From assembly GCA_003094535.1 (NCBI GenBank), contig NATV01000097.1, positions 1-46,975 on the forward strand: a stretch of DNA of 46,975 nucleotides. Reading direction: 5' to 3'. The notes under the pieces were generated by a model. The model ran no database searches. It worked only from the letters and a program-made list of their open reading frames with translations, and was not told the DNA's origin. How positions within the stretch are numbered: the first letter of the stretch is position 1; each line of letters starts with the position of its first letter. Both the position numbers and the translations under genes were made by a program. Shown piece by piece: positions 1-46,975 of this stretch. Origin of the DNA: a gamma proteobacterium symbiont of Ctena orbiculata. Lineage in GTDB: Bacteria; Pseudomonadota; Gammaproteobacteria; Chromatiales; Chromatiaceae.

Positions 1-450
1 GTCGTCCTTGCTCAGCTCAAGCACCGCGCTGGCGGCGCTCCAGAAATGGCCGATCTTTGCACTTTTGCGGTTACTCAGGGCCCGTTTTGCGAAATCCGAT
101 TCAAGCAGTGGGATCAATGAGCGTCTCGCCGCCCGTTCGATTGTCTTTCTCGTGGCCTTGAAGCCCATGGTGGCGACAAATTCGGCCATGCTCTTGGTAT
201 CCGGGAGCCGGCGTCGACGGCTCTTTCTGCCCCGTGACGCCTTCGCGGTCCGCTGCAGTTTTTCCGCGGGAGGGGGGAGTGCGTCCCGCGCGCTCAGAAA
301 CATACTGCGGCCGATGATCGCCTGGCTGGCAATGGAGACGAGCTCCTCGGTCTCCTCCTTTCCCGTGTCCATCTGAATGATCACACTGCGCGCTTTTCCC
401 TGACCCTCGTCGATGATCCTTTCAATCTGATTCCGCAGATGCCTCTCCAT
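1..450 (-). CDS. N-terminal part of an unidentified protein, cut by the left edge
   Basis: An open frame of 150 codons runs from an ATG at 450 off the left edge without a stop. The start has a strong ribosome binding site (AAGGAGG, about 7 nt upstream). The visible protein begins MERHLRNQIERIIDEG, is charged and helical, has no signal peptide, and contains a very basic linker (residues about 74-81, GRKSRRRR). Its last visible part (FWSAASAVLELSKDD) resembles the end of a subtilase-type propeptide, where a strand ending in a Leu-Ser-x-Asp turn precedes the maturation site. On that weak basis it could be the front of an S8-family peptidase, but no catalytic residue lies in the window. It is transcribed in the same direction as the DJ-1 gene upstream, 233 bp away. 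The gene is real with fair certainty; its function is a guess. Confidence 0.6.
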   Translation of the reverse strand, partial: MERHLRNQIERIIDEGQGKARSVIIQMDTGKEETEELVSIASQAIIGRSMFLSARDALPPPAEKLQRTAKASRGRKSRRRRLPDTKSMAEFVATMGFKATRKTIERAARRSLIPLLESDFAKRALSNRKSAKIGHFWSAASAVLELSKDD

Positions 451-683
451 TTCATCTCCCTCCTTGCGTCTTGAATTAGTATTCTGCTTCGCAAGTATAG
501 CAACTGACCTTTCGGACCAAGCCGGTAATATTCACGTATCATGGAATGATTTGCTGGCGCCGGAAGCGGGACCGAGCCCCGGGATTTCTCCGACGATGGG
601 GGTGACCGCCCGCGCATTGGCCAGGACATGGCTGTCTTACACCGACAGCTGGTGAAGCTCTGAATGTAAGGTTCAGCGAATAG

Positions 684-1232
684 TCAGCGCACCAGGCCCT
701 GCTCGACCTGGTCCCGGGTCTCCCGCCCGCTCAGCTTCTCGATCAATTCCAGGGCGAAGTCCATCGCCGTTCCCGGTCCGCGGGAGGTGATCACCCGGTC
801 GTCGCTGACCACGGACTCCAGCTGCACGTCGACCCTGGGCAGCTCCATCTTGTCCAACACCCCCGGATAGCTGGTGGCGCGACGGCCGTCGAGCAGGCCA
901 GCCCCGGCGAGCACCTTGGGCGCGGCGCAGATCGCCGCAGTGAAGCCGCCCTTCCGGTGGAGGCGCTGCAGAAGCTCATGGATACGGGGGTCGGCATCGA
1001 GATGGTCGGCGCCGGGGAGACCGCCGGGGAGCACCATCATATCGAACGCCTCATCCATCACCGCGTCGAGGGTGGTGTCGGGTAGCAGGGTGATGCCCCG
1101 GGAGGCCTTGACCGGCCCAGCCTCCAGCCCGGCGGTGACAACCTCGATGCCGGCCCGGGTCAATAGATCCGTGATGGTGACTGCTTCGAGCTCTTCGCAT
1201 CCTTGGGCGAGGGGGACGAGTACGCGTGCCAT
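684..1232 (-). CDS. yajL: DJ-1/PfpI family protein, YajL-like
   Basis: A 182-residue protein of the DJ-1/ThiJ/PfpI superfamily. The nucleophile elbow AAICAAP places the reactive cysteine at residue 102, and the conserved acidic partner is in GCEELEA (Glu14). The GGLPGA and GPGTAMDFAL segments are typical of the YajL/DJ-1 branch. Family members have been described as chaperones, deglycases or glyoxalases under oxidative or carbonyl stress; which activity applies here cannot be read from sequence. The ATG at 1232 is preceded by AGGGAGG and gives the expected N terminus (MARVLVPLAQG), so the start is firm even though it lies 73 bp inside the 3' end of the upstream deacetylase gene. The overlap suggests translational coupling. 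Confidence 0.9.
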   Translation of the reverse strand: MARVLVPLAQGCEELEAVTITDLLTRAGIEVVTAGLEAGPVKASRGITLLPDTTLDAVMDEAFDMMVLPGGLPGADHLDADPRIHELLQRLHRKGGFTAAICAAPKVLAGAGLLDGRRATSYPGVLDKMELPRVDVQLESVVSDDRVITSRGPGTAMDFALELIEKLSGRETRDQVEQGLVR

Positions 1233-1987
1233 AGCGGCCTCCCTGAATAGACAAGTTGAGAAACGGGTACCAGTTCGACTCCCTGCCGTTCGAGCCTGGG
1301 CAGCTCCTTGCGCAGTAGGGCCAGGGTTTCCGGGTAGGGGTGGGCGATACCGATCGCGCCTCCCTGGTCGCGGGCCATCTCGATCAACTTCCGCAGTTGC
1401 GCTCTGATCGCTTGCGTCTGGGGCAGGTTGTCGAGGAAGACATGCCGGCGCGAGGCGGCGACCAGATTTCTGTTGGCGGTACGCTCGGCGACGGTGGCAT
1501 CGGTGGTGCGGCTGTCGATGTAGTAGAGTCCGTTGGCGCGCAACACATCCATCAGCCAGCGCATCGCCGTGGGATCCCTGGTCAACAGGCTTCCCATGTG
1601 GTTGTTCACTCCCACGACATAGGGAACGGAGGCGAGGTTGCGCCTAAGGGTAATGGTGAATCGCTCTCTCGACATATCCAGGGTCAATGCCCCGTTGCCC
1701 AGAGGATTGCCGTTGTCCGACTCCATCGGCTGGTGCAGCATCACCTCTTTGTTCAATTCGTGGGCCCTGCTGGCGAGCTGCCAGGCAAAGGGGGTCTGGG
1801 GCAGAAACGCGTAGGTCAGCGCACCGGGGAGGGCAAGCGCCTGCTCCCCCGCGATCAATTGGTTGCCGAGATCATCGATAATCAGGGCGATCTTCACCGC
1901 TGGCGGCTGCACTTCGCCATCCGCTGCCGCAAGAGACGGAGCCGCCAGCAACCAGAGCATGCAGAGAAGCAGGGCGTATCGATGCAT
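1160..1987 (-). CDS. divergent polysaccharide deacetylase family protein (YibQ-like), secreted
   Basis: A 275-residue exported protein with a signal peptide (MHRYALLLCMLWLLAAPSLA) followed by a divergent polysaccharide deacetylase fold (the YibQ/DUF610 group): ALIIDDLGNQ, MLHQPMES, VGVNNHMGS, YYIDSRTT and GIAHPYPETL are the family signature blocks. A longer frame opens at 2035, but it would place 16 charged residues before the signal sequence and overlap ctpA, so the ATG at 1987 was chosen. The gene starts 13 bp after ctpA ends, and the order gpmI-envC-ctpA-deacetylase is a conserved cell-envelope cluster. The role is probably in periplasmic glycan processing; substrate and activity are unknown for the family. 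The last 24 residues overlap the DJ-1 gene in another frame. Confidence 0.88.
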   Translation of the reverse strand: MHRYALLLCMLWLLAAPSLAAADGEVQPPAVKIALIIDDLGNQLIAGEQALALPGALTYAFLPQTPFAWQLASRAHELNKEVMLHQPMESDNGNPLGNGALTLDMSRERFTITLRRNLASVPYVVGVNNHMGSLLTRDPTAMRWLMDVLRANGLYYIDSRTTDATVAERTANRNLVAASRRHVFLDNLPQTQAIRAQLRKLIEMARDQGGAIGIAHPYPETLALLRKELPRLERQGVELVPVSQLVYSGRPLWHAYSSPSPKDAKSSKQSPSRIY

Positions 1988-2000
1988 GGAGCGCTCTCGA

Positions 2001-3326
2001 TCAACCCGCGGTTTTCTTACCATGCAGTATGACAAGGCCCTTGAGCAGGTTCAGCGCCTCACCCAGCTGGTAGTCACTCTTCACCAGCTCCTCGTTCTCA
2101 TCGACCGGTTCCGCGCCCTGGGTTTCACTCGGTTTCGGCTCTTCGCCATTGAGCAGGTGGCCGGAGAGGTTTGACTCCTTGATCGGTTTGACCTGGCTCT
2201 CTTCCGCCTTGGAGAGGGTCAGTTCCTCCAGCTCGATATCGGGCTCGATCCCTTCGGCCTGAATCGAGCGTCCGGAAGGGGTGAAGTATCTCGCCGTCGT
2301 CAGCTTGACTGCCGCGGTGTCGGTAATCGGGATAATGGTTTGAACCGAGCCCTTGCCGAAGGTACGGCTGCCCATGATGACGGCGCGGTTCTGATCCTGC
2401 AGTGCACCGGCAACGATCTCCGAGGCGGAGGCCGAGCCTTCATTGACCAGAACCACGATCGGCGCACCATCGAGAACGTCGTCCGGCGCCGCCTCGAAGC
2501 GCAGCTGGGAATCGCTCTCTCTTCCCTCGGTGTAGACGATCAGCCCCGACTCCAGAAAGGCGTCGCTGACCGAGACCGCGGCATTGAGTACCCCGCCGGG
2601 ATTGTTTCTCAGATCGAGCACCATGCCCAACAGCGGCCCCTCGATCTTGCTTTTCAGCTTGTCGAGGGATTTCAGCATGTCGCTGGTGGTGTTTGCCTGG
2701 AACTGCGAGATGCGCAGATAGGCAAAGCGTTTGTCGAGCAGTCGGGTCTTGATGCTCACCACCCGGATGATGTCGCGGACAACGGTGATCTTGATCGGCT
2801 TCTCTTCGCCTTTGCGCACGATGGTCAGCTCGAGCGAGGTGCCGGGTTTACCCCGCATCAGCGCCACCGCCTCGTTCAGGCTGAGTCCCTTGACCGGGGT
2901 ATCGTCGAGGCGAACGATCAGGTCGCCGCTGCGCACGCCCGCCCGCTGGGCCGGGGTATCGTCAATCGGGGAGATCACCTTGACGAAGCCGTCCTCCATG
3001 CCCACCTCGATACCCAGGCCGCCGAATTCCCCCTTGGTACCCACCTGCAGCTCTTTATAGTCGTCGGCGTCCAGGTAGTTGGAGTGGGGATCGAGGCCGG
3101 ACACCATGCCGCGTATCGCGTTCTCCAGCAGCACCTCGTCCTCCACCGGTTCCACATAGTTCGCCTTGATGCGGCCAAAGATATCGGCAAAGGTGCGAAG
3201 CTGCTGCAGGGGCAGACTCTGCAGATCCTCTTTCCCATGCGCCTGATCCGCAATCAGCGCAAGGCTGAGCGTGACCAAAAGCAGGCTGAGCGCTATCCGG
3301 GAAGCTTGTGTTACAACTCTAATCAT
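2001..3326 (-). CDS. ctpA: C-terminal processing protease (S41 family), periplasmic
   Basis: A 441-residue S41 serine protease. The N terminus is a signal peptide or anchor (residues about 8-28). A PDZ domain covers about 100-180 (GGLGIEVGMEDGFVKVISP, AGVRSGDLIVRLDD), and the catalytic domain follows. The Ser-Lys pair is Ser300 in NEGSASASEIV and Lys325 in FGKGSVQT, with Gln329, giving the 25-residue Ser-Lys spacing known from Tsp/Prc. Such proteases trim periplasmic proteins and regulate peptidoglycan hydrolases, which fits the position just after envC, an amidase activator. The start (ATG at 3326 with TAGGAAA upstream) lies 12 bp after the envC stop. The acidic C-terminal tail beyond about residue 395 is variable in the family. 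Confidence 0.95.
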   Translation of the reverse strand: MIRVVTQASRIALSLLLVTLSLALIADQAHGKEDLQSLPLQQLRTFADIFGRIKANYVEPVEDEVLLENAIRGMVSGLDPHSNYLDADDYKELQVGTKGEFGGLGIEVGMEDGFVKVISPIDDTPAQRAGVRSGDLIVRLDDTPVKGLSLNEAVALMRGKPGTSLELTIVRKGEEKPIKITVVRDIIRVVSIKTRLLDKRFAYLRISQFQANTTSDMLKSLDKLKSKIEGPLLGMVLDLRNNPGGVLNAAVSVSDAFLESGLIVYTEGRESDSQLRFEAAPDDVLDGAPIVVLVNEGSASASEIVAGALQDQNRAVIMGSRTFGKGSVQTIIPITDTAAVKLTTARYFTPSGRSIQAEGIEPDIELEELTLSKAEESQVKPIKESNLSGHLLNGEEPKPSETQGAEPVDENEELVKSDYQLGEALNLLKGLVILHGKKTAG

Positions 3327-3338
3327 CTGTTTTTCCTA

Positions 3339-4649
3339 TTAACGTACAACCAGTTCTTCGCCTGGCATAGGGCTTGTCACCGTATCAAAGCCGATTGCGG
3401 TCGCTGTGCTTTGAAAATTGTGAGTGATTGGATAAAAAGATAGTTCCTTTTCATTGATTTTACGTCCCCAATCGGCAATTTTTCTGCCTCTGATACGCTG
3501 ACACCACTGGGTCGGGTTCTTCGGTTGCCCATTGTGTCTGATACCGAAGTAGATACCGGATGTGGTCCGGCCGCCGCTGCTGCCTACCTGGGCCACCACC
3601 TCGCCCGGTTCCACCCACTCCCCTGTCTCCTTGAACAGGCTCTGGTTGTGCCCGTAGAGGCTCATGTAGCCGTCACCGTGATCGATGATCAACAGCAGAC
3701 CGAACCCCCTCAACCAGTCGGCGAAGGCAACCCGGCCATGGTGGATGGCGCGCACCTCCTGGCCCTCCGGCGCGGCAATCAATACCCCATCCCACTTCAG
3801 TTTGCCCACCTCTCTTTGCGAACCGAAACTCGCGACCAGGCGTCCCCGCGACGGCCAGGGCAGTCTGCCCTTGCGGGAGTTGAAGGATACATGGGCGGTG
3901 GAGTCGATGGGGATGTCGGAGAGTGCCTGCTGCAGGTCGGCAAGCAGTGCGCGGAGCTGCTTCTCATCCGATTTGAGGCTGTCCAACTCCACTCCCTTGT
4001 CCTTAAGATGCCTGTTGAGGTTGGCGATAATCTCCTTGCGTCCAAGCCTGGCTGCCTCCAGCTGTTGTTTCTGGTTTTGATTCTTCGCCAGCAGCTGTTG
4101 CAAACGCTGCTCCTCCTGGGCGATCTCACTCTCGATGGACCTCAATTGGCGCAGGTTCTTTTCAATTCTCTTCATCTGCTCGACACGGGCCGAGTTGAAA
4201 TAGTCATAGTAGACCATGACGCGGCTGACCACCGCGGGATCCTGCTGATTGAGCAGGATCTTCAACTTTTCCTGCCGACCCATGGCATACCCTGCCCGGA
4301 TCTGCCCCTCAAGGGAGGCGCGATGCTGATCCAGGTGGAGACGGGCATCGGCCCGCTCTCTCTCCAGTTCAGCCAGACGTCGCTGCTGCCGCTTCAGGCT
4401 CTGTCCCGTTGTGCGGATACGCCGGGCGAAATCGCCGATCTTCCGCTCTGTCTTCTGCAGCGCCTGGCTGTGCTCCTCTTGCTTCCCCTTGGTGGTGCGT
4501 AGCTGCTTCTGTAGTATCTGGATGCGTTTTTTTACCTGTTCCAGCTTTTCTCTGGCATCCTGCGGTGACTCTTGGGCAATCATGGGTTGGGCGGACAGCG
4601 CGATTACCACACCCAGTGAGAGGGCCAGTAGACCACTCGCCCTTCCCAT
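3339..4649 (-). CDS. envC: murein hydrolase activator EnvC
   Basis: A 436-residue exported protein with a signal peptide (residues 1-25), a long coiled coil (about 28-250, rich in Glu, Gln, Lys and Arg) and a C-terminal LytM/M23 domain (about 262-382). The LytM domain is degenerate: the segment that supplies the first metal ligands in active enzymes reads KWDGVLI, and the last motif reads YFGIRHNG. As in EnvC it should activate division amidases (AmiA/AmiB type) rather than cut peptidoglycan. It starts 3 bp after the gpmI stop and is followed by ctpA. EnvC proteins normally end shortly after the NPxxW segment; here translation continues for 54 more residues into what looks like the former intergenic space before ctpA, an unusual tail that should be checked. 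Confidence 0.93.
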   Translation of the reverse strand: MGRASGLLALSLGVVIALSAQPMIAQESPQDAREKLEQVKKRIQILQKQLRTTKGKQEEHSQALQKTERKIGDFARRIRTTGQSLKRQQRRLAELERERADARLHLDQHRASLEGQIRAGYAMGRQEKLKILLNQQDPAVVSRVMVYYDYFNSARVEQMKRIEKNLRQLRSIESEIAQEEQRLQQLLAKNQNQKQQLEAARLGRKEIIANLNRHLKDKGVELDSLKSDEKQLRALLADLQQALSDIPIDSTAHVSFNSRKGRLPWPSRGRLVASFGSQREVGKLKWDGVLIAAPEGQEVRAIHHGRVAFADWLRGFGLLLIIDHGDGYMSLYGHNQSLFKETGEWVEPGEVVAQVGSSGGRTTSGIYFGIRHNGQPKNPTQWCQRIRGRKIADWGRKINEKELSFYPITHNFQSTATAIGFDTVTSPMPGEELVVR

Positions 4650-4652
4650 CTA

Positions 4653-6209
4653 TCAGGCCCCCTGCTGAAAATTGATCAATGGATGTCCTTGCATCTCATC
4701 CGGCTGTGACACACCCATCATCTTCAGCAGGGTCGGGGATATATCGCACAGGGCGCCGCCCTCAACCAATTCGGCACCGTTTCGTCCCACATAGACCAGC
4801 GGGACAGGATTGGTGGTGTGAGCGGTATGGGGCTGATGGTTATCGTAATCCTCCATCTGTTCGGAGTTGCCGTGATCCGCGGTGATCAGCATCTCGCCAT
4901 CCGTCCGCCGGATCGCCTTCAGTATCCGCCCCAGAGCGTGATCCAGGGTTTCGACGGCAACCTTCGCCGCCTCGTAGTTGCCGGTATGTCCCACCATATC
5001 GCTATTGGCGTAGTTGCAAATGATGACATCATACTTGCCGCCCTCGATCGCTTCCACAAGGTGGTCGGTAACCTCATCGGCGCTCATCTCGGGCTGGAGG
5101 TCGTAGGTCGCCACCTTCGGTGAGGGTACCAGAATTCGTTCCTCTCCCTCGAAGGGGCGCTCACGTCCCCCGTTGAAAAAGAAAGTGACATGGGCATACT
5201 TCTCCGTCTCCGCCAGTCGCAGTTGGCGCAGTCCCTGTTTGGCAATCGTTTCACCGAATACGTTGCGCAGCTTTTCCGGCGGAAAGGCCACCGGTATCTC
5301 GAAGCGTTTGTGATACCGGGTGAGGCTGACGAATCCGCCCAGCTCGGGCCGATGCCTGCGCTCGAAGCCCTCGAACTCATCCTCGATGAAGGCGCTGGTC
5401 AACTGGCGGGCGCGATCGGCCCGGTAGTTGAGAAAGAAGATGACATCGCCATCGTCAACGGTCGCCGGCGCCATCCCGGGCGGAACGATTGCCGTGGTCT
5501 TTACGAACTCGTCGCTCTCCCCACGCTGATAGGCGTCACGGAGTCCCTTCACTGCATCCTCTACCTGATAGTTGGCCCGGCCTTCCACCAGCAGTTCATA
5601 GGCCTGCTCGATTCGATCCCAGCGATGATCCCTGTCCATGGCGTAGTAGCGACCGGTGATGCTGGCGATCCGACCCTTGCCAAGGGTCTCGAAGACCTCG
5701 TTGGCAGCGATAATCGAGGCCTCTGCGCTCTTTGGCGGGGTATCCCTGCCGTCGAGAAAGGCGTGCAGATAGACCTCTTCCACACCCTGATCCACGGCCA
5801 ATTTGATCATCGCATGGATATGATCCTCATGGCTGTGCACCCCCCCCGGAGAGAGGAGCCCCATGATATGTATCGCCTTCTGCCTGGCAACTGCCCTGTC
5901 GACCGCCTCGGTAAGGGTCTCGTTGGTGAAAAAGGAGCCTGTGCGGATGGAGCGGCTGACCCGGGTGAACTCCTGATAGACTACCCGGCCGGCCCCGAGA
6001 TTGAGATGGCCGACCTCAGAGTTGCCCATCTGCCCGCCCGGCAGACCGACAGAGGCGCCGGAGGTATTGACCAGGGTATGCGGATGCTCAAGCCACAGGC
6101 GGTCCCAAACCGGCGTCTCTGCATTGGCGATGGCGTTGGCATCTCTCTCCTCGCTATAACCCCAGCCATCGAGGATGATCAGGGCAACCGGTTTGGGTCT
6201 CTCCGTCAT
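4653..6209 (-). CDS. gpmI: 2,3-bisphosphoglycerate-independent phosphoglycerate mutase
   Basis: A 518-residue cofactor-independent phosphoglycerate mutase that interconverts 3- and 2-phosphoglycerate in glycolysis and gluconeogenesis, using two Mn ions. The phosphorylated serine is in [10 protein letters not shown] (Ser64 from this start, matching the E. coli number). Other blocks are [37 protein letters not shown] and the C-terminal metal site ADHGNSE. The frame opens six bases earlier at a TTG (6215), but the ATG at 6209 gives the usual MTERPKPV-type N terminus. It leads the minus-strand cluster gpmI-envC-ctpA and is divergent from the ArsR-type gene. Length and motifs are complete. Confidence 0.97.
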
Positions 6210-6215
6210 TGTCAA

Positions 6216-6415
6216 TCTCTGATTATGTACAGCTACTACTTGAATAAGGCCAGTCGCGCATTAAATCACCATTCCAGGGATCAAGCCAGAATCGCCGGGA
6301 GTCACCGTTAGCATGCCAGATTCGTGGTTAAATAAACCTGATAATATAAAGGGGTTCTCATTCAGGCAAAAAACAGCGTATTATTGTATTAGTTACTAGT
6401 AAAAGGCTGGTTTTC
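6216..6415. promoter_or_regulatory. divergent promoter region gpmI / ArsR-type gene, with a candidate operator
   Basis: This 200 bp region separates gpmI (minus) from the ArsR-type gene (plus). For the plus direction a weak sigma-70 pair can be proposed: TTCTCA at 6355-6360 and TATTAT at 6379-6384 (18 bp apart), giving a start near 6391. A perfect 10 bp palindrome TTACTAGTAA at 6393-6402 would then sit over the first transcribed bases, where an autorepressor could bind. No clear gpmI promoter was recognised. Confidence 0.35.
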
Positions 6416-6775
6416 ATGGAACACAAATACGACAAGAGCCCGCAATCCCTCAAGCTCGAAGAGGGTGAGGGGATGGATAATCTGTTTGCCACCGACGAAG
6501 ATGTCGACCGTGCTTCCCGTTCACTCAAAGCCATGTCCCATCCACTGCGTCTAAAAATTCTCTGCACCCTGGGAGGGCAGGAGGTGAGTGTACAGGACAT
6601 CGTCGAGCAGGTCGGCACCTCGCAGAGCAACATATCTCAGCATCTCGCCATTTTGAGGGATAAAGGCATTCTCGCTTCCCGGAAGGACGCCAATCGCGTC
6701 TACTATCGGGTCAGCGATTTTCGTACCCTGAAACTGATCGGGATGATGCGGGAAGTCTTTTGTACACATAGTTGA
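6416..6775 (+). CDS. ArsR-family winged-helix transcriptional regulator
   Basis: A 119-residue DNA-binding protein with the ArsR/SmtB winged-helix fold: LKAMSHPLRLKILCTL (about residues 38-53), the recognition helix region VGTSQSNISQHLAILRDKGIL (67-87) and the wing SRKDANRVYYRV. The metal-binding CxC motif (ELCVCDL) of ArsR/SmtB is replaced by EVSVQDI, so classical alpha3 metal sensing is unlikely. Cysteines remain at about residue 51 and near the C terminus (FCTHS), leaving thiol or sulfur sensing possible but unproven. An internal ATG at 6473 with GAGGGTGAGGGG upstream is a plausible alternative start. The gene precedes the rhodanese-secB-gpsA run by 169 bp, so it may sense sulfur chemistry handled by the rhodanese; that is inference. 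Confidence 0.88.
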   Translation: MEHKYDKSPQSLKLEEGEGMDNLFATDEDVDRASRSLKAMSHPLRLKILCTLGGQEVSVQDIVEQVGTSQSNISQHLAILRDKGILASRKDANRVYYRVSDFRTLKLIGMMREVFCTHS

Positions 6776-6798
6776 AGCCCGTGGGTAATATTGACCTC

Positions 6799-6824
6799 GG
6801 CAGCCACCTTGGCTGGTGGCCGCC
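6799..6824 (+). other. hairpin after the ArsR-type gene
   Basis: GCCACC (6803-6808) pairs with GGTGGC (6815-6820), and three further G-C pairs extend the stem past one mismatch. It lies 24-50 bp after the ArsR-type stop codon. No T-run follows, so it is a weak terminator candidate or an mRNA-end structure. A TATAAA at 6894-6899 could be the -10 of the rhodanese promoter, but no convincing -35 was found. Confidence 0.3.
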
Positions 6825-6944
6825 GGGATCGGGTTTCGGATTCATTTCCACTCGGTTATTGGCACTCGGCCCTTAACCAGACCGGCCTCCTGTTATAAAC
6901 TCTCCCCCCCTTGCTACAGATTAATTCAGCACTAAGAGGCGCCA

Positions 6945-7367
6945 ATGCAACAACTCATCGAGTTCACGATGAATCACTGGATACTCGTCCTTACCTTTGT
7001 CGTAGTCGCCGGTTTCCTGATCTTCAACCTGCTTGCCGGCGACAGAAACGCCGTCGACCCCGTCGCCGCAACCGACCTGATCAACCATAAGGAAGCCGTG
7101 GTCGTGGACGTGCGTCCTGCGGCCGACTTCAACAAAGGCCATATCATCAATGCGATCAGCATACCCAGCAACGGCTTTGCCAACCAGATCGGGGTACTCA
7201 ATAAATACAAGGACTCGCCGATTATCATCAGCTGTCGCTCCGGCGCCCAATCCTCTGCCGCCACAACGCAGCTGAAGAAGGCCGGGTTCGAGCAAGTCTA
7301 TAACCTGAAAGGGGGTATACTTGCCTGGCAGAGCGCGAATCTCCCGATTACCCGGAAATCCAAATAA
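6945..7367 (+). CDS. yibN: membrane-anchored rhodanese-like sulfurtransferase
   Basis: A 140-residue protein with one N-terminal transmembrane helix (about residues 11-31) and a single rhodanese domain. The active-site loop is CRSGAQSS with the catalytic cysteine at residue 97; VVVDVRPAADFNKGHI is the domain entry motif. Such proteins carry a persulfide on the cysteine and pass sulfur to thiol acceptors; the natural partner of YibN is not settled. AGAGG lies about 7 nt before the ATG. In many gammaproteobacteria the order is yibN-grxC-secB-gpsA. Here secB follows after 28 bp and grxC is missing. Confidence 0.92.
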   Translation: MQQLIEFTMNHWILVLTFVVVAGFLIFNLLAGDRNAVDPVAATDLINHKEAVVVDVRPAADFNKGHIINAISIPSNGFANQIGVLNKYKDSPIIISCRSGAQSSAATTQLKKAGFEQVYNLKGGILAWQSANLPITRKSK

Positions 7368-7395
7368 CCTCCCCATCTCTCCATAGGAAGCAGTC

Positions 7396-7872
7396 ATGAC
7401 CGATGCCAAACAAGATGAGCAGAATCGAGAATTTACCGTACAGCGAATCTACACCAAGGATATTTCTTTCGAGACCCCGAACTCCCCGGCGGTTTTCCAG
7501 CAGGAATGGAAACCGGAGACCGGGGTGAATCTCAACACAGAGGTCAACAAGCTCACCGATACCGTCTACGAGGTGACCCTGAGCGTGACCGTCACCACCC
7601 AGGTTGAAGAGAAGACCGCCTATCTGGCCGAGGTCAAGCAGGCCGGTATTTTCAGCATCAACGGCTTTCCCGAACAGGAACTGGGGCCACTGCTCGGCGC
7701 CTACTGCCCCAACCAGCTATTTCCCTATGTCCGTGAGGCGATTTCGGACCTTATCATCAAGGGGAGTTTCCCCCAGATGGTATTGCAACCGGTCAACTTC
7801 GACATGCTCTATGCCCAGCATCAGCAGGAGCTGGCGAAGAAGGCGCAGGCCGAGAGCGAGGCCCAGCACTGA
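7396..7872 (+). CDS. secB: protein-export chaperone SecB
   Basis: A 158-residue SecB, the tetrameric cytosolic chaperone that keeps precursor proteins unfolded and delivers them to SecA. Family hallmarks are [16 protein letters not shown] near the N terminus, the LSVTVTTQ strand and the [19 protein letters not shown] segment that forms the dimer interface and SecA-binding surface. The C-terminal helix ends in an Ala/Gln/Glu-rich tail, as usual. An AGGA precedes the ATG. gpsA follows after 32 bp, as in E. coli. Confidence 0.97.
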
Positions 7873-7904
7873 GCTCCCATGCCCGGTGAGCCGAAGCCAG
7901 CGTC

Positions 7905-8915
7905 ATGAGCGAGCACCCTAGAGAAACCATTGCCGTGCTGGGGGCCGGATCCTGGGGAACGGCCCTGGGGATCCTGCTCAGCGGCAACGGCCACCAGGTG
8001 CGCCTTTGGGGCCATCTGGCGCAGGAAATCGAGCCGCTGATCCGGGAGAGGGAGAACAAACAGTACCTTCCCGGGGTTGGTTTTCCACAGTCTCTTCATC
8101 CCGAAATGGATCTGCGCAAGGCTTTGGAGGGTGCGACGGAGATTCTTATCGTCGTACCCAGCCATGCCTTCAAAAGCATTACCGCCACCCTAGCCCCCCT
8201 GCTGCATGCCCAGCCGGGCATCACCTGGGCCACCAAGGGATTCGAGCCGGGAACCCAACAACTGCTGAGCGAAGTGGCCGCCACGCAGCTGCCCGGCCGG
8301 GAACTGGCGGTCATCTCCGGTCCCACCTTCGCAGGCGAGGTGGCGAGGGGCCTGCCCACCGCGGTCACGGTGGCGGCAACCACGCCGCAGCATGGCGAGC
8401 GCATGGCGGAGCTGCTCCACGCCCCCTGGTTTCGTGCCTATACCAGCGACGACTTGATCGGCGTCCAGATCGGCGGTGCCAGCAAGAACGTCCTTGCCAT
8501 TGCCGCCGGTATCGCCGATGGCCTCGGTTTCGGCGCCAATACCCGGGCCGCGTTGATCACCCGCGGACTCACCGAAATCATGCGCCTGGGACTCAAGCTC
8601 GGCGGCAGGCAGGAGACTTTCATGGGGCTCGCCGGACTGGGTGACCTGGTGCTGACCTGCACCGACAACCAGTCCCGCAACCGTCGCATGGGCCTGGCCC
8701 TCGCCAAGGGCCTCTCCCAGCAAGACGCCCGAGCCGAGATCGGGCAGGAGGTTGAAGGGGTGCATGCCGCACAGGAGGTCTATGCACTGGCAAGAAGGCT
8801 GGATGTGGAGATGCCGATCTCCGAACAGGTCTATCGCGTACTCTACGAGGGACTGGCTCCGAAGCAGGCGGTGCACAACCTGCTGGAACGCAGGCAGAAA
8901 GCCGAGGGGCTCTAG
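7905..8915 (+). CDS. gpsA: NAD(P)-dependent glycerol-3-phosphate dehydrogenase
   Basis: A 336-residue enzyme that makes sn-glycerol-3-phosphate from dihydroxyacetone phosphate for phospholipid synthesis. The Rossmann motif GAGSWGTALG is at residues 13-22, the catalytic lysine is Lys194 in GGASKNVLAIAAG, and the substrate-binding segment is around ATNTRA-type FGANTRAALITRG. SGPTFAGEVARGLPTAV is another conserved block. It is the last plus-strand gene of the rhodanese-secB-gpsA run and converges on trmL with a gap of 12 bp. Confidence 0.97.
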   Translation: MSEHPRETIAVLGAGSWGTALGILLSGNGHQVRLWGHLAQEIEPLIRERENKQYLPGVGFPQSLHPEMDLRKALEGATEILIVVPSHAFKSITATLAPLLHAQPGITWATKGFEPGTQQLLSEVAATQLPGRELAVISGPTFAGEVARGLPTAVTVAATTPQHGERMAELLHAPWFRAYTSDDLIGVQIGGASKNVLAIAAGIADGLGFGANTRAALITRGLTEIMRLGLKLGGRQETFMGLAGLGDLVLTCTDNQSRNRRMGLALAKGLSQQDARAEIGQEVEGVHAAQEVYALARRLDVEMPISEQVYRVLYEGLAPKQAVHNLLERRQKAEGL

Positions 8916-8927
8916 ACTCCCTGATCC

Positions 8928-9392
8928 TCAGCCGCCCCCCTCAAACCCCAGTTGACGCCATGCCTCGTAGAGAATCAGGGCGACGGCGTTGGAGAGATTG
9001 AGGCTTCTGCTCTGTGCAAGCATCGGAATGCGTATCCGCTGATCCGCCTCTAGCGCATTCAGCAGCTGCCGGGGCAAGCCCCGACTCTCCGGGCCGAATA
9101 GCAGTGCATCCCCCGCCGCAAATTCGACCTCCGCATAACAGCGCTGCGCCTTTGTGGTGCAGGCATAGAGATTATTGGGTGAAACCTTGCCGAGAAAGGC
9201 ATCGAGGGAGTCATACTCCCCCAGATCGGCCCATTCACGGTAGTCGAGGCCGGCCCGCCGCAGTTTTTTGTCGTCCAGTTCGAAACCCAGGGGATGAATC
9301 AGATGTAATTTGCTGCCACTATTGGCGCACAGGCGTATGATATTACCTGTATTCGGTGGGATTTCCGGCTCATAGAGCACGATATGAAACAC
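8928..9392 (-). CDS. trmL: tRNA (cytidine/uridine-2'-O-)-methyltransferase TrmL
   Basis: A 154-residue SPOUT-class methyltransferase that modifies the wobble base (position 34) of tRNA-Leu species. Conserved blocks are [17 protein letters not shown] (substrate and dimer site), [11 protein letters not shown] and [22 protein letters not shown] (the knotted SAM site). Translation begins at a GTG at 9392 with GGGGG upstream, giving the typical [11 protein letters not shown] start. It is divergent from pyrD across only 34 bp. Its place beside gpsA is conserved in gammaproteobacteria. Confidence 0.95.
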
Positions 9393-9426
9393 CCTTTACC
9401 CCCGGTTGGAGAAATAAATAACGTTC

Positions 9427-10395
9427 ATGAACAACAACGGCCTCTCAACCCTGCAAACAGAATTCTGCGGACTCTCATTCAATACTCCTATCGTGCTGCT
9501 CTCCGGTTGTGTCGGCTTCGGCGAAGAGTACACAAGGGTCAGTGGTTTTAGCAATCGGGACGCGGGGGCGGTCTGTCTTAAGGGAACCACGCTGGAGCCA
9601 CGCCTGGGCAATCAACCCCACCGCATCTATGAAACGCCGGACGGCATGTTGAATGCCATCGGACTGCAGAACCCCGGCGTCGACCATGTCATCAAAGAGA
9701 TACTTCCCGCCCTCGACTTCACCGAGACCCGCTTTATCGCCAATGTCTCCGGATCCACGGTGGAGGAGTATTACGAAGTAACCCGCCGCTTCGACGATTC
9801 GCCCATCGATGCCATAGAGATCAATATCTCATGCCCCAATGTCAAGGAGGGCGGCGTCGCCTTCGGCAACGACCCATCCATGTCAGCACGGGTGGTCGAA
9901 AACTGCAGAAAGGCGACGCGAAAACCGCTGATCACCAAACTCTCGCCGAACCAGACGGACATCGCCGCCAACGCAAAGGGGTGTATCGAGGCGGGCAGTG
10001 ATGCCTTTGCCGTGATCAACACCCTGATGGGCATGGCGATCGACATCGAGAGCCGGGCGCCGCTGATTGGGAATAATCAGGGCGGCCTCTCCGGTCCGGC
10101 GATAAAACCGGTGGCCCTGTTGAAGGTCCATCAGGTCCATCAGGCCTGCCGCGATCACAATATACCCATAATCGGTCAGGGGGGTATAGCATCGGCGGAA
10201 GACGCCCTTGAGTTCATCATTGCAGGCGCCAGTGCGGTAGGTGTGGGGACGGCCCTTTTTTATGATCCGCTAATTTGTAAAACTATAAACACGGGAATCC
10301 TGGACTATCTTAAGCGCCATAAACTGCCGTCCATCGATCACCTGGTCGGGACACTGCAGCTGAACCAATTTCAAACCGCGAAATGCGGCTGCTGA
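9427..10395 (+). CDS. pyrD: dihydroorotate dehydrogenase (class 1 type)
   Basis: A 322-residue FMN enzyme of the class 1 dihydroorotate dehydrogenase family, which oxidises dihydroorotate to orotate in pyrimidine synthesis. The active-site base is a cysteine, Cys136, in EINISCPNVKEGG, as in soluble class 1 enzymes; class 2 enzymes use serine. IGLQNPGVDHV, TKLSPNQTD and IPIIGQGGIASAEDALEFIIAGA are further family blocks. Class 1B enzymes pair with the Fe-S/FAD subunit PyrK, which is not in this window, so the partner must be elsewhere or the enzyme is of another class 1 subtype. The C terminus ends in a cysteine motif (AKCGC). The CNBD/HDOD gene follows after 18 bp and is probably cotranscribed. 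Confidence 0.88.
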   Translation: MNNNGLSTLQTEFCGLSFNTPIVLLSGCVGFGEEYTRVSGFSNRDAGAVCLKGTTLEPRLGNQPHRIYETPDGMLNAIGLQNPGVDHVIKEILPALDFTETRFIANVSGSTVEEYYEVTRRFDDSPIDAIEINISCPNVKEGGVAFGNDPSMSARVVENCRKATRKPLITKLSPNQTDIAANAKGCIEAGSDAFAVINTLMGMAIDIESRAPLIGNNQGGLSGPAIKPVALLKVHQVHQACRDHNIPIIGQGGIASAEDALEFIIAGASAVGVGTALFYDPLICKTINTGILDYLKRHKLPSIDHLVGTLQLNQFQTAKCGC

Positions 10396-10413
10396 GAAAG
10401 GACACCAACAAGT

Positions 10414-11670
10414 ATGAGTGAGATCGTCGTACACCCAACACCGGAAATCCTGAAGCGGTTTCATCCGCTGGATCAACTCAACGACATCCAGCTTGAGCTG
10501 CTTGGACGCTCCATCCAGATACACTCCGCGGGCAGGGGCCTGAAAATAGTGGAGCAGGGCGATACCACGCCATTCAGCATCTATCTCATCAAGGGCAAGC
10601 TGCGGCTCCTCTCCTCTGACGGGCGAATCACGGAAATCGTCGACGACTCGGCGCAGGCGGCAAACCCCATTGCCAACCTGATCCCCCGCCGCTATACCGT
10701 GGAGGCGATCTCCCCCACCGACTACCTCATGGTGGACAATAGTCTGCTCGAGGGACTGCTGAATACCGACGACGGCTATACCGCGACCGAGATAGAGAGC
10801 GACAGTCAAGTCATCGATCCGCTGGTTGCCGAAAACAGGATGACGGAGGTGCTGCTGGATGACCTCAACAACAACTGCCTGGTGCTGCCGAGCCTGCCCG
10901 ATGTCGCCATCCGGGTGGGTCGGGCGATGCGCGACGAGACAACCAACGCGAGAAAACTGGCCAATATCGTGCAGACCGATCCGGCGATAACGACCAAGCT
11001 TGTGCGCGCGGCAAACAGTCCCCTCTACGCGGGAGTGACCCCGGTCGACTCCTGCGCCGCCGCCATCGTCCGCCTGGGTGCCGATACCACCCATAAGCTG
11101 GTCCTTACCTTCGCATTGAGAGAGCTCTTCAACACCAGTTCGAATCTCTTGAAGGAGTACATGCGATCACTGTGGCAACACAGTGTCAAGGTGAGCGCTG
11201 TCTGTTACATCCTTGCCAAATTCTCAGGACGCTTCAACCCGGAACACGCCCTGCTCGCCGGGTTGCTCCACGATATCGGCAATGTCGCCATTCTCAGCTA
11301 TGCGGAGAATTTTACCGAGGTCGCCAATAACCCTGAAAAACTCGAGCGGGTGATGCAGGACATGCGGGGCCGAATCGGTAGCGCGATTCTTCGCAGCTGG
11401 GGATTTATCGACGACCTGATCGAGGTTACCGAAGAGGCGGAAAACTGGTTCCGGGACCATCAAGGTGAGGCTGACTATGCCGATCTGGTGATTGTCTCCC
11501 AGCTACACACCTATATCGGCAGCGAGGAGATGAGGCACCTGCCTACCCTTGACAAGGTACCGGCGGTGAATCGCCTCGAACTGGGCGAGCTGACACCCAA
11601 ACTCAGTCTCAAAATCCTCGACAAGGCGGAGGAGAAGATTCTCCATGCCCAGCAGATGCTGACCGCCTGA
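10414..11670 (+). CDS. cyclic-nucleotide-binding-like / HDOD domain regulatory protein
   Basis: A 418-residue protein with two recognisable parts. Residues about 15-115 look like a Crp-type cNMP-binding beta-barrel (GLKIVEQGDTTPFSIYLIKGKLRLLSSDG, then YTVEAISPTDYLMVD). Residues about 160-350 form an HDOD domain (LPSLPDVAIRV, IVQTDPAITTKLVRAANSPLY, ALLAGLLHDIGNVAIL). HDOD domains are related to HD phosphohydrolases but usually lack activity and act in signalling. The family arrangement suggests a sensor whose input is a small molecule or redox state bound by the barrel; the ligand is unknown. It follows pyrD by 18 bp and converges with the lipoprotein gene with a 3 bp gap. Confidence 0.85.
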   Translation: MSEIVVHPTPEILKRFHPLDQLNDIQLELLGRSIQIHSAGRGLKIVEQGDTTPFSIYLIKGKLRLLSSDGRITEIVDDSAQAANPIANLIPRRYTVEAISPTDYLMVDNSLLEGLLNTDDGYTATEIESDSQVIDPLVAENRMTEVLLDDLNNNCLVLPSLPDVAIRVGRAMRDETTNARKLANIVQTDPAITTKLVRAANSPLYAGVTPVDSCAAAIVRLGADTTHKLVLTFALRELFNTSSNLLKEYMRSLWQHSVKVSAVCYILAKFSGRFNPEHALLAGLLHDIGNVAILSYAENFTEVANNPEKLERVMQDMRGRIGSAILRSWGFIDDLIEVTEEAENWFRDHQGEADYADLVIVSQLHTYIGSEEMRHLPTLDKVPAVNRLELGELTPKLSLKILDKAEEKILHAQQMLTA

Positions 11671-11673
11671 GTG

Positions 11674-12072
11674 CTACTTGAATTCGGGAACCTGGCTGCT
11701 TAGAAACCACTTTTCCTGGGCCTCATCATAGAGCCATACCTGCTGATCGGTGATCTCCCTGACAACCTGGCTCTCCTGCAGCACGTACTGGATGACCGCG
11801 GTTTGCACGGCGCGCTTGTCACCCAGCATGGTCGGCCCCTGGACCACCTCGTAATGGGTAACCCGGATATCCTTGCGTTGACGGCCAGTCTCACTCACAT
11901 CCAGTTGCGGATCCCTGAACTTACCCGCATGCAATCCGGAACTCCAGCGAACCGTCGCCTCATAGCTGCGCAGGGTATCCTGCAGCGATTGCGAACGCTG
12001 TTTCTCCTCCAGGGTCTGACACGCCGTCATCAGGCAGATTAGAGATGCGGCAAACAACAACTTGTAGGTCAA
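11674..12072 (-). CDS. small outer-membrane-type lipoprotein, function unknown
   Basis: A 132-residue protein with a lipoprotein signal peptide and lipobox LMTAC, predicting acylation at Cys18. The mature part (YEATVRWSSGLHAGKF, then QQVWLYDEAQEKWFLSS) is a small alpha-beta fold ending in a W-containing strand, as in several gammaproteobacterial conserved lipoproteins without known role. Translation begins at TTG (12072); the start is supported by AGGAGG about 8 nt upstream and by the signal peptide. I do not recognise a specific family. Confidence 0.85.
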   Translation of the reverse strand: MTYKLLFAASLICLMTACQTLEEKQRSQSLQDTLRSYEATVRWSSGLHAGKFRDPQLDVSETGRQRKDIRVTHYEVVQGPTMLGDKRAVQTAVIQYVLQESQVVREITDQQVWLYDEAQEKWFLSSQVPEFK

Positions 12073-12114
12073 CGCAGCTTCCTCCTGAATGGAAACGCCA
12101 AAGCCTGCCTCTGG

Positions 12115-12723
12115 CTAGACAACCTGGTTGGGAATCACGCCTCGCTGTTCAAGTGTCCCGATCAGCTCGTCGACACACTCCTCGACCGTACGATCCTGGG
12201 TCTCGATCGTTATCTCAGGCTTGTTCGGCGGCTCATAGGGTGCGGATATACCGGTAAAGTTTGGAATCTCCCCCGCGCGCGCCTTTTTGTAGAGTCCTTT
12301 TACATCGCGGGTTTCGCAGACCTCCAGGGGACAGTTTACATAGACCTCGATGAAATCGCCGTGGGGAAACAGCCCCCTGGCCCGCTCCCTGTCTTCGCGA
12401 ATGGGCGAGATGAAGGCGGTCAGCGCAATCACCCCCGCATCGACGAAGAGCTTGGACATCTCCCCGATGCGGCGAATGTTTTCACTTCTGTCCTCGGTGC
12501 TGAAGCCAAGGTCCCGGCACAGTCCGTGGCGTACATTATCACCATCAAACACGTAGGTGCGGCATCCCCGCTGGTGCAGCTCCTCTTCCAGTGCGTGGGC
12601 CAAGGTCGATTTGCCGGAACCGGAGAGGCCGGTAAACCAGAGCAGTTTGCCCCGATGCCGGTTCATCTTTTCACGCCGTTCACGGGTGACTGTCGCTTCA
12701 TGCCAGTAGATGTTTTGATTCAT
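12115..12723 (-). CDS. cysC: adenylyl-sulfate kinase
   Basis: A 202-residue APS kinase, which phosphorylates adenosine 5'-phosphosulfate to PAPS for sulfate assimilation and sulfation. The P-loop is GLSGSGKS (residues 32-39), followed by VFDGDNVRHGL and the conserved serine segment FISPIREDR (Ser106), then FIEVYVNCPLEVCE and GLYKKARAGEIPNFTGI. Length and motifs are complete. No cysDN or sat gene is adjacent, so it stands alone here. A candidate promoter is listed separately. The lipoprotein gene follows in the same direction after 42 bp. Confidence 0.96.
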   Translation of the reverse strand: MNQNIYWHEATVTRERREKMNRHRGKLLWFTGLSGSGKSTLAHALEEELHQRGCRTYVFDGDNVRHGLCRDLGFSTEDRSENIRRIGEMSKLFVDAGVIALTAFISPIREDRERARGLFPHGDFIEVYVNCPLEVCETRDVKGLYKKARAGEIPNFTGISAPYEPPNKPEITIETQDRTVEECVDELIGTLEQRGVIPNQVV

Positions 12724-12756
12724 TACCCTAAATCCGCCGTTTAAACTCAGCTGCCT

Positions 12757-12785
12757 AAGCTACCTCTTATTCATACACCCGGCAA
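12757..12785 (-). promoter_or_regulatory. candidate sigma-70 promoter of cysC
   Basis: On the minus strand TTGCCG (12785-12780) and TAGCTT (12762-12757) are separated by 17 bp, about 34 bp before the cysC start codon. The -35 matches four of six consensus bases and the -10 keeps the key T, A and final T. On the other side of this 180 bp gap, TACAAT at 12866-12871 is a possible -10 for the TraB-family gene. Confidence 0.4.
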
Positions 12786-12903
12786 GGGCCATACACGCTT
12801 CTGCCCAGGCCACCGGAGAGAGTGAAACCCTTAGAATTATCCACCCTCTTAATCACAGAGGCTGTTACAATCGTGGGCTTTTGCGACTAAAAGATAGAAG
12901 ACC

Positions 12904-14100
12904 ATGCCACAGAACGATCGGGAACCACAACGGGAAGTGATTCTTGGCGATAGCAGGATAACCCTTCTGGGCACAGCCCATGTTTCACGCTCGAGCGCGG
13001 AAAAGGTCAAGCAGCTCCTGGCAACCGATGACTATGACGCCGTCGCCGTAGAGCTCTGCCCAAGCCGCTATAATGCGCTGATCAATCCCGATGACCTGGC
13101 GAAGATGGATCTGCTGAAGGTGGTCAGGGAAAAACGGGTGTTGATGGTCATAGCCAACCTCGCCCTCGGTGCCTATCAACAGCGCCTCGCCGACCAGTTC
13201 GGCATCGCACCGGGAGAGGAGCAGCGGGAAGCGATCCGCCTGGCCAAGGAGTCCCACCGCCCACTGCTGCTCATCGACCGGGAGATCAGCACCACGCTGA
13301 AGCGGGTGGCCGGCAACCTATCATGGTGGAAACGCTTTACCCTGTTTACCGGCATCATCGCCACCATCATCTCCAAGGATGAGGTCACCGAAGAGGATAT
13401 CGAACATCTCAAAGAGGGCGATATCCTCGAAACCACATTCGCCGAATTCGCCGAGGACCGCCAGGATCTCTATCTTCCCCTGATCGATGAGCGCGACCGC
13501 TACATGGCGGCGCGGCTGCAGCAGGAGATCGAGAGCAAGGGCCACGAGGACCTGTTGGTGGTGGTGGGCGCCGGCCATATGAACGGCATAGCAGGCTACC
13601 TCGAGACGCCCGCGAACGCTCCGGGTGAGCGTATCAAGGCGCTCGAACAGGAACCGAAACCGAGCCGCTGGCCGAAATTCATTCCCTGGGCGATCGTGCT
13701 GCTGGTAGTGAGCGGCTTCGTCATCGGCTTTCAGCGCAACCCGTCGCTTGGCTGGCAACTGGTGCTCGACTGGGTGATCATCAATGGCGGGCTTTCCGCC
13801 CTTGGCGCGCTGCTTGCCGCCGCCCACCCGTTGACCGTCTTCACCGCCTTTGTCGCCGCCCCGCTGACCTCGCTCAATCCGGCCATCGGCGCCGGCATGG
13901 TAACCGCCGCGGCTGAACTCATGCTGCGCAAGCCCACCGTCGCCGACTTCGCGCAGTTGCGCAACGACACCACCGCCTTTCGCGGTTGGTGGAAAAACCG
14001 GGTATCACGCACCCTGCTGGTATTTCTCTTCAGCACCCTGGGATCGGCGATCGGCACCTACGTCGCCGGGTTCAGGATCTTCGAGCGTCTGGTCGATTGA
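12904..14100 (+). CDS. TraB/PrgY family membrane protein
   Basis: A 398-residue member of the TraB/PrgY family. The N-terminal soluble domain has the family signatures LLGTAHVSRSSAEKV (about residues 21-35), VAVELCPSRYNAL, and the distal VVVGAGHMNGI (about 218-228), which together form a putative metallopeptidase-like fold related to GumN/TIKI. The C-terminal part has about four hydrophobic helices (around 259-280, 293-322, 325-345 and 370-392). Founding members shut off pheromone signalling in enterococci, but chromosomal proteobacterial homologues have no defined role. It converges with cca across 11 bp. The domain call is firm; function is open. Confidence 0.9.
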   Translation: MPQNDREPQREVILGDSRITLLGTAHVSRSSAEKVKQLLATDDYDAVAVELCPSRYNALINPDDLAKMDLLKVVREKRVLMVIANLALGAYQQRLADQFGIAPGEEQREAIRLAKESHRPLLLIDREISTTLKRVAGNLSWWKRFTLFTGIIATIISKDEVTEEDIEHLKEGDILETTFAEFAEDRQDLYLPLIDERDRYMAARLQQEIESKGHEDLLVVVGAGHMNGIAGYLETPANAPGERIKALEQEPKPSRWPKFIPWAIVLLVVSGFVIGFQRNPSLGWQLVLDWVIINGGLSALGALLAAAHPLTVFTAFVAAPLTSLNPAIGAGMVTAAAELMLRKPTVADFAQLRNDTTAFRGWWKNRVSRTLLVFLFSTLGSAIGTYVAGFRIFERLVD

Positions 14101-14111
14101 GGCCATCTCGA

Positions 14112-15341
14112 TCAGTCCGCCACAGCATTGATGGTCCGCATCATCTCACCGATGCGCTCGATTCGCTCCCGTTCTATGGCGTCACCCAGCAGCCTGCCCA
14201 TCAATGAGGCGTCCTGGGTCGCCGAGGTCACCTCCGCGGCGACCCGGTAGAGCCGCATCAGGTCCTCACCCTGCGGGTAGGGCCGCTGGCGAAACCCCCC
14301 CCGCCCCTGGAAGTCGGCCTGACAGACCAGGATGAACTGGGTCAGACGCCGGGGCTGACGAAAGGCGCCCAACCCCGTCAGCATCTTGAGCACCGTCTTC
14401 GGACGCAGCTCGTAGAGTCGATGGAGATGGCCATGATAGCTGGCACAGCCTCGAGCCAGCTCACGAAAGCGCCTGGGGACCCGGATTCGATCGCAAAGCT
14501 GGTCAATCAACCTGCTGCCCCGCTCTCCATGACCATAGTGACCGGGCAGAATCCGCTTGGGCGTGGTCCCCTTCCCCAGGTCATGGGTGAGGGTGGCGAA
14601 CCTCACTTCCAGATCGTCACTCAATTCAACGGCAACCTGAAGCGCCATCAGGGTATGTTCGCCACAATCCACCTCCGGATGCCAAACCACCGGCTGAGGT
14701 ACACCGAAAAGCGCATCGAGCTCCGGAAGCACCCGCTGCAGCGCGCCCAGGGAACGCAGGAGCTCAAAGAACCGTCGCGGTTGGGTCTCGCCCAAGGCGC
14801 CGCACAACTCCTGCCACACCCGCTCGGCTACCAAGCGGTCCATTTGACCTGCGGCAACCATCTCACGCATCAGGGCATGGGTCTCGGGAGCCAGGGTAAA
14901 ACCGAGATCGGCATAGCGCGCCAGGAAGCGTGCAACACGCAGGACGCGAATCGGATCCTCCGTGAAGGCGTCTGAGACATGGCGCAGTATCCGCTTCTGC
15001 AGATCTTCCCGTCCACCGTAGGGGTCGATCAGCTCCCCTTGCGTATCCTCCGCCATGGCATTGATGGTGAGATCGCGTCTAGCAAGGTCCTGTTCCAAGG
15101 TGACCGACCGATCATAGATCACCTCGCCGCTGCTGCCTGCCTCGGGCCTGCCGCTCCGAGCGAGGGCATACTCCTCATGGGTTTGGGGATGGATAAAGAC
15201 AGGAAAATAGCTGCCTACCCGACGAAAACCCCGGGCCTGCATCTGTTCGGGGGTCGCACCGACGACGACAAAATCCCGCTCTCTGACCGGCTTATCCAAC
15301 AACCGGTCCCTGACGGCACCCCCTACCAGATAGACCTGCAT
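14112..15341 (-). CDS. cca: multifunctional CCA protein (tRNA nucleotidyltransferase, HD domain)
   Basis: A 409-residue class II CCA-adding enzyme, which builds or repairs the 3' CCA end of tRNAs. The nucleotidyltransferase head has VYLVGGAVRD, RDFVVVGATP and the LARRDLTINAMAE motif; the body has GGREDLQKRILRHV and ARFLARYADLGF. The C-terminal half carries an HD domain (HTLMALQVAVEL, ATLTHDLGKG), as in the E. coli type with phosphatase and phosphodiesterase activity. A TTG nine bases upstream (15350) is an alternative start closer to an AGGG, but the ATG at 15341 gives the standard MxVYLVGG N terminus. Confidence 0.96.
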   Translation of the reverse strand: MQVYLVGGAVRDRLLDKPVRERDFVVVGATPEQMQARGFRRVGSYFPVFIHPQTHEEYALARSGRPEAGSSGEVIYDRSVTLEQDLARRDLTINAMAEDTQGELIDPYGGREDLQKRILRHVSDAFTEDPIRVLRVARFLARYADLGFTLAPETHALMREMVAAGQMDRLVAERVWQELCGALGETQPRRFFELLRSLGALQRVLPELDALFGVPQPVVWHPEVDCGEHTLMALQVAVELSDDLEVRFATLTHDLGKGTTPKRILPGHYGHGERGSRLIDQLCDRIRVPRRFRELARGCASYHGHLHRLYELRPKTVLKMLTGLGAFRQPRRLTQFILVCQADFQGRGGFRQRPYPQGEDLMRLYRVAAEVTSATQDASLMGRLLGDAIERERIERIGEMMRTINAVAD

Positions 15342-15356
15342 GCGTATCAACAGACC

Positions 15357-15848
15357 CTAGTAACCGCGTATCTCCTTATATTTTTTGCGTGCGGCCTCTA
15401 CTTTGCCCTCCGCCTCCTTGAGGCGATCGAAATACTCCGGTCTGATGCGGCTTCTCCCCCCGGTAAAGTATTGTCGATCATCATCACCGATTTCCTTGCT
15501 CTTCTTCAGGTTCTCCTCGGCCTCTTCCAACTCCTTGCGCGCCTGGCTCAAGCGCGCGTCGTGAGCCGCCTCTTTTTCAAGCCGCTCTGCCTGAGCCTCT
15601 TCCACCGCCTTGCGAATGGCGGCGTTGCGCCTCACCGTAATGGCGGCGTTGCGCCTCACCGTATCGAGTCTTGATGCTTCGGAGGGCCCTGGATGTATTT
15701 CGATTTTTTCAGCCGATGCGTCTACCGCCGGCGGGGAATCGGTATAGGTTACGTTGCCCTCCGCATCCACGGTACGATAGACATCCCCCGCCTGTAGCCA
15801 GGTTGGAAGGAATATGCAAGCGGCCAGGAGTATTGTGCGGATGTCCAT
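15357..15848 (-). CDS. DUF4124 domain secreted protein with a tandem octapeptide
   Basis: A 163-residue exported protein: signal peptide (MDIRTILLAACIFLPTWLQA), a DUF4124 segment (GDVYRTVDAEGNVTYTDSPP) and a charged helical C-terminal half likely to form a coiled coil. The start at 15848 has GAGGAG upstream, which is why the longer frame to 15914 was not used. A perfect 24 bp duplication inside the gene makes two adjacent copies of TVRRNAAI (see repeat). It ends 15 bp before cca, in the same direction, so the two may be cotranscribed. DUF4124 is common in envelope proteins of this group, but its role is not established. Confidence 0.85.
   Translation of the reverse strand: MDIRTILLAACIFLPTWLQAGDVYRTVDAEGNVTYTDSPPAVDASAEKIEIHPGPSEASRLDTVRRNAAITVRRNAAIRKAVEEAQAERLEKEAAHDARLSQARKELEEAEENLKKSKEIGDDDRQYFTGGRSRIRPEYFDRLKEAEGKVEAARKKYKEIRGY
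15615..15662. repeat. perfect 24 bp tandem duplication inside the DUF4124 gene
   Basis: The 24 bp unit at 15615-15638 is repeated without change at 15639-15662. It is a multiple of three and duplicates eight codons (TVRRNAAI on the minus strand). Being identical at every position, it looks recent or subject to slippage. Confidence 0.95.
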
Positions 15849-16238
15849 ACTGCTCCTCAACGGGTTAAATATTGGAACGGGGGTGCGCCATGATTTTCTG
15901 CAGTTTCCGATCACAGCCTATCCAGATCTTTTATATAGCTCTGATAATTATTAGACAACAAACTTCCTTTTCATTCACGGCACTGGAATTCGATCACTAT
16001 CTTAACCCCCCTTCAAGCGTGATCGCTATCTATGTGGAATCGAAACCGTTTTAGCTGTCATTTCTTCCGTGAATGGCCTACATTCAATCAAAACGGCAAA
16101 GCAATCGGCAGCAGTCGGCGAATCCAGGAAGGAAACGACTGATTTGGTGCTGATTGACTCTGCATAGTGGGCTCTCTCTTGATAAATTTAAGTTAGTGAG
16201 ATTTCCATATCTGTCGATGCCTGGGGGGGACATGAGAT
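15849..16238. promoter_or_regulatory. 390 bp divergent intergenic region DUF4124 / PilZ, with promoters
   Basis: For the minus direction there is a good sigma-70 promoter: TTGTCT (15958-15953) and TATAAA (15935-15930) with a 17 bp spacer, predicting a start near 15923 and a leader of about 75 nt before the DUF4124 start codon. For the plus direction a TTGACT at 16154-16159 with TTGATA at 16179-16184 (19 bp apart) is a weaker candidate for the PilZ gene. The middle (15960-16140) is AT-rich with no gene or structure that I can recognise. Confidence 0.5.
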
Positions 16239-16586
16239 ATGAATGACTTTATCGAGAAACGCGACTTTTATCGTATGGTGGTGAATGGTGAGATCCGCTA
16301 CCGTATCGATGGCGAGAGCCAGATCTCAACCGGCAGAGTAGTGAATCTCAGCAACTCCGGACTGCTGATGACCGCCGACAGGGAGATCGCACCCGGCGCC
16401 ACACTCACCCTCGCCATCCTCCCTGGCCATAGCATCACCCCTCCATTGCTGGCCGACGCGAGCGTAATCCGCTGCGACAGCAGCGGCAGCGATCTCTACA
16501 ACGTCGCCTGTACTATCGACCGCATCCTGGCCGAGAGCGATACCGGCCCAGACCTGCTCGAAGGTATCTCCGCGACCAGCCCATAA
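16239..16586 (+). CDS. PilZ domain protein, likely c-di-GMP receptor
   Basis: A 115-residue stand-alone PilZ domain. The two ligand motifs are visible: RxxxR as RDFYR (residues 8-12) and the [D/N]xSxxG type motif as NLSNSG (about residues 37-42). Both are needed for binding cyclic di-GMP in known PilZ proteins, so binding is likely. There is no fused output domain; targets of such adaptors range from motility to exopolysaccharide synthesis, and nothing nearby indicates which. It converges with the cytochrome c' gene across 12 bp. Confidence 0.9.
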   Translation: MNDFIEKRDFYRMVVNGEIRYRIDGESQISTGRVVNLSNSGLLMTADREIAPGATLTLAILPGHSITPPLLADASVIRCDSSGSDLYNVACTIDRILAESDTGPDLLEGISATSP

Positions 16587-16598
16587 GGCCAAGCCTGG

Positions 16599-17066
16599 TC
16601 AGTTCTTATATTTCTTGTGGCATGCCTTGCATGCCTTGCCCGTCTTCTTCAGGGCTTCGCCAATGGCTCCCTTTTCACCATCGGCGGCAGTCCGGCTCAG
16701 GTTGCTGGCCGCTTCTCCCAAAGCCTTGTACTTGGCTTCGAAATCGTCGAACTCCATCCAGATCTCCGGCAGCGCATCGCTCTCTTCCGACTCCGAATCC
16801 TCGGGAAATCCCGGCAACAGGCTGAGCGCGGATGCGGCAGCCAAATCATTTGCATGCGCGGCAAAGGTCTTTTGATCGTAGGGGACCTTCCCCTTCATCA
16901 TGTTTGACATCGCCTTCATATTCCAGTTGTAGACATTCATCAGGCCCTGACGGTAGTCGACGGCTTTTTCGACCTCATCGGCCCCAGCTGTCGAGACAGA
17001 CATCAGCAGCGATAGGATGAACATCGCCGCAACAGGTTGTTTTGTGAGTTTTGTGATGCGCTTCAT
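16599..17066 (-). CDS. cytochrome c' family protein, periplasmic
   Basis: A 155-residue exported protein with a signal peptide (cleavage expected around STAGA, residues 25-29) and a four-helix cytochrome c' body. The single heme site CKACH lies near the C terminus (Cys146, Cys149, His150), the hallmark of cytochrome c'. The first helix contains YRQGLMNVYNWN and the second VPYDQKTFAAHANDLA, as in the family. These five-coordinate hemes bind NO and CO and help in NO tolerance or detoxification. No sixth heme ligand can be assigned from sequence. Confidence 0.92.
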   Translation of the reverse strand: MKRITKLTKQPVAAMFILSLLMSVSTAGADEVEKAVDYRQGLMNVYNWNMKAMSNMMKGKVPYDQKTFAAHANDLAAASALSLLPGFPEDSESEESDALPEIWMEFDDFEAKYKALGEAASNLSRTAADGEKGAIGEALKKTGKACKACHKKYKN

Positions 17067-17200
17067 CGAAACCCCCCTTGGATTCGACCGGGTGAATTAT
17101 TGATATTTTCTATAGTTGCAAACTAAAGACCAATACTTATTTAGGCTACAATAGTCGCTCTGATCCATCGCTCACCATCCGCTTCCTGATCAAGATCATC

Positions 17201-20200
17201 ATGCAGCCAGCACCACGAATTCGTGAGATCCCATACAACTATACGTCCTTCTCAGACAGGGAGATTGTAATCCGGTTCCTTGGCAAGCCGATGTGGGCAC
17301 TGATCGAGGAGCTGAGGGGGACCCGCCGGACCGGTCGCTCGGCAAGGATGCTCTTCGAGGTGTTGGGGGACATGTGGGTCATCAGCCGCAATCCCTACCT
17401 ACAGGACGACCTGCTTGAGAACCAGTCGCGCCGGGAGGCTCTTATCGGGGCATTGAAGCATCGCCTCGACCAGTTTGAAAAGCGTGCCAACAACAACCGG
17501 AAGGCGATAACCCTGCTGGATGCGGCACGGGATGCGGTTGCCGGCTTCGAGCGCCGGTTTGACGAACTGAACGTCCTGCGGCGCCGTACCAGAAACAACC
17601 TCATCAACCTGACCCGTACCGATAATGTGGATTTCAGCGGTATTGCCAGGGTATCCCATGCCACGGATGCCACCGACTGGCGGGTAGAGATCCCCTTCGT
17701 GGTGATCACCCCGGACGCGGAACGGGAGATTGCACCGATCGTCAAGGCCTGTATCGACACGGGACTGACCCTGATACCCCGCGGCGGGGGCACCGGATAT
17801 ACCGGAAGCGCGGTACCCCTCGATCCTCACAGCGCCGTGATCAACACCGAGAAACTCGACTTTATCGACGAGATCGACTATCGCAAGCTCCCCGGTGTGG
17901 AGCAAAAGGTACCGACCATCCGCGTTGGTGCGGGGGTCGTCACCCGCCGCGTCTCCGAGCGGGCCGAGGCCGGCGGGCTCGCCTTCGCGGTCGATCCGAC
18001 CTCCCAGGACGCCTCCACCATCGGCGGCAACATCGCCATGAACGCCGGCGGCAAGAAGGCGGTGCTCTGGGGCACGACCCTGGACAATCTCGCCAGCTGG
18101 CGCATGGTGATGCCCAATGGGGAGTGGCTCGAGATCGAGCGTCTCAATCACAACCTGGGGAAGATCCACGATCAGGCGGAAGTGAGTTTCAGGCTATCGC
18201 GCTATGCCAGCGGCAGCGAGCGGCCGCTTGCCGAGCCAAAGGTCATCTCCATGCCCGGTAGCAGCTTCCGCAAGGCGGGACTCGGCAAGGATGTCACCGA
18301 CAAATTCCTCGCCGGCCTTCCCGGCGTGCAAAAGGAGGGGTGCGACGGGCTGATTACCTCGGCCCGCTTTATTCTGCATCGCATGCCGGCGCAGGTGCGC
18401 ACCCTCTGTCTGGAGTTTTTCGGCAGCGACATCGGCAAGGCGGTGCCCGCCATCGTAGAGCTGAAGGAGTATCTCGACAGCCATGATGAGGTGCTGCTGG
18501 CCGGACTCGAGCATCTGGATGAGCGCTATCTCAAGGCGGTCAAGTACTCCACCAAGGCGCCGCGCCACGAGCGTCCGAAGATGGTCCTGCTCGCCGATAT
18601 CGCCAGCGATGACAGTGATAGCGTCGAACGCGCGGCCACGGAGGTGGTGCGCATGACCGAGGCCAGGGAAGGGGAGGCGTTCATCGCCAGCAGCCCCGAG
18701 GCCCGCCGCAACTTCTGGCTCGACCGCGCCCGCACGGCGGCGATTTCAACCCACACCAACGCCTTCAAGATAAACGAGGATGTGGTCATTCCCCTGCACC
18801 GGCTGGCCGACTACAGCCGCGGCATCGAACGCATCAACATCGAGGAGTCGATCAGGAACAAGATCCGCATCGCCGACGAGGTGCTTGCCTATCTCGCCGC
18901 AGACCGCACCCTGCAGATTGCGGATGACGACGTCGAGGCGAGTGACGAAAACCGCTCAATACTCCAGGCCAAGCTCGATCTGGCGCGGGATGCGGTGGCG
19001 CAGACCCGGGCACGCTGGCACCAGCTGCTCTCTCAGCTCGATGCAGCCGCCGAAGCTCACCGTCGACTCCTCGATGCGCCGGTACAGAGCGCCATCCAGC
19101 CCGGCGACCGTCTCCTCGACCTGCTGCTCAGGCGTGACCTGACGGTCTCCTATCGGCGAGAGATCGCCACCCGTCTCGATGAGATCTTTCCCGGCCAGGA
19201 GGTGCGTCAGATCCGCCATGCCATGCGGGAGATCCATGCGCGCCTGCGCGACGATCGCCTTTTTGTCGCCCTGCATATGCATGCCGGCGACGGTAATGTA
19301 CACACCAATATACCGGTCCACTCCGACAACTACGCCATGCTGCAGCAGGCGGACCGGATCGTGGATCGCATCATGGCCCTGACCACCTCCCTCGGCGGCG
19401 CGATTTCCGGCGAGCACGGGATCGGCCTCACCAAGTTGCAATATCTGGGAGCGGACAAGCTCAGCGCCTTTGCCAGCTACAAGCAGCAGGTGGACCCCAA
19501 GGGTTGGTTCAATCGCGGCAAGCTGATCAGCGGCGCCGACCTGGAGATGGCCTATACCCCCTCACTGCGACTGCTGGAGCAGGAGGCGATTATTCTCGAA
19601 GAGAGCGAACTGGGAACCCTCAATGACGAGATCAAGCACTGTCTGCGCTGCGGCAAGTGCAAGCCGGTCTGCATGACCCATGTACCCCGGGCCAACCTGC
19701 TCTATTCACCACGCAACAAGATCCTCGCCACCGGTCTGATCATCGAGGCCTTTCTCTACGAGGAGCAGACCCGTCGCGGCATCTCCAGGGAGCATTTCGC
19801 GGAGATGAACGATGTCGCCGATCACTGCACCGTGTGCCACAAATGCGAAAACCCCTGCCCGGTGAATATCGACTTTGGCGATGTCACCACACTGATGCGG
19901 AAGATCCTCGTCGACCGCGGTAAAAAACGGCGCAGCGTCGGTACCGCCGCCGCCATGGCATTTCTCAATCTCAACCACCCCCGGGCGATCCGCTGGATGC
20001 GCAAGGGATTGGCCCAGTGGGGCTTCAGGGGGCTCAATCTCGGTTATGCGCTCGCCGGCAGGGTGGGGCTGCGCAATCCTGTCGACCGCCCGCCGAAGGC
20101 CACCACCGGGACACCGAAACCGCGGACGATGCTGGTCGAGATGGTGCAAAAGCCGATCCGCGTCGAGGCGCCAAAACAGTCCTTGCGGGATCTATTGAAA

Positions 20201-21052
20201 CTCGATGGTACGGACTCTGTGCCGATTCTGCGCAATCCGCAAAAGGTCAACGAGGAGAGCGATGCGATCTTCTATTTTCCCGGATGCGGCTCGGAGCGGT
20301 TGTTCAGCGAAATCGGCCTCGCTACCCTGGCGATGCTCTGCGAACTGGGCGCGGAGACGGTGCTTCCGCCCGGCTATCTCTGCTGCGGCTATCCGCAGAG
20401 CGCCGCCGGCCTCCACGACCGCGGTCGCCAGATCACCACCGAGAACCGGGTACTGTTCCACCGCATCGCCAACACCCTCAACTACATGGACATCAAGACC
20501 GTCCTGGTCTCCTGCGGCACCTGCATGGATCAGCTGCTGCAGTATCAGTTCGAAAAGATCTTTCCCGGTTGCCGCCTGCTCGACATCCATGAATACATGC
20601 TGGAGCGGGACGTGTCACTTCCCGGATCCCAACAGACCGAATATCTCTACCACGATCCCTGCCACACACCGATCAAACACTACAACCCGCAGCAGGTCGC
20701 CAGCAGGCTGATGGGAAAGCCGGTTGTACCGAGCGACCGCTGCTGCGGTGAAGCGGGCACCCTGGGAACCAGCCGCCCCGACATTGCCAACCAGTTGCGC
20801 TTTCGCAAATTGGAGGAGCTGAACAAAGGCATAGACAGCCTGCTGCAAAAGGATCCGCGGGGAAAACCGCAGCTGAAGCTTTTGACAAGCTGCCCCGCCT
20901 GTCTGCAGGGGCTGAGCCGTTATACGGACCAGACCGCATTGAAGCCGGAATATCTCGTGCTTGAGACCATCAGACACCTCCATGGCGAACAGTGGCAGCA
21001 GCGGTTTATCGACCAACTGCAGAAGGATGGAATCGAAATGGTGCTGGTCTAA
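17201..21052 (+). CDS. large fused FAD-linked / Fe-S oxidoreductase (D-lactate or glycolate dehydrogenase type)
   Basis: A 1283-residue fusion. Residues 1-140 form a DUF3683-type N-terminal domain. A PCMH FAD-binding domain follows ([28 protein letters not shown] near 193-207, [17 protein letters not shown]), then the FAD-linked oxidase C-terminal domain ([29 protein letters not shown]). Two 4Fe-4S sites come next ([11 protein letters not shown] near 813 and [12 protein letters not shown] near 876). Two CCG domains end the protein ([10 protein letters not shown] near 1060 and CCGEAGTLG near 1180). It therefore joins a GlcD-like and a GlcF-like half in one chain. Such proteins oxidise D-2-hydroxyacids such as D-lactate and pass electrons to quinone or another carrier; the substrate here is inferred. 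There is no signal peptide, so it is cytoplasmic or membrane-associated. Confidence 0.92.
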
Positions 21053-21345
21053 CTCGGTTTGGTATCGATTGGGCGCTTTGCAATGCAAGGGTTCAGCCAG
21101 TCATTAAAACCTCAATAATTTTCCTCATGCAACGGTACGGCTTGCCGCACCGGGTAAGAAAAGTGCCACAACAGGGGTCTTATCTCTGCCATTCGCCGCT
21201 TCTACTTCTTCTAGAATTGCTTTCCTTCAAGATAACCTAACTTCAATCCAGCATTTTCAAAAGGTTCGTTGCGCTCCAACAGCTGCAATTGTTCTGCTAC
21301 TTTTTATACAGATCCACCAAAAAGATAGAACAACCAGATTACAAA
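21053..21345. other. 293 bp intergenic region before ppc
   Basis: Between the oxidoreductase stop and the ppc start. It holds an imperfect hairpin at 21133-21152 (9 bp arms, one mismatch, TT loop) 80 bp after the stop codon, without a following T-run. TTCTAGAA near 21209 is a short palindrome. No small gene and no convincing promoter pair for ppc was recognised. Confidence 0.4.
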
Positions 21346-24165
21346 ATGACCGATACCTTTACCAAAGCCTGCATCAAACATGACAAAGCACTGCGTCAGC
21401 GCGTACATCTGTTCGGGGTCCTGCTCGGCGAAGTGCTGCGGGAGCAGGTGGGCAAGGAGACCTACACCGTCGTTGAACGACTGCGAAAAGGCTATCTCAA
21501 GCTCCATGAAAAAGAGGATCGTCCACTCTATGACCGCCTCACCCGGCTTATCGAATCCCTGCAGCCGGAGATGCTGAGCGCCGTGGTGCGCGCCTTCAGT
21601 ATCTACTTCATGCTGGTGAATATCGCCGAAGAGGCGTTTCTGCACCGCCAGCGCAGGCGCATCGCGGGCAAGGGGAGCGAACTCTGGGAAGGCTCCTTCG
21701 ACCACACCCTGCGCGGCTTCCGCAATCAGGGCATCGAACCGCAGCAACTGCAGAACATCCTCGATGACGCCGCCTATATACCGGTTTTTACCGCCCACCC
21801 CACGGAGTCGAAACGCCTGGTTATCATGAAGCTGTTGCGGCGCATATTCCTCACCAGCGAGATGCTGGATGCGCCGAAACGCCGCATCGATCAAAGGGCG
21901 ACCACCATCAAGTCGCTGAAGACACAGATTCAGACCCTGTGGAAGACCGAAGAAGTAAGGGCGGTTCGCCCGGAGGTGCGCAACGAAATACGCCTCGGCC
22001 TGCACTATTTTCAAAACAGTCTGTTTGAGGCCGTACCACAGATCTATCGCCGCCTTCAGGATGGCATTAACCGCGTCTATGGCGATCATCAACACTATCA
22101 CGGAATTCAGTTGCCGCCCTTCATCCACTTCGGCTCATGGATCGGCGGCGACCGTGACGGCAACCCGTTTGTCACCCCCGATGTAACCCGTCAGGCGTTG
22201 AAACTTCACCAACAGACCATCCTGGGTGAATATATCCGCCGCATCGACAACCTGATTGCGGAACTGACCTTCTCGGACCGTTTCTGCACCCCCAACTGGT
22301 CATTCAACGAGAGCCTCAAGTCTGATGACGAGCACTACCTAGCGCTGTTTCAAGACAATCCGAGGCGATTCGAGGATGAACCCTATCGGCGCAAACTGTT
22401 CATCATCCGCGAACGTCTCAAGCATACGCTGCAGCGGGTGGAATCGGCTGATGCGCCATCAGCGGATCGCGAGCCTGTTGCCTACAGCAGCGAGAACAGT
22501 TTCCAGCGCGATCTCAAATTGATCTCCCACTCCCTGTTGAGCCATGGCGACGAAGTTGCCGCCGAGGGAGGGCTGCAGGACCTGATTCACCTTGCCGAGA
22601 CCTTTGGTTTCTACCTCTGTCGACTCGATATCCGGCAGGAGTCGACCCTGCATACCCAGGCGGTTGCCGAGATTCTCGCGGCAACGGGCGTCAGTGCCCA
22701 CTACAGGGAACTGGACTCCGCTCAGCGTATCCAGCTGCTCGACAGGGCGATCACCGAGGGAACGGCTCAACCGCTGCACCTGGAGGGACTGACCCGGGAG
22801 ACCCGGGATATCCTCGCTGTGTTCGACCTCATTGCCGAAAGCAAGCGGGATGTCAGCCCCCTGGCAATCGGTCAGTACGTCATCTCGATGACCCACCATG
22901 CCAGCGACGTCATGGAGGTGGCCTTCCTCGGCAGCCTATGCGGCCTTATCGGTCGGCAGAACGGCGCCTGGTTCTGCCAGCTCGAGATATCGCCGCTGTT
23001 TGAAACCATCAACGACCTGAAACAGAGCGAGTCGATCCTGAAGGCGCTTTTTTCAAACAGTTGTTATCGCCAGCTGCTGGCGGCGAACAACAATCGCCAG
23101 GAGGTCATGCTCGGCTACTCCGATTCCGCCAAGGATGGCGGCATCATGGCTTCCACCTGGAATCTCTATCAGACACAGAAGCGGATTATCCGCCTGGCTG
23201 ATGAATTGGAAATCCGCTGCCGGCTGTTTCACGGCCGAGGCGGGACCGTCGGCCGGGGCGGCGGACCGACTCACCAGTCGATTCTGGCGCAACCCAGCAA
23301 CACGGTTAAAGGCGAGATAAAGTTCACCGAGCAGGGCGAGGTCCTGTCCAATAAATACAGCAATACCGAAACCGCGGTCTTCGAACTGACCATGGGCATC
23401 ACCGGGCTCTTCAAGGCCAGTCTCGGCGAGGTGCAAAACATCAAGGATGAAAAGGCGCGATACCACGATGCGCTGAACGAGATCGCCGCCTTGAGTGAGC
23501 AACATTTCCGCCAGTTGACCGAAAACACCCAGGGGTTTCTCGACTATTTCTACGAAGCCACGCCGGTAAACGAAATCGGCATGATGAATATCGGCTCGCG
23601 TCCATCTCATCGCAATAAAGGCAATCGTTCCAAGTCCTCGGTCCGCGCCATCGCCTGGGTTTTCGGCTGGGGCCAGGCACGGCAGAATATCCCCGGCTGG
23701 TATGGCATCGGCCGCGCACTCGAAGCATGGCGAAGGAAAAAACCCGGTCGGCTGAAGACCCTGCAGACGATGTACCGGAAATGGCCCTTTTTCCATGCGC
23801 TCCTGAACAATGCACAGATGGCGCTGATCAAGTCTGACATGACCATTGCCTGGGAGTATGCAAAGCTCTGCCGCGACCATAAAACCCGTGATCAGCTATT
23901 CAATGAGATCAGGCTTGAATACGAGCGGACGACAAAACAGATCCTTGAGATCGCGCGCATAGAGCATCTACTCGATGATTCACCGGTACTGCAAAGATCG
24001 CTGAGTCGCCGCGACTCCTACCTCGATCCCCTCAATCATATCCAGTTGGCGCTTCTCAGACGCTATCGCCACACGGATCTCCGTGAAGGGGAAGCGGAGA
24101 TGTGGCTACGTCCTCTACTGCGTTCGATCAACGCCATCTCCGCGGGGCTGCGCAACACAGGTTAA
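21346..24165 (+). CDS. ppc: phosphoenolpyruvate carboxylase
   Basis: A 939-residue PEP carboxylase, which adds bicarbonate to PEP to give oxaloacetate and refill the TCA cycle. The catalytic histidine is in FTAHPTESKR (about residue 151). Further conserved blocks are GSWIGGDRDGNPFV, LDIRQES, GYSDSAKDGG, the glycine loop FHGRGGTVGRGGGPTH (about 627-642), IGSRPSHR and the C-terminal LRNTG that carries the allosteric effector site. The frame extends upstream to 21289, but family alignment from memory favours the ATG at 21346 (MTDTFTKACIKHDKALR). No strong ribosome binding site precedes either start. Near 940 residues, it is slightly longer than the E. coli enzyme (883). Confidence 0.96.
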   Translation: MTDTFTKACIKHDKALRQRVHLFGVLLGEVLREQVGKETYTVVERLRKGYLKLHEKEDRPLYDRLTRLIESLQPEMLSAVVRAFSIYFMLVNIAEEAFLHRQRRRIAGKGSELWEGSFDHTLRGFRNQGIEPQQLQNILDDAAYIPVFTAHPTESKRLVIMKLLRRIFLTSEMLDAPKRRIDQRATTIKSLKTQIQTLWKTEEVRAVRPEVRNEIRLGLHYFQNSLFEAVPQIYRRLQDGINRVYGDHQHYHGIQLPPFIHFGSWIGGDRDGNPFVTPDVTRQALKLHQQTILGEYIRRIDNLIAELTFSDRFCTPNWSFNESLKSDDEHYLALFQDNPRRFEDEPYRRKLFIIRERLKHTLQRVESADAPSADREPVAYSSENSFQRDLKLISHSLLSHGDEVAAEGGLQDLIHLAETFGFYLCRLDIRQESTLHTQAVAEILAATGVSAHYRELDSAQRIQLLDRAITEGTAQPLHLEGLTRETRDILAVFDLIAESKRDVSPLAIGQYVISMTHHASDVMEVAFLGSLCGLIGRQNGAWFCQLEISPLFETINDLKQSESILKALFSNSCYRQLLAANNNRQEVMLGYSDSAKDGGIMASTWNLYQTQKRIIRLADELEIRCRLFHGRGGTVGRGGGPTHQSILAQPSNTVKGEIKFTEQGEVLSNKYSNTETAVFELTMGITGLFKASLGEVQNIKDEKARYHDALNEIAALSEQHFRQLTENTQGFLDYFYEATPVNEIGMMNIGSRPSHRNKGNRSKSSVRAIAWVFGWGQARQNIPGWYGIGRALEAWRRKKPGRLKTLQTMYRKWPFFHALLNNAQMALIKSDMTIAWEYAKLCRDHKTRDQLFNEIRLEYERTTKQILEIARIEHLLDDSPVLQRSLSRRDSYLDPLNHIQLALLRRYRHTDLREGEAEMWLRPLLRSINAISAGLRNTG

Positions 24166-24406
24166 CCCTGGTGGCGGGAATATAACGCCTATTCGGCGCG
24201 ATCGGGCGCCCGCGGCCCCGCCGTACAAACAGCCGTTTGTGATGCCGCTTGCATATTTGTGAACCAGCTCATTGGTGAGAACCAATAGCTGCTGTAGTTT
24301 TTCGAGTGGGTGCCGACAAACCGAAACACGAATTCAATTGAGTGTTGGACGCCGCCACAGGCGGGCCCGGTTTGAACATGTACCACCACGGTTTTGCGAG
24401 CAGGGG
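24166..24406. other. 241 bp intergenic region before the CAP lipoprotein
   Basis: No gene was recognised. The frame of the next gene remains open back to 24272, but the extra residues have no protein-like character and would bury the signal peptide. No clear promoter or terminator was seen. Confidence 0.4.
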
Positions 24407-25684
24407 ATGTTGTTGAACAAGAATAAGGCATTGATGGGGACGCTGCTTCTACTGGCTGTTCTGCTGAATGCATGCGGCGGCGGTTCGAGCAGCGACACTT
24501 CGAGTACCAACAGTGATCAGGCGACCAACCAGGAGCAGTCTGAGGAGCAGACACCGGACTCCGGTGACGAGACGCCGCCGGCAGATACAACACCTCCGCA
24601 ACAGACGCCTGTCAACCAGCAGCCCACCGCGCGCATCAGCGCCGCGCAAACGGCAAGCGCGGGCGAGACGGTGACCCTGGACGGTTCAGGCTCTAGCGAT
24701 CCGGATGGCGACTCCCTCAGTTATCTATGGACCCAGACCCATGGGACACCGATCAACCTGGGAGACCTTGCCAACCCAACCCTCAGTTTCATCGCTCCCG
24801 ACGTCGACCAATCCACCAATTTCGGTTTTCAGCTGAGGGTGGACGACGGTGAACTCTCTCATGTCGTGGCGATCACCATCGCCGTGTCGCCCATGGTGGA
24901 CACCACCCCGCCCGCCATCGTCTCCAGAACACCCCAGCCAGACGCGAGCGATGTCGCAACTACAACCAGTATCACCATCAGCTTCGACGAACCGCTGCTT
25001 GAATCCCTGATCGACAATCAGAGTCTGCTGCTCAGCATCAACTCTACCCCTGTTTCGGGTAGCGTCAGCTACGACGCCCAAAGCAACACCATCACCCTGA
25101 CCCCCGACACCGCGCTTACCGCGGCCACCACGTACAGCGTCGCCCTCGCCGACGACCTGGAGGACCTGGCAGGCAATCGGGTGGCAGGCGTCAGCTGGAG
25201 CTTCACCACCGGCTCGGCGTACAACCTGGGCTCAACCTCCCAAGGCACCATCGACCTCTGCATGAACACTAATGACAAGGTAATGCTGACCCTGGTCAAC
25301 AATGCCAGGGCCGTGACGCGGACCTGCGGTACAACCAACTATCCAGCAACCACCCCGCTGGCCTGGCACTGCAACCTTGAACAGGCCGCGCAGGGGCACT
25401 CCACATCGATGGCCGATAACGACTATTTCAACCATACCGGAATCGACGGCTCCACCCCGGGGGAAAGAATCTCCGCAGCCGGCTATGTCTGGCGCACCTA
25501 TGGGGAGAACATTGCAGCCGGATATAGCAGTGCAGAGAGCGCTATGAATGGCTGGCTGGGCAGCGCGGGCCACTGCTCCAATATCATGAATTCCAGTTTC
25601 ACCGAGATGGGCCAGGCGGAAGCGCGAAACGCGGCATCTACCTACGGCGTCTACTGGACACAGAACTTCGGCGACCGCTTTTAA
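24407..25684 (+). CDS. CAP/SCP-domain lipoprotein with PKD-like and Ig-like domains
   Basis: A 425-residue surface or periplasmic lipoprotein. The lipobox LLNAC puts the acylated cysteine at residue 23, followed by GGGSSS and a long Ser/Thr/Gln/Glu-rich linker (about 26-68). Then come a PKD/REJ-type domain (about 72-160: LDGSGSSDPDGDSLSYLW), a Big_5-type Ig-like domain (about 165-268: TPPAIVSRTPQ, ending WSFTTG) and a CAP/SCP domain (about 285-425). The CAP domain keeps its motif histidines and glutamate in EQAAQGHSTSMA, TYGENIAAGY and GWLGSAGHCSNIMN. Bacterial CAP proteins are secreted with varied, mostly unproven roles. The start (ATG 24407 after GCAGGGG) was chosen because it begins a perfect lipoprotein signal. 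Confidence 0.9.
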   Translation: MLLNKNKALMGTLLLLAVLLNACGGGSSSDTSSTNSDQATNQEQSEEQTPDSGDETPPADTTPPQQTPVNQQPTARISAAQTASAGETVTLDGSGSSDPDGDSLSYLWTQTHGTPINLGDLANPTLSFIAPDVDQSTNFGFQLRVDDGELSHVVAITIAVSPMVDTTPPAIVSRTPQPDASDVATTTSITISFDEPLLESLIDNQSLLLSINSTPVSGSVSYDAQSNTITLTPDTALTAATTYSVALADDLEDLAGNRVAGVSWSFTTGSAYNLGSTSQGTIDLCMNTNDKVMLTLVNNARAVTRTCGTTNYPATTPLAWHCNLEQAAQGHSTSMADNDYFNHTGIDGSTPGERISAAGYVWRTYGENIAAGYSSAESAMNGWLGSAGHCSNIMNSSFTEMGQAEARNAASTYGVYWTQNFGDRF

Positions 25685-25701
25685 AAAGCCGACATAAGCC
25701 C

Positions 25702-26379
25702 TTACCCGGTCTGCAGAGAGTCAAGCCCTGTTCGTAACCGGTGCAGACGCGCAGCCCCCAGCTCGCTGAGCTTGCTGCCGCTATCACCATGTGCAAGCTT
25801 TTCCCCTTGGTGAAGAAGCGCCTCCAGCTGGGCTGCGTCAAACAGCGTGAGGGCGGCCTCGAAATCGCTCTCGCCGGCGCAGAGCAGGACGGGCAGCAGT
25901 TCATCCTTGGCAATCAGTGACTCCGGGTCCAGGAGATCGGCCACCAGTGGATTTTCAAGCAATTCATAATGAGCCTGACGGGCTGCCTCCTCCTGCTGCA
26001 GCTCCTGGTGCGCCAGGGTATCGTTTCCAGCGCCTTTCCACACGGAGCGCATGATCACATCCACCAATTTTCTGATCGCCTCCTTGTTGGGCGTCTGATC
26101 ATCGGCGAGGCGACAGGCGGTCTCATAGGCCTTGTCCAGGCGCTCTTTCAGATCCAATATGACATCGCTCTGCTCATGGGGACCCAGGGAGACTGCCTCA
26201 CCGACCAGGCGGCGCAGCTCCCCAATGTAGGCCACCAGCTCCTCATGATCGAGACGCTGGGCCTCCGTCAACTGCGCTTGGGTCAACTCGCGGACCGTCT
26301 CCGGAAAAAGTGGATTTTCAAACCTGCGCAGCAGATGGCGCTCATGCCTTCCTGGGCGTTCACTAAACAACAGTCTCAT
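25702..26379 (-). CDS. conserved helical protein, function unknown
   Basis: A 225-residue soluble protein, almost entirely alpha-helical and rich in Leu, Glu and Ala, without signal peptide, membrane helix or cysteine motif. The N terminus (MRLLFSERPGRHERHLLRRF) is basic and the rest acidic. Repeated helical segments such as EELVAYIGELRRLVGEAVSL and DVILDLKERLDKAYETACRL suggest a helical bundle or scaffold. I do not recognise the family. It is convergent with the CAP gene (17 bp) and its 5' side faces the small-peptide promoter region. Confidence 0.75.
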   Translation of the reverse strand: MRLLFSERPGRHERHLLRRFENPLFPETVRELTQAQLTEAQRLDHEELVAYIGELRRLVGEAVSLGPHEQSDVILDLKERLDKAYETACRLADDQTPNKEAIRKLVDVIMRSVWKGAGNDTLAHQELQQEEAARQAHYELLENPLVADLLDPESLIAKDELLPVLLCAGESDFEAALTLFDAAQLEALLHQGEKLAHGDSGSKLSELGAARLHRLRTGLDSLQTG

Positions 26380-26664
26380 GCTTCTGCCTGACTAAGAAGG
26401 GATCGAAGTCCATTTGTACCACGAAACGGCAGATGATGGGCAGCTCTCCGAAACCCTGGGCGGTTCAACCCTAAATGGGCAACAAAACTGAAAAAATAAT
26501 CCCAATTGAATCGACGGGGGCCAAAATAAGAGCTGATTTATTGATGCACATCAGTTGTTTCGGCAAAAAGAGCATTTACCCTACATCCCGCAGTGTTTTT
26601 GGCGCGGCCTGAAATCCGGGTCGCACGAACTTTTATGGTCATGTCAATGAAGGAGGACAACACC
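26380..26664 (+). promoter_or_regulatory. upstream region of the first small peptide gene with an FNR-type box
   Basis: TTGATGCACATCAG at 26541-26554 matches the FNR consensus TTGAT-N4-ATCAA at nine of ten positions. A -10 candidate TACCCT lies at 26577-26582, predicting a start near 26589. The box centre (26547.5) is then at about -41.5, the classic position for FNR-activated (class II) promoters. The leader to the ATG at 26665 would be 76 nt. On the opposite strand the same spacing offers no -10, so the box most likely serves the plus strand. A related Crp/Fnr regulator (Dnr, Anr) could also bind. Confidence 0.65.
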
Positions 26665-26745
26665 ATGTTAGGTAGTGAAAAAGCACTCGTAGGAGCCATC
26701 GCCGTACTGATACTGGGCATAGTTGCCGCAGTTCTGCTTGGCTAG
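26665..26745 (+). CDS. 26-residue single-helix membrane peptide, copy 1
   Basis: An ATG with AAGGAGG eight bases upstream starts a 26-codon frame ending in TAG. The product begins MLGSEKALVGA and ends VAAVLLG: a short polar cap followed by one hydrophobic helix (about residues 7-26) with small residues at 3, 7, 10, 11, 13, 18 and 26 that could pack against another helix. A close relative is encoded at 27603. The two share 15 of 26 residues; 10 of the 14 shared residues after the initiator use different synonymous codons, so selection acts on the peptide. In-frame ATGs at 26641 and 26647 exist, but the ribosome binding site fits 26665. An FNR-type box lies upstream and a perfect hairpin downstream. 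Function unknown; I recognise no family. Confidence 0.75.
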   Translation: MLGSEKALVGAIAVLILGIVAAVLLG

Positions 26746-26751
26746 ATGGAA

Positions 26752-26783
26752 AGGGGGCGGTGGCTTCGGGGCCACCGCCCTCT
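26752..26783 (+). terminator. hairpin between small peptide 1 and hemerythrin (convergent ends)
   Basis: GGGCGGTGGC (26755-26764) pairs perfectly with GCCACCGCCC (26771-26780) around a six-base loop; A, G and a G-T wobble extend the stem to 13 pairs. It begins seven bases after the peptide stop and lies between two convergent genes, so it may serve both. There is no T-run on either side, so it may act as an RNA 3' end stabiliser rather than a strict intrinsic terminator. Confidence 0.5.
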
Positions 26784-26816
26784 GAGAACAGAAGAACCTG
26801 GCAACCTCAACAGCGG

Positions 26817-27251
26817 CTACATCACCTGACGCAGAAAGAGTGCGGTTGCCGTGTCCATGCTCTTCACATGCTGGTCGAACCAGGCCCGCCACTCGTTAAA
26901 GATAAAATCGGCAAGCGCTTCCAGCGACTGATCTCTGATCCATTGCGCCTGAATCGATTCGAGTCTGGCAAGCACTTGCGCATGCTCCGCTTTGTGCACG
27001 GGGTAGGGGGGGAACCCATAGCGTTCCATCAACCTGTTTTCTCCATCGAAATGGTCCCGGGTGTGTACCACCCACCCATCCACTGAACGGCCGATAAGAT
27101 CCAGGTCTGGCGCACCCTCAATACCCTGAACGACCAGTTCACCCAGGCGGTTGATCAGAACAACCTCTTCCTTATGAACTTCATTCATCGCATCCAGGGC
27201 CACACCGGGCATCACGGTAGGATCAACGACTGGCAGCAGATATCGACTCAC
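26817..27251 (-). CDS. bacteriohemerythrin
   Basis: A 144-residue hemerythrin, a four-helix protein that binds O2 reversibly at a non-heme di-iron site. All seven ligands can be assigned: His26, His67 and Glu71 (HFDGE), His86 and His90 (HKAEH), His128 and Asp133 (HVKSMD). It has no fused sensor or signal domain, so oxygen storage, delivery or scavenging is likely, as proposed for single-domain bacteriohemerythrins in microaerobic bacteria. Translation starts at GTG (27251) with GAGAG upstream. An exact FNR-consensus box precedes it (see promoter). It lies between two related 26-residue membrane peptides. Confidence 0.93.
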   Translation of the reverse strand: MSRYLLPVVDPTVMPGVALDAMNEVHKEEVVLINRLGELVVQGIEGAPDLDLIGRSVDGWVVHTRDHFDGENRLMERYGFPPYPVHKAEHAQVLARLESIQAQWIRDQSLEALADFIFNEWRAWFDQHVKSMDTATALFLRQVM

Positions 27252-27602
27252 GACGATCTCTCACCGAAACGGAAACAAGCCAGGGATGCTACCCGATCGC
27301 TTATCGGTGACCTTTGATTTCGATCAACTCAGCGTATCTTGAGCCGGAGCAGCCCCGGCCGCCGACCTTAGATGGCTTAAAGAATCCATAGATAACAAGA
27401 GGATAACCAGGGCATCCCATTCTCCTTCTTTTTTTATGGGATTCGCCGACAGACCTTGAAATTCCGCCGATTCACACTAGTTATAGGTTAGGGCCAATCG
27501 AAGCAGTGTTGACAGGCCCAGGTACCAAGCCAAGCCGGCGGGTATTCAATAGCTAAGATGCTTTATCTTGTCATCGGCAATGAGTCACGGAGGCGATCAA
27601 AG
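27252..27602. promoter_or_regulatory. 351 bp divergent region hemerythrin / small peptide 2
   Basis: The FNR promoter of hemerythrin occupies 27279-27327 (separate entry). Toward the second peptide gene there is a consensus -35 hexamer TTGACA at 27509-27514 but no -10 at suitable distance, so its promoter is undecided. An inverted repeat AAGAT-N5-ATCTT at 27555-27569 lies 34 bp before the start codon. A T-rich run at 27426-27435 sits between CCCAT and ATGGG and does not make a terminator. Confidence 0.4.
27286..27327 (-). promoter_or_regulatory. FNR-type promoter of the hemerythrin gene
   Basis: TTGATTTCGATCAA at 27314-27327 is an exact match to the FNR consensus TTGAT-N4-ATCAA. On the minus strand TAGCAT (27291-27286) is a good -10, predicting a start near 27279. 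The box centre (27320.5) is then at -41.5, the standard class II activator position. The leader before the GTG start codon would be about 28 nt. Confidence 0.75.
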
Positions 27603-27683
27603 ATGTTAGGAAGCAATCAGGCAATCATAGGCGCACTCGCGATTATTATTCTCGGCGTAGTTCTGTCAGTCATGCTCGGATAG
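27603..27683 (+). CDS. 26-residue single-helix membrane peptide, copy 2
   Basis: An ATG with CGGAGG nine bases upstream begins a 26-codon frame ending in TAG, the same length as the peptide at 26665. The product begins MLGSNQAIIGA and ends LSVMLG. Differences from copy 1 are mostly exchanges among Ile, Leu, Val and Ala within the predicted membrane helix, while the glycines at 3, 10, 18 and 26 are kept. Shared residues are largely encoded by different codons, so this is not a recent DNA copy. A 16 bp perfect hairpin follows four bases after the stop codon. Function unknown; the context suggests a role connected with oxygen or respiration. Confidence 0.75.
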   Translation: MLGSNQAIIGALAIIILGVVLSVMLG

Positions 27684-27687
27684 GCGA

Positions 27688-27725
27688 CTACCGGGGTGAC
27701 AGCCTGAAAGCTGTCACCCCGGTAG
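27688..27725 (+). terminator. perfect 16 bp hairpin after small peptide 2
   Basis: A 16-base arm at 27688-27703 (starting CTACCGGGG) is exactly complementary to 27710-27725 with the loop CTGAAA. It begins four bases after the peptide stop. The stem is very stable, but no T-run follows. It probably defines the 3' end of a short peptide mRNA. Confidence 0.65.
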
Positions 27726-27780
27726 AGGATGGATTGGCTCTCGCGTAAACCAGCGCGTCTCTGATCAGCGGTGGCCGATA

Positions 27781-28668
27781 CTAACAACCGATATCGGTCT
27801 CCGCATCAAACCCCGGGTTGATTGCCTCATACAGGGAGGAGTAGTCCTCGTCGCCGTAGCCGGCATCCTGGCCACTGAGCAGAACCTTCAGTGTCGCATT
27901 CGCGATCGCACCATTGATACCCGATGACTCCGCGACCTGCTGAAACAGTGCCAGGTCCTTGATCAGGTGCCGCAAGGGAAAGTTCGGATTGCTGTAGTCG
28001 TGCTCCATGAACTTTTTCAGTTTCTTATCGAAGGTGGGGGCGTAGAGGGCGCTCTGTCGCAACAGCTGCATAAATTGCTCCACCTCCACGCCTTGCGCGC
28101 GAATCAGCCCAAGGCTCTGGGAAAAACCTGCAGTCAGCGAAACGATAAGCTGGTTCATGGCCAGCTTTACCGCGGCACCCTTGCCTACCGGACCCAGGTG
28201 CTCCACCTCCTTGCCAAGCCCCCGCAGCAGCAACAGAGTTTGATGATAGGCAGTCTCTGAGCCCGCCGCCATAATAATCAACTCCCCGGCCCTGGCCTCC
28301 GGAATGCTCCCCAAGACCGGGGTTTCGAGATAGTCGCCACCGGCCGCCTCTACCCGGATGCCCAGGTTTCTGCTCTCATCGGGGGAGATGGTGCCCATCT
28401 GCAGCACGGTTTTGCCCTCGATGAGCGGCGTCACCGAAGGGTCGAACAACACTTCCTCAATCGCTGCGGCATCGCTGAGGGTGAGGATCAGGACCTCTCC
28501 TGCGGTTACCGCCGCAGTTAGCGAAGACGCTACCGACAGGCCCTCGTCCCGGGCTATCTTCAATCGCTCCTGGGAACGATTCCAGGCAACAACATCGTGT
28601 CCGCAGTGGACCAGCCGCTGGGCGATCGGAAGCCCCATCAATCCCAGGCCTAGCAGTGCTACTTTCAT
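27781..28668 (-). CDS. NAD(P)-dependent beta-hydroxyacid dehydrogenase (GLYR/HIBADH family)
   Basis: A 295-residue member of the 3-hydroxyisobutyrate dehydrogenase superfamily. The N-terminal dinucleotide fold has GLGLMGLPIAQRL (residues 7-19); the substrate motif is ETPVLGSIPEARAGEL (about 115-130) and the catalytic lysine is Lys168 in GKGAAVKLAMNQ. The substrate motif and spacing look closer to the glyoxylate/succinic semialdehyde reductase (GLYR) branch than to true HIBADH, but substrate cannot be assigned. It begins 17 bp after hemE ends, in the same direction, so the two may be cotranscribed. Confidence 0.9.
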   Translation of the reverse strand: MKVALLGLGLMGLPIAQRLVHCGHDVVAWNRSQERLKIARDEGLSVASSLTAAVTAGEVLILTLSDAAAIEEVLFDPSVTPLIEGKTVLQMGTISPDESRNLGIRVEAAGGDYLETPVLGSIPEARAGELIIMAAGSETAYHQTLLLLRGLGKEVEHLGPVGKGAAVKLAMNQLIVSLTAGFSQSLGLIRAQGVEVEQFMQLLRQSALYAPTFDKKLKKFMEHDYSNPNFPLRHLIKDLALFQQVAESSGINGAIANATLKVLLSGQDAGYGDEDYSSLYEAINPGFDAETDIGC

Positions 28669-28685
28669 GGTTATGCCCTCAAGGG

Positions 28686-29756
28686 TTAATCATCCACATG
28701 GTAGGGACGACTCAGTTCGTGTACCGCCTCCACGAAAACACCCGCATGTTCAGGGTCGATCTGCGGATGAATGCCATGGCCAAGATTGAAGACATGGCCA
28801 CTCCCCTTGCCGAAGCTGGCCAGAACCTGTGCCACCTCTTCCATGATCCTTTGCGGCGATGCATAGAGGGTACAAGGATCAAGATTGCCCTGCAGGGCTA
28901 CTCTATCGCCCACCCGGCGCCTGGCATCGGCGAGGCTCAGGGTCCAGTCGATACCCAGCGCATCACAACCGCTGTCCGCCATCTGCTCCAGCCAGAATCC
29001 GCCTCCCTTGGTAAAGAGAATGGACGGAACCCTGCGCCCATCCGCCTCCTGTGTCAGGCCCTTGAGGATGCGCCGCATGTAGGCCAGTGAAAAGGATTCA
29101 TAGTGCTGAGGCGTCAGTACGCCGCCCCAGGTATCGAAGATCATCACCGCCTGGGCGCCGGCATCGATCTGGGCGTTGAGATAGGCGGTGACAGCATCCG
29201 CGACCTTGCCCAACAGGCGATGCATCAACTCGGGGCGGTCGAACATCATCCCCTTAACCTTGGAGAAGTTCTTGGTGCCGCCCCCCTCCACCATGTAGGT
29301 TGCCAGGGTCCAGGGACTGCCGCTGAATCCAATCAGCGGCACCCGCCCCTGCAACTCGCGTCGAATGGTACGAACCGCAGCCATGACATAGCCCAGGTCA
29401 TCCTCCATATCCGGCATCCCCAGCGCATCCACACCGGCTTCATCGCGCAGTGGCCGTTCGAAGTGGGGGCCCTCTCCCTCGGTAAAGTAGAGACCAAGCC
29501 CCATGGCATCGGGTACGGTAAGAATATCGGAAAAGAGTATGGCCGCATCGAGAGGATAACGATCCAGGGGCTGAATGGTGACTTCACAGGCCAGATCGGG
29601 ATTTTGGCACAGATCCATGAAGCTGCCCGCCTTGCCCCGGGTGGCCCGGTACTCCGGCAGATAGCGACCGGCCTGGCGCATCATCCAAACCGGGGTCATA
29701 TCCACCGGCTCACGACAGAGCGCCCGCAACAGTCGGTCATTTTTCAACGTGGTCAC
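28686..29756 (-). CDS. hemE: uroporphyrinogen decarboxylase
   Basis: A 356-residue enzyme that removes four carboxyl groups from uroporphyrinogen III to give coproporphyrinogen III in heme synthesis. The substrate loop [13 protein letters not shown] (about residues 25-37) and the segment [13 protein letters not shown] with the key aspartate are present, as are [24 protein letters not shown] and LQGNLDP, and NLGHGIHP near the C terminus. Translation begins at GTG (29756) with AAGGA about 10 nt upstream. Length and motifs are complete. Confidence 0.96.
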
Positions 29757-29911
29757 AGAAAGAAATCCTTAATTATGATCTTGTAAACAGGGAACAGCCG
29801 ATTGTACACACAAAACCGCTTCTCGTAGACCATGGAAGCGGTAACAAGATTTCAGCACTTATCGCTGTATGGGATACTATTCATTCGACACCACCCCGCA
29901 ATGGGACAACC

Positions 29912-30868
29912 ATGAAGCCAGTAAAACAGATCATCCTAGCCAAAAAGGACGCCCTGGCAACGACTGTAGCCGAGCCCTTGTCGCTGCTCGCCAAAAAGTG
30001 CATGTCCGTCTGGGATGATATCGATGCCCTGGACCAGGCATTGCTCGACCACATCGATCGAATCATCAACTGTGAATTCCTCTACGCATGGGACCTGGAC
30101 GGCATAGAGATCTCCTCCCTGATCATGCCCGGCGGAGCGGAGAAAAGCTGGCGGGGAAGGGACCTCTCCAAGCGTCCCTATCTGAAAAACAACCTGCCAT
30201 TCAAGGGTATCATGCTCTCTTCCGTCTATCACAGCCAGTTCTCCAACCGGGAGTGTGTCACCGCACTACAGGCGGTACGAAAAGAAGACAGGCTACTGGG
30301 TTTTATTGCCGCGGATTTTTCTCTCGACAAGCTGGTTGCAGACGAAAATCTCTATATGGAGCCGCAACACTGGCAGCAGTTCAAAGGCGATCCTGCTGTG
30401 CGCGGCACCCTCTTCATGCAACAGCGGATACAGAGTCGGCTGGATGAAAATATCGACTCCGTCCACGCAACCATCTACGATCTGATGACCCAGCACGGAA
30501 TTTTCCACTGCAAGATCCACTACTCCAGTGGACGTTGTTCATTCTGGGTATTCAGCGATCCTTACAGCTACCAGGTGCATGGGGTTGATGAGATCGTCGA
30601 TCCTGACATCGTACTTGCCTATCCCCTCCACCGCTATCCGCAGCGGGCAAAGGTTCTGCCCGAGCAGATTCTCGAAGTCCTCGGCGAATTCAAGGAATTA
30701 CGCTTTGCGGACGAGACAATCTACCTGCGCAGCGCCTCGATAAATATCATGAACGGCATGTTGGGTCTCACCTTTTCATGCGACGGCTCGCACTATATGC
30801 CGGTGGAAGAGTTTATCGAGAAAAACCTGGGATTCTGGCTCGGTGAACTTGCCTCAGATCGCCAGTAA
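29912..30868 (+). CDS. soluble PDC/Cache-type sensor domain protein
   Basis: A 318-residue protein containing a PDC (Cache-like) ligand-binding fold: SWRGRDLSKRPYLKNN (about residues 79-94), ISSVYHS-type MLSSVYHSQFSNRECVTALQAV and LLGFIAADFSLDKL (about 128-141). In most proteins this domain is periplasmic and flanked by membrane helices of chemoreceptors or kinases; here there is no signal peptide or membrane helix and no output domain, so it appears to be cytosolic. The second half (about 160-318) has no motif that I recognise (GVDEIVDPDIVLAYPLHRYP is its most distinctive stretch). It converges with the ODP-like gene across 8 bp. Confidence 0.78.
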   Translation: MKPVKQIILAKKDALATTVAEPLSLLAKKCMSVWDDIDALDQALLDHIDRIINCEFLYAWDLDGIEISSLIMPGGAEKSWRGRDLSKRPYLKNNLPFKGIMLSSVYHSQFSNRECVTALQAVRKEDRLLGFIAADFSLDKLVADENLYMEPQHWQQFKGDPAVRGTLFMQQRIQSRLDENIDSVHATIYDLMTQHGIFHCKIHYSSGRCSFWVFSDPYSYQVHGVDEIVDPDIVLAYPLHRYPQRAKVLPEQILEVLGEFKELRFADETIYLRSASINIMNGMLGLTFSCDGSHYMPVEEFIEKNLGFWLGELASDRQ

Positions 30869-30876
30869 CGGGGCGA

Positions 30877-31635
30877 TCATGGCAGGCGATAGTTGTTTTG
30901 AGTCACCAGATCGACGCCGCACTCAAGCCCGTCTATCCAATTGATAAACTCGTTAACTACCTTCTTACCCGCGAATGCCCTGCCATGTTGCGGCACAATC
31001 ATCTCGATCTCAAGCTGACGAACCATGTTTGCCCACAGATTACAGACCTTGTTCGAGTTCATGTAACGCCGATGGAAACCCTCCATGTAGGGGAGTATTT
31101 CGGAGAGTTTTTTCACCGGTACGTTCAAGTCCCCCGGTGGCAGGTTCGCCCCGAGATCACCGGAGAAGAGAATCCGGCTGACCGGGTCATAGAACTGGAA
31201 ATTACCCTCTGCATGTAGGAAATGGGCCGGCAGGGCCATCAGACGTATGTTGCCCAACTCAAGATTGATGCCTTCATCGGGAATTGCCACCACCCTGTCC
31301 ACCAAGCGGCCCGGACGGGTAAAGTGGGGAATGAAGCGCTCCCACAAGGCAGGTACCACCACTTTGCAATCCGTGCCGACCAGCCACTTGTTCACCGAAG
31401 CGACGATATCCGGGTCCTGGTGCGAAGCGATGACATAGTCCAGTCTCTTCACATTCATATAGTCGCTGATGGCCATGAACAGGCGGGAATAGGTCAACTC
31501 GCCACCGGGGTCGATCAATGCGGCGTGCTGGTGATCATAGATCAGAAATTGGTTCGCCTGAACCGCTTCACCCGATACCAGATCCCGGAATGCCACACAG
31601 ATGTGACTACCATTGTTAAATAGCTCAACTGACAT
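30877..31635 (-). CDS. ODP-like di-iron metallo-beta-lactamase fold protein
   Basis: A 252-residue beta-lactamase-fold protein close to the core of flavodiiron proteins but without flavodoxin or rubredoxin domains. The di-iron ligands fit: HQDPD (HxDxD, about residues 81-85), His in HFLHAEGNF, Asp in LFSGDLGANLPP and His in IVPQHGRAF. The N terminus (MSVELFNNGSHICVAFRD) and the FLIYDHQHAALIDPGG strand match ODP, the oxygen-binding di-iron proteins used as O2 sensors, for example next to chemotaxis genes in Treponema. The frame stays open to 31815, but the added 60 residues look non-coding, and the ATG at 31635 matches the family start. Its convergent neighbour is a Cache-type protein. Confidence 0.85.
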   Translation of the reverse strand: MSVELFNNGSHICVAFRDLVSGEAVQANQFLIYDHQHAALIDPGGELTYSRLFMAISDYMNVKRLDYVIASHQDPDIVASVNKWLVGTDCKVVVPALWERFIPHFTRPGRLVDRVVAIPDEGINLELGNIRLMALPAHFLHAEGNFQFYDPVSRILFSGDLGANLPPGDLNVPVKKLSEILPYMEGFHRRYMNSNKVCNLWANMVRQLEIEMIVPQHGRAFAGKKVVNEFINWIDGLECGVDLVTQNNYRLP

Positions 31636-31814
31636 AATCTCTACTACGTCTAAAATAACGGTTGCGAAGTTAGCCGACAGACGATGAAGCAGCGGCCAAT
31701 ATAGACCATATATCGACAATACTTGGAAAAGCTTAACCGGATCAATATATATTTCAATAAAAAATTCAGCCAGATAATGCAAAAACACAGTCCAAAACCC
31801 TATCTGAAACCGCA

Positions 31815-32465
31815 ATGCTGTCCCACGATTGGAACCTCACACCCAGCGAAGCAGTCGCCCTGCAGAAGAGGCTAAGGCCTCGAGTCATCGATCGGGACTG
31901 CTTTGGAACGCTACATCGCGTAGCAGGGGTCGATGTGGGATTCGAAGCGCAAGGCAGCATCACACGGGCGGCTGTTTCGGTATTGAGCTATCCCGAACTG
32001 CAACCCCTCGAAGCATCGGTGGCCAGGCTCCCCACGACTTTTCCCTATATCCCCGGCCTGCTCTCTTTCCGGGAAGTGCCTGCCATTCTGCAAGCCATAG
32101 CCACGCTCCGGCATTCACCCGATATCTTTCTCTGTGACGGACAGGGCATGGCCCATCCTCGACGCTTCGGCATCGCCTGCCATCTTGGGGTCTATACGGA
32201 TACGCCCGCCGTCGGTGTCGCCAAAACCCGCCTCACCGGCAGCCATGGTGAGGTTCCGCAACAGAAGGGGGGTTGGGTGCCGTTGATTGACAAGGGAGAG
32301 ACGATAGGTGCGGTGGTGCGTACGCGAAACAAGGTTAAACCGCTCTACATCTCCGTCGGCCACAAGATCTCGCTCCAGGCATCTATCAGCTTGGTACTTG
32401 CCTGTACAACCCGATATCGACTACCGGAAACAACACGCGCAGCACACCGTCTAGCGTCAGGATGA
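31815..32465 (+). CDS. nfi: endonuclease V
   Basis: A 216-residue endonuclease V, which cuts the second phosphodiester bond 3' of deoxyinosine in DNA repair. The catalytic carboxylates are Asp40 (VAGVDVG), Glu87 (SFREVP) and Asp108 ([12 protein letters not shown]), with His114. The PYIPG wedge that recognises the lesion is at 77-81 with Tyr78. All residues required for activity are present. It is divergent from the ODP-like gene across 179 bp; an AT-rich stretch there (31741-31770) probably holds both promoters. Confidence 0.96.
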
Positions 32466-32530
32466 TCTCTATCCCATCAACGATCAGCAACAGGACCAAC
32501 CTGTCAGCGCTGGGATTGAGTGACCGCCAA

Positions 32531-33172
32531 CTAGACCAATGTTCGCTGTAAAGCGAATTCAGCCAATGCGCTACCCAATGCCCGGTGCTGAGGTTCATCC
32601 AAATGAATCCCATCGACCCGACTCGATTCAGTTACATCCCCGGCATTGAAAAAATGCGTCGACTGTTCAGCCGCTACCTTTTCGAGTTCATCAGGCAAGC
32701 CCTTGAAGCGCATCTCCGCTCCCCTGAACTTATCAGCAATCTGGCCTTTTGGTTCACTGATACCGGGCGGTGCGACAATCAGGATATCCGGGACAGACAT
32801 TACCGGCTCTATGGGGGACTGCCTGATGATATTGACCAGCTTCGATACGCCCTGGGCAGACAGCCAGGCATCGTTAACGTGGGTAGACTGGAAGTCGTTG
32901 GTACCCAGCATCAGGATCACCAGCTTCAGGGGTGAGTGCATCTCGATCACCTGGGCCAGTCCCTCGGATCCGTCCCTTCCCGGCTTGAAGGGGTCAGGCC
33001 AGGCGCTCCGTCGTCCGTTCAGGCAGTTTTCGATGACCCGTATATCCTTGCCCGCCGACAGCAGCGTTTTTTCAAACACCCCAGGCCAGCGCTTGTCGAA
33101 AGCCAGGCGCTCCCTGGTGTTGGGGATGATTCCCCAGGTCAAGCTGTCGGCATAGATCAGGATCTGCTCCAT
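32531..33172 (-). CDS. SGNH/GDSL-type hydrolase
   Basis: A 213-residue esterase-type hydrolase of the SGNH superfamily. The nucleophile block reads YADSLTWG (Ser10), so the usual glycine of GDS is alanine. The oxyanion block is LGTNDF (about 104-109), preceded by an asparagine/glycine block at NCLNGRRS. The catalytic Asp and His are in DGIHLD near the C terminus. There is no signal peptide, so it should act in the cytosol. Substrates of this branch (arylesterase/acyl hydrolase) cannot be told from sequence. The preceding small gene is only 6 bp away, suggesting an operon. Confidence 0.88.
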   Translation of the reverse strand: MEQILIYADSLTWGIIPNTRERLAFDKRWPGVFEKTLLSAGKDIRVIENCLNGRRSAWPDPFKPGRDGSEGLAQVIEMHSPLKLVILMLGTNDFQSTHVNDAWLSAQGVSKLVNIIRQSPIEPVMSVPDILIVAPPGISEPKGQIADKFRGAEMRFKGLPDELEKVAAEQSTHFFNAGDVTESSRVDGIHLDEPQHRALGSALAEFALQRTLV

Positions 33173-33178
33173 GCCCGC

Positions 33179-33580
33179 TCAATTCGATTTGCGTAGGTGT
33201 TCAATGTAGTGAGGACGATCTTCCATGACCAGCTTAACGCCTTCGGCCCAGGCCTGGAGCCGCTCTTCACTGGAATCGAATTTCAGGTCGCAACGGGCAC
33301 GGCCCTGACTCTCCAAAGGGATCGGGATCATATCCCGGTAGGTATAGACGTTCTCCCCCACATCCCCGCCCTCGCAGACACATGGGAAAGCGGGTATCGC
33401 GGACTCGAGATCGGCGGCTTCGTAGACCAGAGCGCCCGCCTGCCACCAGCGGGTACGCTCTTCTGAGCCGCTCATGGTTTTAATGACAATCGCCCGGGAA
33501 AACCGTATCGTCAACCGGCCATTATCAAAAACGATCGATTCGACCTCACTGCCGGGGAGGTCGATTGAACTTGAGTCCAT
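33179..33580 (-). CDS. conserved protein of unknown function, partner of the SGNH hydrolase
   Basis: A 133-residue soluble protein, acidic, with a beta-rich N-terminal half (VESIVFDNGRLTIRFSRAIVIK) and a helical C terminus (ERLQAWAEGVKLVMEDRPHYIEHL). Two cysteines lie close together (FPCVCEGG). The first half resembles the strand pattern of small single-domain proteins that bind ligands or proteins, but I do not recognise the family. It precedes the SGNH gene by 6 bp in the same direction, so the two products probably work together or are at least made together. Confidence 0.75.
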   Translation of the reverse strand: MDSSSIDLPGSEVESIVFDNGRLTIRFSRAIVIKTMSGSEERTRWWQAGALVYEAADLESAIPAFPCVCEGGDVGENVYTYRDMIPIPLESQGRARCDLKFDSSEERLQAWAEGVKLVMEDRPHYIEHLRKSN

Positions 33581-33721
33581 AGTTGTTTACCCACAGATAA
33601 AGATATCCATCGACTGCCACGAAGGTGACTCCGCAGCCGTCGCTATCAGCTGCTAAATCATAGCGTCATGTCCGCACCAGGGAAATAAGTAGATACCGGG
33701 AAATTAACAACGTTGGGTCTT

Positions 33722-35131
33722 TCAGGATCTCTCCAATCCAAGTTCCTTGATCTTTCGGGTCAGGGTATTGCGTCCCCAACCGAGGAGCCGCGCCGCATCC
33801 TGGCGCCTGCCCGCTGTGTGTTCCAGAGCGATTTCGATCATTGCCGTCTCGAAATCGGGTCCAGCCTCGTTGAGCAGGCCTTCCCCGCCCTCCTGCAGCC
33901 GCTTTCTCGCCCAGTCGCGCAGCTGTTGCCGCCAATCCTCATGATAGCTCGACTGCGTCTCGCTGCTCTCTCTCAATTCACTCGGCAGGTCGTCGATATG
34001 GATCTCCTGCCCGGACGCCATTACGGTCAGCCACCGGGCCGTATTTTCCAGCTGGCGAACATTACCCGGCCAGTCCAGCTGACTCAGGTAGGCCTCCGTC
34101 TCCGGCAGCAGCACTTTGCTCTCCACCGCCAGCTCTTCCGCAGCGCTCTTGAGAAAATGCATCATCAACAGCGGGACATCCTCCCGGCGCTGACGCAGCG
34201 ACGGCAGGTGGATCCGGATTACGTTAAGACGATGAAACAGGTCCTCCCTGAAAGAGCCGGATTTTACCAATCCTTCCAAATGCTGATGGGTGGCGGCGAT
34301 GATGCGTACATCGACCTTCACCGGCTCGTGGCCGCCAACGCGGTAAAATTCGCCATCGGCCAGCACCCGAAGCAGCCGTGTCTGCAACTCCGACGGCATA
34401 TCGCCTATCTCATCGAGAAACAGGGTGCCGCCATCGGCTTGTTCGAAGCGGCCGGTACGGCGGGTCTGTGCGCCGGTAAAGGCACCCCGCTCGTGACCGA
34501 AAAGCTCCGACTCCATCAGGTCCTTGGGGATCGCTGCCATGTTCAATGCAATGAAAGGGCCTGAGGACCGGCTACTGTGCCGGTGCAGGGCATGAGCCAC
34601 CAGTTCCTTACCGGTACCCGACTCACCGTTGATCAATACGGTGATATTCGATCGCGCGAGACGCCCAATGGCGCGAAACACCTCCTGCATCGCCGGCGCC
34701 TCGCCGATGATCACTTTTTCCTTGTCGATAAACTCGGTACTCGGCTTCTCTTCCCCGGCCACCTGCTGACGGCAGGCGCGCCTGATCTGCTGCACCGCCT
34801 CGTCAACATCGAAAGGCTTGGGCAGATACTCGAAGGCGCCGCCGTGATAGGCCGATACCGCACTTTCCAGATCCGAGTGCGCGGTCATGATGATTACCGG
34901 CATGTCGGGATAGCGCGTGTGCAGCAGCTCCAGGAGTTCCAGCCCATCCATTCCCGGCATCCGGATATCCGAGACCACGACATCCGGCTGCTCCTTATCC
35001 AGATAGCTCAGGACCCTGTCCGCACTCTCGAAACAGGTAACATCCATAGCTGCTTTTTCCAGGGTTTTTTCCAGCACCCAACGAATCGAGCGATCGTCAT
35101 CGATAACCCAGACTCGACATCTTCTATCCAT
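33722..35131 (-). CDS. ntrC: nitrogen regulation response regulator NtrC
   Basis: A 469-residue sigma-54 activator. The receiver domain (1-120) has the phosphorylated Asp55 ([10 protein letters not shown]), the Asp pair at 11-12 and the Lys in LPKPFD. The AAA+ domain (about 142-372) has Walker A GESGTGKE, the sigma-54 contact loop GAFTGA and Walker [13 protein letters not shown]. The C-terminal Fis-type helix-turn-helix ([24 protein letters not shown]) is the NtrC-type domain. It overlaps ntrB by 8 bp, so the two are translated together. Targets visible in this window are the palindromes before glnA and ntrB. Confidence 0.97.
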
Positions 35132-36200
35132 CTACCTGCTCCAGCGGAAGTAGTACTCTGAACACCGTATGCCCCGGTTTGCTTGTGAATTCGATTAGAC
35201 CGTGATGCCTGTTGATCAAGGTTTGCGAAATCGACAGCCCCAATCCCATGCCATCGCTACCTGATACCAGAGGAAAGAAGACCCGCTCCTGAAGATCGAG
35301 GGGAATACCAGGGCCGTTATCGGAGAATTCCACCGCCACCACCAGGCGGTGGCGAATATTGCCGATAGTGAACTGGCGCAGCACCCTGGTGTTTATCTCG
35401 ATGATTCCACTCGGGCCTGCGGCACGCACGCCATTCCTGAGGATATTGAGAAACGCCTGGATCAACTGATCGGTATCCGCCTTCAGCTCGGGAATACTCG
35501 GATCGTAGTCTTTGTTTATCGCCAACGCCGGGCCTGTCTCCGCCTGTACCAGATTACACACGCGCTCCAGGACCTGATGGATATTCACCGGCTGCATCAC
35601 CGGGATCTTGTTCGGTCCCAGCATCCTGTCAACCAGGTTCTGCAACCGGTCGGCCTCTTCGATGATGATCTGCGTATACTCCGCCAGGGAGGCGTTGGGA
35701 AGCTCTCGCTCCAGCAGCTGTGCCGCCCCCCGCAATCCTCCCAGGGGATTCTTGATCTCATGGGCGAGACCTCTCACCAATGCCCGGCTGGCCTGGTTGC
35801 GTGCCAGCAGCTGCTCTTCGCGGGATATCCTCAACTGCCGGTCGACCTGCTGTATCTCCACCAGGAATTCATTGACGTATTGACCCGAGCGTATCGGTAT
35901 CACGGTACAATCGACAGTGATCTCGTTGCCCTCATGCACAAATAGCTGGTGTTCCCGCTCGGTAAATGGCTGGCCGGTCTTCAGCGATCGTTCAAGGTTT
36001 TCGTGTACAACATTTCCTGAACAGCTGATCAGTTCGCCAGCAGGTGTGCCCAGTATCTTGCGTGCGCTGATCCCGAACAACATCTCGGCAGACATGTTGA
36101 TGTAACGCAGGTTGAACTCCCTGTCGAAGAGCAGAATGGCAGTGCTGAGGTTGTCGAGTACGCGCTTCTCCAAGCCCGTTGCTGCTTGATCGGAAATCAT
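35124..36200 (-). CDS. ntrB: nitrogen regulation sensor histidine kinase NtrB
   Basis: A 358-residue cytosolic sensor kinase: a PAS domain (about residues 14-118: AILLFDREFNLRYINMSAEMLFG), a dimerisation helix with phospho-His147 in RGLAHEIKNPLGGLRGAAQLL, and an ATPase domain with N box ILRNGVRAA, G1 DNGPGIP and G2 GMGLGLSIS. In the N box the usual NxxxNAxxA reads LNILRNGVRAAG. It phosphorylates NtrC when glutamine is low, controlled by PII. The ATG at 36200 is preceded only by a weak AAAAGG. A sigma-54 element lies so close that the transcript would start at about the initiation codon (see promoter). Confidence 0.96.
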   Translation of the reverse strand: MISDQAATGLEKRVLDNLSTAILLFDREFNLRYINMSAEMLFGISARKILGTPAGELISCSGNVVHENLERSLKTGQPFTEREHQLFVHEGNEITVDCTVIPIRSGQYVNEFLVEIQQVDRQLRISREEQLLARNQASRALVRGLAHEIKNPLGGLRGAAQLLERELPNASLAEYTQIIIEEADRLQNLVDRMLGPNKIPVMQPVNIHQVLERVCNLVQAETGPALAINKDYDPSIPELKADTDQLIQAFLNILRNGVRAAGPSGIIEINTRVLRQFTIGNIRHRLVVAVEFSDNGPGIPLDLQERVFFPLVSGSDGMGLGLSISQTLINRHHGLIEFTSKPGHTVFRVLLPLEQVDG

Positions 36201-36532
36201 GGCCTTTTCAGTGCAATTTGCGGGCCAACGTCTTCATCCCGCCCCTCTCGCTATCTTGGCTCCAGACATAGCCTCCCAAGCCCATGTAACTAATTGATTT
36301 GGCTGGTTGCAACTCTACTCGGCCCGGCTAGTCGTGTGCGAGTTCCAAACCGCTTGAGCAACCGTTCGACTAGTGGTAGCACCACCCAGGACGGAGCTGG
36401 TAGAGAAAGAGGCACTTATGCACCATTATAGTGCACGAGCGGTCTTCGGCCGGCGCCGGGAAAATTTCCACAGTAAAAAGAGTCGGGAACAAGTAGGAGA
36501 GATCCGGAACGGCTCTCTCCCGGTAGCAGTGT
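36201..36532 (-). promoter_or_regulatory. ntrB upstream region: NtrC palindrome, sigma-54 element, hairpin
   Basis: TGCACCATTATAGTGCA at 36419-36435 matches the NtrC operator consensus TGCACCA-N3-TGGTGCA with one mismatch. On the minus strand TGGCCCGCAAATTGCA (36227-36212) fits the -24/-12 sigma-54 consensus (TGGCAC-N5-TTGCA) with one mismatch and predicts a start near 36201, directly at the ntrB ATG. A hairpin at 36496-36520 (GGAGAGA/TCTCTCC with inner CCG/CGG pairs) lies 12 bp after the DUF4124 stop and may end that transcript. A short inverted repeat GTGGT-AGC-ACCAC is at 36373-36385. Confidence 0.6.
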
Positions 36533-37036
36533 CTATTCCACCGCTGCCTGGCGCAGGTGGAAGGTGATGCTGTTGGAGTCTTTCAGGGACTCTCCCTCAC
36601 TGTTGACGATCTTCGCCTGCAGGGAGTGGGTGCCCCGACTCAGTTGCTGGAGGATAACCTGGGTCTGCCTGACATCGGAGTCGAGCTTGTTACCATCCAC
36701 GTAGAGGTGAATGACATGACCCTCCGCCAGCCCCGGGTCGAGGGAGATCCCTACCGGGACCGAACCCTCATCATTGCGAATGGTCTCATTGTCGCTCGGG
36801 CTGACAATGGAGAAGGAGGCATACTCACCCGCCGCCGCCGCAAGCTCCTCTTCGCTCAGCTCACTCTGAGGTTGTGATGTTCCCCGTTTGCTGTCGGTTA
36901 CCTTGATGCGCTCTGCATCCGGATGATAGCGCTCGGAGTAGATGACCTCGCCATCCTCGGAGATATATTTATAGACATCTCTGGCGAACAGAGGCAACGC
37001 CATAAGGAGGGTGAGTAACAGGATACCGATGCGCAT
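36533..37036 (-). CDS. DUF4124 domain secreted protein in the glnA-ntrB interval
   Basis: A 167-residue exported protein with a signal peptide (MRIGILLLTLLMALPLFA) and a DUF4124 segment (RDVYKYISEDGEVIYSERYHPDAE). The C-terminal half has an Ig-like strand pattern (VPVGISLDPGLAEGHVIHLYVDG, then RGTHSLQAKIVNSEG), typical of the gammaproteobacterial DUF4124 protein found between glnA and ntrB. Its role in nitrogen control, if any, is unknown; the position is conserved but the protein is periplasmic. The frame opens earlier with a TTG (37072), but the signal peptide fixes the start at 37036. Confidence 0.87.
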   Translation of the reverse strand: MRIGILLLTLLMALPLFARDVYKYISEDGEVIYSERYHPDAERIKVTDSKRGTSQPQSELSEEELAAAAGEYASFSIVSPSDNETIRNDEGSVPVGISLDPGLAEGHVIHLYVDGNKLDSDVRQTQVILQQLSRGTHSLQAKIVNSEGESLKDSNSITFHLRQAAVE

Positions 37037-37095
37037 GCACAAAGCATAGACCAGTGATACCCCTGGAAACAAGCGACACTGTTCGCATTAACACC

Positions 37096-37126
37096 AAAAA
37101 AAAAGCGCCCCCGCAAGGGGGGCGCT
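37096..37126 (-). terminator. rho-independent terminator of glnA
   Basis: On the minus strand a 9 bp GC-rich perfect stem (AGCGCCCCC with GGGGGCGCT, 37126-37118 and 37112-37104) with a five-base loop is followed by a run of nine T. It begins 30 bp after the glnA stop codon. This is a textbook intrinsic terminator, so the DUF4124-ntrBC genes downstream need their own promoters. Confidence 0.92.
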
Positions 37127-37155
37127 CATTCCACTCATCAATCCCGCGCAGTCGC

Positions 37156-38562
37156 TTACAGGCTGTAGTAGAGATCGAACTCCACCGGATGGGTCGTCAT
37201 GCGCATGGTGGTTACCTCTTCCATCTTGAGATCAATGTAACCGTCGATCAGATCATCGGTGAAGACGCCGCCGGCGGTGAGGAAGGCGCGGTCCTCATCC
37301 AGTGCCTCCAGCGCCTGGTCGAAGCTGTGGCAGACGGTGGGGATGCTGGCTGCCTCTTCGGCCGGCAGATCATAGAGGTCCTTATCCATGGCATCGCCCG
37401 GATGGATCTTGTTCTGGATACCGTCCAGGCCGGCCATCAACATCGCGGAGAAGGCGAGATAGGGGTTGGCGGTCGGATCGGGGAAACGCACCTCGATACG
37501 ACGAGCCTTGGGGCTGGAGACCCATGGAATACGGATCGAGGCGGAACGGTTGCGCGCGGAATAGGCGAGCATGACCGGGGCCTCGAAACCGGGCACCAGA
37601 CGCTTGTAGGAGTTGGTCGAGGCGTTGGTAAAGGCGTTCAGGGCGCGGGCGTGCTTGATAATGCCGCCGATGTAGTAAAGAGCGGCCTCGGAAAGACCGC
37701 CATACTGGTCGCCGGCGAAAATGTTCTCGCCGCCCTTGGCCAGGGACTGATGCACGTGCATGCCGGATCCGTTGTCGCCGACCAGCGGCTTGGGCATGAA
37801 GGTGGCCGTCTTGCCATAGGCATGGGCCACGTTCCAGGTGCAGTACTTCTGGATCTGCACCCAGTCGGCGCGGGTTACCAGGGTGTTGAATTTGGTACCG
37901 ATCTCGCACTGGCCGGAGGTGGCCACCTCGTGGTGGTGAACCTCGGTGACTACGCCCATCTCTTCCATCGCGAGACACATGGCACCGCGAATGTCGTGCA
38001 GGGAGTCCACCGGCGGTACCGGGAAATAGCCGCCCTTGACGCCGGGACGGTGACCGATGTTGCCGTCCTCGTAGACCCGCTCGGAGTTCCAATCGGCCTC
38101 TTCCGAATCGACCTTGACCATTGAGCCGCTCATATCGACGCTCCAGCGCACGTCATCGAGGACGAAGAACTCAGGCTCCGGACCGAAGAAGGCGGAATCG
38201 GCAATCCCGGTAGAGGCGAGATAGGCCTCTGCGCGCTTGGCCAGGGAACGGGGATCGCGCTCGTAACCCTGCATGGTTGAGGGTTCCAGTATGTCGCAGC
38301 GAATGATCAGCGTATTCTCGTCAGCAAAGGGATCTATGACAGAGGTGGCATCTTCGGGCATCAGGATCATGTCCGATTCATTGATGCCTTTCCATCCGGC
38401 GATGGATGAGCCGTCGAACATCTTGCCATCGGTGAAAAAGTCATCGTCGATCACGGTTGTGGGCAGGGTCACATGCTGCTCCTTGCCAAGGGTATCGGTA
38501 AAACGCAGATCGACAAACTTCACATCATTGTCTTTGATCATCTTCAGGGCTTTTACGGCCAT
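37156..38562 (-). CDS. glnA: glutamine synthetase type I
   Basis: A 468-residue GSI-beta type glutamine synthetase that assimilates ammonia using ATP. Conserved blocks: [56 protein letters not shown], the ATP-site segment [18 protein letters not shown] and the adenylylation loop around DLYDLPAEE with the target tyrosine, so activity is probably controlled by GlnE. The frame opens six bases earlier at another ATG (38568), but GGAG sits six bases before the ATG at 38562, so this start was preferred. It has NtrC sites and a sigma-54 element upstream and a strong terminator downstream. Confidence 0.98.
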
Positions 38563-38901
38563 CGTCATCTCCAGGATTTTCAGTTATTAAGTGCTGAGCA
38601 GAATCAGCCATTCGTAGCGCTAACGACCAGCCACCAGACCGGGCGCTATGGATACCGCTGAAAAGCAGATTTCATGCCATCCGGTTAAAATCGTCTATCA
38701 GTATCCGATTCCATCCTGCCTTAGACCAATCAAGGCAAGATGAAACACAATAAAAATTAGGGAGTTAGTCTGCGCTTGACCGCTTGTTCCATTATCCCCC
38801 CGGGGGCACACCGATCGAGAAGCAAAAAGGTGTGCTTGTCAGGGGCTTGAGTCGTCGCACCATTACAGTGCATACCCCCGAAATAACGCACCAAAATAGT
38901 G
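38563..38901 (-). promoter_or_regulatory. glnA control region: sigma-54 promoter and two NtrC palindromes
   Basis: On the minus strand TGGCATGAAATCTGCT (38679-38664) matches the sigma-54 -24/-12 consensus with GG and GC at the right spacing, predicting a start near 38653 and a leader of about 90 nt. Two NtrC-type palindromes lie further upstream: GCACCATTACAGTGC at 38857-38871 and GCACCAAAATAGTGC at 38888-38902. Their centres are 31 bp apart (about three helical turns), as in strong NtrC enhancers, and lie about 210 and 240 bp before the start. The second abuts the stop codon of the CDF gene. Confidence 0.75.
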
Positions 38902-40038
38902 CTAACCAAACCAGATCTGGACATCCCTGAATATCTCCGAATCCTTGACTGCGGTCTGAAACTCGTTGTGCAACGCCACCGCCTGCCGATTAGAGACGAA
39001 GCAGTTTAAAGGCAAGTAGAGCTCGATATCAATGCGTCCTGAGAGATAATGCAGGACAAGGCGTTGTTTCTGCTCGTAACAGGTCAAGCCATTGCACAGC
39101 CGATCGAGTTCGGCCTCCGCCTCCGACCGCAGTGGGAGGTGGGCACAGGAGGGGCCGGCTTCATCGTCCTCGGGATCGATATGCACGGTAACGTCTTCCA
39201 ATACATCCACCCCGTCGATGAGGCCGTACTGGACCACTTCGGCGATGCGATGCCCCTCTGAGACGCTGAGCCAGGGATCGACCTGGACATGGACATCGGC
39301 CATGGCGTGACCGCCCAGTTTCCGGGTGCGCAGCATATGCACGCTTTTAACCCCTGAAATAGTACCGATGACATCGCGAATCTCCGATATGGACTCCTTT
39401 TCGAGCCCGGCATCCGCCAGCTCCTGGGAGGCGGTCCAGCCCAGATCCCAGCCGATCTTCAAGATCATCAGGCCCACCAGCACGGCGGCGATGGCATCCA
39501 GGTAGGGAAGTCCCAACATGGTTCCGCCAATCCCCACGAGCACGACCACCGAAGAGACAGAGTCTGTGCGGTGGTGCCAGGCATTGGCACGCAGCAGATT
39601 GGAGTTGATCCGATTGGCGAAGTGGCGGGTGTAGAAAAAGAGGCCCTCGTTGGCGAGGATTGAAAAGGCTGCCACAAAGAGGGTTATGGGTTCAGGCTTC
39701 AGCAACTGTTCCGGGGAAAACAAGCGCTCGCCGGCATCCCAGACAATTCCCAGCCCGACCGTGAGCAGAAACCCCCCCAGTACCAGGGTGCCGATGGTCT
39801 CGAAGCGGCCATGCCCGTAGGGGTGCTCCTCGTCCGGTGCCTCCTGGGCATGACGCGCGGAAAACAGCACCAGGGCATCGGTGAGCAGGTCGGAGAGGGA
39901 GTGCACACCGTCCGCAATCAGGGATTGAGAGTGGCCAATCCAACCCACAAACAGCTTCAGCATCGCCAGCAGGGTATTGGTCAAGGCACCGACTATCGCC
40001 ACCCGCCGACTGACATCGTAACGCTCTTCCTGACTCAT
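38902..40038 (-). CDS. cation diffusion facilitator family transporter
   Basis: A 378-residue inner-membrane metal/proton antiporter of the CDF family. Six membrane helices lie in residues about 12-200, with the metal sites in ADGVHSLSDLLTDA (helix II) and AWHHRTDSVSSVVV (helix V), and the HPYGHGRFE loop typical of zinc/iron/manganese exporters. The cytosolic C-terminal domain (about 205-295) has the GHAMADVHVQVDPW segment; a further 80 residues follow and are unusual for the basic FieF type. Metal specificity is unclear. It overlaps tusA by 4 bp, making a three-gene unit with the PP-loop enzyme. Confidence 0.92.
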   Translation of the reverse strand: MSQEERYDVSRRVAIVGALTNTLLAMLKLFVGWIGHSQSLIADGVHSLSDLLTDALVLFSARHAQEAPDEEHPYGHGRFETIGTLVLGGFLLTVGLGIVWDAGERLFSPEQLLKPEPITLFVAAFSILANEGLFFYTRHFANRINSNLLRANAWHHRTDSVSSVVVLVGIGGTMLGLPYLDAIAAVLVGLMILKIGWDLGWTASQELADAGLEKESISEIRDVIGTISGVKSVHMLRTRKLGGHAMADVHVQVDPWLSVSEGHRIAEVVQYGLIDGVDVLEDVTVHIDPEDDEAGPSCAHLPLRSEAEAELDRLCNGLTCYEQKQRLVLHYLSGRIDIELYLPLNCFVSNRQAVALHNEFQTAVKDSEIFRDVQIWFG

Positions 40039-40283
40039 GAGGCACCACCCTCTACCACTTCCACGACCACGATATACTCTCCATCTCTGCTTGTTGCCTC
40101 CAATACACGATGACCATTGATCCGCGACCAGGCGGGAATATCCTTCAGCGCGCCTGGATCGGTACAGACCGCTTCGACCTGGCTGCCCCCTGGCAGGCCT
40201 TCGATGGCGTTTTGAACCTTGATTACCGGCATCGGACAGAGCAGGCGGCGACAGTCGATAATCCGCCGACTCAAATCAACCAC
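40035..40283 (-). CDS. tusA: TusA-family sulfurtransferase
   Basis: An 82-residue TusA-like sulfur carrier. The signature is CRRLLCPMPVIKVQNAI, with the persulfide cysteine at Cys16 (CPxP). TusA proteins pass sulfur to 2-thiouridine synthesis in most bacteria and also serve sulfur oxidation in sulfur oxidisers. The frame starts at GTG (40283), with a TTG four codons in better spaced from AAGGAG; the true start is uncertain by three codons. It overlaps the PP-loop gene upstream by 13 bp and the CDF gene downstream by 4 bp, so the three are very likely one transcript. Confidence 0.93.
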   Translation of the reverse strand: MVDLSRRIIDCRRLLCPMPVIKVQNAIEGLPGGSQVEAVCTDPGALKDIPAWSRINGHRVLEATSRDGEYIVVVEVVEGGAS

Positions 40284-41314
40284 TCCTTGGGAATCTCGTG
40301 GGCAGCCATCGGTTTCACCCTCAACGACCGACTCTGGCCCGACGTATCGCTATAGCTCAACTCCACCTGTTCCGCGCCCCGGCCCTGACTGTAACGCGCC
40401 ACCACCCGGGCGATCAGTTCGATCTCCTGATCATCGACCTCTCCATCAATCAGGGCGAAGGGGCCGCCATGGCTCACCGTCGCCATAGAGGCATAGAGCC
40501 TGCGGTAGCCCTGCATGAAATTGGCCTCTCCCTCTTCACGGGCGATGATCACCTTGTAGTGACTCGCAGGACGCAGATGTCTGCCCACCTTGAGCAGCAT
40601 GATGTCGTCCAGTTCGTAGTTTTTGTCGCCCCGGGCGCGCCACAGATCCTTCAGTTTGATCGCATACTGTTCATCGGTAAGAAAACAACAACCACCGGCT
40701 GGCTGGGCGTAGTCCTCGATGCCGAACCGCGCCGCCAGCGCCATCTGCGGTTTACGACTCCGGCCCGAGAAGTCGTATAGCGCCTCGCGATCGACCCAAC
40801 CCTCTCTCTCCGGCCGAGTCAATGGGAGGTTTTTCGCACACAGCGGCCGCAGCAGCAGGTCATGGGCGCCCGACTCGTCCGAGACGATGGGCATGGTCTC
40901 CTTACGCTGCGACATGGGACGCTGGCCGATCACCTCACCGGTGATGATAAAATCGAAGCCCTTGGCCTTAATCCACTCATAGGCCTTGTGCACCATGAAG
41001 ATCTTACAGTCCAGGCAGGGATTCAGATTGGCGCCGTAACCGTGCTTGGGATTGACGAGTACCTGTTTGTAATCCTCGACGATATCGATGATGTGGAGCT
41101 TGATGCCAAGTTGTTCGGCGACCCAGAGCGCATTGTTGCGCTTCTCCTTTTTCTGGTCCCGCTTGCGAATCGCATGGGTATGTCCTTCGACACAGAACCC
41201 GGTGTAGAAATTGATGCCTTCCACATGGACACCCTGTTCCAGGATCACACGGGCGGCCAATAACGAGTCGAGTCCACCAGAGATCAGTGCTGCTGCTTTT
41301 CGTTGCTCGCTCAT
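40271..41314 (-). CDS. PP-loop ATPase, MnmA/ThiI-like thiolation enzyme of undefined target
   Basis: A 347-residue enzyme with an N-terminal PP-loop (SGGLDS, residues 12-17) that activates a substrate with ATP. Cysteine motifs like those of thiouridylases are present: NPCLDCKIF (about 98-106) and PAGGCCFLTDE (about 205-215). The N-terminal half resembles MnmA and related tRNA thiolases; the C-terminal part (HLRPASHYKVIIAREEGEANFM onward) differs from MnmA and may bind RNA. It overlaps tusA by 13 bp. TusA may therefore feed it sulfur; the acceptor, tRNA or other, is unknown. It is not the standard MnmA. Confidence 0.82.
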   Translation of the reverse strand: MSEQRKAAALISGGLDSLLAARVILEQGVHVEGINFYTGFCVEGHTHAIRKRDQKKEKRNNALWVAEQLGIKLHIIDIVEDYKQVLVNPKHGYGANLNPCLDCKIFMVHKAYEWIKAKGFDFIITGEVIGQRPMSQRKETMPIVSDESGAHDLLLRPLCAKNLPLTRPEREGWVDREALYDFSGRSRKPQMALAARFGIEDYAQPAGGCCFLTDEQYAIKLKDLWRARGDKNYELDDIMLLKVGRHLRPASHYKVIIAREEGEANFMQGYRRLYASMATVSHGGPFALIDGEVDDQEIELIARVVARYSQGRGAEQVELSYSDTSGQSRSLRVKPMAAHEIPKEWLI

Positions 41315-41507
41315 CGCTAAATCAATGAAGTTGAAAAAATGCGGAATTATACCCCCATTTCAGGGGGAAGAGGGGACAACCTTGACTCACAATAGTTTAC
41401 AAAGCGGTATAAATGGCTATGCAGGGTATAGGGCTATAATCCGTCATTCTAACACTGGTTTCGAGCAACAAACATCGCACCATCAAGAACCAACCCAGGA
41501 GAGATAC

Positions 41508-41957
41508 ATGGAAGCTGTTCGCTACATAACCCTCGCCCTTTTGCTTATTACATCGACCTCGGCGTTCTGCACAAATTCACTCCTGGATAGTCTGACCGGC
41601 CAATTGGGTATCACCTCGGAACAGGCGGCAGGTGGCGCAGGCGCCCTCTTCAATCTGGCGAAAAGCCGTCTCCCAAGCGAAGAGTTCTCACAGATAGCCG
41701 CCGTGGTACCGGAGGTCGATAAGCTGATCGCCGATGCCCCCGCGTTGGCTGAATCATCCGGCGGTGCCGCTGCCGTGGCGAACTTGCTGGGAGGGGAGGG
41801 GAGTATCGCCGGGATCGCCTCGCTGGCCAACGCTTTCAACGAACTCGGTCTTTCTGCTGACATGATCGGCAACTTTACTCCCATCATTCTCGAATATCTG
41901 CAGCAGGCAGGGGGCAACAGCGTCATGGAGATAATGAAAGGCGCGCTTATGCCCTAG
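41508..41957 (+). CDS. DUF2780-type secreted protein
   Basis: A 149-residue exported protein with a signal peptide (MEAVRYITLALLLITSTSAF). The mature protein is small, Ala/Gly-rich and helical: LLDSLTGQLGITSEQAAGGAGAL and a repeat of the ITSxQAxGGxG-like theme in PALAESSGGAAAVANLLGG. This is the DUF2780 (VcgC/VcgE) family, whose function is not known. AGGAGAG precedes the ATG by six bases; the longer upstream frame (to 41211) overlaps the divergent PP-loop gene and was rejected. Confidence 0.87.
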   Translation: MEAVRYITLALLLITSTSAFCTNSLLDSLTGQLGITSEQAAGGAGALFNLAKSRLPSEEFSQIAAVVPEVDKLIADAPALAESSGGAAAVANLLGGEGSIAGIASLANAFNELGLSADMIGNFTPIILEYLQQAGGNSVMEIMKGALMP

Positions 41958-42113
41958 AACCAACTCAGCCTCAGATCCCACGATAACCCTGATGCGGGAC
42001 GGGTTGGCTCTCCTCTCCCAGTGCAGTGGAGTGGATGTTCAACCAGGTTAGCCATAGCCTCTGAGCATCGTTATACTTACGCGATTTTCCTCCACATCAA
42101 CCGGGGTTTGGAT
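41958..42113 (+). promoter_or_regulatory. glyQ upstream region with candidate promoter
   Basis: TATACT at 42072-42077 is a good -10; TTAGCC at 42048-42053 is the best -35 at 18 bp. The predicted start near 42084 gives a leader of about 30 nt before the GTG at 42114. No T-box or other leader structure was seen. Confidence 0.4.
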
Positions 42114-43052
42114 GTGAACCAAGCGACTGAACAAAACAGCAGCGGGATCGGCACCTTCCAGGAGCTGCTCTTCGCCTTGCAAGACTATTGGGCGGATCAG
42201 GGCTGCATCATACTGCAGCCCTATGACATGGAGATGGGTGCGGGTACCTTTCACACCGCCACCTTCCTGCGCTCCATCGGCCCCGAGCCCTGGTATGCCG
42301 CCTATGTGCAGCCTTCGAGACGGCCCACCGACGGCCGCTATGGCGAGAATCCCAACCGGTTGCAGCACTATTATCAGTACCAGGTGGTACTCAAACCCTC
42401 CCCCAAGAATATCCAGCAACTCTATCTCGGTTCCCTGGAGATGCTTGGGCTCGATCTCAACGTCAACGACATCCGTTTTGTCGAAGACAATTGGGAATCC
42501 CCCACCCTAGGCGCCTGGGGCCTGGGCTGGGAGGTCTGGCTCAACGGCATGGAGGTGACCCAGTTCACCTACTTCCAACAGGTCGGCGGCCTCGATTGCC
42601 GTCCGGTGACCGGCGAGATCACCTACGGCCTGGAACGCATCGCCATGTACCTGCAGGGGGTGGAGAGCCTGTTCGACCTGGTCTGGACCGAAACCCCCCA
42701 GGGCAGGGTCACCTACGGCGATGTATTTCACCAGAACGAAGTGGAACAGTCTGCCTACAACTTCGAACACGCTGATATCGACTTTCTGTTTGGCCATTTC
42801 GACCAGTGCGAAAAGGACTCGAAGAAGCTGATCGAATTGGGTCTTCCCCTGCCGGCCTATGAGCAGGTGCTCAAGGCCTCTCACACCTTCAATCTCCTCG
42901 ACGCCCGACATGCGATCTCCGTCACCGAGCGCCAGCGCTACATATTGCGGGTCCGCGGCCTGGCCCGGGATGTGGCCCAAGCCTATTACGACGCCCGCGA
43001 ACGCCTCGGATTCCCCATGTTGACGAGCAGCAAGGAGAACGACAATGGTTGA
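42114..43052 (+). CDS. glyQ: glycyl-tRNA synthetase alpha subunit
   Basis: A 312-residue alpha subunit of the bacterial (alpha2beta2) glycyl-tRNA synthetase, which holds the aminoacylation site. Blocks: [90 protein letters not shown] and [11 protein letters not shown]. The frame stays open to 42021, but those extra residues are unlike the family. The GTG at 42114, with GGGG seven bases upstream, gives the expected N terminus. It overlaps glyS by 8 bp. Confidence 0.96.
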
Positions 43053-45135
43053 TCAGGCCCATCTGCTTTTCGAACTCGGCACCGAGGAGCTGCCGCCAAA
43101 GGCATTGAAGCACCTTTCCGCCTCCCTTACCGACGGTTTCATTGCCGGCCTGGAGCAAGCCAATCTCGGCCACGGCAAGGTAGAGGCCTTTGCCACCCCG
43201 AGACGCCTCGCGCTGCTGGTTCACGATTGCGCCATGCGTCAACCCGATCGCGAGATAGAGCGCCGCGGGCCCGCGGTCAAGGCCGCCTTCGACGACGCCG
43301 GCAATCCCACCAAGGCCGCGGAAGGCTTCGCCCGCTCCTGCAACACCACGGTGGATCAGCTGCAAAGAACGGCGACCGACAAGGGAGAGTGGCTCAGCTA
43401 CCACATCCATGAAACGGGACAACCCGCCGCCGACCTGCTTCCGGAGATCGCAACCCAGGCCTTGAACAGGCTGCCAATTCCAAAGCGGATGCGCTGGGGT
43501 GACAGCGAAGCGCAGTTCGTGCGCCCGGTCCACTGGTTGCTGTTTCTGCATGGCGATCAGGTAGTACCCGCCGAGATACTCGATGCCAAGGCTGACCGCC
43601 TGACCTATGGCCACCGCTTCCACCATCCCACGGCCATCACCCTCTACAATGCGGAAGACTACGCATCGGTGCTCAACGATCTCGGCTATGTACTCCCTGG
43701 TTTTGAAGCGCGGCGGGAGAAGATCCGCGGCCTGGTCGAGCGTTGCGCCAGCGACCTCGATGCCAGGGCCGATCTGGATGAGGATCTACTCGATGAGGTA
43801 ACCGCGCTCAATGAGTGGCCGGTGGCGATCACCGCCAGCTTCGAAAAGAGTTTTCTCGAGGTGCCCCAGGAAGCCCTGGTTGCCGCCATGAAAGGCCATC
43901 AAAAGTATTTCCCACTGTTTGACGGCAACGACGAGTTGATCAACCACTTCGTCACCATCGCAAACATTGAAAGCCCGAGGCCTGAATTGATCCGCGAAGG
44001 CAATGAAAGGGTAATTCGTCCGCGACTGGCGGATGCCATGTTTTTCTGGCAACAGGATGGCAAGGGCCGCCTTGAGGATCACCTGCCGTCACTGAAAAAA
44101 GTTGTGTTCCAGAACAAGCTCGGCTCGATGTACGACAAATCGGAGCGGGTGGCACATCTCACCAGGGAGATCGCCCTGGCTATCGGTGGCGATCCTGAAC
44201 TCAGCTACCGGGCGGGTCTCCTGAGTCGCTGTGACCTGATGACCAACATGGTCAACGAATTTCCCGTGATGCAGGGCATCATGGGACGCTACCAGGCACT
44301 GCGGGACGGAGAGAATCCACAACTGGCCCAAGCCCTGGAAGAGTTCTACATGCCCCGCTTCTCCGGCGACCGGCTGCCGCAGACAAAGACCGGAATCGCA
44401 CTGTCGCTGGCGGAGAAACTCGACACCCTGGTGGGCATCTTCGGCATTGGTCAGAGACCGACCGGAGACAAGGATCCCTTTGCCTTGCGCCGGGCGGCGC
44501 TTGGTGCCCTACGTATCGTACGTGCGCATTCACTAACCGTAGATCTCCAGAAACTACTCAACTCGATAGCGGATAGCATGTCCGAGCGATTGAGTGAAAG
44601 CGGGGTCGCCAACGAGGTTTATCACTTCATGCTTGACCGGCTCAGGGGAATCTATAGCGAGCTGGGGGTGAGCATCGATCTGTTTCACGCTGTCGCCGAG
44701 GTGGCACCAACTAACCTTGCTGACTTTGATCGGCGGATCCAGGCACTCAGCGATTTCAGTAAATTGCCGGAGGCAGAGAGTCTAAGCGCGGCCAACAAGC
44801 GGATTCGCAATATTCTCAAAAAGAGCGACGAAGCGCTGGCCCAAACAGTCGATCCCTCACTCTTCGAAAACGAGGCCGAGCGTGCCCTCGCAGACAAGAT
44901 AGACGAGCTCAAACCACAGACTCAACCGCTGTTCGATCGTGGCGAGTATACCCAGGGATTGCAGATCCTCGCCGCACTCAAGGAACCGGTGGATCGATTT
45001 TTCGATCAGGTGATGGTCATGGCAGAGGATAGAAATCTGCGCAACAACCGCCTTACCCTGCTCTCGCAACTTGAAAACCTCTTCCTCAGCGTGGCCGACA
45101 TCTCCCGCCTGCAACATCAGGAGAGTCAATCTTGA
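43045..45135 (+). CDS. glyS: glycyl-tRNA synthetase beta subunit
   Basis: A 696-residue beta subunit of glycyl-tRNA synthetase, which binds tRNA and is required for activity of the alpha subunit. The N terminus [22 protein letters not shown], then [28 protein letters not shown] and the HD-like centre [37 protein letters not shown] are family blocks, as is the [13 protein letters not shown] segment. The C terminus carries the DALR-type anticodon-binding helix. It begins inside the end of glyQ (8 bp overlap) and its stop overlaps the TTG of the next gene by 4 bp. Confidence 0.97.
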
Positions 45136-45467
45136 ACCCTGATTCCTACCAGGAGATGCTCACAGCGGTGAAGGCATTCCATGCCAAGCATCGCTTTCGC
45201 GAGACGGGGGGTGAGGAGATGACTTACCGCATCGCCCTGATGGCGGAGGAGCTCGGCGAGATATCGAGCTGTGTCACCAAAGGCAAGAGCAAGCAGGCCC
45301 TGGCGGAAGAGGTGGCCGACCTGATGATCCTTGTGATGGGAACAGCCATCGCAGGGGAATTCGATCTCAATCAGGCCTTTTGGGATAAGATGAAGAAGTT
45401 GACCGAGCGTCCATCGCGCATGATCAATGGCCGTATCCGGGTATCTGAATTCAGGGATATGGAATGA
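45132..45467 (+). CDS. MazG-like all-alpha nucleotide pyrophosphohydrolase
   Basis: A 111-residue MazG-type protein: the metal motif is in LMAEELGEISS (EExxE-like) and EEVADLMI (ExxD), which together hold Mg for hydrolysis of NTPs to NMP and pyrophosphate. Its length fits one MazG domain. Translation starts at TTG (45132), overlapping the glyS stop as TTGA, with AGGAG about nine bases upstream. The C terminus (RPSRMINGRIRVSEFRD) is typical of the group. Whether it cleans dNTP pools or another nucleotide is not known. Confidence 0.9.
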   Translation: MNPDSYQEMLTAVKAFHAKHRFRETGGEEMTYRIALMAEELGEISSCVTKGKSKQALAEEVADLMILVMGTAIAGEFDLNQAFWDKMKKLTERPSRMINGRIRVSEFRDME

Positions 45468-45485
45468 TAGTATGTACCTACTTTT

Positions 45486-46028
45486 ATGAAGCTCATCATC
45501 CTCGATAGAGATGGTGTGATCAATCTGGATTCGGATGCCTACATCAAGAGTCCGGAGGAGTGGATCCCCATCGCGGAGAGCCTACAGGCTATCGCCAAGC
45601 TGAGCCGGGCGGGATACAGGGTATTCGTGGCCACCAACCAATCCGGCATAGCCAGAGGGCTGTTCGATATCGAGACATTGAATGCCATCCACCGCAAAAT
45701 GACCGACGCCGTGCAGGAAGTAGGGGGCAGCATCGATGCCGTTCTCTTCTGCCCACATGGCCCCGATGACGCTTGTCGCTGCCGCAAACCGAATTCAGGG
45801 CTCTATGAGGAGATTGCCAGGCGCACCCAGCAATCCCTGCAAGGGGTCCCGATAGTCGGCGACTCGTTACGGGATATCGAGGCTGCCATCAGCGTCAAGG
45901 CCGATCCAATCCTTGTTCGTACCGGCAATGGCGGAATGGCAGAGAAGCAGATCAAACAGCAGCATCCGCAAGTCACCGTCCATGAAGATCTCTTCAGCTT
46001 CACCGAAACCTTGCTCAGGCAGGACTGA
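45486..46028 (+). CDS. gmhB: D-glycero-beta-D-manno-heptose 1,7-bisphosphate 7-phosphatase
   Basis: A 180-residue HAD-family phosphatase in ADP-heptose (LPS core) synthesis. The nucleophile motif is ILDRDGVIN (first Asp is the nucleophile at residue 7, second the acid/base at 9); FVATNQSGIARG is motif II and VGDSLRDIEAA motif IV. The zinc-binding loop CPHGPDDACRCRKP is the special mark of GmhB. It starts 18 bp after the MazG gene and precedes plsC by 8 bp; glyQ-glyS-gmhB-plsC is a common gammaproteobacterial order. Confidence 0.96.
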   Translation: MKLIILDRDGVINLDSDAYIKSPEEWIPIAESLQAIAKLSRAGYRVFVATNQSGIARGLFDIETLNAIHRKMTDAVQEVGGSIDAVLFCPHGPDDACRCRKPNSGLYEEIARRTQQSLQGVPIVGDSLRDIEAAISVKADPILVRTGNGGMAEKQIKQQHPQVTVHEDLFSFTETLLRQD

Positions 46029-46036
46029 ACAGACCA

Positions 46037-46759
46037 ATGATCCTTCTTCGATCCATCCTCTATTTCATACTGCTGCTGACAAGCACCATCCTCTTCTCAA
46101 CCGTCGGTACCCTGGTCGCATGGGCGTTGCCGAAGGATGGCATCTACTGGATCGACCATAGCTGGAGCCGGCTCAATCTATGGGGACTTAGGTTTTTCTG
46201 CGGTCTGAAATATCGCCTGGAGGGCGGGGAAAATATACCCCGTGGGAGCTGTATCATCTTTGCCAAGCACCAGTCCGCCTGGGAGACTATCGCCCTCATC
46301 AGCCTGATTCCGGGGCCCAAGGCGTGGGTGCTCAAACGCGAACTCCTCTACCTGCCGTTCATGGGATGGATCATGTACTATTTCAAGCCCATCGCAATCG
46401 ATCGAAAGTCGGGGCGCAAAGCGGTAGAACAGATCATCGACCAGGGTAAGGAGCGGCTTGAGTCGGGAAAAAATGTCTTTGTCTTTCCCGAGGGTACGAG
46501 GGTTGCCCCGGGAACCCGCAAGCGCTACGGCATTGGTGGCGCCCTTTTGGCGGAAAGATCGGGCTATCCGGTGCTCCCCGTTGCCCACAACGCGGGGGTA
46601 TTCTGGCGCCGCCGCGATATTAGAAAATACCCCGGCACCATCGACGTCCGCATCGGGCCCCTCATCGAGTCCAAGGACCTCACTGCCGCAGAGATCAACA
46701 AGGCCGCAGAAGACTGGATCGAATCCACGGTGGAGAGCCTGCCTCAGCACCGGAATTGA
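46037..46759 (+). CDS. plsC: 1-acyl-sn-glycerol-3-phosphate acyltransferase (PlsC family)
   Basis: A 240-residue acyltransferase in phosphatidic acid synthesis, with one N-terminal membrane helix (about residues 5-30). Motif I reads FAKHQSAWET: the histidine is followed after four residues by glutamate instead of the usual aspartate (HX4E for HX4D). Motif III is VFPEGTRVAPG and a later block is PVLPVAHNAG. The HX4E form is a recognised variant, so the enzyme is probably active. It is the last gene of the glyQS unit; no terminator is seen after it, only the repeat element. Confidence 0.93.
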   Translation: MILLRSILYFILLLTSTILFSTVGTLVAWALPKDGIYWIDHSWSRLNLWGLRFFCGLKYRLEGGENIPRGSCIIFAKHQSAWETIALISLIPGPKAWVLKRELLYLPFMGWIMYYFKPIAIDRKSGRKAVEQIIDQGKERLESGKNVFVFPEGTRVAPGTRKRYGIGGALLAERSGYPVLPVAHNAGVFWRRRDIRKYPGTIDVRIGPLIESKDLTAAEINKAAEDWIESTVESLPQHRN

Positions 46760-46770
46760 AGAAAATAGTC

Positions 46771-46975
46771 CGCAAATGAACGCTAATAAACGCTAATGAT
46801 ATTTAGTTTTATCTTTAGCGCTTCGCAGGATTTGTAGATTGTTGCCCTGAATTTAGTCGATTTGCTTGATGCGTCCTGTCTGAAGCTTAGATATTGAGCC
46901 GTTACTTCGTGACAAGCCTTTTGAAATCAGCAAATATAATTATTCTTTATTTGCGTTCATTTGCGTTCATTTGCG
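46771..46975. repeat. intergenic inverted-repeat element at the right edge
   Basis: The left arm CGCAAATGAACGC (46771-46783) is the exact reverse complement of GCGTTCATTTGCG at 46963-46975 and again at 46953-46965. The left arm continues as direct copies of AACGCTAAT (46779 and 46789), and the right arm is a 10 bp tandem repeat TTGCGTTCAT. About 170 bp of AT-rich non-coding DNA lies between. The structure resembles short intergenic repeat elements of the AACGCxxAT type seen in many bacterial genomes; it may continue past the window edge. No gene is seen in it. Confidence 0.7.

Follow-up and report, generated by a model that had tools for sequence, protein, structure and literature searches.

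CydY (YnhF), which is also named CydH, and the TorE/NapE family, whose genes sit near their respiratory partners, are among the closest described systems for the two peptides considered here. According to the papers concerned, CydY/YnhF, the fourth subunit of the E. coli bd oxidase, is a single helix of about 3 kDa that appears at low oxygen and whose gene lies apart from the operon of the oxidase (PMC6853902), CcoM, with 36 residues, belongs to the cbb3 oxidase of Pseudomonas stutzeri as a small subunit and is connected with growth under limited oxygen (PMC10433244), and the TorE/NapE family consists of small membrane proteins helping respiratory complexes (PMC6134056). YohP of E. coli has 27 residues and one helix, dimerizes through a glycine motif, is up under oxygen limitation and lowers the membrane potential, and flanking positive charges are common in peptides of its type (PMC12719787).

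The window analysed here, the whole stretch of 46,975 nucleotides from a gamma-proteobacterial symbiont of the clam Ctena orbiculata, contains two paralogous genes, P1 and P2, whose products can be set beside these proteins (Table 1). CydY and P1 are both short single helices with a stand-alone gene, and CydY provides a precedent for the mode of action proposed below (PMC6853902); the two differ in that the genome of the window has no CydA match and P1 has no NCBIfam match. CcoM offers the example of a small subunit tied to growth when oxygen is scarce (PMC10433244), but it is ten residues longer, and P1 matches no PDB sequence. YohP is of similar length and has one helix, a likeness by description, and FNR control of YohP is not mentioned in the accessible part of the paper (PMC12719787). 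With the TorE/NapE proteins the likeness is that of small membrane helper proteins (PMC6134056), although P1 has no Pfam match. The search for CydA (PF01654) gave no match in the 4.29 Mb genome of the window; within the genus, 10 of the 22 genomes give a match at E <= 0.001, 9 of them above cut-off, the gene being whole in G011, split over two contigs in G007 and partial in the rest. A role of P1 as a subunit of cytochrome bd is rejected for this genome because CydA is absent from it.

Searches with P1, P2 and 14 members of the family gave nothing above cut-off among such models as Pfam and NCBIfam contain, or in PHROGs, PDB sequences and Rfam. The best weak matches were Psb35 (E 0.47), Phage_Coat_B (E 0.032, two of the 14 members) and phrog_32077 (E 0.013, one of the 14); the only Rfam match had an E of 0.37, and no PDB chain matched at E 10, a test made weak by queries of 26 residues. 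The opinion of the initial annotation that the peptides belong to no named family is upheld by these searches. No published description of the peptide appeared among the literature matches listed, a coverage from which subscription journals are mostly absent, and neither expression nor protein evidence for P1 or P2 was found. P1 and P2 constitute a new family within the small single-helix membrane proteins.

Table 1. Features of the P1/P2 locus, with positions in the window
Feature	Position	Strand	Basis or remark
P1, 26-codon single-helix peptide gene	26665..26745	+	translation, genus relatives, pN/pS
P2, paralogous 26-codon peptide gene	27603..27683	+	translation, 9/19 relatives' loci plus window, pN/pS
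P1 ribosome-binding site AGGAGG	26651..26656	+	most aligned rows keep AGGAGG; weaker in G012
P2 ribosome-binding site GGAGG	27589..27593	+	present in aligned P2 rows
FNR-type dyad TTGATgcacATCAG, P1 promoter	26541..26554	.	dyad in 18/19 P1 loci, also G009
TACCCT, -10-like element of P1	26577..26582	+	dyad centre +29.5
P1 hairpin	26752..26783	+	between convergent genes, without T-run
Bacteriohemerythrin	26817..27251	-	PF01814 E 9.9e-11, TIGR02481 above cut-off; convergent with P1, divergent from P2
TAGCAT, -10-like element of hemerythrin	27286..27291	-	spacing to dyad
Perfect FNR-type dyad TTGATTTCGATCAA, hemerythrin promoter	27314..27327	.	dyad in 20/20 hemerythrin orthologs
P2 hairpin	27688..27725	+	between convergent genes, without T-run

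Coding constraint and spread of the peptides

P1 (translation MLGSEKALVGAIAVLILGIVAAVLLG) and P2 (translation MLGSNQAIIGALAIIILGVVLSVMLG) each start with ATG, comprise 26 codons and stop with TAG. They are identical at 15 of 26 residues, and 10 of the 14 shared non-initiator residues differ in their synonymous codon; both counts reproduce those of the initial annotation, which was also right about the exact frames, the TAG ends and the good ribosome-binding sites. When P1 is used as the query against the 4,293,232-base genome (G000), the only match at E <= 10 besides P1 itself is P2, with an E of 1.9e-4.

The further claim that the peptide, and not the DNA, is conserved is borne out by the frames of the relatives and by the mean pairwise pN/pS, which is 0.28 for P1 (19 sequences) and 0.45 for P2 (10 sequences). 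The copies use all three stop codons. Both alternative frames are closed in 19/19 P1 sequences; in P2, one alternative frame is open in 4/10 sequences. The comparison of G012 with G020 (6 nonsynonymous and 0 synonymous changes) speaks against strict constraint. Over 23 distinct sequences, A7, G10 and G18 never vary, Ala or Ser stands at position 11, Ala, Ser or Thr at position 22, and Gly or Ser at position 26; Gly, Ala or Ser occupy positions 7, 10, 11, 18 and 26 in 100% of the sequences and position 22 in 96%. The glycines at 3, 10, 18 and 26, from which a packing of the helix against a partner had been deduced, are kept in 91%, 100%, 100% and 83% of these sequences, Ser being the alternative at position 26; the conservation of glycines and other small residues is thus upheld, with a periodicity that is modest (alpha-helical P = 0.034, heptad P = 0.17). 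Residues 7-25 have a mean hydropathy of about 3 and the P1 helix is probably inserted in the membrane, its net charge being near 0 with one Lys beside an acidic residue.

A P1 match at E <= 0.1 is present in 20 of the 22 genus genomes, the window's own included, G017 and G019 being those searched without one. P2 is found in 10 of these 20 genomes, that is, in the window and in nine of the 19 relatives' loci, which are stretches of 5.6-17 kb around P1; the other ten have P1 without P2, and no P2 remnant was found in them on the + strand between hemerythrin and dehydrogenase. P1 is intact in 17/19 relatives and P2 in 9, and every intact copy of the genus, like the window's two, has exactly 26 codons. 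The search of named genomes returned 13 loci, which belong to eight Candidatus Thiodiazotropha, four gamma-proteobacterial symbionts of Ctena or Stewartia clams and one Chromatiales bacterium. The signs that had been named in advance as speaking against the gene, among them loss of the ATG, are seen in two of the 20 P1 loci and not in the rest: P1 of G016 starts with CTG instead of ATG and its promoter box is absent, and in G009 (L039) a short element with inverted ends breaks the frame near the second codon, the promoter, leader, ribosome-binding site and ATG being kept. We read both defects, from the sequences compared, as probable losses in single lineages. Missing from G017 and G019, broken in G009 and startless in G016, P1 is dispensable in some species.

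Beyond the genus the family is sparse. Single-sequence searches of 194 family genomes gave matches confined to this genus (11 genomes with each query). The profile search added a clear member of 26 residues in G075, of another genus (E 2.7e-4), and a weaker one of 27 residues in G050, of yet another genus, whose E of 0.117 is no better than that of several chance-like partial matches listed and whose later E of 1.9e-8 is not independent, since the profile already contained the G050 sequence. By reading, both members have a start, a ribosome-binding site and an inverted repeat after the frame, to which G050 adds a T-run. In the class-wide profile search of 369 genomes, 17 match at E <= 0.1, of which two belong to this genus; the other 15 matches are partial, each covering 12 to 20 columns and falling within a frame of 104-1122 codons, and the best of them (E 0.0021) is better than the G050 member. 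Weak profile matches were obtained in 42/175 family genomes at E <= 1, in 60/210, and in 80/204 at E <= 2, the genus itself counted in; outside the genus nearly all are partial, and 11 places examined for a start, a ribosome-binding site and hydrophobicity held no similar peptide. From this comparison of genomes we conclude that the 26-residue membrane-helix genes of clam symbionts are real; the existence of the P1 peptide and its promoter are both well supported.

Hairpins had been noted after both frames and are indeed present (P1, -33.1 kcal/mol, z -4.0; P2, -38.6 kcal/mol, z -5.6), but they are not textbook intrinsic terminators because no T-run follows them. With the window included, the hairpin beats shuffles (z <= -2) after 14/19 P1 and 8/10 P2 copies, z being above -2 in 5/19 and 2/10; no hairpin was found 3' of P2 in G007 and G008.

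FNR-type promoters and the hemerythrin neighbourhood

The alignment of the sequences upstream of P1 shows a footprint made of the dyad TTGA[TC]-N4-[AG]TCA[ACG], present in 18/19 loci and also in G009, and of a hexamer placed 29.5 bp past the dyad centre, which is TACCCT in 16/18, TACCTT in one and TGCTCT in one, G009 having TACCCT too. When this hexamer is set at -12 to -7, the dyad falls at -41.5, the class-II position of FNR promoters, and the P1 transcript would start near 26589. Relative to the strict TTGAT-N4-ATCAA, a single mismatch is counted in 11/19 P1 loci, two mismatches in three loci and three in four loci; the symmetry of the dyad is kept in four of the seven loci with two or three mismatches. 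The hemerythrin orthologs have the dyad and a TAnnnT element at centre +29.5 in 20/20 cases, including three on other contigs, and 17/20 deviate from the strict consensus by no more than one base. In a spacing control on 65 dyad readings from both strands of 20 stretches (292,066 bases, 292 kb), for which the dyad and hexamer patterns were defined after the footprint was seen and the hemerythrin pattern leaves the last base free, TAnnnT occurs at that spacing in 17/18 readings at P1, 17/17 at hemerythrin and 1/30 elsewhere. The sole case elsewhere is the P1 promoter of G009, which leaves 0/29 among the other readings, some of which may represent the same boxes read on the opposite strand.

Seven of the ten P2 loci have a box 206-289 bp upstream of the gene, and TAnnnT lies towards P2 in 0/7. 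FNR control of P2 is rejected on this spacing, and the box at 27314-27327 fits the spacing of the hemerythrin promoter. The FNR-type control put forward by the initial annotation holds for P1 and hemerythrin, which have the class-II geometry of a dyad at -41.5 plus a -10 element, and fails for P2, which lacks TAnnnT at that spacing in 7/7 loci. Six places of the Crp/Fnr family are found in the genome of the window, two of them, other than L159, not having been read in the right frame; L159 has CKNCSLSTLC (CX2CX5C), a later Cys and ETVSR. We take CX2CX5C and ETVSR in L159 to be the marks of a four-cysteine FNR-type regulator, and the genome, to judge from these motifs, encodes one; P1 would be induced at low oxygen. 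At the presumed start of the P1 transcript, many relatives have a GCAAT-GTT-ATTGC inverted repeat, degenerate in the window at about 26590-26602, which might serve as a further operator or form a hairpin at the 5' end.

The hemerythrin ortholog (E < 1e-39) is present in 20/22 genus genomes, the same 20 that have P1, and absent from G017 and G019, which have 3 and 6 other hemerythrin-domain places; these two absences give the co-occurrence little power and may represent a single loss. In G009 and G016 the hemerythrin and its box are kept although P1 is broken. The conservation beside hemerythrin genes that was to be looked for in relatives is seen in 16/19 loci, where the two genes adjoin, but not in G013-G015 (L043-L045), in which a fatty-acid desaturase gene (PF00487, tested in L044) and a gene of 104-110 residues lie between P1 and P2, and hemerythrin, still preceded by its FNR-type box, is on another contig; adjacency to hemerythrin is therefore common and not required. 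The C-terminal part of the L044 desaturase also matches the ISL3 transposase PF01610 (E 2.4e-9). No hemerythrin was found within the 14-18 kb read around the G075 and G050 members, whose genomes have hemerythrin-domain genes on other contigs. The flanking of hemerythrin, by which the pair was originally described, fails as a defining trait in view of the desaturase of G013-G015, of the ten genomes without P2 and of the two other genera. In the genomes compared, the tie between P1 and hemerythrin appears regulatory and phyletic and not one of strict adjacency.

The other neighbours offer no linked partner gene for P1, since they vary between genera and partly between species. A protein of 225-230 residues precedes P1 in all 19 relatives' loci; the window's copy (25702-26379), of 225 residues, adjoins P1 and has no Pfam match. 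An NAD-binding dehydrogenase and uroporphyrinogen decarboxylase (PF01208) lie downstream in 19/19 relatives' loci, phosphoenolpyruvate carboxylase (PF00311) is in 18/19 stretches and a CAP-domain protein in 16/19. In G001, G003, G009, G010, G011 and G021, a gene for a hybrid histidine kinase of 630-631 residues (PF00512, PF02518 and PF00072, tested in L031) stands beside hemerythrin, where P2 is missing. The genome of the window has eleven hemerythrin-domain places, ten above cut-off. In Ca. T. endolucinida a hemerythrin, not mapped to this locus, ranks within the top 100 genes by transcription in three hosts (PMC13137333).

Proposed role of P1 and rival explanations

The model we propose starts from the coding, the spread, the promoter anatomy and the FNR-type gene as read from the sequences, and adds to them a presumed membrane insertion, low-oxygen induction, partner and effect. 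In it, P1 would supply an accessory helix, induced by FNR, to a membrane complex that works at low oxygen and is not cytochrome bd, comparably to CydY and CcoM; we put the probability of this model at about 0.5. At low oxygen, active FNR would bind the dyad at -41.5 and turn on P1, the hemerythrin gene being likewise turned on from its own promoter. The P1 helix would insert in the inner membrane and pack by means of A7, G10/A11, G18, S/A22 and G26 onto a larger low-oxygen membrane protein, which it would stabilise or tune in the way that CydY and CcoM act on their oxidases. P2, which half of the species retain, would be a duplicate of older date whose expression does not depend directly on FNR. 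The lack of a linked partner gene, the dispensability of P1 in some species and the weak periodicity of its small residues speak against this model.

The strongest alternative is that P1 modulates the membrane in the manner of YohP: a self-pairing helix with a glycine motif would, without any fixed partner complex, reduce both membrane potential and fluidity under oxygen shortage and thereby slow metabolism. Such a role is possible, if somewhat unlikely: the 27 residues, the glycine-motif dimer and the oxygen-limited rise reported for YohP (PMC12719787) agree with it, as do the conserved small residues of P1 and the lack of a linked partner gene, but P1 is without the flanking positive charges which, according to that paper, are common in such peptides, and a helix conserved so tightly over its full length is explained no less well by a specific protein interface. 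It is more doubtful that P1 acts with hemerythrin, for instance as its membrane dock, delivering O2 to a terminal oxidase. The class-II FNR-type promoters common to both genes, their occurrence in and absence from the same genomes, and their adjacency in most relatives' loci argue for this partnership; against it, the two absences may be one loss, G009 and G016 keep hemerythrin and its box with a broken P1, the hemerythrin-domain genes of the two other genera are on contigs other than that of the peptide, and P1, taken up by its helix, offers no soluble part with which a soluble protein could be bound.

It is very improbable that P1 and P2 are type I toxins held down by antisense RNA, despite being short, hydrophobic and duplicated and despite two overlapping antisense promoter-like matches inside P2, for such matches are about as frequent as chance predicts (2 against 1.2 expected) and, by reading of the alignment, both antisense hexamers are kept only in the window's genome and roughly in G004. 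Its constant position within the genus and its promoter of the activator type also set P1 apart from type I toxin genes. The notion that the conserved unit is an RNA with a hairpin, the frame being incidental or secondary, can appeal to the hairpins that follow most copies and to the first codons, which are also conserved as DNA. This is extremely unlikely in the face of a pN/pS below 0.5, the variable stop codons, the absence of a frameshift from the copies compared and the keeping of the P1/P2 frame despite different codons; in some copies the hairpin is not clearly better than shuffles, and no Rfam family was found.

If P1 is the accessory helix that we propose, it could be an unrecognised additional subunit, peculiar to this lineage, of the respiratory chain that clam symbionts use at low oxygen, and its FNR co-switch with hemerythrin would join O2 capture and oxidase tuning in one module; this extension is speculative and on present evidence unlikely. 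In conclusion, our observations describe a very short bacterial protein family backed by genome comparison, with a promoter that predicts when the peptide is made, and they indicate that genes which annotation passes over for their shortness can be validated by the footprint of their promoter. P1 offers a handle on how chemosynthetic clam symbionts adjust their membranes or their respiration to low oxygen.
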